From the IMG/VR virus record IMGVR_UViG_3300023210_000001, positions 1 to 64,000 of that record: a stretch of DNA of 64,000 nucleotides. One strand, given 5' to 3'. The stretch comes from a virus. How positions within the stretch are numbered: position 1 is the stretch's first letter; every line of letters begins with the position of its first letter. The notes below the pieces were generated by a model, which was not told the DNA's origin, did not search any database, and saw only the letters and a program-made list of their open reading frames with translations. This document shows, piece after piece, positions 1 through 64,000 of this stretch. Position numbers and translations under genes: made by a program.

Positions 1-126
1 CGATTCCTGATCTAACGGATCAAACTTCGTGCAGGTCCGGCGGGAAGTCCGATTCCTGATCTAACGGATCAAACTTCGTGCAGGTCCGGCGGGAAGTCCG
101 ATTCCTGATCTAACGGATCAAACTTC
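1..126. repeat. 49-bp tandem repeat array A1 (left part cut by window edge)
   Basis: About 2.6 direct copies of a 49-bp unit containing 'gattcctgatctaacggatc' and 'ggcgggaagtc'. The unit belongs to the same family as the arrays at 1316-2045 (opposite orientation) and 53930-54245 (same orientation). The array begins outside the window. Bases 1-327 contain no gene: this array, then a 10-bp array, then a hairpin. Confidence 0.9.
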
Positions 127-235
127 GGGAGGGAAGCGGAGGGAAGCGGTGAGAGGCGGAGGGAAGCGGTGAGAGGCGGTGAGAGGCGGTGAGAAGCGGT
201 GAGAGGCGGAGGGAAGCGGAGGCAATCGGTGAGTA
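127..235. repeat. 10-bp purine-rich tandem array (copy 1)
   Basis: Degenerate tandem copies of a 10-bp unit of the type ggagggaagc / ggtgagaggc. It starts abruptly inside a 49-bp unit, after 'caaacttcgg'. The plus strand is almost all purine apart from one C per unit. Open frames here are by-products of the period and are not genes. Confidence 0.85.
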
Positions 236-262
236 TTCTTCCCGCCACTGAAAGCAACCAAG

Positions 263-291
263 CCGGGGAGAGGATCGACTCCCCTCCCCGG
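263..291. terminator. 3' hairpin after the DUF2958 gene
   Basis: CCGGGGAG pairs with CTCCCCGG, with an internal GGA/TCC pairing. It lies 36 bp beyond the stop of the minus-strand gene at 328. The T-rich tail lies on the plus-strand side, so as an intrinsic terminator it best fits antisense transcription. The hairpin and flanks recur almost exactly at 51498-51578. Confidence 0.5.
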
Positions 292-327
292 CTTGGTGTT
301 CCTTCTTTCGTTTCCGTTTCTCTTCGT

Positions 328-657
328 TCAGCCTCGTACCGGACCGTCGTTGTCGATTTTGACTCCCTCGAACCAACGATCCCGCTCGACCGGGAGTCCC
401 ATCTTGCCTCGTACCGATTGCAGTTGTCCGAGGGTGAAGTATCCCCACTCTTTCTCGGCCCACTCGGAACCGGAGCCAGCATCGACCAGCCCGAAGAAGG
501 TCCAGTCGCCGTTCGTCTCTTTTTTGCCTTCGACGACATACCATGTGAAGTTTGCGTCTGGGGTGAAGAACTTGCAGATTGCGGTTTTCTCTTTTTGTCC
601 GTCGGTTGCGTACAAGGTCGGGATCTTGCTTTCGATCGCTTTGGTGAGGAGTTTCAT
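328..657 (-). CDS. DUF2958-family protein
   Basis: 109 residues, function unknown. It matches the DUF2958 pattern seen on phages and mobile elements: N-terminal MKLLTKAIESKIPTLY, then KFFTPDANFTWY, an FFGLVDAG segment, GYFTLGQLQSVRG and the ending LPVERDRWF. These sit in the family's usual order and the length is typical. The start at 657 is the ATG just after the leader's GAAGGAAC ribosome-binding site; an upstream in-frame ATG in the leader (near 715) would only add translated leader sequence. It is a monocistronic cassette gene driven by the promoter at 688-776. Confidence 0.85.
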   Translation of the reverse strand: MKLLTKAIESKIPTLYATDGQKEKTAICKFFTPDANFTWYVVEGKKETNGDWTFFGLVDAGSGSEWAEKEWGYFTLGQLQSVRGKMGLPVERDRWFEGVKIDNDGPVRG

Positions 658-687
658 TCGTTCCTTCTTTCGTTTCGTTTTCTCTTC

Positions 688-776
688 GAGGGAAGAACCT
701 TTCCTCCCTCTCATAAAAACAAGTATAGGGCAAATCTGAGACGAATCAACCCTATTTTCGAACTTTCTCGGAAAGT
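688..776 (-). promoter_or_regulatory. Promoter cassette P1
   Basis: -35 TTGATT at 744-749, 16-bp spacer, -10 TATACT at 722-727. Upstream palindrome ACTTTC-tcg-GAAAGT at 762-776. Transcript 5' stem-loop (GAGGGAGGAA, loop AGG, TTCTTCCCTC) at 688-710. Drives the DUF2958 gene. Confidence 0.92.
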
Positions 777-782
777 ATCTTC

Positions 783-807
783 GGGGAGAGGATCGGCTCC
801 CCTCCCC
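783..807. terminator. 3' hairpin after the 78-residue gene
   Basis: GGGGAG...CTCCCCTCCCC hairpin 15 bp beyond the stop at 822. 'ttggttttggtt' on the plus side gives a T-rich tail only for antisense transcription. Confidence 0.5.
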
Positions 808-821
808 GGTTTGGTTTTGGT

Positions 822-1058
822 TCAGGAGTTGATGTTGATTACTGGTGCCATGCTGAACTGTCCGAGAGGGAAGAAGAACTGACTCCCGGTCAACGGGCAA
901 GTGTGAACTCTTCTGCGAGTCGCTGGACGACCCTGACAAGGACCGATGACCACCGAGGTCGGCGTGACTCTCGTCACCGTAACGACGAACTGTCCGCTCG
1001 GTCCGCTCGAAAGGCTTCCGTTGTAGTTTCCGGGTTGGAAGTTGTGGTTCTGAGTCAT
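822..1058 (-). CDS. Small cassette protein, unknown function
   Basis: 78 residues (MTQNHNFQPGNY...), not recognised. It is rich in Ser, Gly, Pro and Thr with beta-prone stretches (QFVVTVTRVTPTSVVIGP) and no transmembrane segment. The start at 1058 follows the conserved GAAGGAACGAAA leader end. Monocistronic, from promoter P2, bracketed by the usual 3' hairpin. Expression is well supported by the promoter and leader; function cannot be inferred. Confidence 0.75.
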   Translation of the reverse strand: MTQNHNFQPGNYNGSLSSGPSGQFVVTVTRVTPTSVVIGPCQGRPATRRRVHTCPLTGSQFFFPLGQFSMAPVININS

Positions 1059-1090
1059 TTTCGTTCCTTCTTTCGTTTCGTTTTCTCGTT

Positions 1091-1178
1091 GAGGGAAGAA
1101 CCTTTCCTCCCTCTCATAAAAACAAGTATAGAGCAAATCTGAGACGAATCAACCCCTATTTCGGTTTTTCTCGAAAGT
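1091..1178 (-). promoter_or_regulatory. Promoter cassette P2
   Basis: -35 TTGATT at 1147-1152, -10 TATACT at 1125-1130, 16-bp spacer, 5' stem-loop at 1091-1113, palindrome TTTCTCGAAA at 1167-1176. Inverted-repeat element E1 lies immediately upstream. Confidence 0.92.
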
Positions 1179-1181
1179 TTA

Positions 1182-1315
1182 TTTCGACCTGTTTCTTCAG
1201 ATCCCCGGAGGTGCGATGCAATTTTCTGAAATGAGAGATCGACCGGAAAGCGTTGTTCCTGTTGAACTTAGACGGGAATTGTCATTTCAGAAAATTGCAT
1301 CGCACCGTCGGGGAA
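1182..1315. repeat. Long inverted-repeat element E1
   Basis: Two perfect 25-bp arms (1210-1234 and 1282-1306) that start GGTGCGATGC and end CTGAAATGA, extended outward by CCCCG/CGGGG, around a 47-bp centre carrying GACCGGAAAGCGTTG. One of six copies. It sits between the promoter palindrome and the 49-bp array A2, and would form a very stable cruciform or RNA hairpin. Confidence 0.92.
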
Positions 1316-2045
1316 TCGGACTTCCCGACAGAACGGTCCGAAGTTTCATCCGTTAGATCAGGAATCCGACTTCCCGAGAGATCGCTCCGAAGTTTCATCC
1401 GTTAGATCAGGAATCGGACTTCCCGACAGATCGGTCCGAAGTTTCATCCGTTAGACCAGGGATCGGACTTCCCGACAGAACGGTCCGAAGTTTCATCCGT
1501 TAGACCAGGGATCGGACTTCCCGACAGATCGGTCCGAAGTTTCATCCGTTAGACCAGGGATCGGACTTCCCGACAGATCGCTCCGAAGTTTCATCCGTTA
1601 GATCAGGAATCGGACTTCCCGACAGATCGGTCCGAAGTTTCATCCGTTAGACCAGGGATCGGACTTCCCGACAGATCGGTCCGAAGTTTCATCCGTTAGA
1701 TCAGGAATCGGACTTCCCGACAGATCGGTCCGAAGTTTCATCCGTTAGACCAGGGATCGGACTTCCCGACAGATCGGTCCGAAGTTTCATCCGTTAGACC
1801 AGGAATCGGACTTCCCGACAGATCGCTCCGAAGTTTCATCCGTTAGACCAGGAATCGGACTTCCCGACAGATCGCTCCGAAGTTTCATCCGTTAGACCAG
1901 GAATCGGACTTCCCGACAGATCGCTCCGAAGTTTCATCCGTTAGACCAGGGATCGGACTTCCCGACAGATCGCTCCGAAGTTTCATCCGTTAGACCAGGG
2001 ATCGGACTTCCCGACAGATCGCTCCGAAGTTTCATCCGTTAGATA
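1316..2045. repeat. 49-bp tandem repeat array A2, about 15 copies
   Basis: Direct repeats of a 49-bp unit with 'cggacttcccgacagatcgg', 'tccgaagtttcatccgttag' and 'accagggat'; variable positions are few (a/t, g/a). Each unit carries CGGAC...GTCCG as an internal inverted repeat. The orientation is opposite to A1 and A3. No unique spacers, so this is not CRISPR. No gene lies in 1059-2338. Confidence 0.95.
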
Positions 2046-2276
2046 GCGAAGGGAGGCGGAGGAAAGCGAAGGAAAGCGGAGGAAAGCGAAGGAAAGCGAA
2101 GGAAAGCGAAGGAAAGCGGAGGAAAGCGAAGGAAAGCGGAGGAAAGCGAAGGAAAGCGAAGGAAAGCGGAGGAAAGCGAAGGAAAGCGGAGGAAAGCGGA
2201 GGAAAGCGAAGGAAAGCGAAGGAAAGCGGAGGAAAGCGGTGGGAGGCGGAGGAAAGCGAAGGAAAGCGGAGGAAAC
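2046..2276. repeat. 10-bp purine-rich tandem array (copy 2), inside a 49-bp unit
   Basis: About 23 copies of ggaggaaagc / gaaggaaagc, very regular. The left edge is 'catccgttagat', and after the array the 49-bp unit resumes with 'caggaatcgggcttcccg', so the array interrupts a unit. One strand is pure A/G except for one C per repeat. Confidence 0.92.
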
Positions 2277-2293
2277 AGGAATCGGGCTTCCCG

Positions 2294-2316
2294 CCGGGAG
2301 GGTCGATCCCTCCCGG
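2294..2316. terminator. 3' hairpin after the 78-residue gene at 2339
   Basis: Perfect 9-bp stem CCGGGAGGG / CCCTCCCGG followed on the plus side by 'tttgggtttttg'. It lies 23 bp beyond the stop of the minus-strand gene. Confidence 0.55.
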
Positions 2317-2338
2317 TTTGGGTTTTTGATTGGAGCCT

Positions 2339-2575
2339 TTAGGCTCCTTCCCTGACGGCGTTGTTCAAATCGTCGCAACAATCTCCGGCGTTCGCATGGT
2401 TACGGCCTCGACCGTCGGTGCCGTCAATGGCGGTATGGCTCTGAACTTCTCCGGTGAAAACCCAGCCTTCTTTGAGGACGATGACCCAGCCTCCCCATTG
2501 TCCATTCTTGGCAAACTCTTCCACCCGAGGATCGTTTCTGATGTCTTTCTTGGTTCTGGCTTTCTTGTGGGTCAT
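2339..2575 (-). CDS. Small cassette protein sharing a domain with the neighbouring ParB-like protein
   Basis: 78 residues. Residues about 15-40 (DPRVEE...VIVLKEGWVF) and the ending CCDDLNNAV match the C-terminus of the ParB-like protein encoded next door (DPRVEE...SIVLREGWVF...LCQELNS). The start at 2575 is the ATG after the leader. It is the last gene before the arrays and has its own promoter, P3. Function unknown. The shared segment suggests a small fold that exists both free and fused. Confidence 0.75.
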   Translation of the reverse strand: MTHKKARTKKDIRNDPRVEEFAKNGQWGGWVIVLKEGWVFTGEVQSHTAIDGTDGRGRNHANAGDCCDDLNNAVREGA

Positions 2576-2605
2576 GGTTTTCTTCTTTCGTTTCGTTTCC
2601 TCGTT

Positions 2606-2694
2606 GAGGGAAGAACCTTTCCTCCCTCTCATAAAAACAAGTATAGAGGAAATCTGAGAAGAGTCAACCCTATTTCTGATATTTCTCGAAAGTT
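2606..2694 (-). promoter_or_regulatory. Promoter cassette P3
   Basis: -35 TTGACT at 2662-2667, -10 TATACT at 2640-2645, 16-bp spacer, 5' stem-loop at 2606-2628, palindrome TTTCTCGAAA near 2683-2692. Confidence 0.9.
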
Positions 2695-2698
2695 ATTT

Positions 2699-3436
2699 TC
2701 AGCGTGATTCCGCTGAATTCAACTCCTGGCACAGGGTGCCAACGCTGCCAGATGCCGCCGTCTTCCCATTCCTGAAAACCCATCCCTCCCTCAAAACGAT
2801 ACTCGCCGGTTCTCCCCCTCGCTTCGGCTTCGCCTCTTCCACCCTCGGATCGTGGACAAGCCCATCCCAACTTCCGACCCTTCTGAATTCTGGTCGCTCT
2901 TTGCCTGTGAACTTGTTCGGTTTGCTGTGATCTGGAACCCAACCGCTTCCGAATGATTCAGAACCTTTGCTTTCTGGAGATCCTGACGAGTCATACAAAC
3001 GGACAATCTCTTCCTCTTCCATCCCGAGTTGCACCTGTAGCCATTTGTCCGAGACATCGTGGTCGTCTTTTAGAGTCCGAATAATATCAGCCATCGCCAT
3101 GATGTAATGCGTTCCCCGGGCACGATTGTGAGTGATCGTCGCCGAGATCTGCTCCGGCACACTAACCTTCGGCAACATTACCACCGGAACCATCTCGCCA
3201 GTGTGTGCAGCAATCCGAGGATCTGACGATGCCAACCAGCGATGATAACCATCGACGATCTCGTTGTTTTCCCGGATGACAATTGGCTGAGTCCATCCGC
3301 AGGTCAGTATCGAAGCCACGAGAAGTTCCATCTCTCTCGGAGCAACCTTGTTCGGGTTGTACCCGTTCGGGTTCAGTTCGAAACGGTTGACCCATCGGAC
3401 GCTACTTACTGGCTGCGATTCGTGATTTTTCAGCAT
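2699..3436 (-). CDS. ParB/Srx-fold protein, IbrB-like
   Basis: 245 residues. The N-terminal half has a ParB N-terminal domain: NPNGYNPNKV at about 22-31, GWTQPIVI at 47-54 and the nucleotide-binding variant DGYHRW at 62-67. Placement directly after a PAPS-reductase-like gene reproduces the IbrA-IbrB pairing known from enterobacterial prophages. The C-terminal 60 residues duplicate the small protein at 2339-2575. The start at 3436 (MLKNHES) overlaps the upstream gene by 35 bp. Known of the family: ParB folds bind or hydrolyse nucleotides and DNA. A role together with the sulfotransfer-type enzyme is inference. Confidence 0.8.
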   Translation of the reverse strand: MLKNHESQPVSSVRWVNRFELNPNGYNPNKVAPREMELLVASILTCGWTQPIVIRENNEIVDGYHRWLASSDPRIAAHTGEMVPVVMLPKVSVPEQISATITHNRARGTHYIMAMADIIRTLKDDHDVSDKWLQVQLGMEEEEIVRLYDSSGSPESKGSESFGSGWVPDHSKPNKFTGKERPEFRRVGSWDGLVHDPRVEEAKPKRGGEPASIVLREGWVFRNGKTAASGSVGTLCQELNSAESR

Positions 3437-4595
3437 AGTACCTTTCGCTGCAAAGAAAGAACTCTCTGCTATTCGGGTCAACCGGACCCATCACCGCTTT
3501 CCTCTTCTTGAAGTCGCCCCGAAAAGCGAGCATGACGAGAAATTTCCACGATAAGCCGCTCACCGGATGCGGAACAGAAAGGATGGGATCTCTTGTTTTG
3601 TTGTGGTGCCTCTTGATCCAGGACCGCATCAACTCGGCGACCTCTGTCCGTTCTGACGGCCCCCATTTGCTTAGTATCGACACCGCAAACTCTTCCCAGG
3701 TAACGCCCTGCGGCTTTTCTGGAACTTCTCCGTAGGCATACAGTTTAGTACGACCATACATCGCCGCCGTCCCCGCACCTGGCACCCTCGACTGCATTTT
3801 GTCCCAGATGTCAGGCCAGCATTGTTTGTACTGCCACAAACCCCGCATCGGCTCGGCTCCGTATGGCGGGGCACACCGTTGTTGGCTCGGCTTGATCCCT
3901 GCACGATCCATGACATCGTATGCAACATTGTAATCCCAGTCGAACCTTTTGGGAGCGGTCCACACATCCTCCGTCGTCCAGTCATAAATCGGGTAGACCT
4001 TGTATTGATTGATTTCGGCATCAATTATGAACGCATTTTCTCGGTTGAGCGAATTCAGCATGACCCGCTGACGCATGAGGCTTTCATCTGCCCTGATCCC
4101 CATGACGATGCCAACGCTTCCCCATGTACTCGGAGGAAATAAAATCCCGTGCATCTCTGGTATCGGTAGCCTTTCAGAGATCACATCCGAATCGTAATCA
4201 GGGATCTTCGTGATCGCTTCTGGCGGCAGCGGCCTGACCCACTTGTCTTCGTCTTCGACTCCCCACGGATACCACACGGGACTCGCTGTGGAGCAAGCGT
4301 TCAAATGTACCACCGGCAAACAGAGCCACTTCAAATCGACCATCGGATTTTTAGATACCCGCCGCACATAATTCTCGGTGTCATAAGGGATCGCTTCTTC
4401 GTCGTAAAAGTAGCACGGGACTCGATCAATTCCACGCTCTTGAGCGACCTCTAGCACGATGTTCAATACCGCCGTGCTGTCTTTTCCGCCGGAGAACATG
4501 ACAACGATATGATCGAGCAACTCGTATGCTCTGCGAACTCGATCGAGTGCGAGAGAATATACATCTTTGTTGATCGTTTGCTTTTCGCCGAGCAT
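3402..4595 (-). CDS. PAPS reductase-like (PP-loop) protein, IbrA-like
   Basis: 397 residues. The PP-loop ATP pyrophosphatase motif SGGKDS is at 35-40 with the expected hydrophobic strand before it (HIVVMF). A C-terminal DUF3440-type region typical of IbrA-like proteins appears likely (MGIRADES, YKVYPIYDWTTEDVW, CAPPYGAEP). Phosphoadenosine-phosphosulfate reductase relatives activate a substrate with ATP; stand-alone phage versions have been linked to DNA or RNA modification. The gene starts in a TAATG overlap with the cupin gene, so the two are translationally coupled, and it is followed by the ParB partner. The substrate cannot be read from the sequence. Confidence 0.85.
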   Translation of the reverse strand: MLGEKQTINKDVYSLALDRVRRAYELLDHIVVMFSGGKDSTAVLNIVLEVAQERGIDRVPCYFYDEEAIPYDTENYVRRVSKNPMVDLKWLCLPVVHLNACSTASPVWYPWGVEDEDKWVRPLPPEAITKIPDYDSDVISERLPIPEMHGILFPPSTWGSVGIVMGIRADESLMRQRVMLNSLNRENAFIIDAEINQYKVYPIYDWTTEDVWTAPKRFDWDYNVAYDVMDRAGIKPSQQRCAPPYGAEPMRGLWQYKQCWPDIWDKMQSRVPGAGTAAMYGRTKLYAYGEVPEKPQGVTWEEFAVSILSKWGPSERTEVAELMRSWIKRHHNKTRDPILSVPHPVSGLSWKFLVMLAFRGDFKKRKAVMGPVDPNSREFFLCSERYYAEKSRIAASK

Positions 4596-5290
4596 TATTT
4601 TCCGTGATTGATGTAGGTCTTGTTGAGCATTGCATGATCTTCGTCAGTCGGTCCGGTGTCCGAGTCCGGGTGATATGCGATCACATCCATCATGTCCGCC
4701 GAAGTTCGAAATGAGTGCAACTCCTGCTCCTCCAACATGAACATCGCCCCTGTCATAAGCGGCTTTACCCATCCATCGTTGAAGTTGCTTTTTTCTTGCC
4801 ACGCTTCGCCGACGCCCTTGATTACTAGCCCCATCCGGATCGATGGATGCGTGTGTTGAGTTTGAATCACGCCGCTCGGGAAATGCAGATAATTTAGAAC
4901 TGGATCGCCTTTTCGTGGCATCGGAACGAGTATGCTATCCGAGCATCCGTCGATATAGGACAACCGACCACGCTGTTCAACCTGTCCCATCATTGGAATC
5001 CCCTGGTATCCCAGCCGTTCTACTGTCCACATCCGAAAGGGGCGTTCCGCTGGCTTGCAAGACACGACAGAAATCTCGCCCGTAAATGCGAAGTAGTTCC
5101 CGGAGAGCAGCGACCACATCTGCCCGTTGGCAGCGATGGTACACTCCCCACCGATGACATATCCGAAAATCGTGGAACACCGCTGAGACAACTCGCTGAT
5201 CGGTTGCTCGATCCATGTTGCGATTGTGGGGTACATCGAATCGGTGGCATCGATAGAATCCAAGTGCCGAGGATTGTCGATCAATTTCAT
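4595..5290 (-). CDS. Bicupin-like protein
   Basis: 231 residues in two cupin-like halves. The second half has the clear metal-binding pattern: QTQHTHPSIRMGLVIKGVGEAW (His-x-His, residues about 155-175) and later QELHSF. The first half has GYVIGGECTIAANG and LSGNYFAF. The start at 5290 follows GGGGTGAAGAA. It sits between a ParB-domain gene and the PAPS-like gene with which it overlaps, so a shared pathway is likely. Cupins range from dioxygenases and sugar isomerases to regulators, so no reaction is assigned. Confidence 0.7.
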   Translation of the reverse strand: MKLIDNPRHLDSIDATDSMYPTIATWIEQPISELSQRCSTIFGYVIGGECTIAANGQMWSLLSGNYFAFTGEISVVSCKPAERPFRMWTVERLGYQGIPMMGQVEQRGRLSYIDGCSDSILVPMPRKGDPVLNYLHFPSGVIQTQHTHPSIRMGLVIKGVGEAWQEKSNFNDGWVKPLMTGAMFMLEEQELHSFRTSADMMDVIAYHPDSDTGPTDEDHAMLNKTYINHGK

Positions 5291-5294
5291 TTCT

Positions 5295-5981
5295 TCACCC
5301 CTTCTCGATTGAATCCATTTTTTCTCGAACAAGTTTTTCTAGCGACTGCGATACCGTCAGGAGTCCGTCGAGATCCTGTAAGCGTTTCAATGATTTCATG
5401 ATATACGAGCGTCCGGCTCTGGTAACTGTAAAAGCCAGCGAAACATATTCTTCGTCTTCCAGGGTGGATTCGGAAGACTTATCCGCAGAGCCGCCGCTTG
5501 CGTCCTCGATAATCGCCGACGAAAGGAAATCCGAAGCATCTTTGCCGTCTCCTTCCGTAACCATAAGAGACCCGATCTCATAATCAGCGAACCCAGTCGT
5601 CGCCAAGTCAAAAGAATCCGCCTCCAATCCTCGGAACAGATCACCGAGAATCTGGAAATCCCAGGTCGCCAGTTCTGCCGTCTTGTTGTCGGCGATCGCT
5701 CTGGCGATAGCGTTGACATTCGGTTCCTTGACGACGACCGCTGCGATCTTCGTCCAACCGAGACCCTTCGCCGCTTCGAGTCTCCCGTTGCCGATCCGAA
5801 CGATCATCCCTTCTTCCTGGACGACGATCGGTTGATGTTGTCCGAAGGTTTCGAGCGAGGTTTGAATCGCTTCCAGGTTTCGACGGTTATGTGTTCTTGC
5901 GTTCGTCGGATCGAGAGTCAGAGTCGAGACATCAACGAGTAACGGCTCCAACTGCTTCAAGACATTATGCTCCGTCGTCAT
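5295..5981 (-). CDS. ParB N-terminal domain protein (methylase-associated type, methylase lost)
   Basis: 228 residues. The ParB-like domain covers roughly 10-95: LDPTNARTHNRRNLEAI, FGQHQPIVV and GNGRLEAAKGLGW. It is followed by IADNKTAELATWD...LTTGFADYEIGSL-type sequence (as DLATTGFADYEIGSLM). This is the arrangement normally found at the N-terminus of phage ParB-DNA methyltransferase fusions. Here the methyltransferase domain is absent and replaced by an acidic Ser/Asp-rich linker and a helical tail. It overlaps the upstream 206-residue gene by 17 bp. A DNA-binding or modification-guiding role is inferred. Confidence 0.75.
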   Translation of the reverse strand: MTTEHNVLKQLEPLLVDVSTLTLDPTNARTHNRRNLEAIQTSLETFGQHQPIVVQEEGMIVRIGNGRLEAAKGLGWTKIAAVVVKEPNVNAIARAIADNKTAELATWDFQILGDLFRGLEADSFDLATTGFADYEIGSLMVTEGDGKDASDFLSSAIIEDASGGSADKSSESTLEDEEYVSLAFTVTRAGRSYIMKSLKRLQDLDGLLTVSQSLEKLVREKMDSIEKG

Positions 5982-6585
5982 CGCTCTCCATTCCGATGAA
6001 CCCGTCGATGTTGACCTCGATCGAGTTCAAGTCCGTTTGATTGTCGAGATCGCCGAGCAACCCGTCGATCGTTGCGGCGTACTTGTCGAGATCGACGGCG
6101 AATCGGAGCCAGGGTATCATCGATCTGTCGATTTGCTCATAGGTGATTTTCTTTTTCGAGGCGACCTCGTTCTTCATGGCATCGAACGATGTCTCTTCGG
6201 AGACGACCGGGATTCCCAATCCGCCCGAATCGACAAACTCTTTTCGGAGGTTTTGAACCTGGCCCATCGCAATCTGTCGGAGTTTGTCGACGAACGCTCG
6301 GTGTTGAGCCATGCGACGGACCTTGCCCGCCTCGTCCATGCAGACTTGCGAGTAGATATCGAGACCGTGGATCACCTGTCGCTGAGTGAAGTCGTGTCCC
6401 TGTTTCTTTTCGTGTTTGATGATCTCCGGGATCGACGCTCCGAGGAGCCGCATTTCCCACCATCGGGAATATCGTTCTTCCTGTTCGACTGGTAGCGACT
6501 CGATCGGTTGTTTCAACTTTCTCTTCCCGGCAAGTCGACCCAGCAACCCGTTCGCCTCGGGTTTCATTTTCGGCGGTTCAGGCAT
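5965..6585 (-). CDS. Helical protein, possible terminase small subunit
   Basis: 206 residues, not firmly recognised. The Lys/Arg-rich N-terminus is followed by a helical segment resembling a helix-turn-helix (YSRWWEMRLLGASIPEIIKHE), a long helical middle and an acidic C-terminus ending ESDDDGA. The size and the DNA-binding-then-acidic layout would suit a small terminase subunit, but the gene is far from the large subunit (62.6-64 kb). Start at 6585, overlapping the stop of the JAMM-like gene (ATGCCTGA). An alternative is a regulator of the surrounding operon. Confidence 0.5.
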   Translation of the reverse strand: MPEPPKMKPEANGLLGRLAGKRKLKQPIESLPVEQEERYSRWWEMRLLGASIPEIIKHEKKQGHDFTQRQVIHGLDIYSQVCMDEAGKVRRMAQHRAFVDKLRQIAMGQVQNLRKEFVDSGGLGIPVVSEETSFDAMKNEVASKKKITYEQIDRSMIPWLRFAVDLDKYAATIDGLLGDLDNQTDLNSIEVNIDGFIGMESDDDGA

Positions 6586-7042
6586 CGTCGTCAATCTCAA
6601 AACGAACCGAGGGCGAAAGGTATTCCGACGCCGTTTGGCTGTAACTGTAGATGTTCGGGTTTTGCATCGTGAAGATCCAATGGTCGACGAGCGGAATGTC
6701 GAGCAGTTTACCGAGCCAGGACAAGGCACAGGTCGCCGAATGATCCGCCGCTGAAGGTTCCTTGCTGAGACTGTGAGTGTGGGCGAAGACCCAGCCGTAC
6801 CCGAACGCCTCGGGATCCGCCGATAATATCTGGACGATATCGGCGAACGGAACTCGAATCGAATCCTCGTCCGATCCTTCAGTCCAGATCCGGAAAGCGT
6901 GGTCGCCGTGACCGACGACTCCGATGATCGCACATTGCTCTTTGTCGGATTCGTTCTTTTGGAATTCTCGGAGCAGTCTTACGATCGCTTCGTCGGCGTT
7001 CTCCGCTCCGCCGAAGGCTTCGTGGACTCTAGGCGAGACAAT
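6578..7042 (-). CDS. JAMM/RadC-like metalloprotease-fold protein with no standard start codon
   Basis: Continuous open frame of at least 154 codons ending in a TGA that overlaps the next start. It encodes the JAMM signature H88-T-H90...S97-x-x-D100 (HTHSLSKEPSAAD), preceded by FGYGWVF and followed by HWIFT...YSYS, as in prokaryotic JAB/RadC-type domains. The spacing between the second His and the Ser is one residue shorter than usual. No ATG, GTG or TTG precedes the core in this frame. The best guess is the ATT at 7040-7042 (an AAGGAAG lies upstream), or a frameshift from the overlapping VRR-NUC frame. Known of the family: zinc-dependent isopeptidases, or RadC-like proteins of unclear function. 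Confidence 0.7.
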   Translation of the reverse strand: MVSPRVHEAFGGAENADEAIVRLLREFQKNESDKEQCAIIGVVGHGDHAFRIWTEGSDEDSIRVPFADIVQILSADPEAFGYGWVFAHTHSLSKEPSAADHSATCALSWLGKLLDIPLVDHWIFTMQNPNIYSYSQTASEYLSPSVRFEIDDDA

Positions 7043-7299
7043 AGATCGAAAAGGTCTTCCTTGTTCCTCACCGCCTCCGCTACCCCACCAGAGCGTTCGA
7101 TCTGTCCTATCCTGTGATGCTGGATCTTCGATATCTTCCCCTTGCTCGTCTTCAGTTCGATTCCGACAAATCGACCGTGGATCGAAGCCAGGATGTCAGG
7201 CGTTCCCGCTTCGACCGGAGGACAGATCACGATAGCGTAGTGTCCTCGATCTCGTAACTCTCGGACAGCCCACGCTTGCAGTCTGGACTCGGTTCCCAC
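6979..7299 (-). CDS. VRR-NUC domain nuclease
   Basis: 106 residues. Catalytic pattern of VRR-NUC (PD-(D/E)XK superfamily): E4 in the first helix, G-T-P-D35, then E48-x-K50 in FVGIELKTSKGKIS, followed by Q..H..RI..SGG as expected. The start is GTG at 7297-7299, inside the end of the upstream gene. Stand-alone VRR-NUC proteins are common in phages and are thought to be structure-specific endonucleases acting in recombination or replication. Confidence 0.88.
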   Translation of the reverse strand: MGTESRLQAWAVRELRDRGHYAIVICPPVEAGTPDILASIHGRFVGIELKTSKGKISKIQHHRIGQIERSGGVAEAVRNKEDLFDLLSRLESTKPSAERRTPTKRS

Positions 7300-7670
7300 T
7301 CTTCCCCGGCTTCCCCGTTGACCCTGTGTCGTCGAGGCTCAGCGTGTCCGAGTTCGGTCTTCTTGTCAAGTACAGCGGATGCCGGGACGATCTTGTTGAA
7401 ATACACGATCGACTTCGTTCGTAGTGCCCTAGCGATCTCGTGAGCCTCTCGATGTCCGTCCGTGAACGAGAACTTCTGTCCAGGTCGAGCGTCGAGGTAC
7501 GGTGCGTCCGGGTCGATCTCGTCTTCCCCGACTTCGGTCTTCCAGACCAAGATTCGCCAGAGCGACGATCTCGTCGAAGGTTTTTCGAACTCGTTTCGAT
7601 CTCCGTCGAAAAACAATTCGACGATCACGGCGTCACTTTTCGAGTTTGCCGATATTCTGAATCTCCCCAT
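7227..7670 (-). CDS. Unknown protein in the VWA-nuclease operon
   Basis: 147 residues, not recognised. The N-terminal half is beta-rich (GRFRISANSKSDAVIVELFFDG...LWRILVWKTE). The C-terminus is charged and low in structure, overlapping the VRR-NUC start by 73 bp. ATG at 7670, two bases after the VWA gene stop. Co-transcribed with its neighbours. Confidence 0.65.
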   Translation of the reverse strand: MGRFRISANSKSDAVIVELFFDGDRNEFEKPSTRSSLWRILVWKTEVGEDEIDPDAPYLDARPGQKFSFTDGHREAHEIARALRTKSIVYFNKIVPASAVLDKKTELGHAEPRRHRVNGEAGEEWEPSPDCKRGLSESYEIEDTTLS

Positions 7671-7672
7671 GT

Positions 7673-9064
7673 CTAACCTTTCAACCAGTCAAGCCCGGTC
7701 CCACGATCTGCGATGTCTTTCAGAATGAACCGGACGCCTTTTTCGAGTTCTTCGATGTTTTCCATGTTCTCATAAAGTCTCGACTTGTGATCCGATTCCG
7801 GGATCGTCGACATCCCGAACCCGAGTTGACTCTTATCGGGTCCGGCTCCGGCAAGGATCCTCATGATGTATCCGCTGGTACAATAGTTCAAAACGAAAGA
7901 CCGAACGCCTTTCTCGTCGAACTCTTTTTTCTTGGCGACCGTCCGCTCGAACGATCGAGGATTCCGTTCTGTTGCTTCGGCTGCACCGTCGGTCAACCAG
8001 ACGACATCGGCGTTCTTCATTCCTTCTTCTTCGAGGATCTCCGTCGCCGCCGTCAGGGCCACGAGGAACCCGGTTCCGCCTCTCGGTTGGATCTTCAACA
8101 GTCTTTGAAGATCCCCGAGGTCGCACACTCCTCGATCGTTCGAGCGGACGATTCGTTTCCTGTCCACCGAGGAGGTAAACGGTGCGACGACGAATCGGCG
8201 ACCCGACTCTCGGCAAGATTCCATCAACCCGAAAGCCGTCGCAAGGGCCAGATCGCATCGATTGAAATCTTCGATTCGTCTTCGCATTGATCCCGAGGTG
8301 TCCAACATTACCAGAACAGGGCCGAGACCGTCTCCGCCGTCTTCTTCGCCGGAAGTGATCTCCAGCGTTCCGTCGGCGAGATCCTGAGCGATCATCTCCG
8401 GCGTTCTGGTCACGAGGTATCCGGTGTCGGCGAGTCCTATGTCGTCGCCCAGGTCGACCGTCGACGCCGTTGTCGAGGAGTCGATCGAGTCGTCGAGCAG
8501 ATCGCTCTGAATCTTCTCGACTCGTCCGAAGGCTTTGAACAGTTCTACCAATCTCGGATTCTCTCGGATCGTCGCCGCCAGAGCGATTCTTTTCTGAGAC
8601 AATGCGGAGACCTCGCCGACGACCGAATCGTCTTCATCTTTCTTCGTCAGGTCTTCGATCTTCTTCGTAAAATCAGAGATCACGGTCAGGTCGCCGCTGG
8701 CGGATTCGACCGCCGCTGAAATCCGTCCGTCGGTCAACTGTAATTCGAGGATCTCGTACAGCGACAACATTCCCATCGCCGCCGTCGACGGGTTGAGGAC
8801 CGTCATCGCTCGAATGGTTTCGAACGATGGGGTCTCGACGATCTGCAAGATCGCTCTGGTCAACGGATCATTTCCCGGAAGAATCTCCGGACGAACCGTC
8901 GAGTAGAGAAGAACGAACAAATCTTTCGGAGTCTCTTCGATTCCCGGAGGGAAAGGCGAAGCGTTACCGAAACAGCCTACCTTGATTCCGGCTCCGGTCA
9001 GATATTCCTCGACCAGTCCGAACATGATCGTCGAAGCGTTGGTGGTTCTCGTCAGTCTCGACAT
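7673..9064 (-). CDS. von Willebrand factor A domain protein (CoxE/ViaA type)
   Basis: 463 residues. The C-terminal half is a VWA domain with a complete MIDAS: DTSGS at 255-259, then GGTGF and VWLTDGAAE further on. The N-terminal half is helical (residues about 1-240), as in CoxE- and ViaA-like partners of MoxR ATPases. The MoxR gene lies about 470 bp upstream on the same strand. The known pairing works as a metal- and protein-binding adaptor plus an AAA+ remodelling ATPase; the client in this phage is unknown. Start in a TAATG overlap with the 115-residue gene. Confidence 0.88.
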   Translation of the reverse strand: MSRLTRTTNASTIMFGLVEEYLTGAGIKVGCFGNASPFPPGIEETPKDLFVLLYSTVRPEILPGNDPLTRAILQIVETPSFETIRAMTVLNPSTAAMGMLSLYEILELQLTDGRISAAVESASGDLTVISDFTKKIEDLTKKDEDDSVVGEVSALSQKRIALAATIRENPRLVELFKAFGRVEKIQSDLLDDSIDSSTTASTVDLGDDIGLADTGYLVTRTPEMIAQDLADGTLEITSGEEDGGDGLGPVLVMLDTSGSMRRRIEDFNRCDLALATAFGLMESCRESGRRFVVAPFTSSVDRKRIVRSNDRGVCDLGDLQRLLKIQPRGGTGFLVALTAATEILEEEGMKNADVVWLTDGAAEATERNPRSFERTVAKKKEFDEKGVRSFVLNYCTSGYIMRILAGAGPDKSQLGFGMSTIPESDHKSRLYENMENIEELEKGVRFILKDIADRGTGLDWLKG

Positions 9065-9411
9065 TATTCGCCTCCCGTCATGTCGGCGATCAGAAAGGTC
9101 TCCGAGGAGACAGCGATCTTGTCGGCGTCGGTTGCGATGTCCACGGTCAACGAAACCTTGTCGGCGATCAGGAGATCGCCGGGTTGAGGATCGTTGTAGT
9201 AGTAGACATCCTCGGGATCCGCAGCGTTGACGATCTTCACCGCCACGAAACGAGAGTAGTCAAAAGAATCGCAGTGCGGGAGTCGGTAGATCGAGGCAAC
9301 TTCGGTCGGGAAGACGGCGTTGCGGTTTGCGATCAGGATTTCAAGAACGGCGATTTCTTCCGCCGTCTTCTCGATCTTGTTCGTCGGGGTCTCGGAAAGG
9401 CGATTCGACAT
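9064..9411 (-). CDS. Cassette protein at the head of the VWA operon
   Basis: 115 residues, not recognised. The N-terminal helix (NKIEKTAEEIAVLEILIANR) is followed by a beta-rich region (DYSRFVAVKIVNAADPEDVYYYNDPQPGDLLIADKVSLTV). Start at 9411 with the MSN leader-encoded N-terminus shared by other cassette genes. First gene of the operon read from P4 down to about 2.7 kb, coupled to the VWA gene by TAATG. Confidence 0.7.
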   Translation of the reverse strand: MSNRLSETPTNKIEKTAEEIAVLEILIANRNAVFPTEVASIYRLPHCDSFDYSRFVAVKIVNAADPEDVYYYNDPQPGDLLIADKVSLTVDIATDADKIAVSSETFLIADMTGGE

Positions 9412-9440
9412 TGTTCCTTCTTTCGTTTCGTTTTCTCTTC

Positions 9441-9529
9441 GAGGGAAGAACCTTTCCTCCCTCTCATAAAAACAAGTATAGGGCAAATCTGAGAAGAGTC
9501 AACCCTATTTTCGAACTTTCTCCGAAAGT
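9441..9529 (-). promoter_or_regulatory. Promoter cassette P4
   Basis: -35 TTGACT at 9497-9502, -10 TATACT at 9475-9480, palindrome ACTTTC-tcc-GAAAGT at 9515-9529, 5' stem-loop at 9441-9463. Reads the VWA / ParB / PAPS operon. The palindrome lies three bases from the end of the MoxR coding sequence. Confidence 0.92.
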
Positions 9530-9531
9530 AT

Positions 9532-10638
9532 TTATCCCCTCCTCGATTGTCGTCCGAGAACGATCCTGGCGGCACTTTCGGAGATCTCTGCGAGTCTCGC
9601 TCGCTCTTCTCCGTTCAGTCGACAGAAGAACTTCGGTTGGCGGATCGTGCTGCTGAGGTTGAGCAGATTCGTCAACTGGTCGTCGTCGAAATCTGCGAGA
9701 AGTTTCATCCCGGTGATCTCGACCAGTTCGTTGAACTTCATTTTCGCCAACGATCTCGCCTCGTCGCAAACCTTGTCGACGATATTGTGGACATCTTCGA
9801 TCTGAGACGGAGAAGACCAGAAGACGAATCGAGCGACTCGGAGATCCTCGCTCCTGATCTCGTCGTGTCCGACGAGCCAAGCCTGAGCCTGAGCCAGAGA
9901 GAGCCGAAGACCCATCGTCTTCATCCGTTTCCGTTGGTCGATCGAGATGTCGAGTTCGTCCATTTCACGGAAGAGCCGAAGAGCGGTCTCTTTCGCTTCC
10001 TCGGAGATCGGCACAGCGGCGATCTCTCGCCTTGCGGACACGATGTCCGACCGGGTGATCGTCTCGACGATCGGGTCCGGCTGAGTCGACCAGAGAGCCG
10101 TCGCCTTGCCGCTCTCCGTCACGATGTCTTTGACCAGTATTCGCATCTGGAGTCGGGAGTAAAACGCCGCATCGGCTTTGTCCGACGGGAGTTCGTTGCT
10201 CGCCGTCAACATCGACAACAGCGGAAGATCTCGGACGACTCCGTTCTCGGAGAACTGACGATCCGCCAACGGTTCGAGGAGAGCGGCTCTCGCTCCCTTC
10301 GTACCCTTGAACACTTCATCGACGAAGGCGATGTCGGCGTCCAGGAAAGTGTTCGGAGCCTCGTGGATCCTGATTCCCGATTCGAGGAATCGCTTCGGGT
10401 TGATATCCCCGAGCAGATCCTTGTCGGTCGAGTATTGGTTGAGTTGACGGCTGAATTTCTCCATGTCGAGGTGCGACATGAAGTCTTTTATCACGGCTGA
10501 CTTCGCACAACCGGGTTTCCCGATTGCGAGTAGGTCGGCTCCGGTGAGGATGCTGAGGACAATCGCATCGACCAGTTCGTCCCGCTCGACCCATCGAGCC
10601 TTGACGCTTTCGGCGATCGCTTCCAGTTTCGCTTTCAT
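9532..10638 (-). CDS. MoxR/RavA-type AAA+ ATPase
   Basis: 368 residues. Walker A GKPGCAKS at 40-47, Walker B IAFVDE at 103-108, sensor-1 TASNELP at 145-151 and a predicted arginine finger in AFYSRLQ (R162), all in MoxR spacing. The lid and C-terminal helical region follow. Read from P5 through the 89-residue gene, with a 3' hairpin between them and its own ribosome-binding site (AAAGGAACGAAGC). Together with the VWA protein downstream it forms a MoxR-VWA pair, a chaperone-like machine in other systems (RavA-ViaA, CoxD-CoxE). Confidence 0.92.
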   Translation of the reverse strand: MKAKLEAIAESVKARWVERDELVDAIVLSILTGADLLAIGKPGCAKSAVIKDFMSHLDMEKFSRQLNQYSTDKDLLGDINPKRFLESGIRIHEAPNTFLDADIAFVDEVFKGTKGARAALLEPLADRQFSENGVVRDLPLLSMLTASNELPSDKADAAFYSRLQMRILVKDIVTESGKATALWSTQPDPIVETITRSDIVSARREIAAVPISEEAKETALRLFREMDELDISIDQRKRMKTMGLRLSLAQAQAWLVGHDEIRSEDLRVARFVFWSSPSQIEDVHNIVDKVCDEARSLAKMKFNELVEITGMKLLADFDDDQLTNLLNLSSTIRQPKFFCRLNGEERARLAEISESAARIVLGRQSRRG

Positions 10639-10666
10639 GCTTCGTTCCTTTCGTTCCTTGTTGTTG

Positions 10667-10689
10667 CCGGGGAGGACGGTCCTCCCCGG
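10667..10689. terminator. Intercistronic hairpin before MoxR
   Basis: Near-perfect palindrome CCGGGGAGGAC / GTCCTCCCCGG, followed on the plus side by 'cttgggttttttag'. Sits between the 89-residue gene and MoxR. Confidence 0.55.
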
Positions 10690-10699
10690 CTTGGGTTTT

Positions 10700-10969
10700 T
10701 TAGTTCTGGACGAAGATTGATTCTTCACCCAGACGAAAGAGTTTCACTTCGACGATCATGTCGAGGTGCAAGAACGGTCCTTCGGCGTTTTCGATCAACC
10801 AGTAATCTTGTCCGATTTTGGCGTACTCGGTGACGACTCCGGCGACCAACACGGTTCCGATTGTCGCTTTCGGATTGTCCCTCAACTGCTCTTCGGTCAT
10901 GGCGACATACGGATAAACATTTTGATCCGGCGTTCCCGGTACACGGTAATCGGAATATTTGTTCGACAT
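10700..10969 (-). CDS. Small beta-rich cassette protein
   Basis: 89 residues (MSNKYSDYRV...), not recognised. Contains ATIGTVLVAGVVTEYAKIGQDYWLIENAEGPFLHLDMIVEVKLF, a probable small beta-barrel. Start at 10969 after the P5 leader. First gene of a two-gene unit with MoxR. Confidence 0.72.
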   Translation of the reverse strand: MSNKYSDYRVPGTPDQNVYPYVAMTEEQLRDNPKATIGTVLVAGVVTEYAKIGQDYWLIENAEGPFLHLDMIVEVKLFRLGEESIFVQN

Positions 10970-10997
10970 CGTTCTCTCTTTCGTTCCGTTTCTCTTC

Positions 10998-11086
10998 GAG
11001 GGAAGAACCTTTCCTCCCTCACATAAAAACAAGTATAGGACAAATCTGAGAAGGGTCAACCCTGTTTCTGGTATTTCTCGAAAGTT
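10998..11086 (-). promoter_or_regulatory. Promoter cassette P5
   Basis: -35 TTGACC at 11054-11059, -10 TATACT at 11032-11037, palindrome TTTCTCGAAA at 11074-11083, 5' stem-loop at 10998-11020. Reads the 89-residue gene and MoxR. Confidence 0.92.
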
Positions 11087-11087
11087 A

Positions 11088-11222
11088 TTTTCGACCTGTT
11101 TCTTCAGATCCCCGGAGGTGCGATGCAATTTTCTGAAATGAGAATTCGACCGGAAAGCGTTGTTCCTGTTGAACTTAGGCGACAATGGTCATTTCAGAAA
11201 ATTGCATCGCACCGTCGGGGAT
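11088..11222. repeat. Long inverted-repeat element E2
   Basis: Perfect 25-bp arms at 11119-11143 and 11189-11213. Same centre motif (GACCGGAAAGCGTTG...CCTGTTGAACTTAG) and same position upstream of a promoter as E1. Confidence 0.92.
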
Positions 11223-11235
11223 CCGGCGAAACGGT

Positions 11236-11264
11236 CCGGGGAGAGGATCGACTCCCCTCCCCGG
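11236..11264. terminator. 3' hairpin after the 353-residue gene
   Basis: CCGGGGAG / CTCCCCGG stem 14 bp past the stop at 11279; plus-side tail 'ctgtcg', so no clear U-tract on either strand. Confidence 0.45.
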
Positions 11265-11278
11265 CTGTCGAAATCGTG

Positions 11279-12340
11279 TCATTCTCCGGCGTTCGACGCT
11301 TCCCGGTCGAGTTTCGCCAGGAACTCTTGTACGGCCTCCGAGGACGACGGGTTCGATGTCGACGACTCCTCGGTCGACTCCTCCGCCGCTTCTGTCTCCG
11401 TCTCTTCTTGGGCTTCTGAGGAGACTTCCTCCAGACTCTCGGAGACGACCTGTTCGACAAAGTTGTCGAGACGATCGAGGTCGTCCTTGATCGCCTGAAC
11501 CGCCGGACCGAGCAGAGCCTCGTACGATAAGGCGAATTTCCGCAGTTCCTTCACCTCGTCGAGTCTTTTCAGACTCGCTCCTTTTTGCTTCTTCGTCGGG
11601 GAATCGAAGAACTTTTTGATCTCCTTTTGTAGCGATTCGATCTCGGCGAGCATCGAGTCGTTGAAAGCCGCCGAGACATTCGCCGTCGCTGCGTCTCCTC
11701 CGAGAATCGGCAGAAGCATCAAGTGTCCCTGCGTCAGTCTTGAGATCACGACAGACAAACCGTCCGCCTCGGACTGAGCGATCGGATCGCTCGGTACAAA
11801 GTAGGATCCACCGCCTCGGCGTGTCGAGAATCCGCTCCTCGACTTGCTCCATCTCGTGAGCATTCTTCGGAGATCCGCCGCTCCGAGCATCTGCGTCATT
11901 CCCGTGGATATCTCTTTTTTCAGTTCGGCTTCATTCGATCGTACCTCCCCGTCGATCAGAGCCACCCATCCTTCGTTGTCCAAACTGAACGATCTCGCCG
12001 TCCCGTCCGGATCGACGCTGACGAGTCCGTAACAAACGGAGCCGGGTTGGTCGATCTTGATCTTCCTGAACTCCCGGATCGCCCCTCCAGGACGACGACG
12101 ACGAGCGTTGAAGTTCTGGATCGTTCGAGTGAACGATTTACGGATTGTCACAGGTTTCGGCAACAGTTCGTCGATCGTTGCGAGACTGATTCCTTCGCTC
12201 TTCATAGCGTCGAAGAGCAAGTCGGATGATATCTCCGATCGTTGCGGGATCATCCACTGCACGAGCGTTCCGATCACTTTCACTCCAGCCGCTTCCGCAT
12301 CGGCGATCGACTCTTTCACCGAAGATAGATTCGTGGTCAT
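11279..12340 (-). CDS. Unknown 353-residue protein, likely partner of the MoxR-VWA genes
   Basis: 353 residues. It resembles DUF6744-type phage proteins by overall pattern, from memory and with low confidence. The N-terminal region is helical (VKVIGTLVQWMIPQRSEISSDLLFDAM), there is an Arg-rich RRRRPGG segment, then beta strands (VCYGLVSVDPDGTARSFSLDNEGWVALIDG), long helices, and a C-terminal low-complexity Glu/Ser tail (about 300-340). Start at 12340 after GAAACGGAAACGGAAATAAC. Second gene from P6. Closeness to MoxR and VWA suggests a shared function but does not prove it. Confidence 0.65.
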   Translation of the reverse strand: MTTNLSSVKESIADAEAAGVKVIGTLVQWMIPQRSEISSDLLFDAMKSEGISLATIDELLPKPVTIRKSFTRTIQNFNARRRRPGGAIREFRKIKIDQPGSVCYGLVSVDPDGTARSFSLDNEGWVALIDGEVRSNEAELKKEISTGMTQMLGAADLRRMLTRWSKSRSGFSTRRGGGSYFVPSDPIAQSEADGLSVVISRLTQGHLMLLPILGGDAATANVSAAFNDSMLAEIESLQKEIKKFFDSPTKKQKGASLKRLDEVKELRKFALSYEALLGPAVQAIKDDLDRLDNFVEQVVSESLEEVSSEAQEETETEAAEESTEESSTSNPSSSEAVQEFLAKLDREASNAGE

Positions 12341-12363
12341 GTTATTTCCGTTTCCGTTTGAAA

Positions 12364-12386
12364 CCGGGAGGGATCGACCCTCCCGG
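12364..12386. terminator. Intercistronic hairpin
   Basis: CCGGGAGGG / CCCTCCCGG perfect stem with 'tttgggtttttg' on the plus side, between the 85- and 353-residue genes. Confidence 0.55.
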
Positions 12387-12404
12387 TTTGGGTTTTTGAT
12401 TTGA

Positions 12405-12662
12405 TTAGACTGCGATCGCAATCGCTAGGCCATCGGTGGTGCTGAGACTTGCGTACTCAGCAGAAGTATCGTTCATGCTGGGGAAGTTCACTTGGACCTT
12501 CACACCTTGGATCATCTTCTCTACGACGATCAGGAAGCGATACGCTGGGCGATTCATTTCTCCGAAGGTCTTTCGGATTTCCTGCAAACTTTCGATCGTT
12601 CCGTCTTCCAACTTCATTCCCTTGGTTCCCGTTCCGAGCGTTGGTTGGTTGTTGTTTTCCAT
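12405..12662 (-). CDS. Small cassette protein, paralogue of the gene at 20819
   Basis: 85 residues. From residue about 22 on it closely matches the 86-residue protein at 20819-21079: LQEIRKTFGEMNRPAYRFL, then VQVNFPSM and the -DTSAEYASL- stretch. The N-termini differ. Start at 12662. Function unknown. The pair is a recent duplication between cassettes 8 kb apart. Confidence 0.78.
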   Translation of the reverse strand: MENNNQPTLGTGTKGMKLEDGTIESLQEIRKTFGEMNRPAYRFLIVVEKMIQGVKVQVNFPSMNDTSAEYASLSTTDGLAIAIAV

Positions 12663-12694
12663 TTTCGTTCCTTCTTTCGTTTCGTTTTCTCTTC

Positions 12695-12780
12695 GAGGGA
12701 AGAACCTTTCCTCCCTCTCATAAAAACAAGTATAGGACAAATCTGAGACGGAACAACCCTATTTCAAGATTAGTTTGAAA
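12695..12780 (-). promoter_or_regulatory. Promoter cassette P6 (variant)
   Basis: -10 TATACT at 12729-12734 and a weaker -35 TTGTTC at 12751-12756. The upstream palindrome is degenerate (TTTCAA...TTGAAA). 5' stem-loop intact at 12695-12717. Confidence 0.82.
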
Positions 12781-12784
12781 ATAG

Positions 12785-13321
12785 TTATACTGCTCGATCC
12801 TGATACGCATTCGCCATATTGAGCGGTTCTAGCACTTCCTCGAAAAACTCGAAGTAGGGTTTCTTCTTCCCCATCGTCGCTCGATCGTAATATCCCGACG
12901 GCGACATCGCCGTGTCTGCGATGTGTTTCGACAAGGAATCGAGACTCACGATGTAATCGACACGCTCGTCGATATCGTGAATGAACAAAAGCACCGGATA
13001 CCATTTCTGCCAGTGTTCGTACAACGGAATCTTTTTCGCATGAAGCCGGAACCCGTTTCCGTTGTGTCTTGCGAATCCTTTCGCTTCGAGCCAATTCCAC
13101 CTTCCGCTCGGTGGATAGATGATGAAATCAGGAGCCGCTCGAAGAGTCGACGAGATCTTCCAGACCGGGAAGATCGACGACGACGGATCGCCGAGTTCGT
13201 TGAAACCGAACTGCCCGAAACCGATTCCCTTTCGTTCGCAATATTCTCTGGCTCTTCGTTCGGCGATGTTTCCGCCCGCTCGATTGCCTTTTGCTTGTCG
13301 CTCGGCGTGGTTATCAATCAA
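12785..13321 (-). CDS. PD-(D/E)XK-like nuclease, Holliday-junction resolvase type
   Basis: 178 residues. Early basic helix with Glu (ERRAREYCERKGIGF), then APDFIIYPPSGRWNWLEAKG, the D...E-x-K arrangement of PD-(D/E)XK nucleases, and later KKIPLYEHWQKW, which fits the helix after the catalytic strand. Start is TTG at 13319-13321, overlapping the MCM-like gene stop. Last gene of the replication operon. RecU-like or Hjc-like activity is inferred from fold motifs and context. Confidence 0.65.
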   Translation of the reverse strand: MIDNHAERQAKGNRAGGNIAERRAREYCERKGIGFGQFGFNELGDPSSSIFPVWKISSTLRAAPDFIIYPPSGRWNWLEAKGFARHNGNGFRLHAKKIPLYEHWQKWYPVLLFIHDIDERVDYIVSLDSLSKHIADTAMSPSGYYDRATMGKKKPYFEFFEEVLEPLNMANAYQDRAV

Positions 13322-14648
13322 AGATGTTTCCTGTCGGTACGAGTTTCTTTGCCTTGGGTTCCGCCTGAATGTCCGAGTTCGACTTCTCCGTTTTGAGTTT
13401 CTCGATGAACGATTCCGTCATCCGAAATCCTCGACCGTTGTTTCTGATCGCTCTACCGAGCAAGAGTTTCGAAAACGCCACCGACCCGGCGTCGGGATCC
13501 TGGAAGATATCTTTCAACACGCCTTTCGTGATGATCGACATATTCATCAACGCCAGCATCCCTTTTTTCCCGAGAGCCTCGCAAACCTCCGTTACTTCTT
13601 CTCCGAGATTTCCGCCCTTGCGTTGCTCGCTGTATTGGAGATAGCCGACCGCCTCGCTTTCGTAGAGGTCGTACAACCAACGGCAAACGACCTGGACATG
13701 AGCGGGTCGAACGATGATGGTCTCGCCCTTTTCGTCGGTGCTGTACAACCGAGCGGCCAAAGCGATAGCCATCCTTGCGATCTTGATTCGCATCTCGGTC
13801 TCGACGACCAGCGGGATCGACTCGTTGAAATCTTCCGAGAAGACCTGAGAATACGAAAGAATCGCATCTTCCGTCTCTCTTGAGATCACGACCTGTTCCG
13901 GTTTCCGAGACCACGCCCACATGACGAGATCTCGACAAAGCCCTTTCGTGTAGCGGTGCGGGACTTTCGTCTTCTTGTCGCTTCGAACATACAAAGAAGC
14001 GATGTCGATCGACTTTCTTCCGACGATCAAAGCGGCGTCGAATCTGGCGATGTCCTCCGGTTTCCCGATCACCTCCGGAATCGTTTCGCATCCGAAGGAA
14101 TATTCGCCGACTTTTCTGCCGGATCGTGGATTTGCGATCCAGATCAATCGGATCCGACAAAGAATCCGACCCGTGACGATCTTGATGATGTCGAAATGTC
14201 CGCTCGAACGGACTCCAGACATCTTCCCGACGATCTCCTCGTGCAGTTCGTTCGCCTCGTCGATCGTGACGAGTTGTCTGTGAGACAACGGAAGTCGTCC
14301 GCACTTCACGAAGCGGTTCCCGTTGCTGCTCTCGTCGACGCCTCCCAGGAGTCCAGCCAGGGTACAAGATTCGCCTTGTATGAAGTCGCCCCTCTGGTAG
14401 TGCTTCATCAAGGCTTTGATTGTCGCCGATTTCCCCGTTCTCGTGTCGCCGACGATCAATACTTCCAACATCCCTTTTTCGACGAGTCGATCCTGGAAGA
14501 TGAATGAATCCGCCGAATGATAACAAAGATCGATGGCGTAAATCAGTTCCCGAGGAACTTTGATTCCGACGACATTGGCTTCAAAATCGTCGTGTATTTC
14601 TTTGATCTTCGATTCGATCAAGGAAACTTCCGAGGTCAGGTCGTCCAT
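13314..14648 (-). CDS. MCM-like AAA+ helicase
   Basis: 444 residues. Walker A GDTRTGKS at 67-74, Walker B LVTIDEANE near 126-134, sensor-1 IWIANP at 169-174 and the arginine-finger-type EDIARFDAALIV near 198-209, the order and spacing of MCM-family AAA+ cores. It lacks the MCM N-terminal zinc and OB domains, as phage versions often do. It sits downstream of the primase with two small genes between. Likely the replicative helicase. Confidence 0.8.
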   Translation of the reverse strand: MDDLTSEVSLIESKIKEIHDDFEANVVGIKVPRELIYAIDLCYHSADSFIFQDRLVEKGMLEVLIVGDTRTGKSATIKALMKHYQRGDFIQGESCTLAGLLGGVDESSNGNRFVKCGRLPLSHRQLVTIDEANELHEEIVGKMSGVRSSGHFDIIKIVTGRILCRIRLIWIANPRSGRKVGEYSFGCETIPEVIGKPEDIARFDAALIVGRKSIDIASLYVRSDKKTKVPHRYTKGLCRDLVMWAWSRKPEQVVISRETEDAILSYSQVFSEDFNESIPLVVETEMRIKIARMAIALAARLYSTDEKGETIIVRPAHVQVVCRWLYDLYESEAVGYLQYSEQRKGGNLGEEVTEVCEALGKKGMLALMNMSIITKGVLKDIFQDPDAGSVAFSKLLLGRAIRNNGRGFRMTESFIEKLKTEKSNSDIQAEPKAKKLVPTGNIFD

Positions 14649-14868
14649 ATTTTTTCCCCCACTCTCGTTCGATGCTTTCTCGTATTTTTTCGTCCGGTAT
14701 TTGCTCGACGGCGATGACGATCAATCGAAGCATCTCCTGAAACGCATTCCAGGTCAGTTCGACTTCGACTTCGCTTCCGTCTCGATTTTCCAAACACATC
14801 ATGATCCCTTTTTCCCAGAGCATCAGGCTTGGCGATTTTTTCTGACTTTCTGTCGGATCTGGACGCAT
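14581..14868 (-). CDS. Small protein between primase and helicase genes
   Basis: 95 residues from the ATG at 14868 (MRPDPTESQKK...). Mostly helical with an acidic centre (CLENRDGSEVEVELTWNAFQEMLRLIVIAVEQIPDEKIRESIEREW). The 3' end overlaps the helicase start by 68 bp. Not recognised; position suggests a replication accessory factor. Confidence 0.55.
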   Translation of the reverse strand: MRPDPTESQKKSPSLMLWEKGIMMCLENRDGSEVEVELTWNAFQEMLRLIVIAVEQIPDEKIRESIEREWGKKYGRPDLGSFLDRIEDQRNTRRF

Positions 14869-15164
14869 TTGCTCCTCAATTCTATTTTGCTTCTCTTTAT
14901 TTTCTCGTGGTTCGAACAATCCGATTTGTGCGGACACATCGAACAAGTGTTCTCGATAATCGAAACGAGATCGAATCCGGTCAACAAATGGAGACGAGAT
15001 TTCACCGCCTCGGCGAGCGGAACATTTTTCAAACCGTTGAGTCCGCAATCCACCGTGTCCGTCAACAAATCCCTCCACGGGAGAGAATAATATACATCGG
15101 GTTCTTGCTTAAGTTTGGAAGATACGCAGTCTCTTTTTTCCCTCTTCGGAGAGTTCGAATCCAT
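14823..15164 (-). CDS. Small cysteine-containing replication-operon protein
   Basis: 113 residues from the ATG at 15164 (MDSNSPKREK). C-x2-C...C pattern near the end (CSMCPHKSDCSNHEK) suggests metal binding, then a very basic C-terminus (KIKRSKIELRSKC...RQKVRKNRQA). Overlaps the primase 3' end by 56 bp and the next gene by 46 bp. Unrecognised; a DNA-binding accessory is possible. Confidence 0.55.
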   Translation of the reverse strand: MDSNSPKREKRDCVSSKLKQEPDVYYSLPWRDLLTDTVDCGLNGLKNVPLAEAVKSRLHLLTGFDLVSIIENTCSMCPHKSDCSNHEKIKRSKIELRSKCVQIRQKVRKNRQA

Positions 15165-16737
15165 CAACAGTCCTTTCGATATCTTCGTGTCTGGTGAAAA
15201 CATGAGTGTTTGCTTGGTCCCACGGTTGAGGAATCGTCACGCCTTCGAACTGATACGGCTGGTTGATCCGATACTGTTTCCCGTTGTTGCAAGCGAAGAC
15301 GGTTCGTTGTTGGAAACCGACGCTCTCGTCGTTCGAGTTTTCCTCGTGATACGGTCCGACGACGAGTTCGTAAATGCTTTCGATCGTCGACCGAACTTCG
15401 TTCACTTCGAACTCGTCGCAGAGAAATCCGCAAACTTTCTTCAACTCTTTTTGAAGCGATCCGTCCGGTTTCCGAATCTGCTTGAGCAACTCTTTTTCGG
15501 TCAAACGATCGTTCTCGCCGTTCGGGTATGCTCCGTGGCCCTGCGAGAGCGGACAGAGCGTACAGATCGGCTTCGATCCGGACGCCGCACAATCCGCTGC
15601 GACCCGACTGTAAGCGGCGTATGGCCGCTCCCTGGTCCCCATGACCATCGCCTTCAACTTGATCTTCGCTCCGATATTCGTCGAGTTGATCGCCTCGGCG
15701 AAATCGACTTCTCTTGCGTGAGTGTGTCGAACCGAGTTCGACGGTTGGAAATCCTGAGCCTTTTCAGCGGCGATCAACAATTTCGCCGTCGATTCTCCGC
15801 CGTGTTCAACGACGGCATCGGTCAAATCCGTCCCGCCCTTGAACACGGAATCGAAGTCGAGGATCTTGATCTGTTGCGTGAACTTCCGGAGCGACTGTGC
15901 GACCTTCTTCGCTCCCTTCGAACCAGCCTCGTCGTTGTCATACAGAATCGTGATCTCTTTTCCCTGGAGACGGTGTAGGTCGCTCGGACAGTTGCCCGCT
16001 CCTCCCGTGAAGGTGACGGCACTCAAACCGATCGACAAAGCGGCGAGAGCGTCGCTCTCACCCTCGACGACGAACAGTTTGTCGGACGATTCTCCGAGAA
16101 CGGAATCCGGGAAGATCCGTACCTCGTTGCGACCCTTGACTCCTCTTATTTTCATTGCGTCAGGGTGCCAAGGGTCGACGCCTTTCGGCGAATAATATCG
16201 GACATTGACCAACTCTCCCTCGACCTCGATCGGGATCAGGAAATGCTTCCGGTCGTCCGATATCCCGATGCGATGTTTTCTGATCGTTTCGGTCGACCAT
16301 CCTCGTTTCTTTTCCAGATATTCGAGAGCGTCGAAATCCGACTGGAGTCGCACCGTCGCCTCCGTGATCTCTTCCGGTTTCGGCAACTCTCCGGAAGCGT
16401 TGACTGTTCGTCGTCGATTCGAAGAACGGATCTCGAAATCGGGCAAGATCGAATTGACGACCTTCATCGCTTCGTTCTTGTGATCTCGATTCCCTGGATC
16501 GTAACTTCCGACCTTCATCATCCCGGCGAAATCGATGGCGTTCCCGGCCTTGTGACAACCAAGACATTTCCATCCGCCGGAATCCTGATTGAAACCGAAC
16601 GACGGCGATTTGTGTCCGGCGGACTTCCCGCCGATCTCGTGAAACGGACAGAACGCTCCGTGCCAACCTGCATCGCCGACTTTCTTCGACGGTTCAGGGA
16701 GAAACCGTTCGAACAGCGGAGAATAGTCCGCAACCAT
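15109..16737 (-). CDS. DnaG-type primase
   Basis: 542 residues. N-terminal CHC2-type zinc finger C30-x2-H33...C58-x2-C61 (CPFH, CLGC). Toprim domain at about 220-285 with LFVVEGESDALAAL (catalytic Glu226) and ILYDNDEAG (DxD 267-269). A further C-terminal region of about 200 residues with a second Cys cluster (CAASGSKPICTLCPL) is not identified. Start at 16737 overlaps the upstream stop in TAATG. Synthesises primers for the MCM-like helicase encoded downstream. Alternative upstream starts would lie in the preceding gene and are unlikely. Confidence 0.9.
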   Translation of the reverse strand: MVADYSPLFERFLPEPSKKVGDAGWHGAFCPFHEIGGKSAGHKSPSFGFNQDSGGWKCLGCHKAGNAIDFAGMMKVGSYDPGNRDHKNEAMKVVNSILPDFEIRSSNRRRTVNASGELPKPEEITEATVRLQSDFDALEYLEKKRGWSTETIRKHRIGISDDRKHFLIPIEVEGELVNVRYYSPKGVDPWHPDAMKIRGVKGRNEVRIFPDSVLGESSDKLFVVEGESDALAALSIGLSAVTFTGGAGNCPSDLHRLQGKEITILYDNDEAGSKGAKKVAQSLRKFTQQIKILDFDSVFKGGTDLTDAVVEHGGESTAKLLIAAEKAQDFQPSNSVRHTHAREVDFAEAINSTNIGAKIKLKAMVMGTRERPYAAYSRVAADCAASGSKPICTLCPLSQGHGAYPNGENDRLTEKELLKQIRKPDGSLQKELKKVCGFLCDEFEVNEVRSTIESIYELVVGPYHEENSNDESVGFQQRTVFACNNGKQYRINQPYQFEGVTIPQPWDQANTHVFTRHEDIERTVDGFELSEEGKKRLRIFQT

Positions 16738-17543
16738 TAAAACGGAACTTCGGATGTACCGAGCGACCCGTCGACGACTGGTTCGGAAGAGATCGTCGCC
16801 TTCGCTTTCTGGTGTTCTTCTCGGATTTTGTCGGCTGCGATTTTCGACGCTTCGAACAGTTCCGACCATCGTTTTTCGTCGAACTTGTTCAACGGCATTT
16901 CGAGTCGGTTGTTCTCGTCGTGGTTCACGAAATCGAAGATCCAGTAGCGATTGCCGTTCGACTCTTCGATCTTCGAAGAGAGGTTGAAGACATATCCGAA
17001 CGGCACATTTTTCAGATGTTGTAGTCTACCGAGAAGGATCCGACCCGCTTTCAACGAGGTCTTCCCCATCGAACAGACTGCGATGTTCTCGCCTTCAGGT
17101 TTCCCAGGGACAAGGAAAGCGAAGTTGTGTTGCTCGATACAGTTCGGCGGAATATTTCGATCGTTCAACGGATCTTTCGTCCATTGTCCTTTGTCGCAAG
17201 TGGCACAGGTTCCGCCCGGAAGCCCTTGTCCGATTTTCGCATCAATGCTTCGACAAATCACCGTCGTCGATCCGGTGTCTCTCGGCGGAAACAATGTCCG
17301 CCCTTTCCAGTAGTACAAAGGGATCACCGGGAACGGTTTTCCCGCCGGAGCGTAAGCCTCATCCGTCGTGTTGAGGATGATCTGTCCAGGTTTGACATCT
17401 CCGGTTTCGACCAGTTCGCTCAAAGCGTGAACGAGCATCATTCGTGGTGCTTTTTCTCCGTCTTGGTCTCCGGCGTTTTCCAGATATCCGCCGTCGCTTT
17501 CCGCTGCGAGCATCAACTCGAACGCATCTTCTTTCTTCGTCAT
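16737..17543 (-). CDS. Probable single-stranded DNA-binding protein
   Basis: 268 residues. A central Cys cluster (C-A-T-C-D, C further on) within a beta-rich core, and a C-terminus ending SLGTSEVPF: the acidic/hydrophobic -PF tip is the partner-binding tail of many SSB proteins. Lies between primase and helicase genes and is coupled to the primase (TAATG). The assignment rests on layout, tail and context, not on a confirmed OB fold. Confidence 0.6.
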   Translation of the reverse strand: MTKKEDAFELMLAAESDGGYLENAGDQDGEKAPRMMLVHALSELVETGDVKPGQIILNTTDEAYAPAGKPFPVIPLYYWKGRTLFPPRDTGSTTVICRSIDAKIGQGLPGGTCATCDKGQWTKDPLNDRNIPPNCIEQHNFAFLVPGKPEGENIAVCSMGKTSLKAGRILLGRLQHLKNVPFGYVFNLSSKIEESNGNRYWIFDFVNHDENNRLEMPLNKFDEKRWSELFEASKIAADKIREEHQKAKATISSEPVVDGSLGTSEVPF

Positions 17544-17544
17544 T

Positions 17545-17961
17545 TTATTCCTTTCTTAATCGTACTTCTTGGAACTGCTCCACCGACACACCATCGGGAA
17601 GACTCGCCTCTTCGTCTTTGAGTAACTCCCGGCAAGCGGAAGTGATCTTCTGAGAACTCCACATCTTGAAACCGTTGATCGAACCTTCGCCGTGAACAAG
17701 GGTCGACCACTTCTCGAACGCATCGGCGTCCGAGACCTTCGCCCTCGTCACCGGGAATTGAAAAGCCGTGAAAGTTCCGTTCCCGTCCGTTTCAAACTTG
17801 AGATTCTGAATATCGTTTTCCTCCATCAACGACAATGCTTCTCTCTGATGTCCTCGATACTCCTCGTTGAGTTGTTTCAACGCTGCGTTCGCTGCGTCGA
17901 TCTTCGTTTTCGTGTCGGCCATTTTTCGCATCGGCCCCGCCAGACTGTTGTTCGAATTCAC
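17545..17961 (-). CDS. Unknown replication-operon protein
   Basis: 138 residues. N-terminal coiled coil (MADTKTKIDAANAALKQLNEEYRGHQREALSLMEENDI), then beta strands and a helical C-terminus. Start taken as the GTG at 17959-17961, which follows AAAGGAACGAA; a Met 11 codons downstream is an alternative. One base separates it from the SSB-like gene. Confidence 0.65.
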   Translation of the reverse strand: MNSNNSLAGPMRKMADTKTKIDAANAALKQLNEEYRGHQREALSLMEENDIQNLKFETDGNGTFTAFQFPVTRAKVSDADAFEKWSTLVHGEGSINGFKMWSSQKITSACRELLKDEEASLPDGVSVEQFQEVRLRKE

Positions 17962-18052
17962 TTCGTTCCTTTCTTTCGTTCTTTCGTTTTCTCCGAAGTG
18001 GACGGGAGCCGGAACGCCGTTCCGACCCCCGCCCGGAGGAGGTGTTTCGTTA

Positions 18053-19477
18053 TTATACCCCGGAACAATAAACAACTTTTTCCAGTTCCGCCCGAGTCAT
18101 TTTTTGAGCCATTGACTTCTTTTTCCCGAGAACCTCGGAAATGCTTTCGTCGACCGAATCTCTCATGACGAGATCGATGTATCGGACTGCGTTCTTCGTG
18201 CCGATCCGGTGGTTCCGATCCTCCGCTTGCATTCGGTCTTCCGCCGAGAATCCCTGCGAGTAGAAGATCGCCGTCTCCGCCGCCGTCATGGTCAAGCCGT
18301 ACTGAGCGACGCCCGCCTGAGCGACGACGACCTTGATCTCGTTCGCCTGAAGTGCCCTCACCGACTCCGCTCGCTCGGCGGTGTCTTCGTTTCCGGTGAT
18401 CCTACCGAACGACACGCCAGCGTCGTCGAGTGCTTTACAAATGTTGTCGAGGTCTTTTTTGAAACAAGCCCAAACGATCAACTGTCCCGGCGTGTCCTCG
18501 ACGATTCCCAACATCGTCGAAATCTTCTCCGGCTTCGGCGTGATCTCCTTCGCTTTCGGATCAGGACTTTCGGAGTTTCTCTCGTAAACGAAACCGCCGC
18601 AAACCTGACGGAGTTTCGCCAGTTTCGCCAGAGCGTTACCGACGACGACGACGCTTCCGTCTTCGAGTTCGGAGATTAGATCTCGACCGAGTTCCTTGTA
18701 CAACTTTCGGCTCGACGGAGACCAGTCGACCTTGACCCTCTGATAAATCTTGTCAGGCAGATCGAGGCACTGTTTCTTCGTGTGACGGATCGAGACTTCG
18801 AACATCTTTTTCGTTATTTCGTCGAGATGTTGATACCCGGAAACGACGCTGAACGATCTTCCGGAGAAGTGTTTTTTCTCCATCACGGCGTAGCGATTTC
18901 TGAAAGCGAAGAATTTGTCTCCGAACAATCTCGGTTCGACGAACTTGAACTGAGAAAACGCATCGAGCGGCGACTGAGTGATCGGCGTTCCCGTGAGTCC
19001 GATTCGAATCGGATCGAAGTTTCCGCCAGGTCTTGAAAAGTCGTGCATGGCCTTGCTCTGTTTCGCCGTCGGATTCTTGATCCGAGTCATTTCGTCGGCG
19101 ACCACGACAGACCAGTCTTTTCCGCCAGCGAGGACATTGCTCTTTTTCCTGACCGCCCGAAGCCCTTCGTAGTTGATTAGATACCAGCCGGGTTTGAACC
19201 GTTTCACGGATTCGAGCCGTTTGTGCATCGTTCCGCCTCGCAAGACGAAATGATCGTGGTGGTCGGCGAACTTCATGATCTCTTCCTTCCACACATTGAT
19301 GAGCGTGGCCGGACAGACGACGAGAACTCGGAAATCCCGAAACGGGAACTTACGGTTGACGAACTCGATCACCGATCGGGTCTTCCCTGTTCCTTGTTCG
19401 GAGAGGACGGCGGCGTTCTTCCGTTGCATGAGGAACTCGACCGTCTCTTCCTGGTGAGCGTAGAGCGGCGGTCTCAT
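18053..19477 (-). CDS. SNF2-family DNA helicase/translocase
   Basis: 474 residues, compact phage form. Motif I SEQGTGKT at about 26-33, LVVCPATLINVW (Ia), ADEMTRIKN (DEAH-type motif II variant DEMT), GLTGTPI (III), then the helicase C-terminal domain with IVWACFKKDL, VVAQAGVAQYGL and a final QAEDRNHRIG motif VI. ATP-dependent DNA translocase, probably in replication or recombination. Start overlaps the 38-residue gene (ATGA). A fragment of this gene, positions 19319-19376, is duplicated at 52122-52325. Confidence 0.93.
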   Translation of the reverse strand: MRPPLYAHQEETVEFLMQRKNAAVLSEQGTGKTRSVIEFVNRKFPFRDFRVLVVCPATLINVWKEEIMKFADHHDHFVLRGGTMHKRLESVKRFKPGWYLINYEGLRAVRKKSNVLAGGKDWSVVVADEMTRIKNPTAKQSKAMHDFSRPGGNFDPIRIGLTGTPITQSPLDAFSQFKFVEPRLFGDKFFAFRNRYAVMEKKHFSGRSFSVVSGYQHLDEITKKMFEVSIRHTKKQCLDLPDKIYQRVKVDWSPSSRKLYKELGRDLISELEDGSVVVVGNALAKLAKLRQVCGGFVYERNSESPDPKAKEITPKPEKISTMLGIVEDTPGQLIVWACFKKDLDNICKALDDAGVSFGRITGNEDTAERAESVRALQANEIKVVVAQAGVAQYGLTMTAAETAIFYSQGFSAEDRMQAEDRNHRIGTKNAVRYIDLVMRDSVDESISEVLGKKKSMAQKMTRAELEKVVYCSGV

Positions 19478-19590
19478 TTGTCACCTCGCTTCTTGCGGAG
19501 CGTTTCGGCGACATGCTGTCGCCACTCCCGGATGAAGTGGTCGAGCAATTTCCGCTTCCGCTTCTTCCGCCCTTTGTCTTTGTTTTTCAT
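19474..19590 (-). CDS. 38-residue basic peptide upstream of the helicase
   Basis: ATG at 19588-19590, stop overlapping the helicase ATG (ATGA) and start overlapping the stop of the 123-residue gene (ATGA). Sequence MKNKDKGRKKRKRKLLDHF..., strongly basic, then an amphipathic helix ending RKKRGDK. The double stop-start coupling is the main evidence that it is translated. Confidence 0.7.
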   Translation of the reverse strand: MKNKDKGRKKRKRKLLDHFIREWRQHVAETLRKKRGDK

Positions 19591-19958
19591 CGTTTCACCT
19601 GCTCCCAGTATTCCTCGGTCGTCCGTTCAATCAGTTCGTCGTTCGTTATGATTAACGAGAATTCGCCGTGCCATCCGCAGTGGATACCGACTCGTTCCAT
19701 GAGCGGCGAATTTCCCTTGATGTGGTCTCGAACTGAATGCTCGACGCAATGCGAACAACCCGAGCGACCGGGCCATTTCTCGCCCGTTTCGGGACCGAAG
19801 ATTGCCCGATCATTTCGTTGTTCTGTCGTGAAACTGTCCGGGTCTAGTTGCCAGCGGATCTCCTCCGCCAGTCGAGGGATCCGGTCGATCACTGCCGACC
19901 GGCATCGCCGTTGTTCGGCTTCGATGACTTTCACCGCCTCGTTGATGTTCTCGATCAT
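19587..19958 (-). CDS. Unknown protein of the helicase operon
   Basis: 123 residues. Contains C-S-H-C-V-E-H and a later H-C-G-W-H, a possible metal site, and the C-terminus NDELIERTTEEYWEQVKR. Not recognised. ATG at 19958 after AAAGGAACGAAGA, downstream of an intercistronic hairpin. Confidence 0.7.
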   Translation of the reverse strand: MIENINEAVKVIEAEQRRCRSAVIDRIPRLAEEIRWQLDPDSFTTEQRNDRAIFGPETGEKWPGRSGCSHCVEHSVRDHIKGNSPLMERVGIHCGWHGEFSLIITNDELIERTTEEYWEQVKR

Positions 19959-19974
19959 TCTTCGTTCCTTTCGT

Positions 19975-19996
19975 CGGGGAGGTCATTTCCTCCCCG
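19975..19996. terminator. Intercistronic hairpin
   Basis: CGGGGAGG / CCTCCCCG stem with 'gtttgggttg' on the plus side, between the 214- and 123-residue genes. Since the replication operon has no other promoter, transcription from P7 must pass it. Confidence 0.5.
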
Positions 19997-20006
19997 GTTT
20001 GGGTTG

Positions 20007-20651
20007 TTAGTCTTGGATGAATCTTCCGAACTGAAGTTCGCCTCGCACGACATTCTGTCGAACGATCTCCTTGATTTCGCCGATCTTCTTGACGACCTTT
20101 CGTTCGCATCCACCGAACAACGATTCCAGATTCCATCCTTCTCTGAAAAACGGAGTGGCCCAGCGATCGACGAACGACATGATCGGCCCGCCCATGAACC
20201 CGGTCGAGTAGAAATGATCGTCAATCGACTCCGGGAACATTTTGTCGATCTTCTTCGCCATCGCTTTGATGTTGGCGGCGAGTCTTTTCTGGCTTCGAAT
20301 GGTGACGATCGTTCCCGTGATTTTCTCCAACCGATCGAGATCTTCTCGACAGGCGACCCGTACTCGATCGAGTGCTACATTTTCGGATCCAGCAATGTTC
20401 GCCGTGAGCAACTCTTCGACGAGATCTTTGAGACCTGCTTTGTAATAGTTTGCCCGGATCAGAACCTCTCGACCGACCTCGTTGTCCAGCATCGTACCGA
20501 ACTCGAACTGACAGAATCCGCCATCTTCGGCTGGCATGACGATGATGACTTCGGAAACGGTCTCGCCGTTTCCGTCGATCGCTTCGAAGCGATGCGTGTT
20601 TCTCGTGTCCTCGGAGCAGATGTCTTTGCTGTGGGTGATGTCGATGGTCAT
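20007..20651 (-). CDS. Unknown 214-residue protein heading the replication operon
   Basis: Not recognised. Beta-rich N-terminal third (TVSEVIIVMPAEDGGFCQFEFGTML), long central helices (LKDLVEELLTANIAGS...DRLEKITGTIVTIRSQKRLAANIKAMAKKI) and a C-terminal region with DDHFYSTGFMGG. ATG at 20651 after the P7 leader. First gene of the unit that contains helicase and primase. Confidence 0.72.
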   Translation of the reverse strand: MTIDITHSKDICSEDTRNTHRFEAIDGNGETVSEVIIVMPAEDGGFCQFEFGTMLDNEVGREVLIRANYYKAGLKDLVEELLTANIAGSENVALDRVRVACREDLDRLEKITGTIVTIRSQKRLAANIKAMAKKIDKMFPESIDDHFYSTGFMGGPIMSFVDRWATPFFREGWNLESLFGGCERKVVKKIGEIKEIVRQNVVRGELQFGRFIQD

Positions 20652-20683
20652 TTTCGTTCCTTCTTTCGTTTCGTTTTCTCGTT

Positions 20684-20772
20684 GAGGGAAGAACCTTTCC
20701 TCCCTCTCATAAAAACAAGTATAGGACAAATCTGGCGAGAGTCAAACCTGTTTTCGAACTTTCTCCGAAAGT
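20684..20772 (-). promoter_or_regulatory. Promoter cassette P7 (replication operon)
   Basis: -35 TTGACT at 20740-20745, -10 TATACT at 20718-20723, palindrome ACTTTC-tcc-GAAAGT at 20758-20772, 5' stem-loop at 20684-20706. No other promoter is seen down to 12.8 kb. Confidence 0.9.
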
Positions 20773-20776
20773 ATCT

Positions 20777-20805
20777 CCGGGGAGAGGATCGACTCCCCTC
20801 CCCGG
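20777..20805. terminator. 3' hairpin after the 86-residue gene
   Basis: CCGGGGAG / CTCCCCGG stem with 'tttgggtttttgatt' on the plus-strand side. Confidence 0.55.
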
Positions 20806-20818
20806 TTTGGGTTTTTGA

Positions 20819-21079
20819 TTAGACGGAGACGGCAACCGCTTTTCCGTCGAGCGTGTCGAGACTGGCGTACTCGCTCGATGTGTCGGTCATGCTCGGGAAG
20901 CAAACCTGGACCGTGACCCCTTCGACCAACTTGTTGGCGACGATCAGGAAACGGTAGGGTGGGCGATGCATTTCTCCGAATGTCATTCGGATTTCCTGCA
21001 ACCGGGTGATCGTCGAGTTCGAGAGTTTGAAGCGGTATCCGAAGTCGAGTTCGGTTGTCGTTTGGGTTTCGTTCGTCAT
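20819..21079 (-). CDS. Small cassette protein, paralogue of the gene at 12405
   Basis: 86 residues. Shares LQEIRMTFGEMHRPPYRFL, a VQVCFPSM segment and the -DTSSEYASL- ending with the 12405-12662 protein; the first 20 residues differ. ATG at 21079. Monocistronic from P8. Function unknown. Confidence 0.78.
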   Translation of the reverse strand: MTNETQTTTELDFGYRFKLSNSTITRLQEIRMTFGEMHRPPYRFLIVANKLVEGVTVQVCFPSMTDTSSEYASLDTLDGKAVAVSV

Positions 21080-21111
21080 TTTCGTTCCTTCTTTCGTTTC
21101 CGTTTCTCTCC

Positions 21112-21199
21112 GAGGGAAGAACCTTTCCTCCCTCTCATAAAAACAAGTATAGGGCAAATCTGAGACAGATCAACCCTATTTCGAAGTTTTCTCGAAAGT
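21112..21199 (-). promoter_or_regulatory. Promoter cassette P8
   Basis: -35 TTGATC at 21168-21173, -10 TATACT at 21146-21151, palindrome TTTCTCGAAA at 21188-21197, 5' stem-loop at 21112-21134. Confidence 0.9.
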
Positions 21200-21325
21200 T
21201 ATTTTCGACCTGTTTCTTCAGATCCCCGGAGGTGCGATGCAATTTTCTGAAATGAAGATTCGACCGGAAAGCGTTGTCCCTGTTGAGGTTATCCCTTGTT
21301 TTTCATTTCAGAAAATCGTTCACGC
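21200..21325. repeat. Long inverted-repeat element E3 (right arm degraded)
   Basis: Left arm intact at 21231-21255. The right arm retains only TCATTTCAGAAAAT (21303-21316) and diverges beyond. The centre is partly replaced. The upstream gene ends inside the element, and its last codons are repeat sequence. Confidence 0.85.
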
Positions 21326-21594
21326 CTCCACCGGGAGACGAGGAAAACGACGATCGTTCCGATCGCAGCGATCCCGGCGATACGCAAGATCCTGTTTCCT
21401 TCGAAAACGAAAGCGGTTTCGTCGTTGATTCGACGGTGTTCAACGGGCACGAGATCGCCTCCCGGACCCTCGATGACGACCTGGACGATAGGCACCCCAC
21501 GAGTGTCGACCAGCACCTCGTCGCTCTCGACGAGCCTCGTCGAACACCCTGCAAGGATCGAGGCGAGGAACAGAACGCATCGACGATCAATCAT
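21289..21594 (-). CDS. Lipoprotein with C-terminal membrane segment, unimolecular-spanin-like
   Basis: 101 residues. N-terminal signal with lipobox LAGC (14-17), a periplasmic middle, and one C-terminal transmembrane helix at about 69-87 (ILRIAGIAAIGTIVVFLVS) followed by basic residues. An outer-membrane lipid anchor plus an inner-membrane helix in one chain is the layout of u-spanins, which fuse the two membranes at lysis. The final residues RFSEMKNKG are encoded by inverted-repeat element E3. No endolysin or holin was identified next to it. Confidence 0.6.
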   Translation of the reverse strand: MIDRRCVLFLASILAGCSTRLVESDEVLVDTRGVPIVQVVIEGPGGDLVPVEHRRINDETAFVFEGNRILRIAGIAAIGTIVVFLVSRWRRERFSEMKNKG

Positions 21595-21838
21595 CCGTCC
21601 TCATTTCCACAATGATCGGGGTTCGCTCACCGACGAACGACCCTTCGATGTTGTATGAAATATATTCGTCGGCTTCCTCGACCGTCAATCCGTCGGCGAC
21701 AAGTTTGTCGAGGATCTTCTGTCGATCGTATACCGCCGCTCGTTGATTGAACGCTCCACCGATCCCGATCAACGCTTCATCGTGTCCGTCGATCAGGAGT
21801 GCTTCGCATTCTTCGAGTTGTTCCATCATATTATTCAA
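21587..21838 (-). CDS. Unknown acidic 83-residue protein
   Basis: Helical and acidic (MEQLEECEALLIDGHDEALIGIGGAFNQRAAVYDRQKILDKLVADGLTVEEADEYISYNIEG...). Overlaps both neighbours by 8 bp, so translation is coupled. The segment 'DGLTVEEADEYISYN' resembles a pattern common in small phage proteins, but no function follows. Confidence 0.7.
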   Translation of the reverse strand: MNNMMEQLEECEALLIDGHDEALIGIGGAFNQRAAVYDRQKILDKLVADGLTVEEADEYISYNIEGSFVGERTPIIVEMRTDD

Positions 21839-22076
21839 CGGTCTTGATCCTTCCAGGAGCGTAGACCACGACGGTCGAAGAAGTCTCGACCCACACGGTC
21901 GCCCCGCACGAAAGCGGTCGAGTCGGTCGAGATACGATCTTCGACGAACCGAGGATCTCGACCTCGTTCCCCTTGTCGTTTGATTTGTAGGTTTTCACCG
22001 TCAACGCCGGATCGGTCCTTCCGTGTTTCTTGTTCGCCCTGACGATGTGTTGATTCACATGAATCCTTTTCTTCAT
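21831..22076 (-). CDS. Unknown basic 81-residue protein
   Basis: Start at 22076 (MKKRIHVNQHIVRANKKHGRTDPALTVK), chosen because the ATG overlaps the stop of the 36-residue gene (ATGA). The C-terminal half is beta-rich. Not recognised. Confidence 0.7.
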   Translation of the reverse strand: MKKRIHVNQHIVRANKKHGRTDPALTVKTYKSNDKGNEVEILGSSKIVSRPTRPLSCGATVWVETSSTVVVYAPGRIKTVE

Positions 22077-22183
22077 CCCATCAACCAATCCACGAACAGC
22101 CAGAGCAATCCGCAACCAGCCGAGATGCAGAGCAACTCGATGGCCCGGTCGAGAAAAACATCGAAGATCTTCCTCTTGTTCAT
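22073..22183 (-). CDS. 36-residue membrane peptide
   Basis: ATG at 22181-22183 behind AAGGAAG. Sequence MNKRKIFDVFLDRAIELLCI... with a hydrophobic stretch of about 20 residues (LLCISAGCGLLWLFVDWLMG). Stop overlaps the next ATG (ATGA). Could be a small membrane effector or a holin-like peptide of the operon that ends in the spanin-like gene. Too short to classify. Confidence 0.65.
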   Translation of the reverse strand: MNKRKIFDVFLDRAIELLCISAGCGLLWLFVDWLMG

Positions 22184-22202
22184 CGCTTCCTTCTTTCGTC
22201 GC

Positions 22203-22487
22203 TCATTTGATCTCCTTGAATTGTATAGTCCCAGGTGTTTCGTTCCTGAGATGTCCGCTTGTGTCGTGATCTTCCATTGCCCATTTCAAGACTCTGATGA
22301 ACCCGGCCTTGTCCCCTTCGGGAAATGTAACCTTGACGACCTCTACGCATGTATCGCTGGCGTGGTCGCCTCTCATCAAGTCCTTTGCCACCCGTACCGC
22401 CTCCGCTTTTGAGCGGTGGACGCTTGCGGTCATATCCGCCGCTCTTCCTTCTTCCGGCAATTCTGTTTTCGTTACCCATACGATCAT
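22203..22487 (-). CDS. Unknown 94-residue protein
   Basis: Start at 22487 (MIVWVTKTELPEEG), overlapping the stop of the 66-residue gene. Alternating alpha/beta with SKAEAVRVAKDLMRGD and CVEVVKVTF. Not recognised. Confidence 0.68.
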   Translation of the reverse strand: MIVWVTKTELPEEGRAADMTASVHRSKAEAVRVAKDLMRGDHASDTCVEVVKVTFPEGDKAGFIRVLKWAMEDHDTSGHLRNETPGTIQFKEIK

Positions 22488-22684
22488 CGTGCCCCTCCCC
22501 ATTTCTTTCGCTGTCGATTTTCCCACGCCTTCGCCGCTTCTGATTGAGCCTCGGCGTACTCCGGAGATTCCGGCGTGTCGGTGAGATCGAGACTGTCGTC
22601 TTCGTCTTCGCCGAGGAATCGGTACAGGTCGACCCAGAAAAACGGGTTCAGCACCACCGACAGGATTCTAAGAATTCTGTTCAT
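22484..22684 (-). CDS. 66-residue protein with membrane-proximal N-terminus
   Basis: Hydrophobic N-terminus MNRILRILSVVLNPFFWVDLYRFLG, then an acidic hinge (EDEDDSLDLTDTPESPEY) and a helical basic end. Strong ribosome-binding site GAAGGAGGAGCGAA. Function unknown; perhaps a peripheral membrane protein. Confidence 0.68.
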   Translation of the reverse strand: MNRILRILSVVLNPFFWVDLYRFLGEDEDDSLDLTDTPESPEYAEAQSEAAKAWENRQRKKWGGAR

Positions 22685-22877
22685 TTCGCTCCTCCTTCAG
22701 TGGTCCGCACCCACAGAGTCCCTGTCTGTTGTGTGCGAAATCAGCGATGTCCTCTTCGCTGAAACTGCCCGATGTGTTGAAGTCGTCCCCACAGTGTGGG
22801 CACCAGACCTCAATTGTGGAGGGTACTGCTTTTGTACCCTCCAGGATCAGCACTTGTCTCAAATTGGGACTCGCCAT
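22668..22877 (-). CDS. Small zinc-ribbon-like protein
   Basis: 69 residues with CPHCG at about 26-30 and CGCG near 55-58, a likely four-Cys zinc site. The 3' end overlaps the next gene by 17 bp. Zinc ribbons of this size in phages often act as DNA- or RNA-polymerase-binding modulators; no specific role is assigned. Confidence 0.7.
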   Translation of the reverse strand: MASPNLRQVLILEGTKAVPSTIEVWCPHCGDDFNTSGSFSEEDIADFAHNRQGLCGCGPLKEERNEQNS

Positions 22878-22991
22878 TACTGGTTCTCCTCCTCCATCTG
22901 GCGGCGGTCATCATCCGCACCTTCATCACGCTCTTCCGGCTCCTCCGGGACACCGTGCCATCCGTCCTCGTGTCTGCTCGGCTGGTTCATT
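22877..22991 (-). pseudogene. Probable frameshifted small gene (about 37 codons)
   Basis: A well-placed start (GGAGGAGCGAA ATG at 22991, overlapping the upstream stop as ATGA) opens a frame that dies after 21 codons. The next frame carries an acidic sequence, ...HEDGWHGVPEEPEERDEG..., that ends in a TAA overlapping the next ATG. Removing one C from the CCC run near 22981-22983 joins the two into a single tidy coupled gene. Either a real frameshift or a sequence error. Confidence 0.4.
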
Positions 22992-24180
22992 TCGCTCCTC
23001 CGATCCAAATTGGTTTAATCCAGGTTTGATGTGCTTCTCGACCGTCCGGGAGATTCACCGTCGACCGATCCGGGTTCGCTCGTCTCCAGTTCTCCGCATG
23101 GGCTTGTCGTCTCCAGTGTCCTCGTCGCCAGTGTGAGCGTTTCGTGGTTCCGTCGCCAGTCCCGTGATCGGTCCCACCGGAACGGTCGTCGTCGACGACG
23201 GGCGTCCTGAGTTCTTGGATTCGTAGTGATTCGATTTTCTTCTTCTTCGGGTTTCCCGGTTTCGGACCGCTCGATGTGACGATCTTCGTTTGTAGATATT
23301 CCGGGTAAGAACTCATAATCTGAATCATCGTCGAAAGAACATTCAGCGAGGTGAGGAACCCTTGTCTCGACTGTTCGAGCGGAGTCTCGGGTTCTCGATT
23401 CGAAAGATACATCTTCCGCATTTGTGCGGCTTCGTCTTGATACAGCGTCGAGCAAAAACTATCGAGAAGCGTTCTTCCTTCGTAGATCGGAACGACGAAA
23501 GTTTCGAGAATTCCTCGATCGGCTCGAACGATCTCCGATTCGAGTATCTTTTTCGGAGTGCCTCGCCCGATCAATCCGTTCGCTCCGACGCATTGCAAGC
23601 CGTCGATCGAGACCAACGGAACGCCAGCGGTGGATTCGTAGGAATGATACTGCGTCGAAGCGATCAAACCGACGACGGTCTGAGTCTCGAAGAATCCGTT
23701 CCCTGATTGAAATCTTGCCAACCGTCTTTTCCCGCCGACCATGTATTCGATCGAACCGGGATCGGACAACAGATCGTCGGCAGCATAGTGCCTGACCAAC
23801 TGGAAATGCGACATCGTGTCTCGAACTCTTCTCGGGAACCAAAGACCGAACGACGGAATCGTCTGCTTCAATTCTTCGCCTTTGATTGACTGAAGACAAT
23901 CCGTATTCTCGGCGTCGGTCAACACCGATCCGTCGACAGCGACCAGTCGTTCTCCGGCTTTTTTCCAGGCTTGGAGAACGGCGAGTTGACCGCCGACGGA
24001 GTTTTGTCCGGATAGGAACTTCCGAGCGTCGTCCGGATTCGGGAACTCCGCTCGAAGCGTTTCCGCCGCCGCTCTGGCAGCGACATCGAACATCGAGTCC
24101 GATATGTTGAACGCTCCGTCGACATTTTCCCAGAACCTGTCCGGCAACGCAGGGAGTGATTTGTCGAAGACCTTCTTCAT
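22987..24180 (-). CDS. Large unknown protein with HWRxGHWR C-terminal motif
   Basis: 397 residues. Mostly helical N-terminal two thirds (DAAFNIS-type start, LRAEFPNPDDARKFL, GLWFPRRVRDTMSHFQLVRHYAADDLLSD). The basic tail has SHWRRGHWRRQ and, at the very end, QTWIKPIWIGG. A C-terminal HWRxGHWR...WIxPxWxG motif occurs, as far as I recall, in many phage and plasmid proteins of unknown role. ATG at 24180 in a TAATG overlap with the upstream gene. Second gene of the P9 operon. Confidence 0.7.
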   Translation of the reverse strand: MKKVFDKSLPALPDRFWENVDGAFNISDSMFDVAARAAAETLRAEFPNPDDARKFLSGQNSVGGQLAVLQAWKKAGERLVAVDGSVLTDAENTDCLQSIKGEELKQTIPSFGLWFPRRVRDTMSHFQLVRHYAADDLLSDPGSIEYMVGGKRRLARFQSGNGFFETQTVVGLIASTQYHSYESTAGVPLVSIDGLQCVGANGLIGRGTPKKILESEIVRADRGILETFVVPIYEGRTLLDSFCSTLYQDEAAQMRKMYLSNREPETPLEQSRQGFLTSLNVLSTMIQIMSSYPEYLQTKIVTSSGPKPGNPKKKKIESLRIQELRTPVVDDDRSGGTDHGTGDGTTKRSHWRRGHWRRQAHAENWRRANPDRSTVNLPDGREAHQTWIKPIWIGGAK

Positions 24181-24473
24181 TAGATGACCGCCTTGAAAGT
24201 GAAGTTGAGCATCCACTCCTTCGCATCCTTGATGCTCCACTCGATGGGCCAGCGTATCGAATCGACGCTGGCGACGATCTCATCCATCGAGGCGTCGGTC
24301 CCCTTCAAGAAGTCGAGCGAGACGACGGTTGCACAGCGTTCTCCGACCGGAGTGTCGAGGCGGTCAGCCAGACCTTCCGGGACGGTGTGATCGAAGTCGA
24401 ACACCCAGTAGCGTTCGACCTCGGTATGTTCGAGATCCTGGAACACGAGTTTCGTTCCGGTGAAGTTCGACAT
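24180..24473 (-). CDS. Small cassette protein, MSNF group
   Basis: 97 residues. The N-terminus MSNFTGTKL nearly equals that of the gene at 25036 (MSNFNGTKL), showing that the cassette repeat includes first codons. The rest, with a YWVFDFDHTVPEG segment, is not recognised. First gene from P9. Confidence 0.72.
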   Translation of the reverse strand: MSNFTGTKLVFQDLEHTEVERYWVFDFDHTVPEGLADRLDTPVGERCATVVSLDFLKGTDASMDEIVASVDSIRWPIEWSIKDAKEWMLNFTFKAVI

Positions 24474-24502
24474 TGCTCTCTCTTTCGTTTCCGTTTCTCT
24501 CC

Positions 24503-24591
24503 GAGGGAAGAACCTTTCCTCCCTCTCATGAAAACAAGTATAGGACAAATCCGAGACGAATCAACACTACTTTCGAACTTTCTCCGAAAGT
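24503..24591 (-). promoter_or_regulatory. Promoter cassette P9
   Basis: -35 TTGATT at 24559-24564, -10 TATACT at 24537-24542, palindrome ACTTTC-tcc-GAAAGT at 24577-24591, 5' stem-loop at 24503-24525. Reads the operon 24.5-21.3 kb. Confidence 0.9.
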
Positions 24592-24595
24592 ATCT

Positions 24596-24624
24596 CCGGG
24601 GAGAGGATCGACTCCCCTCCCCGG
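24596..24624. terminator. 3' hairpin after the 110-residue gene
   Basis: CCGGGGAG / CTCCCCGG stem beyond the stop at 24638; plus-side tail 'cttggtcttg'. Confidence 0.5.
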
Positions 24625-24637
24625 CTTGGTCTTGCTG

Positions 24638-24970
24638 TTAACCGTTGTTCGTGTTCTTCACGATCAAGCCTTGATTGAACCACTTCTGGATGTCCCGGAA
24701 CTTACCCGTGACGGTCGCCGGGTAGATCCGGTCGGTTCCTTTGAAGAACTCCGTGGCTCTCGGTCCGACTCCGAGGTGCCAGGAAAGGTTTCCTTCTGGC
24801 AGGATCGGCGATCCGTCTTCGTCGGTGGCAACGGTGAAACCGTTCGTCAGTTCGACCGTGAGCCAATCTCCGAAACCGTTCCTGTTCCCGCACGGGGTCT
24901 TCGAGGCGATCCGTGGATCGCTACAGTTCAAGTCTCTCGAACTTGTGATTTTCTTTGTGATTTCGTTCAT
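24638..24970 (-). CDS. Unknown 110-residue cassette protein
   Basis: Start at 24970 after GAACGAAAGAAGGAACGAAA. No promoter of its own: a hairpin at 25001 separates it from the 89-residue gene, so it is second in the P10 unit. Contains NGFGDWLTVELTNGFTVATDEDGSPILPEG. Not recognised. Confidence 0.7.
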   Translation of the reverse strand: MNEITKKITSSRDLNCSDPRIASKTPCGNRNGFGDWLTVELTNGFTVATDEDGSPILPEGNLSWHLGVGPRATEFFKGTDRIYPATVTGKFRDIQKWFNQGLIVKNTNNG

Positions 24971-25000
24971 TTTCGTTCCTTCTTTCGTTCCTCGTTGTTG

Positions 25001-25023
25001 CCGGGGAGGCCCGTCCTCCCCGG
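25001..25023. terminator. Intercistronic hairpin
   Basis: Stem CCGGGGAGG / CCTCCCCGG between the 89- and 110-residue genes; plus-side tail 'cttggtttcgg'. Confidence 0.5.
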
Positions 25024-25035
25024 CTTGGTTTCGGT

Positions 25036-25305
25036 TCAACCGTTGTTGATGGCTTCGACGACTGGTTTCCAGTCCTTGCAAAAATCGCTCTGAGCCATTG
25101 TTTCCGCCGAGTCTCTGCAAGTGTGCCAGGACCAGACACCCGCACTATCGTCTTCTGGAAGTTGCACGACGAGTACATGAGTGTATTGCTTTGTCCCTGG
25201 AACTGTTCTCGTGAACACTCTCTTGCCCACCACGACGAAGTAATCCCCCTCATCCTTGAGTTGATCGACCGCATGGCTGAGTTTCGTTCCGTTGAAGTTC
25301 GACAT
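25036..25305 (-). CDS. Small cassette protein, RVFTRT family member 1
   Basis: 89 residues. Core KRVFTRTVPGTKQYTHVLVV...SWHTCRDSAET followed by VVEAINNG, paralogous to the gene at 25607 (GRVFTRT...YTHVVVI...SWHGSEAAAE...VVEVVNG). MSNF-type N-terminus. Function unknown. Confidence 0.75.
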   Translation of the reverse strand: MSNFNGTKLSHAVDQLKDEGDYFVVVGKRVFTRTVPGTKQYTHVLVVQLPEDDSAGVWSWHTCRDSAETMAQSDFCKDWKPVVEAINNG

Positions 25306-25333
25306 TGTTTCTTCTTTCGTTCCGTTTCCTCGT

Positions 25334-25422
25334 CGGGGAAGAACCTTTCCTCCCTCTCATAAAAACAAGTATAGAGCAAATCTGAGACGGGTCAACCCTG
25401 TTTCTGATATTTCTCGAAAGTT
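25334..25422 (-). promoter_or_regulatory. Promoter cassette P10
   Basis: -35 TTGACC at 25390-25395, -10 TATACT at 25368-25373, palindrome TTTCTCGAAA at 25410-25419. The leader stem is slightly altered at its base (GTCGGGGAAG). Confidence 0.9.
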
Positions 25423-25423
25423 A

Positions 25424-25560
25424 TTTTCGACCTGTTTCTTCAGATCCCCGGAGGTACGACGCAATTTTCTGAAATGAGGAATCGACCGGAAAGCGTTGTT
25501 CCTGTTGAACTTAGACGGGAAATGTCATTTCAGAAAATTGCATCGCACCGTCGGGGATCC
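25424..25560. repeat. Long inverted-repeat element E4
   Basis: Arms at 25453-25477 (two changes: GGTACGACGC) and 25525-25549. Centre as in E1. Upstream of P10. Confidence 0.9.
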
Positions 25561-25572
25561 GACGAAACCGAA

Positions 25573-25601
25573 CCGGGGAGAGGATCGGCTCCCCTCCCCG
25601 G
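25573..25601. terminator. 3' hairpin after the 84-residue gene
   Basis: CCGGGGAG / CTCCCCGG stem directly after the stop at 25607; plus-side tail 'tttggtta'. Confidence 0.5.
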
Positions 25602-25606
25602 TTTGG

Positions 25607-25861
25607 TTATGGTCTCCAGCCGTTGACGACTTCGACCACTGCCTTCGCTGAACAAGAGTGACGAGCGAAGGAAGCCATCACGGAACGGGCTGTTTTCTCT
25701 GCTGCGGCTTCTGATCCGTGCCAGGATCGAACATGGTCGCTCGCTTCGTCGCCGAGCCGTGAAACCCCTCCGGTATAGATCACGACCACATGAGTGTAGT
25801 TTGCACGGGTTGTTCTCGTGAACACTCTGCCGTTTACTTCGTGGCTGAGTTTCATTTTCAT
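25607..25861 (-). CDS. Small cassette protein, RVFTRT family member 2
   Basis: 84 residues, start at 25861 (MKMKLSHEVNGRVFTRT). Paralogue of the gene at 25036. Monocistronic, from P11. Confidence 0.75.
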   Translation of the reverse strand: MKMKLSHEVNGRVFTRTTRANYTHVVVIYTGGVSRLGDEASDHVRSWHGSEAAAEKTARSVMASFARHSCSAKAVVEVVNGWRP

Positions 25862-25893
25862 TTTCGTTCCTTCTTTCGTTTCGTTTTCTCTTC

Positions 25894-25982
25894 GAGGGAA
25901 GAACCTTTCCTCCCTCTCATAAAAACAAGTATAGAGCAAATCTGAGACAGATCAACCCTATTTCGAAGTTTTCTCGAAAGTT
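25894..25982 (-). promoter_or_regulatory. Promoter cassette P11
   Basis: -35 TTGATC at 25950-25955, -10 TATACT at 25928-25933, palindrome TTTCTCGAAA near 25970-25979. A remnant of the inverted-repeat element's edge ('ttattttcgacctg') follows, fused to the end of the next gene. Confidence 0.9.
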
Positions 25983-25995
25983 ATTTTCGACCTGT

Positions 25996-26271
25996 TCAGA
26001 TTTTCTTGAGTCGAGAAGCGGGAGTGATCTCCGCCAGCGTCTCGATCTTCGTGATAACCGCTCTCGGAATGACGGTCACGCCTCCGAAATCTTTGTCCTT
26101 CGTCACGCTGTCGGCGACGATCAAAAACTCTTTCCCGTCGTGGATCAGCCATCCAACGGTGAGGCAAGATTCGGGTTTTAACTCCTCGATGACGGTTTTG
26201 ATGTCGCCAACCCAGTCGGCCCGGGCGACGATATCTAGCCAGGAAATCAGAACGATCTTTCTGACAATCAC
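25996..26271 (-). CDS. Unknown 91-residue protein
   Basis: GTG start at 26269-26271 overlapping the HNH gene stop. Alternating hydrophobic strands and helices (VGWLIHDGKEFLIVADSVTKDKDFGGVTVIPRAVITKIETL). Not recognised. Confidence 0.65.
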   Translation of the reverse strand: MIVRKIVLISWLDIVARADWVGDIKTVIEELKPESCLTVGWLIHDGKEFLIVADSVTKDKDFGGVTVIPRAVITKIETLAEITPASRLKKI

Positions 26272-26750
26272 GACGACTTATCGTTCTCGACACGAAATCC
26301 TTTTCGTCGAAGATATGCGATGATCACCGCCATCGATTGTGGCTCGCCCCATGATCCGAGCAAGAAGTTTAACGATTTGCAAATCAACCTTGAGTTCTCG
26401 ACGGTGTATCCGCCAGCGGGATCAATCCGGTCGATCGACGCCGCCCTCGCCGATTGCTTCCGGGTCTTCGATTGAAAATCAAAGGGAAGTCCGGACAACT
26501 CGCAATCGCCTTCGAGTTTTTCTCGGAACCATTCCTTCGTCAGTTCGAAACGAATGCCCTTCGCTACGCTCCGTCTTCTCGTCGAGTTGAAATGCTCGCT
26601 GACATGATGTTCGAGATTGTTGGCTTTCCGAATGCTTTCGCAAATTTTACATCGGACGGTTCGCTTTCGTTCTCCGGTTGCCGTTCTTATGTGGATATAA
26701 AATTCTGACTCTTCCAAGACTTGGAGACAGTCCGGACATTCGTGATACAA
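26268..26750 (-). CDS. HNH-type endonuclease
   Basis: 160 residues. N-terminal C-x2-C pair (CPDC) and a second (CKIC) form a zinc knuckle. The core CELSGLPF...ASIDRIDPAGGYTVENSRLICKSLN is the DRID..GY...N pattern of a beta-beta-alpha-metal HNH family. TTG start at 26748-26750. Lies directly downstream of the late-operon terminator. Could be a homing-type or free-standing phage nuclease. Confidence 0.82.
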   Translation of the reverse strand: MYHECPDCLQVLEESEFYIHIRTATGERKRTVRCKICESIRKANNLEHHVSEHFNSTRRRSVAKGIRFELTKEWFREKLEGDCELSGLPFDFQSKTRKQSARAASIDRIDPAGGYTVENSRLICKSLNFLLGSWGEPQSMAVIIAYLRRKGFRVENDKSS

Positions 26751-26760
26751 GAAAGCCTCT

Positions 26761-26808
26761 CATCGAAAGAAAAGAGGAAGCGACCTTGCCGCACCCGATG
26801 TCGCTTCC
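26761..26808 (-). terminator. Intrinsic terminator at the end of the late operon
   Basis: On the minus strand GGAAGCGAC...GTCGCTTCC (9-bp stem, loop containing a GGGTGCGG run), followed by TCTTTTCTTTC. The U-rich tail is on the transcribed side, unlike the repeated 3' hairpins. It ends the block 48.9-26.8 kb. Confidence 0.78.
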
Positions 26809-26821
26809 CCTTTAAGGTTTG

Positions 26822-27040
26822 TCAGTTCGTCGCCTTGACGAGTCCGTTGTCGTGGATCGCTCTTCCGAGGATGTACGCCATGATACCGTTCGCACTCAAA
26901 TCCACTTGTCCCGGAGACAGTCCAGCCGTCTCCCCGAACACCACGATGCCGACGAGCAGCAACAAGGCTTGAGCCTTTCTGGAAACCAGGAAATCTTTCA
27001 AAAACTGCACTGGATCACCTAACCCTTCTTTTTTTGGCAC
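26822..27040 (-). CDS. Small membrane protein at the end of the late operon
   Basis: 72 residues with one hydrophobic helix (AQALLLLVGIVVFG, about 25-38) and a second weaker one (GIMAYILGRAI). GTG start at 27038-27040; a second GTG 11 codons later is an alternative. Holin-like size and position, next to a lipoprotein with spanin-like layout. Role inferred only from context. Confidence 0.55.
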   Translation of the reverse strand: MPKKEGLGDPVQFLKDFLVSRKAQALLLLVGIVVFGETAGLSPGQVDLSANGIMAYILGRAIHDNGLVKATN

Positions 27041-27266
27041 TGGCTACCCAGCCAGTCACCGCCGATAAACATCCGACAATTATTTCCCGCCACGGTGACG
27101 GGAGAAGCGGAACCGAATCTCGAACGACTGCACCCGTGTATTCTCCAGCGGTTTCCAGGTTCGCTTCGTCGGAGAGTACACGGGTGAATCCGTCCCAGAA
27201 CGCACAACCGGAAATCAACAGACCGAGGATCATAATCAGGATGGCTCTAGTTTGCCAGCGGTGCAT
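27015..27266 (-). CDS. Small lipoprotein, spanin-like
   Basis: 83 residues from the ATG at 27266. Signal segment with lipobox LISGC (17-21), periplasmic middle, C-terminal hydrophobic stretch (EIIVGCLSAVTGWVAS) and a basic end (KKRRVR). Same layout as the protein at 21289. Overlaps both neighbours. Candidate lysis protein. Confidence 0.55.
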   Translation of the reverse strand: MHRWQTRAILIMILGLLISGCAFWDGFTRVLSDEANLETAGEYTGAVVRDSVPLLPSPWREIIVGCLSAVTGWVASAKKRRVR

Positions 27267-28215
27267 TGTATGCCCTTCGGGGGAAGAGTGAGAGTTGAGC
27301 GTTGTATACAAGCCCGGTTGTAAAATCCATCCCGGCGGAGTAAACCGTGTTCGCCGCCATCGCCGTTCCGATATACGGAGACTGTACAGGCATGGTAATC
27401 GAGTTCCCCGCTGTCGTACAATCAGCCGAGAGAACCGTCGCCCCCCCGTCGATGTCAAGTGTGATGGCTCCGGTCCCGCCCGATGCCGTTGTCGAAGTAC
27501 AAGCCAGTCTGGAATCTTCCCAAATATGATCGTAAGGAATCGTCACCTTACAGATCCCACCGGATGAAGTTTGCACCGTACCGGTGGGCCACGACAGATT
27601 CATGTGGAACACCTGCGGAGTCTCTTGCCGAAGTTGCTCGACGGTGTTGTCCCAGTAAACGGTTTTCGATAGTCGAGTCGGCGTGGAGTTCGTCGTGATG
27701 GTGAATCCCGTTCCCGCTCCGTCGACGGTGATCGGGACTTTGTAGAGCGGGAGCGTGACGCTCCCTTGAGTCGTCGAAGCCTGCGTCGCAAGTCCGATGT
27801 CGCCGTCCGAGGTGACGCCGAGATACACATCGTGGTCGGTCGAGACCGTCAGAGACAACGACGACAGGGCGAGCGTCAGCGTTCCGATGTGATATCGACG
27901 AGTGCCTCCCATCGTCGCAACCGACACTCCGCTGGCGTTCGTCGAAGTCAGTGTCAAATTACCGCTTGAGATATCAGATGTGTCCAGGACGAGAGAATAC
28001 GCACCGAGAACTCCGTCCGGCCACGCTTCGACCGCCGGACCTTTCCTGATCCAATCATCCCAAGTCGCCGAACCCGTGGCGGTTTGCAGACTGTTCACAT
28101 CGGAGACGAGTCCGGCGAAAGCGTTGTTCAACGCTGCGTTGTCGTTGTTGAACTTGTTGATGTAATCGTTGTCGCCGCCAGCGTAGGTATTCAGCGACGG
28201 AACCGGGAAAACCAT
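27247..28215 (-). CDS. Tail fibre or baseplate structural protein
   Basis: 322 residues, low in Cys and rich in Thr, Ser, Gly, Asn with repeated beta strands (LTLTSTNASGVSVATMGG, HIGTLTLALSSLSLTVSTDHDVYLGVTSDGDIGL), typical of phage fibres. Located at the distal end of the tail module. No enzyme motif. Confidence 0.6.
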   Translation of the reverse strand: MVFPVPSLNTYAGGDNDYINKFNNDNAALNNAFAGLVSDVNSLQTATGSATWDDWIRKGPAVEAWPDGVLGAYSLVLDTSDISSGNLTLTSTNASGVSVATMGGTRRYHIGTLTLALSSLSLTVSTDHDVYLGVTSDGDIGLATQASTTQGSVTLPLYKVPITVDGAGTGFTITTNSTPTRLSKTVYWDNTVEQLRQETPQVFHMNLSWPTGTVQTSSGGICKVTIPYDHIWEDSRLACTSTTASGGTGAITLDIDGGATVLSADCTTAGNSITMPVQSPYIGTAMAANTVYSAGMDFTTGLVYNAQLSLFPRRAYNAPLAN

Positions 28216-28225
28216 TTTCGACCCT

Positions 28226-28921
28226 TCAGGCAGTTGTAGTCGCTTCCGTCATCGTCATCGTCTCTTTCAATCTCGCTTCGACGGCGAGCGAAGAGGTGAC
28301 GATCGTCCGTTGTAGTGTGTGCGAACCGAACGCTCCCGGAATCACTCCGAGATCATCGTACCCGAGCAGCGTCAGCGTTGACAAGGCTGTCGAGAGAGCG
28401 GTTTCGACGGATATGGACACCGAACCGTCTTCTCCGGCGGAACCGCTTCGAACATCACAAATGATCCCGAAAGCATCTCGCCACACTTTTCCGTTTTCGT
28501 CGTAATCCAGTTCGAGGATGTGATGTATTCCGAGATCTTCGGCGTCGTATTCGTCGAGCCGTAACGCTGGCAAAGCGACCTTCGCCCTGCCGACGACTTC
28601 GAGTTGACCGGAAGCGTTCTTGCGGATCTCGACCGGGACATTGATGTCCGCCAGGAGATCTCCGGTTGCGTCTCCGTTGACGAGGATGTTTTTGATCTCA
28701 CGGAGACCGACGCTTCCGATAACGATCGCCTGACTCGCACTTTCCAGAATGTAACAATCGACGACGAACTCGTAAACTGCGTTCGGATCTTCTTCGATCG
28801 AAGCCGGGACTCTTTCATAACGAGCCGCCGTTTTCGTGATCCCGAGAAGATATTTCTGAGACCGTTTCGCCTCTTGTTCGGCGATAGATTGCACATCGGA
28901 AAGACTCGTCAATTCTGGCAT
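28226..28921 (-). CDS. Tail/baseplate protein, unknown subtype
   Basis: 231 residues. Helical N-terminus (SLSDVQSIAEQEAKRSQKYLLGI), then a beta-rich body (AVYEFVVDCYILESASQAIVIGSVGLREIKNILV). Start overlaps the stop of the 81-residue gene. Structural by position. Confidence 0.6.
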   Translation of the reverse strand: MPELTSLSDVQSIAEQEAKRSQKYLLGITKTAARYERVPASIEEDPNAVYEFVVDCYILESASQAIVIGSVGLREIKNILVNGDATGDLLADINVPVEIRKNASGQLEVVGRAKVALPALRLDEYDAEDLGIHHILELDYDENGKVWRDAFGIICDVRSGSAGEDGSVSISVETALSTALSTLTLLGYDDLGVIPGAFGSHTLQRTIVTSSLAVEARLKETMTMTEATTTA

Positions 28922-29166
28922 TACAGGAACTCCATCGGATCTTCAAGATTCGGTTCTCGAAGTTCTAAATCTTCGATGTTCACTTCTTTTTTGTAAACTC
29001 CGAATCTGTGATAATTCTTCTGGAAATGGTGCGGCGGTCCGTAATGAAGAACGGCAGCGATGTCGCCGTCCACGGACACGACCTTGCCCGGGATCAACCG
29101 CTCGCCATCTTTGATGTAGACAAATGCCCCGTCTTTCACTCCGGCATCTCTTCTTTGCTGTGCCAT
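28921..29166 (-). CDS. Small tail-module protein
   Basis: 81 residues from the ATG at 29166. DGAFVYIKDGERLIPGKVVSVDGDIAAVLHYG suggests a small SH3/OB-like barrel, as in baseplate spike adaptor proteins. It begins inside the end of the 554-residue gene. Confidence 0.62.
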   Translation of the reverse strand: MAQQRRDAGVKDGAFVYIKDGERLIPGKVVSVDGDIAAVLHYGPPHHFQKNYHRFGVYKKEVNIEDLELREPNLEDPMEFL

Positions 29167-30800
29167 GCTCGGACCTTCATGACCCCTTTCGGATTCGTCG
29201 CCGAATACGAACGGTCGATCGATGTGATGTAAAACCGGGCGGGTCGAGGGAATCCGTGATTCGGAGCGGACACTTCGATGATGTCGTCCACTTCCAGGAT
29301 CGGGAGAGACGCACAAACGATCTCGTAAGATTGCGACTTGACCAGTTCTCGTCGGAGCAGATTCTTCGCCATGTCCTTGCATTCAGTCAAGGTCGAAAGC
29401 CAATGGATCGTCGAGGTTCTTTCGATCACATCCGCCGTCTTCGTCCCCTTACGAACTGCGATCGCCCTCAATTCTTGATAAACATTTTCGAACGGTTCTC
29501 CGTAGATTTCCAGATTCCATCTACCGATTCGTTGCATCGTTATCAACGCTCCCAACATTGCGGCGTTTTTGATGCCTTGTGTCGAGGTGCGTAATAACAC
29601 CAATTCCGCTTTCGTGAAGTCGGACAACGGATTCCACCCGAACAAATCCAAACCTTCGATGACGAGATCGAGCAGAACCTCGAAAGCCGCCGCAGCGATC
29701 CATGTGATGGCGATCAGAGCGAAAACTTCCGGACCGTATCCGGTATCGAGCGTCAGTTTTCCGTGGAAGTCGTCGATCTGAGACCACGAGGCGGAACCTC
29801 CGAATCCCGGTCGCTTCTTCGTCTGGACCGATGTGTTCTTCGCTCGTCGATTCTTGTCTTGCGAGTAATAGATATCCTGCGAATACGACGATTCGAAGTA
29901 CCCGAGCGTGATGTCGACTTCGTTCAACGCTTTGTTCGATTGAAGAACTTCGGACAAATTCGAATCCAGACCGACGACCTCGACCGAATTCGTTTGTTGT
30001 CCGAGATTTTGAACTCGTGTGATCGTGTTTATCTGGTCTTCCCTGAAAAACCAGATCGGCGGTTTCGTCAAAGAGAGATCGTGCGAGACCAACATTCCAC
30101 GCCCGTCGAAATATGGTCTCCGTTGAACTGGTTTCATCAGTTCGTTCAGACCCTCCATCTTGCCGATCTGCGTCAATGCGTTCGCTTTGTGTTTCACCGT
30201 TTTGTCGAATCGTCCGAACATGATTTCTTCTCTGGTCAATCCGAGTTCGGTGATCGCCGTTTCTGTCGCCATGTCGCCGAGATCGCTTCCTCGATCGAAG
30301 TTCACTCCGACGATGGTTTGTCGTTGAAAGGTTTGTGCCCTGCCGAAAGCCTGGACTCGGATTCTTCTCGGTTGTCCTCTCGCCGCCGTGTGTGCCCCCG
30401 GAAAGCCTCGAACGACTCCGGTGAACACGACGGGCCAGTCCTCCTTTGCGATCCGTGTATCGCCCTCGTAGACGACGACAGGCGTCCCGTCGCCGAACAT
30501 CTTCTGGTCAATCTTCAAGCGACGAGCGGCGATCAACATCCCGTCTTTGTCGTCGATACGAATCGAAAAAGCCGCACGGGAAGAAATCGCACTTCCGCCG
30601 CCTTCGAAAACTTGATTCTGTGAGACCTGAGCGGTCTCGACGAACTGCGAGATATCGTACCGAGGACCGTTCCATCGGTTGGTTACGACCGATTGAGCAT
30701 CGTCAAACTTCGGATTCCAGATACAGACCCGGTAGCCGGGGTTCCGCTGGTTCGTGTTCCAGATTTGGTCGAGTCTGGTTCCCTTGAATCCGTGAAGCAT
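29136..30800 (-). CDS. Tail hub/baseplate protein
   Basis: 554 residues. The C-terminal half has baseplate-hub-like features (CASLPILEVDDIIEVSAPNHG, FYITSIDRSYSA), the N-terminal half is beta-rich, and a hydrophobic stretch (FALIAITWIAAAAFEVLLDLVIEGLDLFG) lies near 370-400. Position after the fibre and tape-measure genes suggests the tail tip or hub. No lytic motif is visible. Confidence 0.6.
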   Translation of the reverse strand: MLHGFKGTRLDQIWNTNQRNPGYRVCIWNPKFDDAQSVVTNRWNGPRYDISQFVETAQVSQNQVFEGGGSAISSRAAFSIRIDDKDGMLIAARRLKIDQKMFGDGTPVVVYEGDTRIAKEDWPVVFTGVVRGFPGAHTAARGQPRRIRVQAFGRAQTFQRQTIVGVNFDRGSDLGDMATETAITELGLTREEIMFGRFDKTVKHKANALTQIGKMEGLNELMKPVQRRPYFDGRGMLVSHDLSLTKPPIWFFREDQINTITRVQNLGQQTNSVEVVGLDSNLSEVLQSNKALNEVDITLGYFESSYSQDIYYSQDKNRRAKNTSVQTKKRPGFGGSASWSQIDDFHGKLTLDTGYGPEVFALIAITWIAAAAFEVLLDLVIEGLDLFGWNPLSDFTKAELVLLRTSTQGIKNAAMLGALITMQRIGRWNLEIYGEPFENVYQELRAIAVRKGTKTADVIERTSTIHWLSTLTECKDMAKNLLRRELVKSQSYEIVCASLPILEVDDIIEVSAPNHGFPRPARFYITSIDRSYSATNPKGVMKVRAWHSKEEMPE

Positions 30801-31112
30801 CTATTTCTCCAGAAGTTTCTTCATCGCCTCGTGAAGTGCCAGCGTCGCTTGTTGTAGATTGTTGATGCCGTGGTAAATCTTGTCGACTCGTTCTTCGGTG
30901 CCTCGTTTTCTGTACCAGATCGGTGCCCCGTCCTGATCGTAGACTCGATGCATTTCGTAGAGTCGCTCGATCTTCTTTTCGAGTTCTCGGTATCTCGGGT
31001 CGTCCTCGCACTTCGATTTCTTTTCCTGTTGCGTCTTCGAATACGAAAGGAACTCACGGACAAGGAACAGGGCGAACAGTCCGCCGATGCCGATCTCGGT
31101 GAGGTAATCCAT
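30801..31112 (-). CDS. Small membrane-anchored coiled-coil protein
   Basis: 103 residues. One N-terminal hydrophobic helix (IGIGGLFALFLVREFL), then a charged coiled coil (RELEKKIERLYEMHRVYD) and a helical C-terminus. The layout resembles i-spanins or superinfection-exclusion-type proteins. Abuts its neighbours. Function uncertain. Confidence 0.6.
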   Translation of the reverse strand: MDYLTEIGIGGLFALFLVREFLSYSKTQQEKKSKCEDDPRYRELEKKIERLYEMHRVYDQDGAPIWYRKRGTEERVDKIYHGINNLQQATLALHEAMKKLLEK

Positions 31113-33043
31113 TACGATCCCGAGACATTAGAGAGGAAGAGCGTGTTCGTGTTTCCGTTTTGGCCTTCGAGATAAATGGTGTAATGACCGTTCTGGTCGA
31201 TCAGATTCGGACTCGAAGCACTGAGAGAGATACTTGCCGAAGTGGTCGAGTTCGCAAGAGTCCCCGATTGAACCAATGCGGTTCCGCCGAGTTTCGGAAG
31301 AAAGTTGATCCGATAAGTGAACGAAGTTGACTGGTTATGTCCTGTTCCGATGTTGAACAGCAGCGTGTTGTTCGAAGAAGGTATACCGGGTGAGAATTGA
31401 AGCGTGCTGATCGTCGGAGCAACGACGACTCCGCCATCAACCGATCCGTCGTCGTCGAAGTGGATATAGGTCGGATCGGATGATCCGAAGTCGTTGGCGG
31501 CCCATATCGCAACCGATTTCGGAGAGGTGGCGAATCCGAACGCCAGCGTACTGATCGTCGCCGGTGTCGATGCCGAGTATGGGAAGGATACAGACTTCAG
31601 TTCTCCGGAAGTCACATCGGCGAAGGTGTCGGAAGAGGATTGAGCCGCCCCCGTGTTCGTGATCCCGGCACCGATGCTGCGGCAATAAACAGTCGCATCG
31701 GTATTGGGCCATCCGAAGTCGGAAATCGTCACGGATCCGAGGTCCGTGGTAAAGTTGAAATCAGATCCCGCAACCGCCACCGTCGGAGGAGACGGAAGAA
31801 GTCCGGTGTCGGCGGTGGCGGTTGCGTAGATAATCGAGTTCCCTTTGACGGTTCCGTCTTCACTTTGGATCTCTGCGATAATCAGATCCGCTTCCTGTAG
31901 CGTCGCATTCAGCGTGATCGTCTTCTGCGTCAACGCTGCCGTCGGATAGGTCTCGGTCTGCGTTCCGCTGGCGACATTTGCGATGGCTGTCCCCGGACCC
32001 GCTTCGGAGTTTCCGCCTTTGTAACCCGTCAGGAAGTAGCGATATCCGGTTTGAGTGGTTCCGCCAGAATCCGTTCCGTAGCCTTCGGGATCGACAATGA
32101 TGTCCGGCCCGTCAATAACATCGCCGCCGGGAGGATGCCCGGTTGACGGCGGGACATCGGGAGATTCGCCGCTGCCCGCAACACAATCAGAGAAGATCAG
32201 ATAAGCATACCCGAGGACAAAATCAGCCGATCCGGTTTCCGCACGGAACTGGAATTGTAAGTTGTACATCTGTCCGCTATTTGTCGGAGTGAAGTCTATC
32301 GAAGTCAGTTCCTCGATCGGGATCTCTCCGGTCAAATCGGTGACTAAAGAAACCCCGGAAGTGGTCCACACTTGAACTGTCTTCATTCCGCCGTATGGTT
32401 TTGCGATGTTCAACTCGGTCGCAACGCCGCTCGCTCCGTGTTGTCTCCCGATCTCGTCGTTCCAAGTCGGGAAGAACGAAAACGGAATGGGGAAAGTCTC
32501 GCTTCCGTCGATCTCGGCGGAAGAGACCGACCGATATCGACTATCTGTCGAAGTGATCGCCCCACGAACGACGACGATGTTCTCTGGAGCATCTTGGACA
32601 TAGACTTGCTGTTCGATTTTCCGATTCAAGTTGGTGTGTATACGGATCAGACTTCGTTTCGCCGACGACCCGCTAGGGATCTGTCCGCCGTCCCCGGCGA
32701 TCAGATCTGCGGAAAACGCCATCGTCGAAGTGTTCGTCGTGAACAGTGCCTTGATCGAAATCGCTCCCGCCGCCGAAGTCCCATCGTCGTTGACTTCTTG
32801 GATCGTCGCCGAGTTTATCGTTTCGCTGTACTCGGCCATCCCGAACTTCAATCGAAGGACCGCACCGTTTCCGACCACTGTAGCGAAAGCACCCCCGACC
32901 GGATCGTGCCGTTGAGTCCCCACGATGGGATTCTTCGCCGACGACCCGGCTCGGTTCAAGAGGATCGAAACTCGGTCCTCGTAGTTGACATGGTTTCGGA
33001 TCGGTGCCGGGACGGGCTGTGGTGGATTCGAGAGGAGCGACAT
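31112..33043 (-). CDS. Large tail fibre-like protein
   Basis: 643 residues, Ser/Thr/Gly-rich and beta-rich throughout, with Ig-like or fibronectin-like strands (ASGTQTETYPTAALTQKTITLNATLQEADLIIAEIQSEDG). Pro-rich linker PDVPPSTGHPPGGDVIDGPD near 300-325. Structural; likely host-contacting fibre. Confidence 0.62.
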   Translation of the reverse strand: MSLLSNPPQPVPAPIRNHVNYEDRVSILLNRAGSSAKNPIVGTQRHDPVGGAFATVVGNGAVLRLKFGMAEYSETINSATIQEVNDDGTSAAGAISIKALFTTNTSTMAFSADLIAGDGGQIPSGSSAKRSLIRIHTNLNRKIEQQVYVQDAPENIVVVRGAITSTDSRYRSVSSAEIDGSETFPIPFSFFPTWNDEIGRQHGASGVATELNIAKPYGGMKTVQVWTTSGVSLVTDLTGEIPIEELTSIDFTPTNSGQMYNLQFQFRAETGSADFVLGYAYLIFSDCVAGSGESPDVPPSTGHPPGGDVIDGPDIIVDPEGYGTDSGGTTQTGYRYFLTGYKGGNSEAGPGTAIANVASGTQTETYPTAALTQKTITLNATLQEADLIIAEIQSEDGTVKGNSIIYATATADTGLLPSPPTVAVAGSDFNFTTDLGSVTISDFGWPNTDATVYCRSIGAGITNTGAAQSSSDTFADVTSGELKSVSFPYSASTPATISTLAFGFATSPKSVAIWAANDFGSSDPTYIHFDDDGSVDGGVVVAPTISTLQFSPGIPSSNNTLLFNIGTGHNQSTSFTYRINFLPKLGGTALVQSGTLANSTTSASISLSASSPNLIDQNGHYTIYLEGQNGNTNTLFLSNVSGS

Positions 33044-33786
33044 CAGCGTCCTTCCATTACAAGCAATGAGTCGATCAACGGCATCGGTCGGAGCAGTTTG
33101 AAGGAGAAGGTGATCTGCTTGTCGAGGTACGAGTCGATCGAGGTGTTCGCCCTCGGTCGGATTTCACGGACATCGAGATCGGAACCTCCGACCGAAAGGC
33201 TCAACGGTTGGATCAGGTGGCGTTGAAACCCGAGATCCTTCGGGATCCAACCGACCGCACGACCGAGTGCTGGTTCCGTGATTCGGAACAGATGCAGCGT
33301 GTCGAAGAACTCCGCCAGGGCCGAAAGTCGATTTCCGCCACCCTCCCAGATTTCGGAGATTATCACATCGTCCCATGCCTGTAGGTCTCGGATCGTAATA
33401 TTCGAAGAGAGCGTCGGTGTCGTCAGGATCTTGTGCCGTCGTGTCGCCGATCGGTAATAGTTGACGGTCCGGTCCGGGTTGTCCGGATACTCGATCGGCG
33501 TGTCGTAACCAGGATGGTAAATACAACGCCGAAGCGTGATATTGTTCGGTCGTTTGTAGCGGAGACCCAGTTGATCGAAACTCCCGGTGTCGGAGACGGC
33601 CAATGTCGTCGCCGCTGTGCCACTCGGGAAGTTCTCGGTCGTTGTACCCCAGGGAGCGTGAGAAGTCGTCAGGAGCGGGACACCAGAGGCTCTCGGAACC
33701 GCTCTCGCTTGCTGCGGAACCCGTGCCAACCCGGAGACACCGAGGTTCGATTGCGGATTCGTATCGACGAATCTTTGCGAGATCAT
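33043..33786 (-). CDS. Tail module structural protein
   Basis: 247 residues, not recognised. Contains FDQLGLRYKRPNNITLRRCIYHPGYDTP and IRDLQAWDDVIISEIWEGG. Four-base overlap with the upstream gene. Probably a distal-tail protein by position after the tape measure. Confidence 0.55.
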   Translation of the reverse strand: MISQRFVDTNPQSNLGVSGLARVPQQARAVPRASGVPLLTTSHAPWGTTTENFPSGTAATTLAVSDTGSFDQLGLRYKRPNNITLRRCIYHPGYDTPIEYPDNPDRTVNYYRSATRRHKILTTPTLSSNITIRDLQAWDDVIISEIWEGGGNRLSALAEFFDTLHLFRITEPALGRAVGWIPKDLGFQRHLIQPLSLSVGGSDLDVREIRPRANTSIDSYLDKQITFSFKLLRPMPLIDSLLVMEGR

Positions 33787-34613
33787 ACCGTTGATCCCGT
33801 GGTTCCGTCTCCAGTTCCGGTTCCGAAGAGATTGTCCGCCGGGTCAGCGTCGATCTTCTGTTCGAACAGGGTTCGGAGATTCCTCGGCAGAAGGTTGTCA
33901 GCGGTGATCGTGTAAACTCCGACCTCGCCCGTATCGCCGCCCGGTGAAGTTCGTGGATCGGCTTGATTCAAACGGTCGGTCCATTTCCCAGCCGCAGCAG
34001 CATTCGTCTTGTCGTCGAAGTTCCGGAGACGGCATTCGGTGATGTTCCCGTCGTCGTCATACAGGAAAGCATCGACAACTTGATGTTCGCCGAGCAACCC
34101 GAGCATTCGGCGTTGTCGAGGCATGAGGACATCTCGTTGATTCTTTTCGACGGTCCACAATCGACCGAGGATCGTGTTCGGTGCGGCAAGCATCGCTGCG
34201 TCACTATCGGAGGTTTGTAGGTCCGTTAGTTTCTCGATCCCGACTCCTCGAACGATCTGGAACGGTTGAACAGTTGTCTCTGCTTGCCCTGACTGATAGC
34301 AGATAATCAGTCCAGTATCGCCGTAAGCCCAGTTATCAGATGTCGGCGTGTAAAATGTTGCCGGAGCAAAGAAATCGTCAGCGATAGCACTGCCGTCAAG
34401 GAGATCATTGGTTGCATCCAGACCGCAACTGTTCATTGTGTACGGCGAGCCGGAGTGGTCGGTAGGTCGATTGGATTGGCCAGTCGAAGTCGAGATTTTA
34501 TGAACTTCGTATTCGTTCAAGCCCAGAGAATTCTCGTGGACAAGAAACTTAATTGCTTCTCCTAATGCGATCTGGAGATAGCCGTGACCTGATCCGCTAA
34601 ATGTTGTCGCCAT
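33783..34613 (-). CDS. Tail module structural protein with an atypical N-terminal half
   Basis: 276 residues. The N-terminal part (34270-34613) is encoded by DNA visibly poorer in TCG/CGA than its surroundings and reads HGYLQIALGEAIKFLVHENSLGLNEYEVHKI; the C-terminal part is in the usual composition. Possibly a mosaic. Lies next to the tape-measure gene. No motif recognised. Confidence 0.55.
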   Translation of the reverse strand: MATTFSGSGHGYLQIALGEAIKFLVHENSLGLNEYEVHKISTSTGQSNRPTDHSGSPYTMNSCGLDATNDLLDGSAIADDFFAPATFYTPTSDNWAYGDTGLIICYQSGQAETTVQPFQIVRGVGIEKLTDLQTSDSDAAMLAAPNTILGRLWTVEKNQRDVLMPRQRRMLGLLGEHQVVDAFLYDDDGNITECRLRNFDDKTNAAAAGKWTDRLNQADPRTSPGGDTGEVGVYTITADNLLPRNLRTLFEQKIDADPADNLFGTGTGDGTTGSTV

Positions 34614-34620
34614 TTTTCCC

Positions 34621-37600
34621 CTATGTCAGAGCGGCAGGTCCAAGCCCGCCGCTGGTGAGACCGCTATCCTCGATGGATTGTAGCGTATCCCGTATCTCTG
34701 TGAGAAGGCTTTCGACTCCTCGGTTTGCTTCTCGGATCGACGATCCGATCTGAGAGATTGCAACATTCTCCGGTCCTGCGACCACTCCTCGGACCGTGGT
34801 TGAAGAGGCGATGATCTCCTCGGTCGGGATTTCCGTGATGTTCGCCGTGTTTTCCCGTTGAGAAAGGAATCCGATGAATCCCATGATCGCACCGAAGCCT
34901 TCTGAGCCGACGAATTTCTTCATACCTTCGCCGAACAAACTTCCCATCGAATCGGCGATGTTCGACACCGCCTTCGTCACGGACATTTCGAAATCTCCGG
35001 TAAACGATTTCGTGAAAAGTTTGAACGCATCTTCTCCGGTCTTCGCCGCCTCGATCAACGAACTCCCCATCGTGTCGCTGACCCTGGTCAATCGAAGTTC
35101 TTCTTTTGTTTTTTCGACGGTTTTGTTTTTCAGATCGAACAGTTTTCTCGCCGCCGCCAGAATTGCATCTTGTTCCAGGACAAGCATCCCGGAGACCGAA
35201 AGTTCCTGAGCCAACGATTCGAGAAAATTGTCTTGAGCGATCAATCTTCGAGCGTCGTCGGTTAATCCGACGAGAGCGAGATCTTCTCGGGCTTCTTTTA
35301 TTTGTTGCTCGAACTCGATGCTCTTCGTTCTGTATTCTTCGTTCCCGATTTTCCCGTCTTCGAGGGCAATCAGTTGGCGAGCGAGATCGAGAATTTCGTT
35401 CCTTTTCCCTGCGTCCGCCCCGAGCGTCTCCAATTGTTTTTCGAGGACTCCGAGATATTCCTCTTCCGCCATTCGACGCAACTCGGATCCGACCAGTCCG
35501 ATCGACGCCGATTCTTGTCGAATCTTTTTGATTCTCTCTTCGAGGTCGATTCGTAACTGTTCCACCGTTCCGAATCGTTCCAGATCCAATTGTTGTCCGG
35601 CTAGATCGATGATCGTTTGTTTCGCTTCGATGTGTCCATCGTATTCGTCGAGTTGTCGACGGAGAGCGGCTAGTATGTTGTCCTCTTCCTGGATTCGTTG
35701 TTCGGCTCCTTCGAGTCCGAGAGCAACATTCGCCGCCTCCGTGTCTTCGATTTTGTTGAGGATTTCGAGTCGTGCTTTTTCGAGTTCTTCGAGTTCTTTC
35801 GTCGCTTCAATCTTTCGCTCGTCGAAGATCTTGCTCTTCTTTTGTGCGATACTTTGGGCCAAGGTTACGGAGTCGACGACGCCTTGAAGAGTTATCGCCA
35901 TTTCTATAGATTCGAGTCTGTCCGTGTACAGAGCGTTGACATCTTTCGAGATCCGTTTGTGTTCCGCCATGAGAGTGTTCGCAGCGTTGAGAACTTCGCT
36001 CATGGACTTAAGTCGATCGTTCAAGAACGCATCGGCGATCCCCTCCGCATCCAACCCTCCAACCTGTCCGACGGTCATCTCGGCCTGGAGTCGATCGTTT
36101 GCGTCCAGCGGTTCGAACCCGTGTTCGGTTCCATCCTTGATCTTTTTTCTTTCGAGTTCCATCTGTTTGTCGAACTCTTCCACGACTTCCGTGATCCGTT
36201 TTTCGAGTTCTTCGACCGTCAGTCCGGTGACATTTGCGAAGATCCCGTCGACGCCTTCTTGGATGTTTTTCAGACCGCCGTCGAGCAAGACATCCGCTTC
36301 CGTGATCCCGTCGTTCGCTTGTTCGGTCAATCTCTCCTGCAACTCACCGACCCGACGCTCTTCTCGGTCGATGAACTTGCTGAGTTTTGCGATTTCGGAC
36401 AGTCGGGCCTCTTGTGTTTTTTCCAGGTCTTTCATCAGTTGAATCTGAGAACCGGCAATCGTTCCCGCCCGATCTTCCACCACGAGCCGATATAAAAGTT
36501 CCTCCGATCCTTCAAAGTCCGACAGTTCTCTCTTTGCGGTTTTCAGTTCCTTTTCCGGATCTTTCAAATGCAGTCGAATCAAAACATCGTCGAATCTGTC
36601 AAACACTTCCTCAAATATGCTTCCGATAGGAGCCAACGCCTTCAAGAATTGATTTCCCGCCGACTTGAACAACGCAAATATCACGGCACGATTGTCGACG
36701 AAGACTTTCATGAACGCTCCGCCGATCAGTTGACCGACGCCCAACCAGATCGTCAGATGAGATTTGACGAGATTTCCGAAAAACGCTCCGATCCTTTCCG
36801 GGTGAGTCAACAAAGAGATCAAATTGTCGCCGGTGCTGGAAACCACTTCCTCGATCGCCGTCTTGACCACGACCAGGGCGATACCCAGATCTTCGAAAAA
36901 CTTGTTGATCCCGGGAGCGTGTTCGGTGATCCAATTCGAAATGCTCTCCAACGCCGAACCCAAACTGAAAGCAATCGAATCTTGAAGCGGGATCGCATTC
37001 AATTGTTGAAGTGATCCGATGAACGATCCCATCGCCGGAGCGACACGAACCGAAAGATTCGTGAAAAAGTTCGAGAACGACGACCCTATTTGTTGGAACT
37101 TGAGTGCGAAGGTGTCAACCTCGTCTCCGAGTTTCCCGAGAGCGTGTCGACCTCCGTCGAGCGTTGCCGTCAAGAACGCAACCCGTTTGTCGCTGTCGGT
37201 TAATTCTTCGACCAGTATTCCGAGTTTCGATGCATAAGCCTCGTTCGCCTTAGTAACTTGGACGATCAATCCGAGGTTGTCGAGGATTAGTCTACTTTGT
37301 CGACCGATCCCGACCACGATATCCGTCAACGCTTCTTCTGACGATCGCCCCGTTGCTTGACCGAGACGACGAGCGATTCGGAAGATCTCGGCCATTTCTT
37401 CGATGTTGCTACCGACTCCGAGGATCGCTGCGTTTGAGACTTGCGTCATGATCGCCATGTCGGAGACGGTTCCACGCATCGCATCTCGGAAGATACGCAA
37501 AGCCTCGGGAGCCGTGGTTCCGAGCGTTAAAGATAATTGTCGAAATGCGACCGCAGCCTGTGTTGCTTGTTCCGCTTGTTGTGCCAACTTTAAAAGAGCG

Positions 37601-37884
37601 AATCCTCCAGCCAACGCACCGAGAGCCATACGCATCGGATTCAACTTCGCCACGACATTACCGATCGCCGACTTCACCTTTTTTAGTGCTTTGACGAAAG
37701 TTCTCATCGGGAGAGTCAAGGCTTTGAACGAAGCCTTGCCGACCCTGGCGATCGCTTTGAATGTGGCGGTGATGGCCTTCCCGATGGTCTTCACCGTTGA
37801 ACCTGCGGTGCGAACTCCTGCGAGGAAGCCGGTATTGTCGAGCGTGATGGTCGCCGTTATCGCTCCGACATTGAACTCAGCCAT
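34621..37884 (-). CDS. Tail tape-measure protein
   Basis: 1087 residues, the longest gene here. Ala/Gly-rich N-terminus with hydrophobic helices (about 1-120), then hundreds of residues of heptad-rich coiled coil (LERKKIKDGTEHGF, RLQAEMTVGQ, ELEELEKARLEILNKIED), and a Gly-rich end. This is the standard tape-measure build; it sets tail length and is ejected with DNA. Follows the chaperone pair, as expected. Confidence 0.92.
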   Translation of the reverse strand: MAEFNVGAITATITLDNTGFLAGVRTAGSTVKTIGKAITATFKAIARVGKASFKALTLPMRTFVKALKKVKSAIGNVVAKLNPMRMALGALAGGFALLKLAQQAEQATQAAVAFRQLSLTLGTTAPEALRIFRDAMRGTVSDMAIMTQVSNAAILGVGSNIEEMAEIFRIARRLGQATGRSSEEALTDIVVGIGRQSRLILDNLGLIVQVTKANEAYASKLGILVEELTDSDKRVAFLTATLDGGRHALGKLGDEVDTFALKFQQIGSSFSNFFTNLSVRVAPAMGSFIGSLQQLNAIPLQDSIAFSLGSALESISNWITEHAPGINKFFEDLGIALVVVKTAIEEVVSSTGDNLISLLTHPERIGAFFGNLVKSHLTIWLGVGQLIGGAFMKVFVDNRAVIFALFKSAGNQFLKALAPIGSIFEEVFDRFDDVLIRLHLKDPEKELKTAKRELSDFEGSEELLYRLVVEDRAGTIAGSQIQLMKDLEKTQEARLSEIAKLSKFIDREERRVGELQERLTEQANDGITEADVLLDGGLKNIQEGVDGIFANVTGLTVEELEKRITEVVEEFDKQMELERKKIKDGTEHGFEPLDANDRLQAEMTVGQVGGLDAEGIADAFLNDRLKSMSEVLNAANTLMAEHKRISKDVNALYTDRLESIEMAITLQGVVDSVTLAQSIAQKKSKIFDERKIEATKELEELEKARLEILNKIEDTEAANVALGLEGAEQRIQEEDNILAALRRQLDEYDGHIEAKQTIIDLAGQQLDLERFGTVEQLRIDLEERIKKIRQESASIGLVGSELRRMAEEEYLGVLEKQLETLGADAGKRNEILDLARQLIALEDGKIGNEEYRTKSIEFEQQIKEAREDLALVGLTDDARRLIAQDNFLESLAQELSVSGMLVLEQDAILAAARKLFDLKNKTVEKTKEELRLTRVSDTMGSSLIEAAKTGEDAFKLFTKSFTGDFEMSVTKAVSNIADSMGSLFGEGMKKFVGSEGFGAIMGFIGFLSQRENTANITEIPTEEIIASSTTVRGVVAGPENVAISQIGSSIREANRGVESLLTEIRDTLQSIEDSGLTSGGLGPAALT

Positions 37885-38245
37885 CCAGTACCCCGAGCAT
37901 TTTGTTCAACTCTTGCACCATTGCCGTAGCATCCTTTTCTCGACTGTGAGATTGTTCGATCGTCGAATCGGTTTCCTTCAAAAACTTCTCAAGAGGCTTT
38001 TTCGAGAGCATGGAAGAGGCTCCCAACGCAACCGCAAGAGTCCGATCTCTTTGTTTCTCAACCGCTCTGATCTTGAAGTAACGAAACGCATCAACGAGTC
38101 GAGAGAAATGCCACCCATCATGCCAACCGTAGATGGTCGCCTCGGACAAGCCGTTTTCCAACAAGAACAAAAGCAATTCGTCGATCGGGTATTCTTGCTC
38201 CCCTAGTTCCCCCCCAGGGGCGTCGCCTTCAGGAGCCTCTTCCAC
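37877..38245 (-). CDS. Tail assembly chaperone, frameshift extension (gpT-like)
   Basis: A 122-codon frame downstream of and overlapping the 147-residue gene in the -1 frame; it overlaps the tape-measure start by 8 bp. The overlap contains seven G (38209-38215), a G-GGG-GGG slippery heptamer, placed so that a -1 slip fuses ...TPLGG to ELGEQEYPIDELLLFLL. Matches the lambda G / G-T arrangement. Separate initiation at the ATG at 38245 is possible but less likely. Confidence 0.75.
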   Translation of the reverse strand: MEEAPEGDAPGGELGEQEYPIDELLLFLLENGLSEATIYGWHDGWHFSRLVDAFRYFKIRAVEKQRDRTLAVALGASSMLSKKPLEKFLKETDSTIEQSHSREKDATAMVQELNKMLGVLDG

Positions 38246-38646
38246 TTTCCCATCGTTTTCTCCGTCAAGTTCGTTTCGATCACCGAGGAAAGCAAATCAA
38301 CGAAGTCGTCGAGAGACAGTTGATCCATCACTCGGTCCTTCGTGATCTGTTGCTTCCCGTCGGAGAGCGTCGTCGATTCGACGATGATGTAAGTCAGTTC
38401 GTCAGCACACGATTCGAGAACTTGCGGAATCATCGCCACAATATCCCCGACCTGCATCGTCCCGCCTTCGGACTTGGAATCAATGAGGCTGAATACCTCG
38501 CCGACGACTCGGGCAAGGGTAGAACCCATCACCATAGCCTTCCGCACGGACCACTTTTTGATCCGTATCTTTTCCCCGTCTTCGAGCGTGACGATCGAAT
38601 CTTTTCCGAACGCTTTCTCGATCGCCACCGTCGTTTTCTCGGTCAT
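38203..38646 (-). CDS. Tail assembly chaperone (gpG-like)
   Basis: 147 residues, helical, with IRIKKWSVRKAMVMGSTLARVVGEVFSLI and the end KWKRLLKATPLGGN just past the G7 run. Located between the tail tube gene and tape measure. Produces a short form and, by -1 frameshifting, a long form that together chaperone the tape measure. Confidence 0.82.
   Translation of the reverse strand: MTEKTTVAIEKAFGKDSIVTLEDGEKIRIKKWSVRKAMVMGSTLARVVGEVFSLIDSKSEGGTMQVGDIVAMIPQVLESCADELTYIIVESTTLSDGKQQITKDRVMDQLSLDDFVDLLSSVIETNLTEKTMGKWKRLLKATPLGGN
38209..38215 (-). other. -1 ribosomal frameshift site (G GGG GGG)
   Basis: Minus-strand CTG GGG GGG AAC TAG in frame 0. A slip of one base gives ...GGG GGG GAA CTA, entering the 37877-38245 frame. 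The stop codon follows one codon after the slip site, which favours frameshifting. Confidence 0.8.
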
Positions 38647-38673
38647 CGTGAAACCCCTTCTTCACAGGTTATT

Positions 38674-39465
38674 CTAGACATCGGTCTTGAAGTACGAACG
38701 ACCGATCAGGCCGTTCTTGACCAGACTGGTGATGGTGATCGGCAAGGACTGTAAGCCGTCCACCGGAATGTTCATCGGCCCGCTCGGAGTGACCAACGCA
38801 TCGTCGAGTTCCATGATCTGGAGTACGCCGCCCTCGTTGTTGAGAATGTGGAACTGAACGCCGCCGTGATAGTTCGTCTCTCCGAAGAGTTCCGTCTTCG
38901 TCGCCGCCGTCAGAGCCACCGTGTAATCGACTCGGATCTTCGTTGCGTCTTCGATGGTGGCTGCGGTGCTGCCAGCGGAGATGACTCCGGTGGATTCGTT
39001 GATGGCGTATCCGGTGACAGCGGTCAATGCGGTTTCGTCGCCTTCGAGATACACCACCACCGAACTTGCGACAGGGATATTCGACAGGGTGAAGGTGTCG
39101 CCCGCTGCATCCTCGCTGAGAACCTCGGAGAACGGGTAGTTGATCGTCCCGGTGTCATCAGGGGCACCGCCATACAATGCGAGCCTGAGGTTGTCGCCGT
39201 TGATCTCGTTCAGCGTCGCATCAATCGTCAACGAACGAGAGTTCATGATCCGTTTCGCCAGAGCATTCTTCCCGTCGTGAACGGAGAAGTGTTCGAGGAA
39301 CTCCGCCGCCGGGGTACAAGTGAGATCGGAAAGGTCGCCAAGGTCACGCCATTTCTGGTTAGCGACCGCAACCGTCTCGTCTTTGAAAAACAATTTCACG
39401 CCGTGGGCGATCGATGTGTTTCTCGAAAGGTTAGGGGTAGGAAAACCCGCCACCATGTCAGCCAT
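38674..39465 (-). CDS. Major tail tube protein
   Basis: 263 residues, beta-rich with regular hydrophobic strands (SLTIDATLNEINGDNLRLALYG, DTFTLSNIPVASSVVVYLEG, VQFHILNNEGGVLQIMELDDALV), typical of phage tail tube proteins. Sits between the tail completion genes and the chaperone pair, the usual place. Confidence 0.8.
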   Translation of the reverse strand: MADMVAGFPTPNLSRNTSIAHGVKLFFKDETVAVANQKWRDLGDLSDLTCTPAAEFLEHFSVHDGKNALAKRIMNSRSLTIDATLNEINGDNLRLALYGGAPDDTGTINYPFSEVLSEDAAGDTFTLSNIPVASSVVVYLEGDETALTAVTGYAINESTGVISAGSTAATIEDATKIRVDYTVALTAATKTELFGETNYHGGVQFHILNNEGGVLQIMELDDALVTPSGPMNIPVDGLQSLPITITSLVKNGLIGRSYFKTDV

Positions 39466-39476
39466 TTTGATTTCTC

Positions 39477-39908
39477 CTAGTCAGGAATCAGTTCCAATTG
39501 TATCGAGAAGGCAGAAGCAAATCTTCCGCTCTCGGTTCGTTCGATCAGGTCTGGAGCCGCCAACGAACGGGTTTTCAAAATCACGAACGACTCTCCCGAA
39601 TCGCTCGTCGCAACAAATCTTTTTTTGTTCAAAAGATGATCAAATGTCGGCGACAATGCAGACACCGCATCGAGTCTTTTCTTTCTCGTGGTCAAGATCC
39701 GGACGGTCCAGTTCAGATGAAGATGTTGGAACTCCGTCATGTGGTCCGCTCCTTCGTCAAATATCACGAACTGGTCAAGTATCACATCCGGATCGTCGAC
39801 GAAATTCTCGGCGAAGAGGTTCGTCCCCTTCGTCAAGCCGAGCGATGAGACGCTGGCGAGGTAGTTCGCCAGAGCGTCGAGAAATCCTGTCGTCGTTTGA
39901 TTCGTCAT
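39477..39908 (-). CDS. Tail terminator/completion-like protein
   Basis: 143 residues from the ATG at 39908. N-terminal helix FLDALANYLASVSSLGL, then strands ending FASAFSIQLELIPD, the size and order of tail terminator (gpU-like) proteins. Assignment is mainly by synteny. Confidence 0.6.
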   Translation of the reverse strand: MTNQTTTGFLDALANYLASVSSLGLTKGTNLFAENFVDDPDVILDQFVIFDEGADHMTEFQHLHLNWTVRILTTRKKRLDAVSALSPTFDHLLNKKRFVATSDSGESFVILKTRSLAAPDLIERTESGRFASAFSIQLELIPD

Positions 39909-40528
39909 TAATTCCCTTGTTGAAGCCGGATTTGTCGAACCCACGCTTCCCCCATTTTACGGAGAAACCTCTTCGGATTTCGAGCCATCTTTCTGATTGT
40001 ACCGGAAAAGTATCTGTTCGGTCCACGCTTGCTTCCGTAGGACTTCATTTTCGGAGCCTTGACCGATTTGGCAAATATGAAATCTCGACCCGCCACCGCT
40101 CCTCCCGAGTTCCTGGATTGAGACAATCCTCGTCGACTGCCTTTCTGCGGTCCGGTTCTCTTGCCTAGTCTCGTGATCGGGATGTAAAGGGCTTTCGCTT
40201 TTTTCGGACGAATGATTCGCTCTCGGAATCCTCGATCCATGACTTCGGCATAAACTCGATTGAAGCCAAAGATGTACATCCCTCGCTTTTTGTCGATTCT
40301 CTTTCGGATCACTTTTTCGGAATCTCTGAGTTCGCCGAAGTCGACGGGAGCCTTCAACTTCGATTCCGTGACGATCATCGTTGCACCGAAATGAAGCAAC
40401 TTGTCCGTCGTCGTTCTGGTCGGTAGCATTTTGTTCAGTTTTTTCACCAAACGATCGATGTCTTGCGATCTGAAGCCGATTTCACTCAATTGATGAATCC
40501 CTGACCAGTGTACAGTCGTAACCGACAA
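39908..40528 (-). CDS. HK97-gp10-like neck/tail completion protein
   Basis: 206 residues. Helical N-terminus (LVKKLNKMLPTRTTTDKLLHFG), ESKLKAPVDFGELRDSEKV, a pattern of HK97 gp10-type proteins (KAPVDTGxLRxS). Very basic C-terminus. TTG start at 40526-40528, giving a 47-bp overlap with the upstream gene; a Met at codon 34 is an alternative. Confidence 0.65.
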   Translation of the reverse strand: MSVTTVHWSGIHQLSEIGFRSQDIDRLVKKLNKMLPTRTTTDKLLHFGATMIVTESKLKAPVDFGELRDSEKVIRKRIDKKRGMYIFGFNRVYAEVMDRGFRERIIRPKKAKALYIPITRLGKRTGPQKGSRRGLSQSRNSGGAVAGRDFIFAKSVKAPKMKSYGSKRGPNRYFSGTIRKMARNPKRFLRKMGEAWVRQIRLQQGN

Positions 40529-40811
40529 GCGATCCGGCGGAACTGTAAATCTCGCCGACCGCTTCGATTCTGTATCTCTTCATCTTGTTGCTCTGTAATT
40601 CGATGACATCTCCTTCTTTGATTTTCCAGTTTTTCTCGAATCTCGCCGATCCGTCACTGACCGCTTCCATTCCTTCGGCGGTGATGACGATCGAGCGATT
40701 GAATCGGAGCCATGCCGGAATTCTCGATTCGACGAGTTCTGCCGTGAAATCGCTTCCGAGTCCGCTCGGATCACCATCTCGGAAAAGTTTCACCGTTGCG
40801 TTCGTTCTCAT
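40482..40811 (-). CDS. Head-tail connector-like protein
   Basis: 109 residues from the ATG at 40811 (MRTNATVKLF). Beta-rich with VIELQSNKMKRYRIEAVGEIY and VGYDCTLVRD, as in head closure (gp16 / stopper) proteins. Overlaps the minor head gene by 4 bp. Confidence 0.6.
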   Translation of the reverse strand: MRTNATVKLFRDGDPSGLGSDFTAELVESRIPAWLRFNRSIVITAEGMEAVSDGSARFEKNWKIKEGDVIELQSNKMKRYRIEAVGEIYSSAGSLVGYDCTLVRDSSIE

Positions 40812-42070
40812 TCGAGACCCTCCAACAAATCCGCCCCTGTTTGAGACGATGGACCGGGAAGATTCATCCCGCCTAAATTCGTGCCGTCGTTGACCCTGTA
40901 CAGCCGTTTCTTTCGACCCTTCAACGCTCGCAGGACTTCCGGGTCGGCCATTTTCGAACCGCTGTACGATCGAATCTGCGGATTCTGACGAGCCGCCCAA
41001 CCGATCCCGCCTCGCTTGTTGAAATATCGTTGAGCCTCCGTGAAGTTCGTTCCCTCCAAAGCCTTCGGAAGTCCTCCCCGTAGCGTTCTCGTCCCTTTCT
41101 TGTCTCCGTTCTTCATCGAATCCTTGACTGCGGCTTCGGATTCGACTGCTGGAATGAACGGCATCGTCGAGTGCGTACAGTACGGATGAAACGGAGGACC
41201 ACCATTCGGCGTATTTGAGAGAAGCGGGAAACCTGTTTTCTGGGCGGTGTCCGGATCGAGAGCGAAGACTCGACCCGCAAACAACGAACAGACGCACGGA
41301 GTCAACGGAGGATTCGGCGTGATCCGAACGAGCGTCACGCCCATCTCTCTGGTTCGATTATTTCTCGCCGTCGTCCGTATCTGGTTTTCCGTCGTCGTCG
41401 CCGTCATCTGGACATGATCGAAGATGTGCATTCTCCTCGGTCCGTTCTTCGTGACGACCGTCAAATACGGAGCCTCGATCAAGGATCGAGCGGCTTGTCC
41501 GCCTCTCCACGAATCCAATCCCATGAACGACTTCGGAGGTTTCCCCTTCGCAAGCATAGCATCGAGGATTTCGTTTCTTGCGGCTCCGGAACCTTCACCC
41601 ATGAAAACATTCATTGCGACATTTTCTCGGATCAAACGATTTTGTCGGAGGAGAAGTTTGTTCTGTGCGACATAAGTTTCGATGGATTGTCCGAGTTGTT
41701 TCGAAACACGCTTCAGTCTCGGCGTTATTCCGTTCGTCGGATCGTTCAACAGAAGAGCGATCTCTTCCTCGTGAACTACGGCCCAGTCCCGAGCGGCGTT
41801 GAGTTGCGATCTCGAAAACCCTTTTGCTCGAAGGAAATCGTTGACGAACTTCACATTCTTGTCGTAAGCCTTGCGGACTAATTGGTTCGCCCAGAGTTCG
41901 GAAGCCTTGTCGAGTTCGACGATGATTCTCCTCGCCTCCGCCAACAAGACAAGATGTCTCGGGGAAGCGGGAACGCCGAAAACATTGACCTCGACGGATC
42001 GAGCGAGTTTTTCCATCGCTTCTTTGTAGAACTCCAGCAGCACTTTGTCCGGGTTTCTCGGTCTTGCCAT
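40808..42070 (-). CDS. Minor head protein (phage Mu gpF / minor capsid type)
   Basis: 420 residues. Long helical N-terminal half, then C-V-C-S-L-F-A-G-R-V-F-A-L-D-P...PPFHPYCTHSTMPF, the Cys/His cluster found at the end of MuF-like and minor capsid proteins. Such proteins are packaged with the DNA and contact the portal. Unusually it lies 18 kb from the portal gene. Confidence 0.75.
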   Translation of the reverse strand: MARPRNPDKVLLEFYKEAMEKLARSVEVNVFGVPASPRHLVLLAEARRIIVELDKASELWANQLVRKAYDKNVKFVNDFLRAKGFSRSQLNAARDWAVVHEEEIALLLNDPTNGITPRLKRVSKQLGQSIETYVAQNKLLLRQNRLIRENVAMNVFMGEGSGAARNEILDAMLAKGKPPKSFMGLDSWRGGQAARSLIEAPYLTVVTKNGPRRMHIFDHVQMTATTTENQIRTTARNNRTREMGVTLVRITPNPPLTPCVCSLFAGRVFALDPDTAQKTGFPLLSNTPNGGPPFHPYCTHSTMPFIPAVESEAAVKDSMKNGDKKGTRTLRGGLPKALEGTNFTEAQRYFNKRGGIGWAARQNPQIRSYSGSKMADPEVLRALKGRKKRLYRVNDGTNLGGMNLPGPSSQTGADLLEGLE

Positions 42071-42513
42071 TACGATCGACCGATCCTTCCGCCCCTCCAG
42101 GAATAACGCTCAAGAAGTGCTTTCGCCCTTTGTGGGACTTCGTTGTCCCAGGTTACACTTCCGACGCCTTGAACGGATTCGACTCCGGTTCGTTCGTCTT
42201 GATTCAACGAAAATTTGTCGACCGTCAAAGCCGCCGCAACCTTGAAGTCCTCCGTGAGTTCGTCCAGCGTCGGGACCGATCCAGTCGTGTATGCTCGTTG
42301 TTCAATTCGAAAGCGTTGTTGAAGCATTCTCTGGATCGGTTTCAGCCAGATTCTTTCTAATTTCTCATCCGGTAAAGATTGAAGAGATTCGGATGTCGAC
42401 AACACCCGGAACTCGGCCACCGACAGCGGCGTCCAGGCGACGAACGATTCGAAACGACTGGAGGATCCGTTTCCGTATCGCCCCAAAAGCAATTCATGCC
42501 AAGATTCAGCCAT
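42070..42513 (-). CDS. Head-tail adaptor-like protein
   Basis: 147 residues, helical with LDELTEDFKVAAALTVDKFSL and the end RAKALLERYSWRGGRIGRS. 'Connector' by size and position next to the minor head and stopper genes. Low sequence-level support. Confidence 0.55.
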   Translation of the reverse strand: MAESWHELLLGRYGNGSSSRFESFVAWTPLSVAEFRVLSTSESLQSLPDEKLERIWLKPIQRMLQQRFRIEQRAYTTGSVPTLDELTEDFKVAAALTVDKFSLNQDERTGVESVQGVGSVTWDNEVPQRAKALLERYSWRGGRIGRS

Positions 42514-42866
42514 TACGAAACCGTCCTAATCTGAATTGATTGTTTCACTTTTCGAGTCTGACTGTCGCCGAGAACGAGCGACCAGATCATATAATATTGA
42601 CCAGCGACCAGGGAAGTCGTGTCGGACGCATTCATCGTCACGCTGGTTCTCTTCGAGGATCTGATCCCGGTCGTGACGGACACGGTGAGATCGGTCAACG
42701 CCACCGAAGCCGCCGATCCGGTTGAATCAAAGAGGGTCGCCGTCCCCGAAGAGATCGTGAATGCCTGAGCGTTCACCTCGTCGAAATCAGCCGACACCAC
42801 GACGGTCGTTCCCGAGGTCAACATCAGGCTCCCTTTGATCGTCGCATCGTAAAGCATCACGCTCAT
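42513..42866 (-). CDS. Small beta-rich structural protein
   Basis: 117 residues. Ig-like strand pattern (KGSLMLTSGTTVVVSADFDEVNAQAFTISSGTATLF...QYYMIWSLVLGDSQTRKVKQSIQIRTV). Resembles phage decoration or BppU-like N-terminal domains. No catalytic motif. Confidence 0.55.
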   Translation of the reverse strand: MSVMLYDATIKGSLMLTSGTTVVVSADFDEVNAQAFTISSGTATLFDSTGSAASVALTDLTVSVTTGIRSSKRTSVTMNASDTTSLVAGQYYMIWSLVLGDSQTRKVKQSIQIRTVS

Positions 42867-45826
42867 CGTTTCTCCTTCAATAATCCTTCGAGAGAAATCG
42901 TCGCAGGTTTCCCTCTTACCGATGTTATCGCAGAACGCCCCTCAAGAGCAATCGTCATTGTCGAACCGGCGAGCAACACATCCGCCGTTGCAGACACGAG
43001 GTGCGTTTGATCGGAGACCTCGCCGATTTCGACAATCTCCGATGATTTTACCGGAGAAACGAATCTTGACTCTGCGACCGAAATTCCCTCTTGCGAGAGT
43101 TCGAGATATCCGGAAAGAGTTATCCCGGCTTCCGAAATGGTCAAGATCTCGGTCGTCGTCGTGGTGCAACCTTTTGAGATTTGCTCTCCGACGGAAACCG
43201 TCTCCCCTTCGAGTATCGTTGACGACTGCTCCCTGGATTCGACTTCCGTGATCGTCAACGATTCCGACCCGGATACCGAAGCGTTCCAGTCGAGGGCGAA
43301 CGACTCCCCGGTGGTGATCGTCTCCGTGGCGATCTTCTTGGCAGAGATCAGCGTTGTTTCTCCGAGCGTCACCGATTCGGCGACCTCTTCGACTGATCCT
43401 TCGATAGCGATCTCTTCTGAGGCATTCTCCGAGACCGTGACGCTCTCCGTTACGGATTGCGTGTACCCGACAGAGGTCGTTGAGGTCTCTCCGATGGTCA
43501 GCGATTCTTCCGCCGTTGCCTCCGTCGCCGTGAGTTCCGCTACGATCTGTTCGGTCGTCGTTACCGTTTCCGCCGAAACTATCTCCGCCGTGAAGGTCGT
43601 TTCGGATTGTTCTCCGAGGAACACCGATTCGGCGACCTCTTCGACCGCTCCTTCGATGACGATCTCTTCGGCGACATTCTCCGAGACGGTGACTGTCTCC
43701 GTCTGGAGGATCAGTTTTGAAATGTCGATGATCGGCGATTCGGAAACCGCTACGGTCTCGACGACTTGTTCAACGGCGAACTCGGCGATCATTTGCTCTT
43801 CGGTGAGCGTCTCGGTCGCAGTCACCGTTTCCGTTGCAACCTTCTCGGCTGTCACCGTGAGAGAATCGACCTCGGTCGCTGTGACCGTCTCCGTGTCTGA
43901 GATCTCGGCTGTCACCGTGAGGGAATCGGCCTCCGTCGCCGTGACTGTCTCCGTGACTGCGGCCTCGGTCGCAAACACGAGGGAATCGACCTCCGTTGCG
44001 GTGACCGTTTCCGTGTCTGAGATCTCGGCCGTCACCGTGAGAGAATCGACCTCGGTCGCTGTGACCGTCTCCGTGTCTGAGATCTCGGCTGTCACCGTGA
44101 GGGAATCAGCCTCCGTCGCCGTGACTGTCTCCGTGACTGCGGCCTCGGTCGCAAATACGAGGGAATCGACCTCGGTCGCTGTGACTGTCTCGGTGATCTG
44201 TTCGACGGCGAACTCGGCGATCATTTGCTCTTCGGTGAGCGTCTCCGTCGCAGTCACCGTTTCCGTTGCAACCTTCTCGGCTGTCACCGTGAGGGAATCG
44301 ACCTCGGTCGCTGTGATCGTCTCGGTGGATGAGATCTCGGCTGTCACCGTGAGGGAATCGACCTCGGTCGCAGTGACTGTCTCCGTGACTGCGGCCTCGG
44401 TCGCAAATACGAGGGAATCGACCTCGGTCGCTGTGACTGTCTCGGTGGATGAGATCTCGGCTGTCACCGTGAGGGAATCGGCCTCCGTCGCCGTGACTGT
44501 CTCCGTGACTGCGGTCTCTGTCGTAAATGCGAGGGAATCGACCTCGGTCGCCGTGACTGTCTCCGTGGCTGCGGTCTCTGTCGTAAATGCGAGGGTATCG
44601 ACCTCGGTCGCCGTGACTGTCTCCGTGTCTGAGATCTCCGATGTCACTGCGAGAGAATCGACCTCCGTCGCCGTGACTGTCTCGGTGATCTGTTCGACGG
44701 CGAACTCGGCGATCATTTGCTCTTCGGTGAGCGTCTCCGTCGCCGTGACCGTCTCCGTGTCTGAGATCTCGGCTGTCACCGTGAGGGAATCGACCTCGGT
44801 CGCCGTGACCGTCTCCGTGTCTGAGATCTCGGCTGTCACCGTGAGGGAATCAGCCTCCGTCGCCGTGACTGTCTCCGTGGCTGCGGTCTCTGTCGCAAAT
44901 GAGAGAGCATCGACCTCGGTCGCCGTGACCGTCTCCGTGTCTGAGATCTCGGCTGTCACCGTGAGGGTATCGACCTCCGTCGCTGTGATCGTCTCGGCGA
45001 TCTGTTCGACGGCGAACTCGGCGATCATTTGCTCTTCGGTGAGAGCCTCCGTTGCGGTGATCGTCTCCGTTGCGGTGATCTCCGTCGCCGCTGCGAGGGA
45101 ACCGACCTCCGTCGCCGTGACCGTCTCCGTCGCCGTCTGTGAGTGAGCCGTTCCTGCGGCACTCGCCGCCCGGAATGCTATATGCCACGAAACCCAATCT
45201 CGCCCACCAGGAGCATTACAAGACAGACCAGTCGCAATCGTTGTGCCTGTGTCGAGATCCTGCATCATTCCGATGGTGCCCTGGCCGCCCGTACCTGAGA
45301 GTTGTGCATCGATTGAGAAGCCTGTTGGTGATGGATTCGTGAATGTCGTATCTCTCGACCAGCCGACAAAGCCAACTTGTATAAAGTTGCCGCTGCCAGT
45401 CGGAGCCGCAACGAGGGACCATGCAACATTGCCGTTTCCTGTGTTGCCGCCACCTGTTAAAACATCAGCCGCTCCTCTGTACACGCTCACCGTGCATTTC
45501 TGTCCAGACCCTCCGTAACCAGTTCCGGTTGTTATCCTGTCTTCCGAGTTCGTCCCATGAGTTGCAGTAGTCCATTTTCCCCACCACACAGACAGCATCG
45601 CATTGCCATTTGTGCTGTAGTCCAGAAGTGACAGTGCGTGAGATGAAGTGTTGGCTGAATTCCTGAACCTCGGAGCCTCGCCAGCGACATCAGGGATATT
45701 GTCAGCATCCTTGCCGCCCATGACACCAACCAAAACGATGTCGCCATCTGCGAACGCCGTACCCGGAACAATGACCGCACCATCCGGGTTGCCGATTGTG
45801 GTGATATACGGATTGGTAATCGCCAT
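42863..45826 (-). CDS. Giant repetitive structural protein (20-residue repeats)
   Basis: 987 residues. The N-terminal 220 residues form a Gly/Thr-rich beta domain (GFSIDAQLSGTGGQGTIGMMQDLDTG). Residues about 230-660 are dozens of 20-residue repeats of the form ETVTATEVDSLTVTAEISDT, encoded by exact 60-bp periods. These are followed by a decaying variant (ESVTVSENASEEIAIEG) and a short C-terminal domain. Strongly acidic, Thr/Val/Glu-rich. Likely a long fibrous surface spike or head fibre. The mirror plus-strand frame across the repeats is an artefact. Confidence 0.8.
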   Translation of the reverse strand: MAITNPYITTIGNPDGAVIVPGTAFADGDIVLVGVMGGKDADNIPDVAGEAPRFRNSANTSSHALSLLDYSTNGNAMLSVWWGKWTTATHGTNSEDRITTGTGYGGSGQKCTVSVYRGAADVLTGGGNTGNGNVAWSLVAAPTGSGNFIQVGFVGWSRDTTFTNPSPTGFSIDAQLSGTGGQGTIGMMQDLDTGTTIATGLSCNAPGGRDWVSWHIAFRAASAAGTAHSQTATETVTATEVGSLAAATEITATETITATEALTEEQMIAEFAVEQIAETITATEVDTLTVTAEISDTETVTATEVDALSFATETAATETVTATEADSLTVTAEISDTETVTATEVDSLTVTAEISDTETVTATETLTEEQMIAEFAVEQITETVTATEVDSLAVTSEISDTETVTATEVDTLAFTTETAATETVTATEVDSLAFTTETAVTETVTATEADSLTVTAEISSTETVTATEVDSLVFATEAAVTETVTATEVDSLTVTAEISSTETITATEVDSLTVTAEKVATETVTATETLTEEQMIAEFAVEQITETVTATEVDSLVFATEAAVTETVTATEADSLTVTAEISDTETVTATEVDSLTVTAEISDTETVTATEVDSLVFATEAAVTETVTATEADSLTVTAEISDTETVTATEVDSLTVTAEKVATETVTATETLTEEQMIAEFAVEQVVETVAVSESPIIDISKLILQTETVTVSENVAEEIVIEGAVEEVAESVFLGEQSETTFTAEIVSAETVTTTEQIVAELTATEATAEESLTIGETSTTSVGYTQSVTESVTVSENASEEIAIEGSVEEVAESVTLGETTLISAKKIATETITTGESFALDWNASVSGSESLTITEVESREQSSTILEGETVSVGEQISKGCTTTTTEILTISEAGITLSGYLELSQEGISVAESRFVSPVKSSEIVEIGEVSDQTHLVSATADVLLAGSTMTIALEGRSAITSVRGKPATISLEGLLKEKR

Positions 45827-47007
45827 CAGGCTTCGGTGTATTCTATTTTGATATAGACCTTGCCGGGTGCATCCATGTCTTCAACTACAAACTGGACGAC
45901 ATCGCCAGCAGGGACCAGCAATCCTTGCCCTGCGAAAGTCTCGATATCGAACACCGAAGATCTGGTATCTGTCATGGATGGCGGGCTTGCAGGATTATAT
46001 CCATACAATGCCGTCGTCTTGGTTCCGCTCTCGAACTTCCTCACGGTGTGTGTGCCCTTGGCGTCTCTTGGATCGGTTGTCACATATGGATGGCCAGTGG
46101 TTCCGTCAGCATTCAGAAGTGAAGAATTCGTTCCCCATTTGTGGGCTAGATATCCTTCGATTTCCTGACGCTGAGTCGCTCCCATTACATCGATGGACTC
46201 GTTGTAGACCAGAAGTTCTCTGATCCAGAAGGTAGCCGATCCAGCAGTGCCGCCTGTGGTCTCTGACTTGTTCAGGAAGTCGAAGTTGAAAGCATGGGTG
46301 AATGTCGAGGTATCGTTGAGGACTTCTTCTCCATTCATGAAATCCCACACTTCTTTGCTCGCACTGTGCGACAACATTCTGACGCAATCGTTGCTCATCA
46401 GGCTGCCTGACCAGAGTTCCTCATTTCCACCAGCGTCGATAACTGCACACTTATTGTTCTCGATTCCCCAGATGGATACGAGATCAGACCTTGACGCATT
46501 GGTTCCGCCGAATAGGTGACCTTCACGGCTAGAGTTTTTCGTGACAGTTTCCAGTGCTACAAAAATAGTCCATTGATCCGTTGCACCGAAATGAAAGTAT
46601 GCCGATGGCAAATCGACGAACTCTCCAGGAGCGACGACGATGGCTGGACCGCCAGCCGCACCGCCCATAGGGATCCGATAGTACGATGGACGATCCGCAC
46701 TGGTTGCCTGACCAACCGTTCTCCTTGGGTCATACCAGGACTTCCAAGTCGTGACATCGCTGCCCGTAGTGACATTGCCGAATGTCTCATTCTTGTCTGC
46801 GAGAAGTGCAAAGGTGAGGGATTCGCCGAAGACATCCGTCTTCAACTGATCGACAGTCATGTTTAACTTTAAAGGAGAGTTGTTCTCTTTCAGCACATAC
46901 ACATTGTTGATCTTGTGAGCAGTTGATGAGACATAGGCGGTTGTCGCCGGGTAGCCGTTGACAGGCTTGGCGACTTCCGTATCAAAGGACAGTGTTCTGA
47001 ACGCCAT
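45826..47007 (-). CDS. Lectin-like structural protein
   Basis: 393 residues. The central part (about 120-290) looks like a concanavalin/laminin-G-type domain: YFHFGATDQWTIFVALETVTK, EGHLFGGTNASRSDLVSI, ATFWIRELLVYNESIDVMGATQRQEIEGYLAHKWG. The last phrase is a hallmark of such domains in phage and marine bacterial proteins. Likely glycan-binding. DNA composition differs from its neighbours, as does the 5' part of the 987-residue gene, suggesting joint transfer. Confidence 0.7.
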   Translation of the reverse strand: MAFRTLSFDTEVAKPVNGYPATTAYVSSTAHKINNVYVLKENNSPLKLNMTVDQLKTDVFGESLTFALLADKNETFGNVTTGSDVTTWKSWYDPRRTVGQATSADRPSYYRIPMGGAAGGPAIVVAPGEFVDLPSAYFHFGATDQWTIFVALETVTKNSSREGHLFGGTNASRSDLVSIWGIENNKCAVIDAGGNEELWSGSLMSNDCVRMLSHSASKEVWDFMNGEEVLNDTSTFTHAFNFDFLNKSETTGGTAGSATFWIRELLVYNESIDVMGATQRQEIEGYLAHKWGTNSSLLNADGTTGHPYVTTDPRDAKGTHTVRKFESGTKTTALYGYNPASPPSMTDTRSSVFDIETFAGQGLLVPAGDVVQFVVEDMDAPGKVYIKIEYTEA

Positions 47008-47031
47008 GTTGTACTACCTTTTCGACAAAGT

Positions 47032-47073
47032 AACGGTCCCCGGACAGAAGCCCACCAAAGTCCGAGGACCGTT
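47032..47073 (-). terminator. Intergenic hairpin (possible terminator or processing site)
   Basis: Perfect outer stem AACGGTCC / GGACCGTT and inner CGGAC / GTCCG around a 15-nt loop, between the 232- and 393-residue genes. The transcribed tail ACTTTGTCG is a poor U-tract, so partial termination or mRNA protection is more likely than full stop. Confidence 0.5.
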
Positions 47074-47101
47074 GAAGAAGGTCGATGCTAAGGTAGCATT
47101 T

Positions 47102-47800
47102 CTACGCAAATGTCCATTCGAACTGGACCGCAAGAGTGTCGTTCGTTCCCTTGTTGATCGCCGTGAAAGTGATGCGGCTGATCGCATCTCCCGCCGCCAG
47201 AGCCGAAACCATGACTGCTTCGGTGATCGCTTGACTTTGCACCGCAGCGGTTCCGAATGTCGTTTTCCATGTCACGACGGATCCAGACCTCGATGGATAA
47301 TTTAAGTCGAAATCAATGTTCGGAGTCGTCCCGGTGCAAACCGTTTGGATATCGGTGTTGCCGACTGCCGGAGCCGTCGTTCCCGTTCCGACTGTGATCC
47401 CGGTCGGGTTCTTCGGTGCGGTGGTCGCAAGCACATCGGCCATTCGTGCGGCCACTGTCGCCGTGCCATTCGTCAGAACGAGGTTCGGTTGGTTACGGAT
47501 CTCGACAAGGTTCGCCGGACGAACCCACAATCCGAGATATTGAACGAACCCTGCTTCGATATTTTCGGCTTGGTAACGGAAGCCCTGTCCGATCTCCTTG
47601 AAGATCGAGCCGACTGCGACTGTTCCCATGTCCAACAGTTCGGAGAGCGTGTGCGTCGATCCGTTGTCAGCGGTGAACAGCCGATCTTCGCCTTCGTACA
47701 TTTCGACGGTCGCTCGACCTCTGATCCCGAGACTGTCCCGTGATGGACCCTTGCCGAAAATCACGCTGCTGTTTTCTGAAGTTCCCAATGCGTCACTCAT
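47102..47800 (-). CDS. Structural protein (decoration/fibre type), unknown
   Basis: 232 residues, beta-rich. SVIFGKGPSRDSLGIRGRATVEMYEG near the start, and TGITVGTGTTAPAVGNTDIQTVC in the middle, which resembles phage fibre 'GTGTTxPxxxD' segments. Lies in the late block; 8-bp overlap with the preceding small gene. Confidence 0.6.
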   Translation of the reverse strand: MSDALGTSENSSVIFGKGPSRDSLGIRGRATVEMYEGEDRLFTADNGSTHTLSELLDMGTVAVGSIFKEIGQGFRYQAENIEAGFVQYLGLWVRPANLVEIRNQPNLVLTNGTATVAARMADVLATTAPKNPTGITVGTGTTAPAVGNTDIQTVCTGTTPNIDFDLNYPSRSGSVVTWKTTFGTAAVQSQAITEAVMVSALAAGDAISRITFTAINKGTNDTLAVQFEWTFA

Positions 47801-48011
47801 CTTTTGTTTCCTCTTCTTTTTTCAGATCGACCAACAATTCGGCGGTCCGATCAAGTGCGGCTCGTGCCACTCCCAGGATCGCTTCGATGTCCCCATTATC
47901 AGAATGTCGCTTCAGGTCGTCAACGGTTTTTCGATGTTCTGGAGGAAGTGCTTGTGCCACTTGATCCATTTCTCCGCTTGCCATTGCTCGGAATAATGCT
48001 TCGCCATCCAT
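47793..48011 (-). CDS. Small helical late protein
   Basis: 72 residues from the ATG at 48011 (MDGEALFRAMASGEMDQVAQAL). Amphipathic helices and a charged end (VDLKKEEETKDE). Begins inside the end of the glycosyltransferase gene, in another frame. Longer readings of the same frame upstream are shadows of that gene. Confidence 0.6.
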   Translation of the reverse strand: MDGEALFRAMASGEMDQVAQALPPEHRKTVDDLKRHSDNGDIEAILGVARAALDRTAELLVDLKKEEETKDE

Positions 48012-48862
48012 CGTCGACTCTCTTTCATTGTGGATTCGAGAAGGACCGGATTCTCGATCAACATTCTCAGGTTTCGGTAAATCTCTTTTTCCCCGGTTTG
48101 AATCACGGGGAGACAAATATCTTTTCCCATTAACCTCGAAACTGCGTACTGCGTATCGGAGTCGATCCAGGTCAGGACCGCCGCACCGCAGGATAAACTT
48201 TCCAATGTCGTCGAGTGATACGAACCAGTCGAACATTCGTCGATGACGATGTGGGCACGACGACGAGCCGCCATGATCTGCTCGAACGGCGTATCTTCGA
48301 GAAGGTAGATATTCACCTTCGGCCTCAAAGCCGTATCGTTCAGAATCCTTCGAAACGCCAACATCGTGTCGGGGTACGATTTCCTCGTCCAGCCTTCTTT
48401 CGATTTCGATGTCGGCGTGTAAACGATGTTTATCTTGTCGTCGCTCTTCTCGCCCGGAACGAACCGAGGATCGTCGATCGGAACGGCGTTCGGTAAGACA
48501 TCGAGGTTCTCGGCGAATCGAGCCGGAGACTGAGCGACGACCGTCGAACGGGTCGCCAACGGTTCCTGTTCGATCCACCGAAGCGGATCCGTTGAATGAT
48601 GTCGAGTCCAAGGTTTCCCGTGAGCGTGTTCTCCGCCCATCTCCGCCGTCAGAATCACGACATCGCACTCCGTCGAAGCGTTCTCGGCTTCCGTCGATCC
48701 TTGTCGGAGGTCCGTCGGATAAGTTCTTCCGCCGTAGGCTCCCGGATCGTACACGACGGATCTCGCCCATCCTCCATCGGCTCGAAGGATCGGATCGCAG
48801 ACTTGCGAGACACGCCAGGGCATACCGGACATCGGCGTTTGACTGACAAAGAGCATTTTCAT
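47912..48862 (-). CDS. Glycosyltransferase, GT-B (family 1/4) type
   Basis: 316 residues. C-terminal Rossmann half with INIVYTPTSKSKEG, ARRRAHIVIDECSTGSYHSTTLESLSCGAAVLTW (the E-x7-E-like donor-binding region of GT4 enzymes) and DSDTQYAVSRL. The N-terminal acceptor half is shorter than usual. Phage enzymes of this kind glycosylate DNA bases or structural proteins; its place at the start of the late block favours virion or coat modification. Start at 48862. Confidence 0.78.
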   Translation of the reverse strand: MKMLFVSQTPMSGMPWRVSQVCDPILRADGGWARSVVYDPGAYGGRTYPTDLRQGSTEAENASTECDVVILTAEMGGEHAHGKPWTRHHSTDPLRWIEQEPLATRSTVVAQSPARFAENLDVLPNAVPIDDPRFVPGEKSDDKINIVYTPTSKSKEGWTRKSYPDTMLAFRRILNDTALRPKVNIYLLEDTPFEQIMAARRRAHIVIDECSTGSYHSTTLESLSCGAAVLTWIDSDTQYAVSRLMGKDICLPVIQTGEKEIYRNLRMLIENPVLLESTMKESRRWMAKHYSEQWQAEKWIKWHKHFLQNIEKPLTT

Positions 48863-48875
48863 TTCGTCAGTTTAT

Positions 48876-48913
48876 AAAAAAAAGGGCTGACTTGCAATGA
48901 AGCAAGCCCGCCC
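48876..48913 (-). terminator. Intrinsic terminator in the leader of the late operon
   Basis: Minus strand: 12-bp stem GGGCGGGCTTGC / GCAAGTCAGCCC with one mismatch, 6-nt loop, then eight U. This is the best intrinsic terminator in the window. It lies only about 12 nt after the predicted start site of the promoter at 48932-48959 and 14 bp before the glycosyltransferase ATG. Confidence 0.88.
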
Positions 48914-48931
48914 AGGAACGAAAGAACTGTC

Positions 48932-48959
48932 AGTATGAACCGGGTCGACCGGAAGTCAA
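48932..48959 (-). promoter_or_regulatory. Probable late-operon promoter
   Basis: -35 TTGACT (48954-48959), 16-bp spacer, -10 CATACT (48932-48937). It differs from the cassette promoters outside the boxes. It is the only good promoter seen upstream of the 22-kb structural block and is followed at once by a terminator, which implies antitermination or attenuation. Confidence 0.68.
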
Positions 48960-48964
48960 GCGGA

Positions 48965-49600
48965 TCAGACCATGGCGATCCGGTTGACGACGGTCTGTTG
49001 CACTCCGTCGAACTCTTTGTGAGCCTTGACGGTGACTCGAATCGTCGCCGTCGAGCCGACCTCGAACGACTCCGGGACTTGTCCGAAACAAGTCATCTCG
49101 TCGTCGCCGACGAGGAACTTCTCGATCGAGAAGAAGTCGCCGTAACGGTTCTTCTTCTCCTCCGAAGCAACATATGTCGCTTCGAGGTTGATCCGCTGAC
49201 CGATCTCGGAGATGTGACGGCTCTTCGAGGTCGCCCGGTTCTCGGTTTCGACCTTTTCTCGTTGAGCGTCCTTCGTCGCCTTCTTGACCTTCCAGTCTGC
49301 GGCGATCTTGCGGAGAGCGGCGATCTGCTTCTCCGTCGGGGTGTACCCGTTGGCGGATCTGGCGAAGTCGATCGAGAGCGGTTCGCCGCCGAATCCCTCG
49401 TCACCCGGCTCGTAGTTCGGGTCGATCGGCTCTTCGTCTCTGATCGTGACGATCTTCTTCACGAAGTCCATCCAGCGGACTCCGTGGATCTCTCTGGCGA
49501 GGTTGATTCCCTCGACGCTTCTCCAGAAGCGGTTCGCCTTCTTCGAAGAGTTGTGCCGTTTGTTTCTCTCGATCCCTTGCTGGTAGTAAAAGTTCGACAT
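48965..49600 (-). CDS. Unknown 211-residue cassette protein
   Basis: Start at 49600 (MSNFYYQQGIERNKRH). Basic N-terminal third, Lys-rich middle helix (DWKVKKATKDAQREKVETENR), C-terminal beta segment (STATIRVTVKAHKEFDG). Possibly nucleic-acid-binding. Monocistronic, from P12. Confidence 0.7.
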   Translation of the reverse strand: MSNFYYQQGIERNKRHNSSKKANRFWRSVEGINLAREIHGVRWMDFVKKIVTIRDEEPIDPNYEPGDEGFGGEPLSIDFARSANGYTPTEKQIAALRKIAADWKVKKATKDAQREKVETENRATSKSRHISEIGQRINLEATYVASEEKKNRYGDFFSIEKFLVGDDEMTCFGQVPESFEVGSTATIRVTVKAHKEFDGVQQTVVNRIAMV

Positions 49601-49629
49601 GGTTCCTTCTTTCGTTTCCGTTTCTCTCC

Positions 49630-49717
49630 GAGGGAAGAACCTTTCCTCCCTCTCATAAAAACAAGTATAGGACAAATCTGAGACAGGTCAACCCTATTTC
49701 GGTTTTTCTCGAAAGTA
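49630..49717 (-). promoter_or_regulatory. Promoter cassette P12
   Basis: -35 TTGACC at 49686-49691, -10 TATACT at 49664-49669, palindrome TTTCTCGAAA at 49705-49714, 5' stem-loop at 49630-49652. Confidence 0.9.
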
Positions 49718-49731
49718 TTTCCGGAGTATCT

Positions 49732-49755
49732 CCGGGGAGGATCGACCCTCCCCGG
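49732..49755. terminator. 3' hairpin after the 124-residue gene
   Basis: CCGGGGAGG / CCTCCCCGG stem beyond the stop at 49772. No U-tract on either strand. Confidence 0.45.
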
Positions 49756-49771
49756 AAGCACTCTGAGATTT

Positions 49772-50146
49772 TCAGCGAATGATGTCGAGCGAGTTGATCG
49801 CTCCCTGGACGCAGACTCGTAACGAATGACGATTCCGGTTGATCGCAGTCGGCAAAGTCGAATCGACCCACCATGTCCCTCGGCGAGCGGAGAACCCCAA
49901 CTGACCTCGGAGATCGCTGTCGAGCGTCGTGATGGCAGCGAGCGTGTGTGCCAGGTTGTCGAGTGAGTTGACACGAGGACCGTAGTCGTCGTCGTCCTGA
50001 GCGTCGAACAGGACGGTGTAGTCGCACACCGCTCCGAGGAGAGCATACGAGGCGGGGAGATCGTAACCGTCAGCGAGCGTGTCCAGGACGCTCCGAAGTG
50101 TTGTCCGAATCTGTCCGACCGTGGCTTGGAGATCTAAGTTCGACAT
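49772..50146 (-). CDS. Unknown 124-residue cassette protein
   Basis: Helical (LQATVGQIRTTLRSVLDTLADGYDLPASYALLGAVCDYTVLFDAQDDDDYG). Start at 50146 with the MSN N-terminus. Not recognised. From P13. Confidence 0.7.
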   Translation of the reverse strand: MSNLDLQATVGQIRTTLRSVLDTLADGYDLPASYALLGAVCDYTVLFDAQDDDDYGPRVNSLDNLAHTLAAITTLDSDLRGQLGFSARRGTWWVDSTLPTAINRNRHSLRVCVQGAINSLDIIR

Positions 50147-50178
50147 TTTGTTCTCTTCTTTCGTTTCGTTTTCTCGTT

Positions 50179-50267
50179 GAGGGAAGAACCTTTCCTCCCT
50201 CTCATAAAAACAAGTATAGAGCAAATCTGAGACGGGTCAACCCTATTTCGGAAGTTTCTCGAAAGTT
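50179..50267 (-). promoter_or_regulatory. Promoter cassette P13
   Basis: -35 TTGACC at 50235-50240, -10 TATACT at 50213-50218, palindrome TTTCTCGAAA at 50255-50264, 5' stem-loop at 50179-50201. Confidence 0.9.
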
Positions 50268-50310
50268 TTTTTCGGTCTGTTGTCGGGGAGGAATGCTCTC
50301 CTCGACTGTC

Positions 50311-50628
50311 TCGGGAGGGAAGCGGAGGGAAGCGGGAGGAAGCGGGAGGAAGCGACGGGAAGCGGAGGGAAGCGGAGGGAAGCGGTGGGATGCGGAGGGA
50401 AGCGTCGGGAAGCGGTGGGAAGCGACGGGAAGCGGGTGGATGCGACGGGAAGCGGGTGGATGCGACGGGAAGCGGGTGGATGCGACGGGAAGCGGGAGGA
50501 AGCGGGTGGATGCGACGGGAAGCGGGAGGAAGCGGGTGGATGCGACGGGAAGCGGGTGGATGCGGGTGGATGCGGAGGGAAGCGGGTGGATGCGACGGGA
50601 AGCGGGTGGATGCGGAGGGAAGCGGTCG
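50311..50628. repeat. 10-bp purine-rich tandem array (copy 3, longest)
   Basis: About 32 units of 10 bp: gggaagcgga, gggaagcgac and ggtggatgcg types alternating. It fills the gap between promoter P13 and the 97-residue gene, whose stop codon is 13 bp away. Both strands read open as low-complexity peptides; rejected as genes. Confidence 0.92.
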
Positions 50629-50640
50629 GTCCGCCGCCCG

Positions 50641-50934
50641 TTACTCTCCCTCCACGAAGGACTCGACCGCTTCCTTCTTCGTGTCGTATCCGTCCGCCCT
50701 CGGCGACTGTTGATCTTCGTCGTCGGCTTCGAAGGTGTACCATTTCGTGGGCATCATGCCTTCCCCGTCGACTCGCTTGACGATCCCGATGACCTCGCCA
50801 TTCCTGACGACTTGGTATTCTCCTTCGAGCCACTGCCCGGGGAACCACTCGGCGATGTTCTCCTCGGTGACTCCCGCTTTCCTCGCTTGGTTCTTTGTCT
50901 CTTCGAGGCTGATTCGTTTCGTTGTGATTTTCAT
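50641..50934 (-). CDS. Unknown 97-residue protein
   Basis: Start at 50934 (MKITTKRISLEETKNQARKAGVTEENIAEWFPGQWLEGEYQVVRNG). Two-part: helical start, then strands (EVIGIVKRVDGEG...WYTFEADDE). Not recognised. Its promoter lacks the usual 5' stem-loop. Confidence 0.7.
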   Translation of the reverse strand: MKITTKRISLEETKNQARKAGVTEENIAEWFPGQWLEGEYQVVRNGEVIGIVKRVDGEGMMPTKWYTFEADDEDQQSPRADGYDTKKEAVESFVEGE

Positions 50935-50945
50935 GTTGTTCCTTT

Positions 50946-51019
50946 CCTCTCTCTTATATAAACAAGTATAGGGCAAATCTGGAACGGGTCAACCCCATTT
51001 CGGAAGTTTCTCGAAAGTT
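50946..51019 (-). promoter_or_regulatory. Promoter cassette P14 (no leader stem-loop)
   Basis: -35 TTGACC at 50987-50992, -10 TATACT at 50965-50970, palindrome TTTCTCGAAA at 51007-51016. The leader is short (AGAGAGGAAAGGAACAAC) and lacks the hairpin. Confidence 0.88.
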
Positions 51020-51066
51020 TTTTTCGACTTGAGGACGGGTCGATTCTCTGCGAAGATCGAGGAATC

Positions 51067-51489
51067 ATGCGATCCGTCACGAAAAACATCATCACCGCCG
51101 ACGAAGCCGAGAGCCTGATCTCTGGTCGACTTCCTGCGATCTCCGTCGTTGGACACTCGGTCCTCGACAAGATCAAGGCAGCGGTCGAAGAGGTCGTCGG
51201 GGCGGTCTCGTGGCGGTCGCCGTCCTACGCTCTGATCGGAGGACGGAAGACGGGTCACGACTGGCACTGCGATATCGGTGCCGAAGACAAACCCGGCTTC
51301 CAGGACATCAGATGGTGTCGATGGGGTTGCTCGATTCTGCTCCGAGACCGGGGCGATGTCGGCTACATCGAATACCGGGACGGCTCGAAGATCCACAATT
51401 ACCTCGACCTCGTGATCCACAGCAGCGATGTCGAACATCGAGTCCCTGCCAGCGAAGATAGAGTCGTGTTTCTTTGCTTCATCGCCTAG
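51067..51489 (+). CDS. 2OG-Fe(II) oxygenase-like protein (only plus-strand gene)
   Basis: 140 residues. Double-stranded beta-helix pattern with H67-C-D69 (HDWHCDIGAED), distal H124 (DVEHRVPASED) and R132 (EDRVVFLCF), the HxD...H...R set of Fe(II)/2-oxoglutarate dioxygenases. GAGGA precedes the ATG. The codon-position pattern is better than that of the opposite strand. Such enzymes hydroxylate nucleotides, DNA bases or proteins. It lies between the divergent P14 cassette and a shared hairpin at 51519; no plus-strand promoter was found. Confidence 0.7.
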   Translation: MRSVTKNIITADEAESLISGRLPAISVVGHSVLDKIKAAVEEVVGAVSWRSPSYALIGGRKTGHDWHCDIGAEDKPGFQDIRWCRWGCSILLRDRGDVGYIEYRDGSKIHNYLDLVIHSSDVEHRVPASEDRVVFLCFIA

Positions 51490-51518
51490 TTGTCCTCCTG
51501 CCACTGAAAGCAACCAAG

Positions 51519-51547
51519 CCGGGGAGAGGATCGACTCCCCTCCCCGG
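51519..51547. terminator. Shared 3' hairpin between convergent genes
   Basis: CCGGGGAG / CTCCCCGG stem between the plus-strand oxygenase-like gene and the minus-strand 73-residue gene, with 'cttggtgttccttctttcg' on the plus side. The surrounding 80 bp duplicate 240-320. Confidence 0.6.
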
Positions 51548-51583
51548 CTTGGTGTTCCTTCTTTCGTTTCCGTTTCTCGTGGT

Positions 51584-51805
51584 CTAGCCTCGATTAGTCG
51601 ATCGGTAGTTGATCCTCCACGGAGTGGCAAGCAACTCCGTGAGACTCACACCGTCAGCGATCGCTTCGGCGACGGTAGTGGTTGCGACCGATACGCCGTT
51701 GATGACGGTGACCCAGTGATCGGGGAAAGACACCTCGGTGCCCTCGACGAGAGCGGTTGCGACGATCATTTTGTGATTCGGCTTGTAATCTCTTTGTTCC
51801 AACAT
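51584..51805 (-). CDS. Unknown 73-residue cassette protein
   Basis: MLEQRDYKPNHKMIVATALVEG..., with beta strands and VAEAIADGVSLTELLATPW. Not recognised. From P15. Confidence 0.7.
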   Translation of the reverse strand: MLEQRDYKPNHKMIVATALVEGTEVSFPDHWVTVINGVSVATTTVAEAIADGVSLTELLATPWRINYRSTNRG

Positions 51806-51836
51806 TGTGTTCCTTCTTTCGTTTCTGTTTCTCGTT

Positions 51837-51925
51837 GAGGGAAGAACCTTTCCTCCCTCTCATAAAAACAAGTATAGAGCAAATCTGAGACGGGTCAACC
51901 CTATTTCGGAAGTTTCTCGAAAGTT
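51837..51925 (-). promoter_or_regulatory. Promoter cassette P15
   Basis: -35 TTGACC at 51893-51898, -10 TATACT at 51871-51876, palindrome TTTCTCGAAA at 51913-51922, 5' stem-loop at 51837-51859. Confidence 0.9.
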
Positions 51926-52078
51926 TTTTCCGGTCGGTTTCGGTCGGTTTCGGTCGGTTTCTTCAGATCGCCGGAGGTGCGATGCAATTTTCTGAAATGA
52001 GAAATCGACCTTAAAGCGTTGTCTCTGTTGAACTTAGGCGTGAATTCTCATTTCAGAAAATCGTTTCCACCAGCCGGG
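51926..52078. repeat. Long inverted-repeat element E5 (right arm degraded)
   Basis: Left arm intact at 51976-52000; the right arm keeps TCATTTCAGAAAAT (52048-52061) and then diverges, as in E3. The edge facing the promoter holds three tandem copies of 'ggtcggtttc'. 51806-52329 contains no gene: promoter, this element, then the split helicase fragment with its array. Confidence 0.88.
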
Positions 52079-52121
52079 GATCTGAATGACAGGCTCTTTT
52101 TTTGACTAGATTCGACGAAAT

Positions 52122-52325
52122 GACTAGAACTCGGAAATCCCGAAACGGGAACTTGATGCGTCGGGAAGCGGAGGGATGCGTCGGGATGCGGAGGGATGCG
52201 TCGGGAAGCGGAGGGATGCGTCGGGAAGCGTCGGGAAGCGGAGGGATGCGTCGGGATGCGGAGGGATGCGTCGGGAAGCGGAGGGATGCGTCGGGAAGCG
52301 ACGGCTGACGAACTCGATCACCGAT
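52122..52325 (-). pseudogene. Fragment of the SNF2 helicase gene split by a 10-bp array
   Basis: 52122-52154 and 52301-52325 together match 19319-19376 of the helicase gene (coding for VIEFVNRKFPFRDFRVL) with two substitutions. They are separated by about 146 bp of 10-bp repeats placed between the codons for FP and FRDF. It has no promoter or start and is not expected to be expressed. Confidence 0.88.
52155..52300. repeat. 10-bp tandem array (copy 4) within the helicase fragment
   Basis: About 14 units of gatgcgtcgg / gaagcggagg type. Ends with 'gggaagcg' directly before the resumed helicase sequence 'acggctgacg'. Confidence 0.92.
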
Positions 52326-52329
52326 GACG

Positions 52330-52764
52330 CTACGAGATCTTCAGTTCGCCTTCGTCGAGACCTGCTCGAACTCGTTTCCCGAGAATCCGAACGGTGGCGA
52401 TGACTTGATCCAGGTTCGGGCAATCCGTTTTGAACTCGACATCGGAGCCGTCGTGCCAGCCATATATTCGGAATCGTTTGAATCTCGGAACCTTGTCGGC
52501 GAGCGAGAAAATCTCGTCGGGTTCCCCGTTGAGTTTGAACCCGCTCGAACTGTTCCTGCTGACCGTCGCTTTCGTCAGGGTCACCGTGTACGGAACCCAA
52601 ATCCACGAACCCGCCTCTCGACACGCTCCGAAACACCGCAAGAACCGTTTTCGACCGGATCGGATCTTGTCGACTCGATCATACAGATCCGTTTTTTTCA
52701 CTTTCAACAGCGATCCACATTTCCGAGATTCGTCGACCCAGGACAGGATGTTGAATTGGGACAT
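52330..52764 (-). CDS. Unknown 144-residue protein
   Basis: Start at 52764 (MSQFNILSWVDESRKCGSLL). Basic, with CFGACREAGSWIWVPYTVTLTKATVSRN and an ending RAGLDEGELKIS. Not recognised. Second gene after the 117-residue gene; a GACTCCG/CGGAGTC hairpin (52772-52792) lies between. Confidence 0.65.
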   Translation of the reverse strand: MSQFNILSWVDESRKCGSLLKVKKTDLYDRVDKIRSGRKRFLRCFGACREAGSWIWVPYTVTLTKATVSRNSSSGFKLNGEPDEIFSLADKVPRFKRFRIYGWHDGSDVEFKTDCPNLDQVIATVRILGKRVRAGLDEGELKIS

Positions 52765-52819
52765 CGAGCAGACTCCGTTCCGTCCGGAGTCTACCCGAGG
52801 TCCGTTTCGATTCAACCGC

Positions 52820-53173
52820 TTACCGGGTCTTGAGCATCAACCACCCTCCGAGGAAAACGCTCGGGCCGTCGCCGGGGAGAATCTCGATCTGACAGCGAAT
52901 CCGGGGGCGACTCGACCCGTTCTGAATCTTCCGACCAGTGATCCGCAAGTTCACGGCGTACTCGACTTTGATGCTTGGGGAGTCGAGGTAGAAATCGAAT
53001 CCGAACTCCTCCGAGTACCCGGAGGGCTTCGCTTGAGATCCGATCGAGTCCCAACCGTCGACGACGACCGTTCCGGTGAAGTCGTAGTTGTAAATGTTGC
53101 CGAACTCTTCTCCGGCGATCACTTCTCCGACGGTCTCGACTTTAGTTCCTCGGGGCGTTTCGGTGGTTGTCAT
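52820..53173 (-). CDS. Unknown 117-residue cassette protein
   Basis: Start at 53173 (MTTTETPRGTKVETVGEVIAG). Beta-rich (FTGTVVVDGWDSIG, GFDFYLDSPSIKVEYAVNLRITG). Not recognised. From P16. Confidence 0.7.
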   Translation of the reverse strand: MTTTETPRGTKVETVGEVIAGEEFGNIYNYDFTGTVVVDGWDSIGSQAKPSGYSEEFGFDFYLDSPSIKVEYAVNLRITGRKIQNGSSRPRIRCQIEILPGDGPSVFLGGWLMLKTR

Positions 53174-53199
53174 GTTGTTCCTTCTTTCGTTTTCTCTTC

Positions 53200-53288
53200 G
53201 AGGGAAGAACCTTTCCTCCCTCTTATAAAAACAAGTATAGAGCAAATCTGAGACGGGTCAACCCTATTTCGGAAGTTTCTCGAAAGTT
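53200..53288 (-). promoter_or_regulatory. Promoter cassette P16
   Basis: -35 TTGACC at 53256-53261, -10 TATACT at 53234-53239, palindrome TTTCTCGAAA at 53276-53285, 5' stem-loop at 53200-53222. Confidence 0.9.
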
Positions 53289-53424
53289 ATTTTCGACCTG
53301 TTTCTTCAGATCCCCGGAGGTACGATGCAATTTTCTGAAATGAGAAATCGACCGGAAAGCCTTGTTCCTGTTGAACTTAGGCGTGAATTGTCATTTCAGA
53401 AAATTGCATCGCACATCCAGGGAT
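53289..53424. repeat. Long inverted-repeat element E6
   Basis: Arms at 53319-53343 (GGTACGATGC) and 53391-53414. Same centre as E1. Upstream of P16. Confidence 0.9.
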
Positions 53425-53438
53425 TCGACGAAACCGAA

Positions 53439-53467
53439 CCGGGGAGAGGATCGGCTCCCCTCCCCGG
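53439..53467. terminator. 3' hairpin after the 106-residue gene
   Basis: CCGGGGAG / CTCCCCGG stem 14 bp beyond the stop at 53482; plus-side tail 'cttggtttggttcg'. Confidence 0.5.
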
Positions 53468-53481
53468 CTTGGTTTGGTTCG

Positions 53482-53802
53482 TTACTTCGGCTGCTTGTTC
53501 GGCGGGTAACCGTTGATCCAGAGTTCCCTGTTCGCCTCGGTGACGGCGGCGATATCACAGAACTCTTCAAGTCCTTGAACCTTGTCAAGAATGATATCTC
53601 TGCCTGAGTAGTTCCCGATCGTGATCTCTCCGTTGAACTTGCGAATGTACCCCGTTGTTCCGTACAACGGTTTGCCATTCACTTTTCGAACATGGAGAGG
53701 AGCATCTCCACAAGTCCTCACTTCGACGGTCAGCGTGATCGGTTTTCCCAGCCGAGTCGCTTTGATCTCGCCCGTTTGAACTTCGTTTTCTTGGTTCGTC
53801 AT
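53482..53802 (-). CDS. Unknown 106-residue cassette protein
   Basis: MTNQENEVQTGEIKATRLGKPITLTVEV..., beta-rich, with GEITIGNYSGRDIILDKVQG. Not recognised. From P17. Confidence 0.7.
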   Translation of the reverse strand: MTNQENEVQTGEIKATRLGKPITLTVEVRTCGDAPLHVRKVNGKPLYGTTGYIRKFNGEITIGNYSGRDIILDKVQGLEEFCDIAAVTEANRELWINGYPPNKQPK

Positions 53803-53824
53803 TTTGTTTCCTTCTTTCGTTTTC

Positions 53825-53912
53825 GAGGGAAGAACCTTTCCTCCCTCTCATAAAAACAAGTATAGAGCAAATCTGAGACGGGTCAACCCTATTTCGAACT
53901 TTCTCGGAAAGT
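53825..53912 (-). promoter_or_regulatory. Promoter cassette P17
   Basis: -35 TTGACC at 53881-53886, -10 TATACT at 53859-53864, palindrome ACTTTC-tcg-GAAAGT at 53898-53912, 5' stem-loop at 53825-53847. Confidence 0.9.
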
Positions 53913-53929
53913 ATTTTCGGTCGGATTCG

Positions 53930-54245
53930 GTCAAGGTCGGGCGGGAAGTCCGATTCCTGATCTAACGGATCAAACTTCGTGAAGGTCGGGCGGGAAGTCA
54001 GATCGCTGATCTAGCGAAAAACGATGTCCTGGATCGCCTCGAATAGGCGAATAGAGACAACTTAGAGCCGCTTCCGGAACTGAACTTCGGAGCGATCTCT
54101 CGGGAAGTCCGATTCCTGGTCTAACGGATGAAACTTCGGAGCGATCTGTCGGGAAGTCCGATTCCTGATCTAACGGATGAAACTTCGGAGCGATCGCTCG
54201 GGAAGTCCGATCCCTGGTCTAACGGATGAAACTTCGGAGCGACTG
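53930..54245. repeat. 49-bp repeat array A3 with a unique 85-bp centre
   Basis: One and a half units (53936-54012), then unique sequence (about 54013-54090), then three units in the same orientation as A1 and opposite to A2. The three later units resemble A2 (agcgatc variants), the first ones A1 ('gtgaaggtcgggcgg'). No gene lies in 53803-54301. Confidence 0.9.
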
Positions 54246-54266
54246 TTGTCGGGGAGGACGGTCCGT

Positions 54267-54290
54267 CGCCGGGGAGAATCTTCCCCGACG
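54267..54290. terminator. 3' hairpin after the 111-residue gene
   Basis: GGGGA...TTCCCC hairpin within 'cgccggggagaatcttcc', just beyond the stop at 54302. Confidence 0.45.
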
Positions 54291-54301
54291 ACGGGTTGTC
54301 T

Positions 54302-54637
54302 TCAACCGTTGATCGTGTAGAGAGCGGTCTGCGTCAGGGTGACGCATTGTCCGACGGTCTCGTACTCGGTGGTCGAGATCGCTTCCCGTCCGACCCTGAC
54401 CGTTTCACGGACCGCACGCTCGACGGCGGTGAACCATGCGACCGTCTCGTCGACGGTGATCAGCGAAGTCACTCGACCGTCGGCCTGGACAACCAACTTC
54501 TGGTTCTGGAGCGGGTTGTTCGCTCCGATATCGAATGTCAGGGTGAGTCCTTGCATGTCCATGTCGGACACTTCGACCGAGGCGATCCCGCTCGGGATCA
54601 AAAGGAAAGTTCCTTGGAAGTTGTTTTCGTTCAACAT
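54302..54637 (-). CDS. Unknown 111-residue cassette protein
   Basis: MLNENNFQGTFLLIPSGIASVEVSDMDMQG..., beta-rich N-terminal half, helical middle (VAWFTAVERAVRETVRVG). Not recognised. From P18. Confidence 0.7.
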   Translation of the reverse strand: MLNENNFQGTFLLIPSGIASVEVSDMDMQGLTLTFDIGANNPLQNQKLVVQADGRVTSLITVDETVAWFTAVERAVRETVRVGREAISTTEYETVGQCVTLTQTALYTING

Positions 54638-54668
54638 TGTGTTCTCTCTTTCGTTTCTGTTTCTCTTC

Positions 54669-54757
54669 GAGGGAAGAACCTTTCCTCCCTCTCATAAAAA
54701 CAAGTATAGGGCAAATCTGAGACAGGTCAACCCTATTTCGGAAGTTTCTCGAAAGTT
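54669..54757 (-). promoter_or_regulatory. Promoter cassette P18
   Basis: -35 TTGACC at 54725-54730, -10 TATACT at 54703-54708, palindrome TTTCTCGAAA at 54745-54754, 5' stem-loop at 54669-54691. Confidence 0.9.
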
Positions 54758-54773
54758 TTTTTCGGGGATTCGG

Positions 54774-55022
54774 TCACCGCCAGAGATTCAACTTTCGGAG
54801 AATGGTCTCGCCGCCGAACGGAGGAGTCGACTCCCCTTTGAACTTCACGAAATCCGGGTCGACCGCCACGGGTCGCTTCCGCCGTCTCCCTTTGTACGAT
54901 CCTCCGAAACGGATCATCATGAACCCCTTCTTCTTACCACGCTCGACCGTCCGAAGCATCTCGCCGGGAACCCATCCGCACGGGTTATAGGTCGAGAAGA
55001 CCATCACGGGTCTCGGTTCCAT
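54774..55022 (-). CDS. Small basic unknown protein
   Basis: 82 residues (MEPRPVMVFSTYNPCGWVPGEML...), basic centre GGSYKGRRRKRPVAVD. ATG at 55022 behind GGAAAGGGGAACG. No cassette promoter directly upstream; probably read with the tRNA-like gene and its neighbours from P19. Confidence 0.65.
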   Translation of the reverse strand: MEPRPVMVFSTYNPCGWVPGEMLRTVERGKKKGFMMIRFGGSYKGRRRKRPVAVDPDFVKFKGESTPPFGGETILRKLNLWR

Positions 55023-55036
55023 CGTTCCCCTTTCCG

Positions 55037-55059
55037 CCGGGAGGGTCGATCCCTCCCGG
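55037..55059. terminator. Hairpin between tRNA-like gene and 82-residue gene
   Basis: CCGGGAGGG / CCCTCCCGG perfect stem; the same hairpin also lies upstream of the tRNA-like gene at 55240. Confidence 0.5.
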
Positions 55060-55068
55060 ATATTTAGA

Positions 55069-55211
55069 AACCGCCGCCTGGATTCGAACCAGGATCTTCG
55101 TCTCGTCGACAGACGAATGTTCTAGCCGTTGGCCTCCTCTTGCAGAAGAAGACTTACTAGACCCCGGTCTCCACCTGCAAGAGGAGGCCAGTCCTGTTAA
55201 ACTACAGCAGT
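55069..55211 (-). tRNA. tRNA-like gene with a hairpin inserted in the D-arm region
   Basis: Acceptor halves ACTGCTG (55205-55211) and CGGCGGT (55070-55076) pair fully with two G-U. T-arm CCTGG-TTCGAAT-CCAGG (55077-55093) is textbook. Anticodon-type stem TTCGTCT/AGACGAA with loop GTCGACG (a 5-bp reading gives anticodon CGA; an Asp-like CTGTC reading needs four extra nt). Between GTTTAACAGG and ACGGCTAGAAC lies an insert of about 60 nt closed by a perfect 15-bp inverted repeat GGCCTCCTCTTGCAG / CTGCAAGAGGAGGCC. No encoded CCA. Total about 143 nt against about 75 usual. May be intron-containing, a fusion of two tRNAs, or a pseudo-tRNA. Confidence 0.6.
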
Positions 55212-55239
55212 ATTGTTTCCGTTTCCTTTGTACGATCCG

Positions 55240-55262
55240 CCGGGAGGGTCGATCCCTCCCGG
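55240..55262. terminator. Hairpin upstream of the tRNA-like gene
   Basis: CCGGGAGGG / CCCTCCCGG perfect stem, followed on the plus side by 'cccggtcaatgg'. Together with the one at 55037 it brackets the tRNA-like gene. Confidence 0.5.
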
Positions 55263-55272
55263 CCCGGTCAAT

Positions 55273-55327
55273 GGAACAGATCCTCGGTTGTGCCTCGCTA
55301 GCGGCGTTGCCTCCGAGAATCTGTTCC
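55273..55327. repeat. 55-bp inverted repeat, copy 1 (3' side of the 89-residue gene)
   Basis: GGAACAGAT-N-CTCGG pairs with CCGAG-N-ATCTGTTCC, a 15-bp helix with one G-U on the minus strand. The centre contains the palindrome CGCTAGCG. The last base is part of the gene's stop codon. Copy 2 at 55622-55676 differs by two bases. Confidence 0.92.
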
Positions 55328-55596
55328 TAGAAGACTTTGTAGTCGCCGTTCTTCTTCGAACGGATCCTCCAGGTCTGATCGCCGCACTCGACGACGATCG
55401 TTTGTACTCCTTTTCCGTTCCAGTTCTTCGGGACTCGTTTGATTCCGAAAATCGCCGCCTTCTGAGTGCGATTCGTGATCTGGTGCATGATGTGGATCAG
55501 GGAATCCCTGATCTTCTCCGAGGCGAATCGGAGATCCCAACTATCCACAGGTTCGAGTCGAGAGATGATCTCTTTCGCCGCTTCGATGTGATTCAT
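55327..55596 (-). CDS. Unknown 89-residue protein flanked by 55-bp inverted repeats
   Basis: MNHIEAAKEIISRLEPVDSW..., helical half then a beta half (GVQTIVVECGDQTWRIRSKKNGDYKVF). Not recognised. The coding sequence sits exactly between two near-identical 55-bp hairpin repeats, as if it were a movable unit or an RNA released by processing. From P19. Confidence 0.72.
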   Translation of the reverse strand: MNHIEAAKEIISRLEPVDSWDLRFASEKIRDSLIHIMHQITNRTQKAAIFGIKRVPKNWNGKGVQTIVVECGDQTWRIRSKKNGDYKVF

Positions 55597-55621
55597 GGCT
55601 TCTTCTTTCGTTTCGTTTCTA

Positions 55622-55676
55622 GGAACAGATCCTCGGTTGTGACTCGCTAGCGTCGTTGCCTCCGAGAATCTGTTCC
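55622..55676. repeat. 55-bp inverted repeat, copy 2 (5' side of the 89-residue gene)
   Basis: Same sequence as copy 1 except at two central positions (a for c, t for g), which leave the stem intact. Lies in the 5' untranslated leader after P19. Confidence 0.92.
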
Positions 55677-55696
55677 TTTCCTTTCGTTTCCTCGTT

Positions 55697-55760
55697 GAGG
55701 GAAGAACCGTTCCTCCCTCTCATAAAAACAAGTATAGAGCAAATCTGGAAAGAGTCAACC
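55697..55760 (-). promoter_or_regulatory. Promoter cassette P19 (no upstream palindrome)
   Basis: -35 TTGACT at 55753-55758, -10 TATACT at 55731-55736, 5' stem-loop with altered loop CGG but intact stem at 55697-55719. The TTTCTCGAAA palindrome is not recognisable upstream. Confidence 0.88.
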
Positions 55761-55766
55761 CGTTTT

Positions 55767-55973
55767 TCAGTTTTTCAGAAGATTAAAAACTGTTTTCCGG
55801 AAAGAAACTTTGAACTCCGGGTTTGCGAAATATTCGATCATGAAAAGAACATTGTTCAACGCATCGCCGCTGAGACCGGAATCTCTCACCCCTTGAGCGA
55901 GTTTCTTGGCGGTTGTTTTTTTGTCGTTGCTCTTCTCGATGATTGCTCTGATATGTTTCGGAGTGATTTCCAT
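55767..55973 (-). CDS. Unknown 68-residue cassette protein
   Basis: Start at 55973 (MEITPKHIRAIIEKSNDKKTTAKKLAQGVRDSGLSGDALNNVLFMIEYF). All-helical, basic. Possibly a small DNA-binding or regulatory protein. From P20. Confidence 0.7.
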   Translation of the reverse strand: MEITPKHIRAIIEKSNDKKTTAKKLAQGVRDSGLSGDALNNVLFMIEYFANPEFKVSFRKTVFNLLKN

Positions 55974-56005
55974 TTTCGTTCTCTCTTTCGTTTCGTTTTC
56001 TCTTC

Positions 56006-56095
56006 GAGGGAAGAACCTTTCCTCCCTCTCATAAAAACAAGTATAGAGCAAATCTGAGACGGGTCAACCCTGTTTTCGAAGTTTTCTCGAAAGTT
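56006..56095 (-). promoter_or_regulatory. Promoter cassette P20, overlapping the end of the upstream gene
   Basis: -35 TTGACC at 56062-56067, -10 TATACT at 56040-56045, palindrome TTTCTCGAAA at 56083-56092, 5' stem-loop at 56006-56028. The upstream gene's stop TGA is inside the -35. Confidence 0.92.
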
Positions 56096-56291
56096 TTTCA
56101 TCCGTCTCGTACAGTCGAGTCGGTTCCGACGGAGCATGATTCGATTTTTCGTCGTGATGCAAAACGATCGCCTCGTCCTGGAACTGGATCGTCCAGGCTT
56201 GGAAGTCCTCGCTCCATTCCGCTCGGAAACCGTCGAACTCGACGACTTTCGTCGGCCACACTTGTCGAACGATTCGGCTCTTCGACTTCAT
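56064..56291 (-). CDS. Unknown 75-residue protein ending within promoter P20
   Basis: MKSKSRIVRQVWPTKVVEFDGFRAEWSEDFQAW..., beta-rich middle. The last residues KLSRKLRKQG are translated from the promoter palindrome and spacer, and the stop codon lies in the -35. The gene's natural end was probably replaced by the cassette. ATGA overlap with the next gene upstream. Confidence 0.68.
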   Translation of the reverse strand: MKSKSRIVRQVWPTKVVEFDGFRAEWSEDFQAWTIQFQDEAIVLHHDEKSNHAPSEPTRLYETDEKLSRKLRKQG

Positions 56292-56515
56292 TTCTTGCTC
56301 AAACGGGAAACGGCCTCTCGTCGCTCCTGGTCCTCTCGTTCCGTCTCGTTGACTCTCGGGACCGGATCGACGATCCGGAGGTCCAGCGTCGCCGTGAGGG
56401 CGGTCTGGCCGTCTTCTGTCACCGTGAGAGATCTCGTCCCGTCGGAGGAAATCCAGAGAACCGCAACCCTCTTCGATTCTTTCGTCAAAGCCATCGCAAT
56501 CGGTCTTTTCGTCAT
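56288..56515 (-). CDS. Unknown 75-residue protein
   Basis: Start at 56515 (MTKRPIAMALTKESKRVAVLWISSDGTRSLTV), beta-rich with a highly charged C-terminus (RVNETEREDQERREAVSRLSKK). ATGA overlaps on both sides, so it is part of the late head operon. Confidence 0.68.
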   Translation of the reverse strand: MTKRPIAMALTKESKRVAVLWISSDGTRSLTVTEDGQTALTATLDLRIVDPVPRVNETEREDQERREAVSRLSKK

Positions 56516-57186
56516 TCGTCGCATCCTTTCGAGAAGCAATCCAGAACGGATATCTCCGAACGGTTGCAGATTTTCATTTTTCCCCATCTCATCGTGGTCG
56601 CCGCTTCTTCGATTTCTCGTTGAACTCGTTTCCAGCCGTCGAACTGATACAGACCGGGAGAAACTTCGATGCCGTCCCTGTCCCTCGCAGTTCTCACACC
56701 GTAGGCGTGAGTCCGTGCGACCGGGGAACACAGGTCCAAACCGTACAGATCGACACGATTCGCTCCGAGCCATTTCGCCAAATCGAGAGCGACCGTCGAA
56801 ACCGATCGCTCCGAAGACCAGTCGTTCCAGAAAGTCACGCCGTCGAGATTCTCGGTCAACTCTGCGGCGTTCAGTCCGCTCCGATAGTCGATCGGAGGAT
56901 TTCGATCCAACCGTTCCGCAACTACCGACGATATGACCAGATTCGTTTCCGCTCTGTATCTGAAATACAACATAGTCGATTCCAACGCTCGTTCGTTGAC
57001 GATGATCGTGTAATCGGCACAAATTCGACCGATCATCTCGTTCATCGTGATCGTCGTCGTTTGGTCCAGTCGACCGAGATCGAGACCTTCGACGCTTGTC
57101 CCCGGAAATACGATCGAAACCGTTTCTCCGACAGCGGCGTCCCGGATCTCTTCAGCCTCGGTGATACAGAAAGATAGTTCCCTCAT
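56512..57186 (-). CDS. MptE/DUF115-like protein (short)
   Basis: 224 residues. Rossmann-like layout with SIVFPGTSVEGLDL, TMNEMIGRICADYTIIVNERALE, then ALDLAKWLGANRVDLYGLDLCSP, matching the end pattern of the 260-residue paralogue (LLLLGVRDMWLGGVDLCY). DUF115/MptE relatives are found near glycan biosynthesis and flagellin or surface glycosylation genes. Likely acts with the glycosyltransferase at 47.9 kb; inferred. Confidence 0.6.
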   Translation of the reverse strand: MRELSFCITEAEEIRDAAVGETVSIVFPGTSVEGLDLGRLDQTTTITMNEMIGRICADYTIIVNERALESTMLYFRYRAETNLVISSVVAERLDRNPPIDYRSGLNAAELTENLDGVTFWNDWSSERSVSTVALDLAKWLGANRVDLYGLDLCSPVARTHAYGVRTARDRDGIEVSPGLYQFDGWKRVQREIEEAATTMRWGKMKICNRSEISVLDCFSKGCDE

Positions 57187-57754
57187 GATCTCGCCCCTCT
57201 TCGTTGAAACACTCGCAGATCTCTTCGACGACAAGTTCCAGGTCGACGATACTTCCTGATCGCTTGTCCTCTTCTCTTTTTCTCTGAAAATACTTTCCTC
57301 CCTTCCCCATTTCCCCCTCGGCGGTTTGTCGGAACGGGTTTTCGGAGCGGATGTCGACGATTCCACATCGATGGGCTTTTCGACATTTCTTCATCTCGAT
57401 TCTTCCGAGATAAAGTCGACACGACTGAAGACTGTAGCGATCCCTCGATCGAGCGTATGACAACGGGAAGTCGATGAAGAAATAATGCCGATGAAGTTCC
57501 GGGATTCGACCGCTGACGGCGATCGTCGACGACGACATTGTTTTCCAACCAGTCGCAAGAAACAACTCCTGGAACCCTTTGTCGTGCCATGCTCGATTCT
57601 CGCAAACCCCTCGTTTGAACAGAATCGGCCAGAGCGGATCCTCGATCAACTTCGGACTCCTGTTCACCGTTCCGATCAGATCGTCGACCGTGTGAGTTCT
57701 CGGAAGAGCCTTTCCCGTTCCTCGTTTCGGTTTTCCGTCTTTCCGATCAGCCAT
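57152..57754 (-). CDS. Unknown 200-residue protein
   Basis: MADRKDGKPKRGTGKALPRTHTVDDLIGTVNRSPKLIEDPLW..., basic, with several His/Cys residues (CENRAWHDKGF, LHRHYFFIDF, MKKCRKAHRCGI) that could bind metal. Lies between the two DUF115-like genes, overlapping both. Confidence 0.6.
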   Translation of the reverse strand: MADRKDGKPKRGTGKALPRTHTVDDLIGTVNRSPKLIEDPLWPILFKRGVCENRAWHDKGFQELFLATGWKTMSSSTIAVSGRIPELHRHYFFIDFPLSYARSRDRYSLQSCRLYLGRIEMKKCRKAHRCGIVDIRSENPFRQTAEGEMGKGGKYFQRKREEDKRSGSIVDLELVVEEICECFNEEGRDHEGTIFLYHRG

Positions 57755-58529
57755 TGAACCATCGCTTGAACGAGGATTTCCCGAAACAAGACATCGGAGA
57801 ATAAAGACAACCCTGAAACACGCTCGCCTCGAATTTGTGATCTTCGAGGTCTTCTTTGAGAGCGGTCAGGTCGGCGATCATTTCGATGTTCCGTTGAGTG
57901 CAACGGATATCCCCGCCCATCTTCATCGAGTTCCGTTCGGTCGGCACGATCGGTCTTCGTTGAGGATCGTTGTCGAGATAATACGAATCATCTTCCCGAT
58001 AACAGAGATCCACGCCGCCGAGCCACATATCTCGAACGCCCAACAACAACAACAGCGAGATCGCCGCTGTCGCCGTGGTCTTGTTCATCGGGAACTCCGA
58101 CGGTCGAGTCTTTCGAAGTCTCTTCGAGCCTTTGAATATCGCCGGAACGGAGTCGGTTTTCGGCAAGACGAGATTCCTCTCCGAGATCCATTTCTCGCAT
58201 TCGTCGTGCATCACGATCTGAGTTTTCGAGTTTGGTTTGTATTTGTTTTTGACGATTCTGTCGAGGAAAGAAAGATCCGAAAAGATCCAATAATCAGGCA
58301 CGAAACGATCCAGGTTCCGATGTCCTTCTTCGTTGATGGCGACGGTGACGAGTTCGGGATCGTCGAGTTGTCGATGATCGAAGTCCTTCATCGATGGTCC
58401 GGAACCGAGAACGATTCCTCGCTGTCCCTCTTTGTCGTTTTTCATCGCCGTGACCGATTTGAAAAAAACGGAGAGGTCACGCCTTGGCGTAACCTCTCCG
58501 CTTCCGATCTTCTTAGACCGTCGAGCCAT
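57747..58529 (-). CDS. MptE/DUF115-like protein
   Basis: 260 residues from the ATG at 58529 (MARRSKKIGSGEV). GIVLGSGPSMKDFDHRQLDD near residue 40 is the glycine-rich loop of DUF115/6-hydroxymethylpterin pyrophosphokinase MptE-like proteins, followed by VTVAINEEGHRNLDRFVPDYWIFSD and GVRDMWLGGVDLCY. Phage members occur with capsid genes. TAATG overlap with the coat protein gene. Role probably in sugar or surface modification. Confidence 0.75.
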   Translation of the reverse strand: MARRSKKIGSGEVTPRRDLSVFFKSVTAMKNDKEGQRGIVLGSGPSMKDFDHRQLDDPELVTVAINEEGHRNLDRFVPDYWIFSDLSFLDRIVKNKYKPNSKTQIVMHDECEKWISERNLVLPKTDSVPAIFKGSKRLRKTRPSEFPMNKTTATAAISLLLLLGVRDMWLGGVDLCYREDDSYYLDNDPQRRPIVPTERNSMKMGGDIRCTQRNIEMIADLTALKEDLEDHKFEASVFQGCLYSPMSCFGKSSFKRWFNG

Positions 58530-59470
58530 TAGTTCCCGGCGTCGCTGAGACGGACGATCATGTTGTTGTTCAACACTTTGTACCCGTAGAGCAGATCGAC
58601 CGAGACGAGCCAACGGCTGTATGTGTGCTGATATGACATCATCACACGGAGACCGATTCCGTCCTTCGTCACGGAAGCCGAACGAACGCCGAACTCGCCG
58701 CCAACCGCTTCCAGCGGACGACTGACGAATGTCAGAGCGTTACGGTGGAAGGCGATCGACTGATCGGTGAGAACCTCGGGAGTCGCTCCGTCGGTCGCTT
58801 GAGGAACATTCTGGTCGACATACAGATTCAACCCGAAGATCGTGTTGATGTATCCCGTCCGAATCGCAGGTGGATTGATCCCGGCGGTGTTCGCCTGAAT
58901 GACCTCGCCGATCTGAAGAGCCTCGTGGTAGTGGTCCGGCGACATGACGCAGTTGAGCCGTGAAACCCCTCCGGTCGCAGCGGTCGGAACCTTGTTCACC
59001 ATGAACTGCTTCTGCACTCCGGCGAAGTCCGCAAGAGAGACCTTTGCGACGGCGGTGTCGACGACGGTCGTCCCGGAACCGAGTCCGTCGGTGTTGTTGA
59101 GGAGATCGGCGTCGATCTTCTCGGCCATCGGAATGACCGCTGGCTCCATGAACTCTTCGACCAGATTCTTGATCGAGGTGTCTTGGTCCCTGCTGGTGAT
59201 CCCGAATGCGATGTGTTGATGCTTGTTCAGGGCGACGGTGAGATCTTCCGCCTTCGGAGCCTGAATCGTCATCTGAGTGTTGTTCGTCAGCGGGTTCGCT
59301 GTGAACATCTGCGGTGTTCGAGTGTGTACGACATCGCCCTGTTGAGCGACTTCATCTTCGAAGTCACGGTGAACGAGGTTCGCCACGACATTCGATGCCT
59401 GGAGGAGGAGGAGAGATTCTCTCGCCCAGATCTCCGGCGGGTATACTAGGTCAACGGTTGAAAAAGCCAT
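58529..59470 (-). CDS. Major capsid protein, P22 coat (gp5)-like
   Basis: 313 residues. Start LVYPPEIWARESLLLLQASNVVANLVHRDFEDEVAQQGDVVHTRTP is typical of the P22-coat-like family, followed by DLTVALNKHQHIAFGITSRDQD and LNLYVDQNVP. HK97 fold assumed. Downstream of the scaffold-like and portal genes in the normal order. Expected to be the most abundant virion protein. Confidence 0.9.
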   Translation of the reverse strand: MAFSTVDLVYPPEIWARESLLLLQASNVVANLVHRDFEDEVAQQGDVVHTRTPQMFTANPLTNNTQMTIQAPKAEDLTVALNKHQHIAFGITSRDQDTSIKNLVEEFMEPAVIPMAEKIDADLLNNTDGLGSGTTVVDTAVAKVSLADFAGVQKQFMVNKVPTAATGGVSRLNCVMSPDHYHEALQIGEVIQANTAGINPPAIRTGYINTIFGLNLYVDQNVPQATDGATPEVLTDQSIAFHRNALTFVSRPLEAVGGEFGVRSASVTKDGIGLRVMMSYQHTYSRWLVSVDLLYGYKVLNNNMIVRLSDAGN

Positions 59471-59475
59471 CTATG

Positions 59476-60270
59476 TCAACTTCCTTTGTTCTGTTCCAAA
59501 TCTCTGATGATCTTCTCCCGGTTCTCTTCGTAATCTTCCCAGGACATTCCGCCCTGTTTCTGATCTCGAATTGATTCGGAGGTGAATCTCGACTTGGAAT
59601 TCGGTGAACTTCCGCTACCTGCCCCGCTGCCGGATTTCGCCGGAGTCGAGAAAAGGTGCGGATTGTCTTCTTTGAAAATGCCGATGAAGTCTTTTACCGG
59701 AACGAGGTCGTCGCCGTGTAATGTTTTCACGGTTATGGCGTCGCCTATTTCTTCGTCGTTCTTGATTTGATCGTTGATGATCTTGAAGCATTGTTCGGGT
59801 CGAACTGCCCCTGCCGCTGACAAGAGTGCTTCCGTGTTGTGCTTTCGTCGTTCCATTTGCATGGCATGGTCTTTGGATTCTGCGGCTTCTTGGAGCCGTT
59901 TGTTGTCCTCGGACATTTTGCCCATCTGCTTGTGGAGTTTGGAAAGTTCAGCACGAACTCCCGGTGGCAAGGCGTGATCGTCCTTCGCTTCGTCGATTTG
60001 TTGCTGGTTCCCCGAGGATTCCCCGGCTCCAGACGGATTGTCGTCGAGACCGTGCAACAACTTGTCGACTTGCTCAGAACTCGCAAAGCCCATTCCCTGG
60101 ATGCGTTTCTCAAACTGTCCGAGAAGTTTTTTCTCCCTTGCCGCCATGATTTTATTCATCTCGGTTTCGGAAACCGTTCTCGGGGTTTCTTTGTTCGCCG
60201 CATCGTCTGCTTCGTCGTCTTCACGACAAATCACAGTCGAGTCGAAATTCATTAAAAGCGTTTTCTTCAT
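59476..60270 (-). CDS. Scaffold-like protein
   Basis: 264 residues. Acidic, helical, coiled-coil centre (ELSKLHKQMGKMSEDNKRLQEAAESKDHAMQMERRKHNTEALLS), Gly/Ser-rich linker (GSGAGSGSSPNSKSRF) and a helical C-terminus (WEDYEENREKIIRDLEQNKGS). Directly upstream of the coat gene, the usual place for a scaffolding protein. Confidence 0.8.
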   Translation of the reverse strand: MKKTLLMNFDSTVICREDDEADDAANKETPRTVSETEMNKIMAAREKKLLGQFEKRIQGMGFASSEQVDKLLHGLDDNPSGAGESSGNQQQIDEAKDDHALPPGVRAELSKLHKQMGKMSEDNKRLQEAAESKDHAMQMERRKHNTEALLSAAGAVRPEQCFKIINDQIKNDEEIGDAITVKTLHGDDLVPVKDFIGIFKEDNPHLFSTPAKSGSGAGSGSSPNSKSRFTSESIRDQKQGGMSWEDYEENREKIIRDLEQNKGS

Positions 60271-60374
60271 CTCACTCCTTGAAAAGTGCGGAACCGCCGC
60301 AAACTCGGAAACCTACGAGAATTCCCCTCGCTCGTAGGAGGCGAGGAACCGGGTAAGCCGGAAGCAATGTCGAT

Positions 60375-60404
60375 ATAGTACAGAAAAACGAGATCCCGTC
60401 GCAA
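60375..60404 (-). promoter_or_regulatory. Possible promoter before scaffold and coat genes
   Basis: TTGCGA (60399-60404), 18-bp spacer, TACTAT (60375-60380), in the 137-bp gap between portal and scaffold genes. The leader downstream contains hairpin CTACGAG / CTCGTAG (near 60315-60339) and GCGG / CCGC. Would boost coat and scaffold expression. Confidence 0.4.
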
Positions 60405-60407
60405 GTG

Positions 60408-61994
60408 TTATTCCGCATCTTCTTTCTCGACGACCTCTTCGACGGATTCCTGTTCTCTGGTCGCTTCGAGGAAGTCGTCGGTCCCCACCGCTTCGTCGAC
60501 CGCTTCCGGAGATCCGAAGACCCCTTTCATGGCGTCGACGGTCTCGTTCTCGATGATCTCTTTGAGGATCTCTTCCCGTTTCTCGGCGGATATGTCCCCG
60601 AGTGCGGAGTCGATGATTTTGATCTGCATCTCTCTGTCGTAGGTGTCCGAGTTGATCGTGTCACGGGTCGCCAACCACTGCTCGATCAGTCCCTCGGTCC
60701 CGGCAGATGTGAAGATCTGAGGATACGAGACTCGATCGGAGATCAACTGCTCGGTCGGCGGAACCGATCGCTCTGATATGTCCCACCGTTCGGCGATCTC
60801 GAAGAGACGCTGTTCCGCCTGAGCCAACGATTTCGCCGCTCTTCGAAGATGTCTTTCTTCGCTGATCGAGAAACTGATCGCCCTGGATCGACCACTCGCC
60901 GAAGCCGCTTGCGGATCGTTCGACCCGCTCAAAGGGTCGATTCCGCTGATTCTCTTCAATCCATCGACCGCTTCCATCTTGTTCAATCTGAGTTGGTCGG
61001 TGTTCGTTTTCGGGAAATCGAGATACTTCGCATCCTCGTTGTACTCCGGATTCCTTCGGATCGTCGCTCCCGGCCCAACCGAGATTCGTTGACTCTCTTC
61101 GCTCGTTGCGTAGTCGATCAAGGTCGGGTGAGCGTGGAGCCATGAAGCGTACTGAAGATCGCAGTCGGCGACGAAATTCGAGATATCGTGGTGGTAGGCG
61201 TATCTCATCGGAGAATAAAACGACATCGGTTTTTCTTTTTGGAGCGAAATGATAACCAACGGAACCATGCCGAGATCGTGAGTTCCCTCGCCGACGAGCG
61301 TCCCTCGTTTCTTCCTTTCGCCCTTTTGTTGAGTCACTTCGAAGACCCGCCAACCAGCACGATCGAATTCTCGGTATATTTCGATCTCCTCGACTTCGGA
61401 TTCGACATCGACGGATTGTCGATGTGCCTCGCAAAGTCGGACCCAATGGAACTCGCCGCAACGGTCAAGGCTCCAGTCGACGACCTGGCTGATCCGATAC
61501 GGGACCGCTACCAGATCGTTCGTTTCCACTGGACGAACCTCGACTGACGGCTCGAAGTTCTTGCTCGTGGTTTCGACGACGAACCCGTCTTCGTTGACCG
61601 TCGGTCGGTCGATCAGGATCGCCGACGCACCGAATCCGAGCGTCTCGAACAGTCTGTCTTCGAGAAACTGGTCTAGGTGAGTTTGACACCCGTCGACATT
61701 CTCGATGAACTCGCCCCACTTCGAGGTAATCGACTTCGGTCTCGATGGGGGTCGGGAGGTCACCGCTCCGACGATCCGGTGAAGGATCGGAGACAGTTCG
61801 CCCTTGAATCTGGCGAAGCGAAGGCGTCGTTGATAGTCCTGGATGTTTTCGTCGCCGCCTCGCTCGATGTATTTTCCGAGGTTGTCTTTGACATGATCGA
61901 ATAGAACATCCTGGATTTCTTCCCACACCTGACGATTCGATTCCCAGATCGGATGTCGATTTTCGAGTCTTTTGACCAGTTCTTGTTCAGTCAT
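60408..61994 (-). CDS. Portal protein (DUF4055-like)
   Basis: 528 residues. Helical N-terminal part with GGDENIQDYQRRLRFARFKGELSPILHRIVGAVTSRPP, central wing and stem region, long C-terminal acidic tail (ESVEEVVEKEDAE). The pattern fits DUF4055-type portals of siphoviruses and podoviruses with P22-like coats. Forms the dodecameric DNA gate; partners are the terminase encoded upstream and the connectors near 40-42 kb. Confidence 0.82.
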   Translation of the reverse strand: MTEQELVKRLENRHPIWESNRQVWEEIQDVLFDHVKDNLGKYIERGGDENIQDYQRRLRFARFKGELSPILHRIVGAVTSRPPSRPKSITSKWGEFIENVDGCQTHLDQFLEDRLFETLGFGASAILIDRPTVNEDGFVVETTSKNFEPSVEVRPVETNDLVAVPYRISQVVDWSLDRCGEFHWVRLCEAHRQSVDVESEVEEIEIYREFDRAGWRVFEVTQQKGERKKRGTLVGEGTHDLGMVPLVIISLQKEKPMSFYSPMRYAYHHDISNFVADCDLQYASWLHAHPTLIDYATSEESQRISVGPGATIRRNPEYNEDAKYLDFPKTNTDQLRLNKMEAVDGLKRISGIDPLSGSNDPQAASASGRSRAISFSISEERHLRRAAKSLAQAEQRLFEIAERWDISERSVPPTEQLISDRVSYPQIFTSAGTEGLIEQWLATRDTINSDTYDREMQIKIIDSALGDISAEKREEILKEIIENETVDAMKGVFGSPEAVDEAVGTDDFLEATREQESVEEVVEKEDAE

Positions 61995-62235
61995 GCAACC
62001 AGCCGTCCGGGATGTTTGTCAGAATCAATCGGTGCGGTTTGTTCATCTGCGTTCTCCTGTATTCGGCTTCGTCGATCGCCGGGATCGTCGTTCTATTCTG
62101 TTCCGGTCTGAGTCTCAGCGTCAAGGACAGGATGTTCGATTCGTTTGTCGTGTCGATCACTTCCCAGGTTTCCGATTCGCCGTCGATCTGTAACGGGAAG
62201 AAATCTCCGTTCGAAAGTTTGCTCAAAGACATCAA
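61987..62235 (-). CDS. Small head-module protein
   Basis: 82 residues (MMSLSKLSNGDFFPLQIDGESETWEVIDTTNESNILSLTLRLR), beta-rich. Overlaps both neighbours (8 and 4 bp). Not recognised. Confidence 0.62.
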   Translation of the reverse strand: MMSLSKLSNGDFFPLQIDGESETWEVIDTTNESNILSLTLRLRPEQNRTTIPAIDEAEYRRTQMNKPHRLILTNIPDGWLHD

Positions 62236-62621
62236 GCCCTCGTTTCTGGTTTTTCGAGAGCGAAGATCAAATGCTGAACCTCCTCCAGAATTCGTGCCGG
62301 GTTTGCGACCACATCGGCGAGTCCCTCGTTTATCATATTAGCCGATTTCAACAATTCGTCTCGACTCTTTTTCTCTGTCGAAGCCCGGTTCAGCGTGTAC
62401 ACCGCCAACCACTCTCGCATCAAATCTCTGTCCTGGTAATCAGAATATCTCGCTCCGAGATATGCGATCTCGCACTTGTCCAGTCGACCTTCTCGTTTGT
62501 AGTGGCGAGCGAGGGTCAACCATTTGTCTCTGTTGAGCGAGGAAACCGTTTTCAGTTCCTGGAGTAACTTCAACTCCGATGCGTTCAATCCCGCTCCGTT
62601 GAGAGTCCAGCCGAGGCTCAT
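62232..62621 (-). CDS. Small helical protein between terminase and portal genes
   Basis: 129 residues from the ATG at 62621, whose ATGA overlap with the terminase stop favours it over the ATG at 62633. Helical with TPR-like spacing (LARHYKREGRLDKCEIAYLGARYSDYQDRDLMREWLAVY). Not recognised. Confidence 0.62.
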   Translation of the reverse strand: MSLGWTLNGAGLNASELKLLQELKTVSSLNRDKWLTLARHYKREGRLDKCEIAYLGARYSDYQDRDLMREWLAVYTLNRASTEKKSRDELLKSANMINEGLADVVANPARILEEVQHLIFALEKPETRA

Positions 62622-64000
62622 ACTGTCATCCAATCTGTCATCGAAGACTGTTTCTCTCCACGGAGGGAAACCCTTTTGTACGGAAAAACACGGTCGATGA
62701 TGTAATCGGCGGTGTCGCTCATGTGACCGAGCGTCAATCCGTCGGTCGCTCTTTGATTCTTCAACTTTGAGAGGTTTTCGTCAAGTCCTTGCGACACGAG
62801 ATCCCGAATCAACATTCCGCAAGAAGGATGAATGACCCACCGGACATCGCCGTTTGCGTTCCGGAGGAGAGCGTTCGCCGCTTTCAGCCGACTCGTGTGT
62901 CGTGGATTCTTCCTCGGAACTCGTCGATGAATCTCGCCGTTGAACGCCGGGGCGATCCAGTCCTCGATCTCGTCGAAGTTCGAAACGCCAACGACGGCGG
63001 AAGCATCGCCGTAGATGTAGATGTCCCGACCATGACGCAGACCCGCCGGACCGTAGCGGTTGATTAACTCGACGCACACTTCCTTCGTGTTCGATTTGTT
63101 GAGACTGATCTCGTCGATAGTTGACAAGAGTCCCGTTGTACCGTGTTTGTATACCTGATGTATACTGCACGACATGGGAGAAATATTGAAATCCCAAGAA
63201 AAGTGCAAATCTGATTTTTCGTCGTAGGTCGCTTCTCGGCGAAGATTCGATTCTCGATTGAAGTTGTAATATGCCAGACCTCGACCGACATCGATGTGTT
63301 CGCCGTAGATGTACGCCTTCGCCTGATCCTCGGAGAGCGTCGTTTTGAGACTTTCGATGAACTCCTCGGGTACGCCGGGATTTTCGATGGTCGCCATTCG
63401 GATCATCTCGTGAGTCGTTCGCCATTCCGCCTCTTTCGATTCGTCGATCGGCGGGTTTTGCCATTTCTGGTAGACGGCATCGAGTCCTTCAGGGGTGCCA
63501 CATACGAAAAACTGAGAAAGCGGTTTCCCCGAAACCGGGTCGGGCTTCGCTCGTCGCAGTCTGGAGGTGAGAGAGATGGCGAGTTCGGGGAAGTCTCGAA
63601 CGGTCGTCGCCTCGTCCACGCCGACGAAAGCGAGGTTGAGACCACGGAGTCGAGCCGGGTTGTCGGCGGAACCGAAGTACAGAATCCCGCCCCAAGGGAA
63701 AGTCAGAGACATTTTCGATGGCGAATATACGCAATGATCCCAGAGCGATCCATCGCCGTCGTCGTCGTCGTTTCCGAGTTTCATCAACAGATCGTCTCGA
63801 AGGGTCGGGAGAAGCACCCGTTGAAACATCTGGTAAGTCGGCGAAACGATCAGTCCGGCGTACCCGGCCCCGTTGTAGAGTGAGAGCAAGATCGCTTTGA
63901 GGCAGAACGGTAGCGTCTTCCCGGAACCGAAGCCGCCGATCAAAGCGAGGTTCGGCGTCCAGGATCGGAGGAATCTTTTCTGTTTCTTCGTGAGAGTGAT
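62618..64000 (-). CDS. Terminase large subunit (5' end outside the window)
   Basis: 461 codons visible, open to the window edge. Walker A GGFGSGKT about 22 residues from the edge, Walker B LAFVGVDEATT, coupling motif region LTSRLRRAKPD, then the RNase-H-like nuclease with HFSWDFNISP, IYGDASA and SDTADYIID as metal-binding acidic residues. ATP-driven DNA packaging motor and headful or cos nuclease. Only a short N-terminus should be missing. Confidence 0.93.
   Translation of the reverse strand: MTLTKKQKRFLRSWTPNLALIGGFGSGKTLPFCLKAILLSLYNGAGYAGLIVSPTYQMFQRVLLPTLRDDLLMKLGNDDDDGDGSLWDHCVYSPSKMSLTFPWGGILYFGSADNPARLRGLNLAFVGVDEATTVRDFPELAISLTSRLRRAKPDPVSGKPLSQFFVCGTPEGLDAVYQKWQNPPIDESKEAEWRTTHEMIRMATIENPGVPEEFIESLKTTLSEDQAKAYIYGEHIDVGRGLAYYNFNRESNLRREATYDEKSDLHFSWDFNISPMSCSIHQVYKHGTTGLLSTIDEISLNKSNTKEVCVELINRYGPAGLRHGRDIYIYGDASAVVGVSNFDEIEDWIAPAFNGEIHRRVPRKNPRHTSRLKAANALLRNANGDVRWVIHPSCGMLIRDLVSQGLDENLSKLKNQRATDGLTLGHMSDTADYIIDRVFPYKRVSLRGEKQSSMTDWMTV

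Follow-up and report, generated by a model that had tools for sequence, protein, structure and literature searches.

A displaced 58-bp copy of a phage helicase gene segment, split by a 10-bp repeat array

The helicase copy and its surroundings

The window analysed here, a 64,000-nucleotide stretch of DNA, is part of a 65,205-base uncultured virus record, the predicted genes of which lie nearly all on the minus strand and encode, among others, terminase, portal, capsid, tape measure, primase and an SNF2-type helicase. The record begins (window 1-127) and finishes (record 65090-65205) inside one 49-bp repeat array, and the genome is therefore probably circular or permuted, with the array unresolved at the join. 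Searches of phage records returned no DNA matches. A separate 12.7-kb contig (L003; IMG/VR dataset 3300025770) shares 97-99% identity with it over two long stretches. The features of the locus and of the source gene are as follows.

18053-19477, minus strand: SNF2-type DNA helicase, the source gene, 474 aa (PHROG 62 DNA helicase, E 3e-110; Pfam SNF2-rel_dom)
19319-19376, minus strand: the copied 58 bp of the helicase gene, coding for SVIEFVNRKFPFRDFRVLV
51871-51898, minus strand: promoter-like site TTGACC-N16-TATACT of the next gene cassette
51956-52154, plus strand: stretch left of the array where the window and L003 diverge in a cluster: 6 substitutions plus a 10-bp indel in 199 bp
52122-52154, plus strand: left part of the copy, 33 bp, one mismatch against 19319-19351; also in L003
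52155-52300, plus strand: array A4, 146 bp of 10-bp units GGGA(A/T)GCG(GA/TC), G-rich on this strand
52301-52325, plus strand: right part of the copy, 25 bp, one mismatch against 19352-19376; also in L003
52330-52764, minus strand: small gene without an assigned function, ending 5 bp from the copy and possibly starting as far out as 52815

When joined, the two flanks of A4 (52122-52154 and 52301-52325) reproduce positions 19319-19376 of the helicase gene in the same orientation, with 56 of 58 bases identical (for example, CGGCTGACG in the copy where the gene has CGGTTGACG) and with not a single base lost or gained between the halves; the joined sequence matches the helicase with an E-value of 1e-22. 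The DNA match ends at 52122 and 52325. The first-pass annotation had described a 58-bp piece of a core gene, carrying two changes and copied 33 kb away, with a 146-bp array precisely between its halves, and these coordinates and the mismatch count proved exact. It had also named an intact second helicase homologue as a source of the flanks that would overturn this description; tblastn finds a single, uninterrupted helicase gene in the record, the only other traces of note being the two pieces of the copy. A distant source that is intact and a copy that is near-exact are what characterizes a templated insertion. Microhomology at the outer ends of the copy appears weak, with only a handful of bases in agreement close to its left end.

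The left half of the copy is the strongest intergenic-to-coding match of the genome once promoter and terminator repeat families are set aside. Since self-matches in ten codon-shuffled versions of the genome do not exceed 18 bp outside the unshuffled intergenic hairpins, and the longest such self-match in six control phages is 20 bp, the helicase copy is a clear outlier. Two other self-matches, an exact one of 21 bp between the capsid gene and a small gene region (25754-25774 and 58955-58975) and an exact inverted one of 23 bp (23175-23197 and 53056-53078), are slightly longer than the maximum of the six controls. The idea that short self-copying is a habit of the whole genome was encouraged by a comparison with two controls and was dropped because six controls reach 20 bp against 18-23 bp here; the other 18-23 bp self-matches of the genome are close to background and carry no evidential weight.

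Conservation of the copy is not above that of its surroundings (2 of 58 positions differ, against about 0.4%) and its predicted fold is no stronger than that of shuffled sequence. Given the 2 differences in 58 positions, selection shows no apparent sign of protecting the copy, and we infer that it is probably functionless.

The neighbouring small gene has no family match and no relative except in L003. The promoter region with TTGACC-N16-TATACT lies in a repeat of ~120 bp found at 21 places in the record, ahead of many small minus-strand genes (for example, at 49664, 50213, 50965, 51871, 53234, 53859 and 54703); in L003 and in another contig, L011, whole gene cassettes bounded by such repeats are absent, as though the repeats had recombined. 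Another intergenic multi-copy element of ~120 bp with inverted ends (TTCAGATC...TTTTCTGAAATGAGA and TCTCATTTCAGAAAA...GATCTGAA), which is MITE-like or a structured RNA and has no Rfam match, occurs at 51963-52090, about 1190-1315, 11100-11236, 21207-21320, 25425-25568 and 53291-53434.

Turnover of the array and its sister arrays

In L003, both helicase halves lie in the same gap and flank an array of 130 bp, the units of which are largely different from those of A4 in the window. Because L003 carries both halves together with an array of its own, an assembly artefact is unlikely and the copy is shown to be common to the two contigs by descent or exchange. At the left edge of the copy, the gene reads GACGAG, the window GACTAG and L003 GGCGAG, that is, one private change per contig, and the ancestral copy can be read as having differed from the helicase gene at one position, a T to C change common to both. 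The two contigs have zero differences over 1.3 kb to the left (50641-51955) and three substitutions over 52301-53860; between these, the differences cluster in the 199 bp that adjoin the array. Such clustering is expected of a repair or recombination tract, and the stretch looks like one reaching the array. As the array has been largely replaced while 1.3 kb of neighbouring DNA stayed identical, the comparison indicates that A4 turns over far faster than its flanks. Unit number and unit types that vary among close relatives (146 vs 130 bp, largely different units) are the mark of a variable-number tandem repeat (VNTR).

The record holds five arrays of this one 10-bp unit family (A1-A5), all in the same orientation and G-rich on the plus strand. 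The sister arrays of A4, with a 49-bp repeat array adjoining one of them, are as follows.

129-233, plus strand: A1, following a 49-bp repeat array
1312-2043, minus strand: 49-bp repeat array adjoining A2
2045-2275, plus strand: A2, with flanks that join into one 49-bp repeat unit
50312-50625, plus strand: A3, with four extra units at its right end in L003
About 64834-65063 of the record, beyond the window: A5

Blocks of units are shared among these arrays. The L003 counterpart of A4 has 35 bp exactly in common with A1, in its left part, and 24 bp with A4 of the window; its right part has GGGATGCGTC units as in A4 of the window. Two of the four extra units of A3 in L003 are of the GTGAGAGGCG type found in A1 and A5, and A5 itself begins with A1-like units followed by A2-like units. 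A1, A5 and A4 each begin just after AACTT, though A1 and A5 share the context of the 49-bp repeat and count once. The point at which the copy is split, GGGAACTTACGG, is the most array-unit-like 12-mer of the 58-mer, a test chosen after seeing the data, and its fit to a match-guided switch is suggestive.

The first-pass annotation had proposed a search for other arrays with flanks that join into a gene. This yielded one more clean split of an older sequence, A2, which joins into the 49-bp repeat of the phage and not into a gene: its joined flanks align to intact repeat units over 78 bp without gaps, 18 of them on the far side of the array, at up to 98.7% identity. On either side of A5 lies a direct repeat of about 37 bp, and the joined flanks of A1 and A3 gave nothing recognisable. 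A2, A3 and A4 each sit between a gene end and the promoter region of the gene that follows, and transcripts of A1, A3, A4 and A5 would contain 54-57% C and 10-16% G. Across 55 bacterial and archaeal genome stretches, the array motif occurs mostly as short arrays in unrelated, scattered lineages, and no host or donor is indicated.

In relatives further removed, which share the capsid gene family, the tandem arrays are built of quite different units, namely 35 bp (L012), 89-118 bp (L013), 11 bp (L015), 14 bp (L016) and 9 bp (L017), from which arrays seem to be a habit of this phage group. The 9-bp array of L017 was considered as a clean insertion and rejected, its left flank being common with L015 and L016 and its right flank different. 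Long repeats with a 60-bp period also occur at 43843-44995, within a large minus-strand coding sequence (42863-45826) between tail genes, and the L013 contig ends in a similar repeat region. The segment 45149-47007 has 97% DNA identity with L015 (269-2127) across 1.86 kb despite a likeness of only ~65-80% in other genes, which indicates a recent exchange of this segment between phages.

Origin of the copy and of the array within it

The interval 52155-52300 has no gene, no target-site duplication and no known element, and an Rfam search of the window gave no match. A transposon, insertion sequence or MITE was rejected for A4 and A2, as no bases are duplicated at the splits and the array ends differ between relatives. 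A homing element or intron was likewise rejected, given that the 146-bp insert consists of repeats only and the helicase gene is uninterrupted. Of the mechanisms that the first-pass annotation had considered, these observations speak against both a targeted insertion that carried the repeat as cargo and a homing-like event of which the locus would be a relic: the insert encodes no gene itself, is not bordered by a target-site duplication and lacks conserved sequence, its length and most of its units being different in near-identical phages. Its third suggestion, template switching, remains the best guess. A decayed second helicase gene does not fit either, since tblastn gives just two short pieces at the site and the DNA similarity is confined to 58 bp. 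The copy has the same sense as the gene and a fold no better than shuffled, and on these grounds neither an antisense nor a structured RNA is supported.

We hypothesize, with a probability of about 0.6, that the locus is a 58-bp templated self-copy in a non-coding gap holding a hypervariable minisatellite that has been reshuffled among sister arrays. A replicating or broken DNA end would have briefly switched template, resulting in the insertion of ~58 bp of helicase sequence into the gap. The 10-bp minisatellite would have entered the copy later, through a second template switch into a sister array, or else in the same event; GGGAA or AACTT on the left and ACGG on the right may have served as short matches for the second switch. 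Subsequently, the array would have been rebuilt by recombination with sister arrays while both flanks stayed put. In other systems, template switching and microhomology-mediated break-induced replication (MMBIR) are known to yield short templated insertions (PMC2621351, PMC8421209). Four scans of viral contigs, which used two DNA patterns from the copy, a further one from the promoter, and the protein of the adjacent gene, found no copy-free or array-free site, and for this reason the mechanism is one that we infer and the reverse order of events retains some probability. In that order, a break in an existing minisatellite would have been followed by annealing of both ends to GGGAACTTACGG of the helicase gene and copying outwards in one event. 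This would account for the position of the array at the most array-like spot of the fragment, for a copy that ends a short way out on both sides and for sister arrays that lie in similar gaps without helicase flanks. However, it requires the same template to have been invaded twice, independently, with the two pieces meeting to the base, and the left piece carries CTT beyond GGGAA whereas CTT is absent from the array; we regard it as unlikely.

That A2 and A4 each divide an older sequence cleanly and without duplication, that unit blocks are common to several loci and gained in A3 of L003, and that all five arrays have the same strand orientation could also be explained if the arrays were mobile, with a dedicated recombination process of the phage or its host placing blocks cleanly into new positions and the helicase scrap being just one of its targets. 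Against this stand the lack of conserved ends, of a gene in the insert, of an enzyme and of a shared target sequence, the number of clean examples (just two), and the direct repeats of ~37 bp around A5, which is not a clean split; moreover, ordinary recombination between similar arrays accounts for the sharing of blocks. Such a dedicated process is thus decidedly doubtful, as is the related notion that the arrays may be a gene-less element, block-copied to new sites by a recombination-linked process and spread by template switching. It is quite improbable that the array, or the copy and the array together, would be selected, for example as a C-rich Rho-dependent terminator between cassettes or as a decoy for whatever regulates the helicase message. 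The placement of A2, A3 and A4 between a gene end and the next promoter region, and array transcripts that would be rich in C and poor in G, agree with a role of this kind, but the sense of the copy is not that of an antisense RNA, it has neither excess structure nor a sign of conservation, and related phages carry quite different arrays. That an assembler joined unrelated pieces through repeats is conceivable in a record of an uncultured virus, several contigs of the group ending inside tandem arrays; yet L003 repeats the structure, differing in single bases and in the array that it carries, making an artefact exceedingly improbable, even if exact array lengths may still be wrong.

Relation to known systems

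A literature search for comparable phage cases found nothing directly comparable. The copy resembles template-switch insertions (PMC2621351, PMC8421209) in that a short segment of the same genome is placed far off in the same orientation while its source stays intact; those insertions have been described chiefly in eukaryotes, whereas the phage copy holds a minisatellite and is read without a fresh junction or an empty site. The arrays resemble hypervariable minisatellites (VNTRs) in their tandem, degenerate 10-bp units and in a length and composition that differ between near-identical genomes, but the phage has several dispersed arrays of one family with blocks in common, and two of these arrays each make a clean split in an older sequence. 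A minisatellite within another dispersed sequence has been described in Porphyromonas gingivalis (PMC4596501), where the surrounding sequence is reported to be a MITE; in the phage it is a gene scrap present once and not a transposable element. The start-associated sequences of cluster K mycobacteriophages (PMC3203893), conserved repeats ahead of many small genes, may be comparable, by description, to the ~120-bp promoter repeats of this phage and not to the arrays or the helicase copy.

The locus is best read as a mutational scar together with a hypervariable repeat family, and not as a new system or a working gene. It offers a clean record, from nature, of how two mutational processes came together in one phage, viz., the ectopic copying of a core-gene fragment and the rapid turnover of a dispersed minisatellite family. 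Should the arrays indeed enter new sites, they could serve as strain markers and as a means of following template switching while a phage replicates.

Follow-up and report, generated by a model that had tools for sequence, protein, structure and literature searches.

The locus considered here raises the question of what a tRNA-shaped gene with a perfect hairpin inside its D-loop may represent in a phage genome, i.e., whether it is a tRNA gene that has been broken, a tRNA that functions in an unusual form, or an RNA that only resembles one. The window, that is, the whole stretch of 64,000 nucleotides that was analysed, makes up nearly all of a virus record of 65,205 bases from IMG/VR, and its gene content, as seen in profile scans of the open reading frames (ORFs), is that of a tailed phage, with terminase, portal, P22-type coat, tape measure, primase, and ParB-like proteins. 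A ParB-like protein and a PAPS reductase/DUF3440 protein, the latter an auxiliary metabolic gene, are found at 2699-4595. A portal profile search of genome contigs for the host returned 28 pattern matches and 0 relatives.

The element was confirmed where the preliminary description had placed a tRNA-like gene with a hairpin insert, on the minus strand, running from 55211 (5′) to 55069 (3′), and no ORF of at least 60 aa overlaps it (Table 1). In the 5′ to 3′ direction, it consists of ACTGCTG, TA, GTTT, AACAGGACT, the 59-nt hairpin, AACGGCT, A, GAAC, A, TTCGTCT-GTCGACG-AGACGAA, GAT, CCTGG-TTCGAAT-CCAGG, CGGCGGT, and the discriminator T. The four cloverleaf stems and the invariant bases of a canonical bacterial or phage tRNA are present, with the acceptor stem and the T-arm intact, as first reported (7/7 and 5/5 pairs), and the tertiary partners, read from the sequence, also fit, i.e., T8, A14, A15 with T48, GG, A21, and TTCGAAT. 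The D-loop is not of the size found in an ordinary tRNA, given that 76 nt separate the strands of the D-stem.

Table 1. Positions, in the window, of the tRNA-like element, its parts, and the features that surround it.
Feature	Coordinates	Strand	Description
tRNA-like element	55069..55211	-	143 nt including discriminator base T; no encoded CCA; from sequence and structural scan
Acceptor stem, 5′ strand, ACTGCTG	55205..55211	-	Pairs 7/7 with 55070-55076, two G.U
D-stem, 5′ strand, GTTT	55199..55202	-	Pairs 4/4 with GAAC at 55119-55122, one G.U
D-loop motif, upstream copy, AACAGGACT	55190..55198	-	Near-duplicate of 55124-55130
Insert, 59 nt	55131..55189	-	Perfect 15-bp hairpin; 29-nt loop able to form 6 further pairs
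D-loop motif, downstream copy, AACGGCT	55124..55130	-	From sequence
D-stem, 3′ strand, GAAC	55119..55122	-	From sequence
Anticodon arm, TTCGTCT-GTCGACG-AGACGAA	55097..55117	-	Stem of 7 bp, loop of 7 nt with U33; CGA, in other register GTC
T-arm, CCTGG-TTCGAAT-CCAGG	55077..55093	-	5/5 pairs
Acceptor stem, 3′ strand, CGGCGGT	55070..55076	-	Pairs with ACTGCTG
89-aa ORF	55327..55596	-	Upstream, same direction as the element; no family match
82-aa ORF	54774..55022	-	Downstream, same direction as the element; no family match
Sigma-70-like promoter, TTGACT-16-TATACT	55731..55758	-	Part of repeat D6
191-nt stretch absent from L001	55027..55217	-	Element and downstream hairpin; placement of the ends ambiguous by a few nt
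9-bp palindromic hairpin, downstream of the element	55037..55059	-	Within the cassette missing from L001
Identical hairpin, upstream of the element	55240..55262	-	Kept in L001

The insert has the form that had been described, GGCCTCCTCTTGCAG-29 nt-CTGCAAGAGGAGGCC, and occupies the D-loop with a length of 59 nt. It is the sole inverted repeat in the window with 15 perfect pairs and a spacer of at most 40 nt, and none was found in five shuffles; the hairpin arm has no further copy in the window, with up to two mismatches allowed. The motif copies that border the insert, AACAGGACT and AACGGCT, differ by two single-base indels, so that any target-site duplication would not be clean. A miniature palindromic mobile element would be expected in several copies, but the insert is single in the window, and its exact-arm pattern has 0 matches in viral contigs and 0 in genome contigs. 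A fusion of two tRNAs, which had been raised at the outset, is unlikely, because the halves of both the acceptor stem and the D-stem pair completely across the insert (7/7 and 4/4). Two other candidates were also discarded, namely a type II tRNA in which the large hairpin would be the anticodon arm, in which the D-arm loop would have only 4 nt and the required bases, by eye, would be misplaced, and the remnant of an attP site, given that both halves of the tRNA are present and that no integrase was found among the ORFs scanned, a subset of the total.

The element is missed by the tRNA software applied here, and this is in favour of a chance look-alike, in which unrelated hairpins would merely suggest a cloverleaf, a reading that we consider very unlikely. 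Across the window, ARAGORN found 0 tRNA genes and no tmRNA, and Rfam at the gathering threshold gave 0 families, with no tRNA, rRNA, or tmRNA; a tmRNA was rejected, as neither ARAGORN nor Rfam matched such a model. The covariance-model comparison put forward in the preliminary description gave, for the half in which the insert is present, 13.9 bits with the tRNA model RF00005 at the intact locus, a match that falls below the cut-off of 29. With a lowered threshold, ARAGORN scores the intact element at 84.0, in a different fold of 81 nt, and the in-silico removal of the 59 nt raises the score to 98.9, while the score reaches 113.15 when a D-loop motif copy is taken out along with the hairpin, the tRNA then reported having a 4-bp D-stem but no isotype that can be assigned. 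A score obtained after a chosen deletion is nevertheless weak evidence, because composition-shuffled interiors (n = 60) reached up to 112.3 under free deletion, against 114.4 for the real element, which also speaks for the chance reading.

By contrast, the chance reading is opposed by the count of tRNA-yielding deletions, which is 410 for the real element against a mean of 24 for the shuffles, and neither this count nor the score of 114.4 was reached by any of the 60 shuffled interiors. It is also opposed by a scan for the full tRNA plan, which matched once in the window and in none of 1500 shuffles, under criteria that, like those of the looser scan, were set after the element had been seen. 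The looser scan demands an acceptor stem of 7/7 pairs, T and A/G at positions 8-9, and a T-arm that pairs perfectly and contains TTCRANY. The full plan further asks for four D-stem pairs, A14, GG in the D-loop, and an anticodon stem whose 7-nt loop includes U33. The looser scan also has a single match in the window, and it found at least one match in 9 of 200 shuffles and 65 matches over 1500 shuffles. Applied to known tRNAs, the full plan passes both of the acceptor/T-arm matches in L022 and none of the five in L023, and it is strict for this last reason. The plan-level scan and the count of productive deletions, both with post hoc criteria, are thus stronger discriminators than the ARAGORN score.

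The predicted fold of the RNA is stable, given that a 147-nt region folds at -66.7 kcal/mol, in comparison with -46.0 (sd 3.9) in dinucleotide shuffles (z -5.3). When the cloverleaf and the hairpin are enforced, the energy is -65.8 kcal/mol, i.e., within 0.5 of the unconstrained minimum of -66.3. In the unconstrained ensemble, which was calculated without modified bases or tertiary contacts, the pair probabilities are 0.998 for the hairpin, 0.91 for the anticodon stem, 0.75 for the outer acceptor pair, 0.16 for the T-arm, and 0.10 for the D-stem, and under these folding parameters the cloverleaf is predicted to be competitive yet not favoured.

The anticodon arm is a second part of the element that appears to depart from an ordinary tRNA. 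The claim that this region has four extra nucleotides depends on the register that is chosen, and the simplest reading is a stem of 7 bp and a loop of 7 nt, with two extra nucleotides overall, the element being 75 nt long once the insert and a single D-loop motif copy are subtracted. Three registers exist because of the short tandem GACGA-GACGA. In the first, 7 bp enclose the 7-nt loop GTCGACG, with U33 and the triplet CGA, and the AAGAT that follows resembles a normal variable loop; in the second, 5 bp enclose an 11-nt loop (CTGTC...) with the triplet GTC, while the third, chosen by ARAGORN, has 5 bp (TTCGT/ACGAG) and a 6-nt loop. ARAGORN assigns no isotype to the forms from which the hairpin was removed, and it gives Ser(cga) or others with other deletions. 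An anticodon arm that is two pairs too long, or that has a loop of the wrong size, would count against normal decoding.

These features bear on whether the element may be a functional tRNA with a permanent extra arm at the elbow, which would decode unprocessed, reading UCG in the register with the 7-nt loop, or GAC. U33 is kept, all of the stems are intact, and TCG is the commonest serine codon of the phage (467 of the 1214 serine codons in 46 chosen ORFs), all of which is in its favour. However, GAC is also the commoner codon for aspartate (518/955 in the same 46 ORFs), and the codon use does not decide the anticodon, given that both codons are preferred. Furthermore, the 7-bp anticodon stem would displace the anticodon, C37 and G32 are unusual, and the long variable arm that serine tRNAs of bacteria require is missing here. 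A permanent-arm tRNA is, given this, decidedly improbable.

A spliced tRNA intron in a non-standard position, either protein-spliced or self-splicing, was the first option to be raised for the insert, and it found no support in the analysis. It is true that the insert lies in the D-loop, in which some algal tRNA genes have introns, according to the portion of the source cited here (PMC3978253), and that ARAGORN, when introns are allowed, draws an Arg(gcg) tRNA with a 49-nt intron and a score of 103.6, but the D and anticodon stems of this version are broken. In addition, inspection of the cloverleaf-enforced fold by eye showed no bulge-helix-bulge at either border of the insert, the promoters are of bacterial type, and neither a splicing endonuclease, or other splicing proteins, nor an RNA ligase was found among the ORFs scanned. 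The length of the insert also falls well short of that of a group I intron, and it matches no self-splicing family of Rfam at gathering, nor any credible weak one. Splicing of either type is extremely improbable.

A different possibility is an insert similar to the intervening sequences (IVSs) of rRNA, in which the host RNase III would excise the hairpin without rejoining the ends, and the acceptor stem and D-stem would hold together a tRNA in two pieces. The 15 perfect pairs, with six more in the loop, provide a plausible substrate for RNase III, located in a loop that may tolerate a break in the chain, and the architecture is the same as that of the rRNA IVSs, in which, as set out in the cited excerpt, a stem-loop replaces a small loop and is excised by RNase III without ligation (PMC4990558). 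On the other hand, this excerpt describes IVSs in rRNA, not in tRNA (PMC4990558), and the anticodon arm is also abnormal, which means that the nicked molecule would keep its decoding problem. We regard this reading as unlikely. That a phage tRNA with an IVS would be converted by RNase III into a nicked two-piece tRNA, which may be either a working tRNA or a modified one insensitive to a host defence that cuts tRNAs, is distinctly unlikely.

The search for relatives also offers little company to the element. The preliminary description had proposed a search for the insert in other phage tRNAs; its exact arms, with 15-45 nt between them, gave 0 stretches in viral contigs, and the same pattern gave 0 stretches in genome contigs. 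In the collections searched, the 5′ part of the tRNA-like gene, CTGTAGTTTAACAGGACT, had 0 matches, as did the pattern of its T-arm and acceptor, while a split D-arm pattern with 53-83 nt between its halves returned 8 stretches, all 8 of them due to chance, by eye, and with no ARAGORN tRNA. A blastn search with 161 nt returned 12 phage records, with short pieces only (11 in the T-arm region and one at the upstream end), and one plasmid record, in which the match is within a protein gene. Only the T-arm and the 3′ acceptor strand match known tRNAs in annotated phage genomes, over 24-26 nt, the match of 24 nt being to the tRNA-Asn of Streptomyces phages. As no relatives of either the hairpin or the gene were found, the insert is a singleton within these collections, and the searches of open-licence PMC papers yielded no account of a phage tRNA with a hairpin inserted in its D-loop. 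In the Microbacterium phage Shocker (L024:255-335), an unannotated T-arm, with an acceptor-like strand after it, lies between two genes, where ARAGORN is silent, and this is possibly another atypical tRNA-like element.

These searches are relevant to a dedicated regulatory RNA or decoy, i.e., a tRNA mimic with an added helix, which may act, for example, as bait for a tRNA-cutting defence. The stable fold (z -5.3) and the intact elements would suit such an RNA, as would its behaviour as a cassette, which is typical of accessory phage genes, but it has no relatives in the collections searched, and its insert lacks target complementarity in the phage. Away from its own site, the insert has exact matches in the window of at most 9 nt on one strand and 10 nt on the other, which is not above the shuffles, and the pairing of the insert with a target within the phage genome was rejected for this reason. 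A dedicated role of this type is unlikely.

Comparison with close relatives indicates that the element may come and go as a unit. In the alignment with L001, a phage contig that is 99.5% identical over 8.8 kb, 191 nt of this locus are absent, including the downstream hairpin, CCGGGAGGG; L001 keeps the upstream hairpin and the spacer CGGATCGTACAAAGGAAACGGAAAC, and then passes directly to the start of the 82-aa ORF. L002, with 99.4% identity over 8.3 kb, is missing everything at ~53.9-55.7 kb (53890-55672). The element is thus present in neither of the two close relatives that reach the locus, and is therefore dispensable, forming with its downstream hairpin an optional cassette; the comparison fits either a gain here or a loss in the relatives. 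An RF00005 match was found in 0 of 10 portal-related contigs, but 8 of these, the more distant, are short contigs that need not cover the region.

The two flanking CCGGGAGGGATCGACCCTCCCGG hairpins (55037-55059 and 55240-55262) are identical, as reported, but the suggestion that they bracket the gene as if designed for its excision is not supported by L001, which retains the upstream hairpin and spacer without the cassette. The junction lies at a GGAAAC/GGGAAC microhomology, some 20 nt beyond the upstream hairpin, and excision by recombination between the hairpins was rejected on the basis of this position. Nor are the hairpins special to the tRNA-like gene, given that there are further copies of the 23-nt sequence, one at 2294 and one on the opposite strand at 12364.

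Repeats are found in other parts of the window. Both ends of the L002 gap (53890-55672) fall inside copies of a promoter repeat, from which it appears that cassettes of small genes are lost by recombination between repeats. This promoter-leader block (repeat D6), formed by TTGAC-16-TATACT and then a GAGGGAGGAAC..GTTCTTCCCTC hairpin leader, has 20 copies in the window, including 55731-55758, 54703-54730, and 56040-56067. Two hairpin-forming repeats of 56 nt, GGAACAGAT...ATCTGTTCC, which are 96% identical, flank the 89-aa ORF at 55273-55328 and 55622-55677, in parallel with the pair of hairpins around the tRNA-like element, and GGATCGTACAAAGG occurs twice on the minus strand, at 54889, within the 82-aa ORF, and at 55225, just upstream of the element. 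Further away, a 49-nt tandem array occupies 1214-2150, with 14 overlapping copies of 300 nt at a spacing of 49 nt that are ~95% identical in mid-array, and arrays with a period of 10 nt, at 2013-2318 and from 50269, are mutually similar though 48 kb apart. A 987-aa ORF on the minus strand (42863-45826), with no PHROG match, contains many 60-nt repeats at 43295-45130.

The reading that we prefer, and to which we give an even chance, is that of a phage tRNA gene whose D-loop has been broken by the 59-nt palindromic insert, and which, while probably non-decoding, would still be a substrate of RNase P and is carried as an optional cassette. The tRNA-shaped regulatory RNA that was the third option of the preliminary description is, if taken as an RNA that does not decode, close to this. 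From the architecture of the locus, we infer the following functions. The nearest promoter found on the minus strand upstream of the 89-aa ORF and the element is at 55758-55731, and the element would, because of this, probably be transcribed from this TTGACT/TATACT promoter together with both ORFs. The RNA would then fold into the acceptor stem and T-arm, the D-stem, the anticodon arm, and a long extra helix leaving the elbow. As RNase P recognises the stack of the acceptor and T-arm, and also cuts other RNAs that present such a stack, according to the excerpt of the source cited (PMC4919913), the host enzyme, by measuring this stack, would be expected to cut before 55211, and a 3′ tRNA nuclease would cut after 55069, so that the element would at least separate the two mRNAs. 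With the insert in the elbow and an anticodon arm that is 2 bp too long or has an abnormal loop, the RNA would not decode, and splicing would be neither needed nor expected.

Three observations count against this preferred reading of a broken, non-decoding tRNA gene. The D-stem and the T-arm are mostly unformed in the unconstrained ensemble, the two D-loop motif copies are not a clean duplication, and the element keeps all of its stems and tertiary partners, a degree of preservation beyond that expected of a pseudogene in long decay. The intact stems may reflect either a recent interruption or selection on the RNA.

The element, as one sequence with no relatives found, is a lead rather than a discovery, but its implications may reach beyond this phage. 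Given that both ARAGORN and RF00005 miss it, genes interrupted in the D-loop could widely escape notice in phage genomes. Excision of the hairpin by RNase III, if it occurs, would extend the principle of the rRNA IVSs to tRNA and provide a natural two-piece tRNA in a bacterial system. If the broken gene is kept for its acceptor and T-arm, it would represent a tRNA mimic that directs cleavage between phage genes.

In comparison with known systems, the element shares with ordinary phage tRNA genes the acceptor stem, T-arm, D-stem, and invariant bases, together with the 24-nt match to a Streptomyces phage tRNA-Asn, but it differs from them in its 59-nt D-loop hairpin, an anticodon stem of 7 bp in the simplest register, the lack of an assignable isotype, and its score below the cut-off of the tRNA model. 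It is regarded as a variant of a phage tRNA gene, and the function ascribed to it is putative. RNAC and RNAD of phage T4 adjoin the T4 tRNA genes. They may be likened to the element by their description in the excerpt cited, i.e., as phage small RNAs of unknown function (PMC9697503). The D-loop introns and permutation junctions of algal and archaeal tRNAs, as presented in the cited portion of the source, also interrupt the D-loop (PMC3978253), but these are processed at a bulge-helix-bulge, none of which was read in the phage element. Finally, in the IVSs of the 23S and 16S rRNAs, the host RNA is an rRNA rather than a phage tRNA-like RNA, for which cutting by RNase III is putative; the likeness lies in a stem-loop with complementary ends that replaces or enlarges a small loop, and in a sporadic presence, both of which are described in the excerpt cited (PMC4990558).
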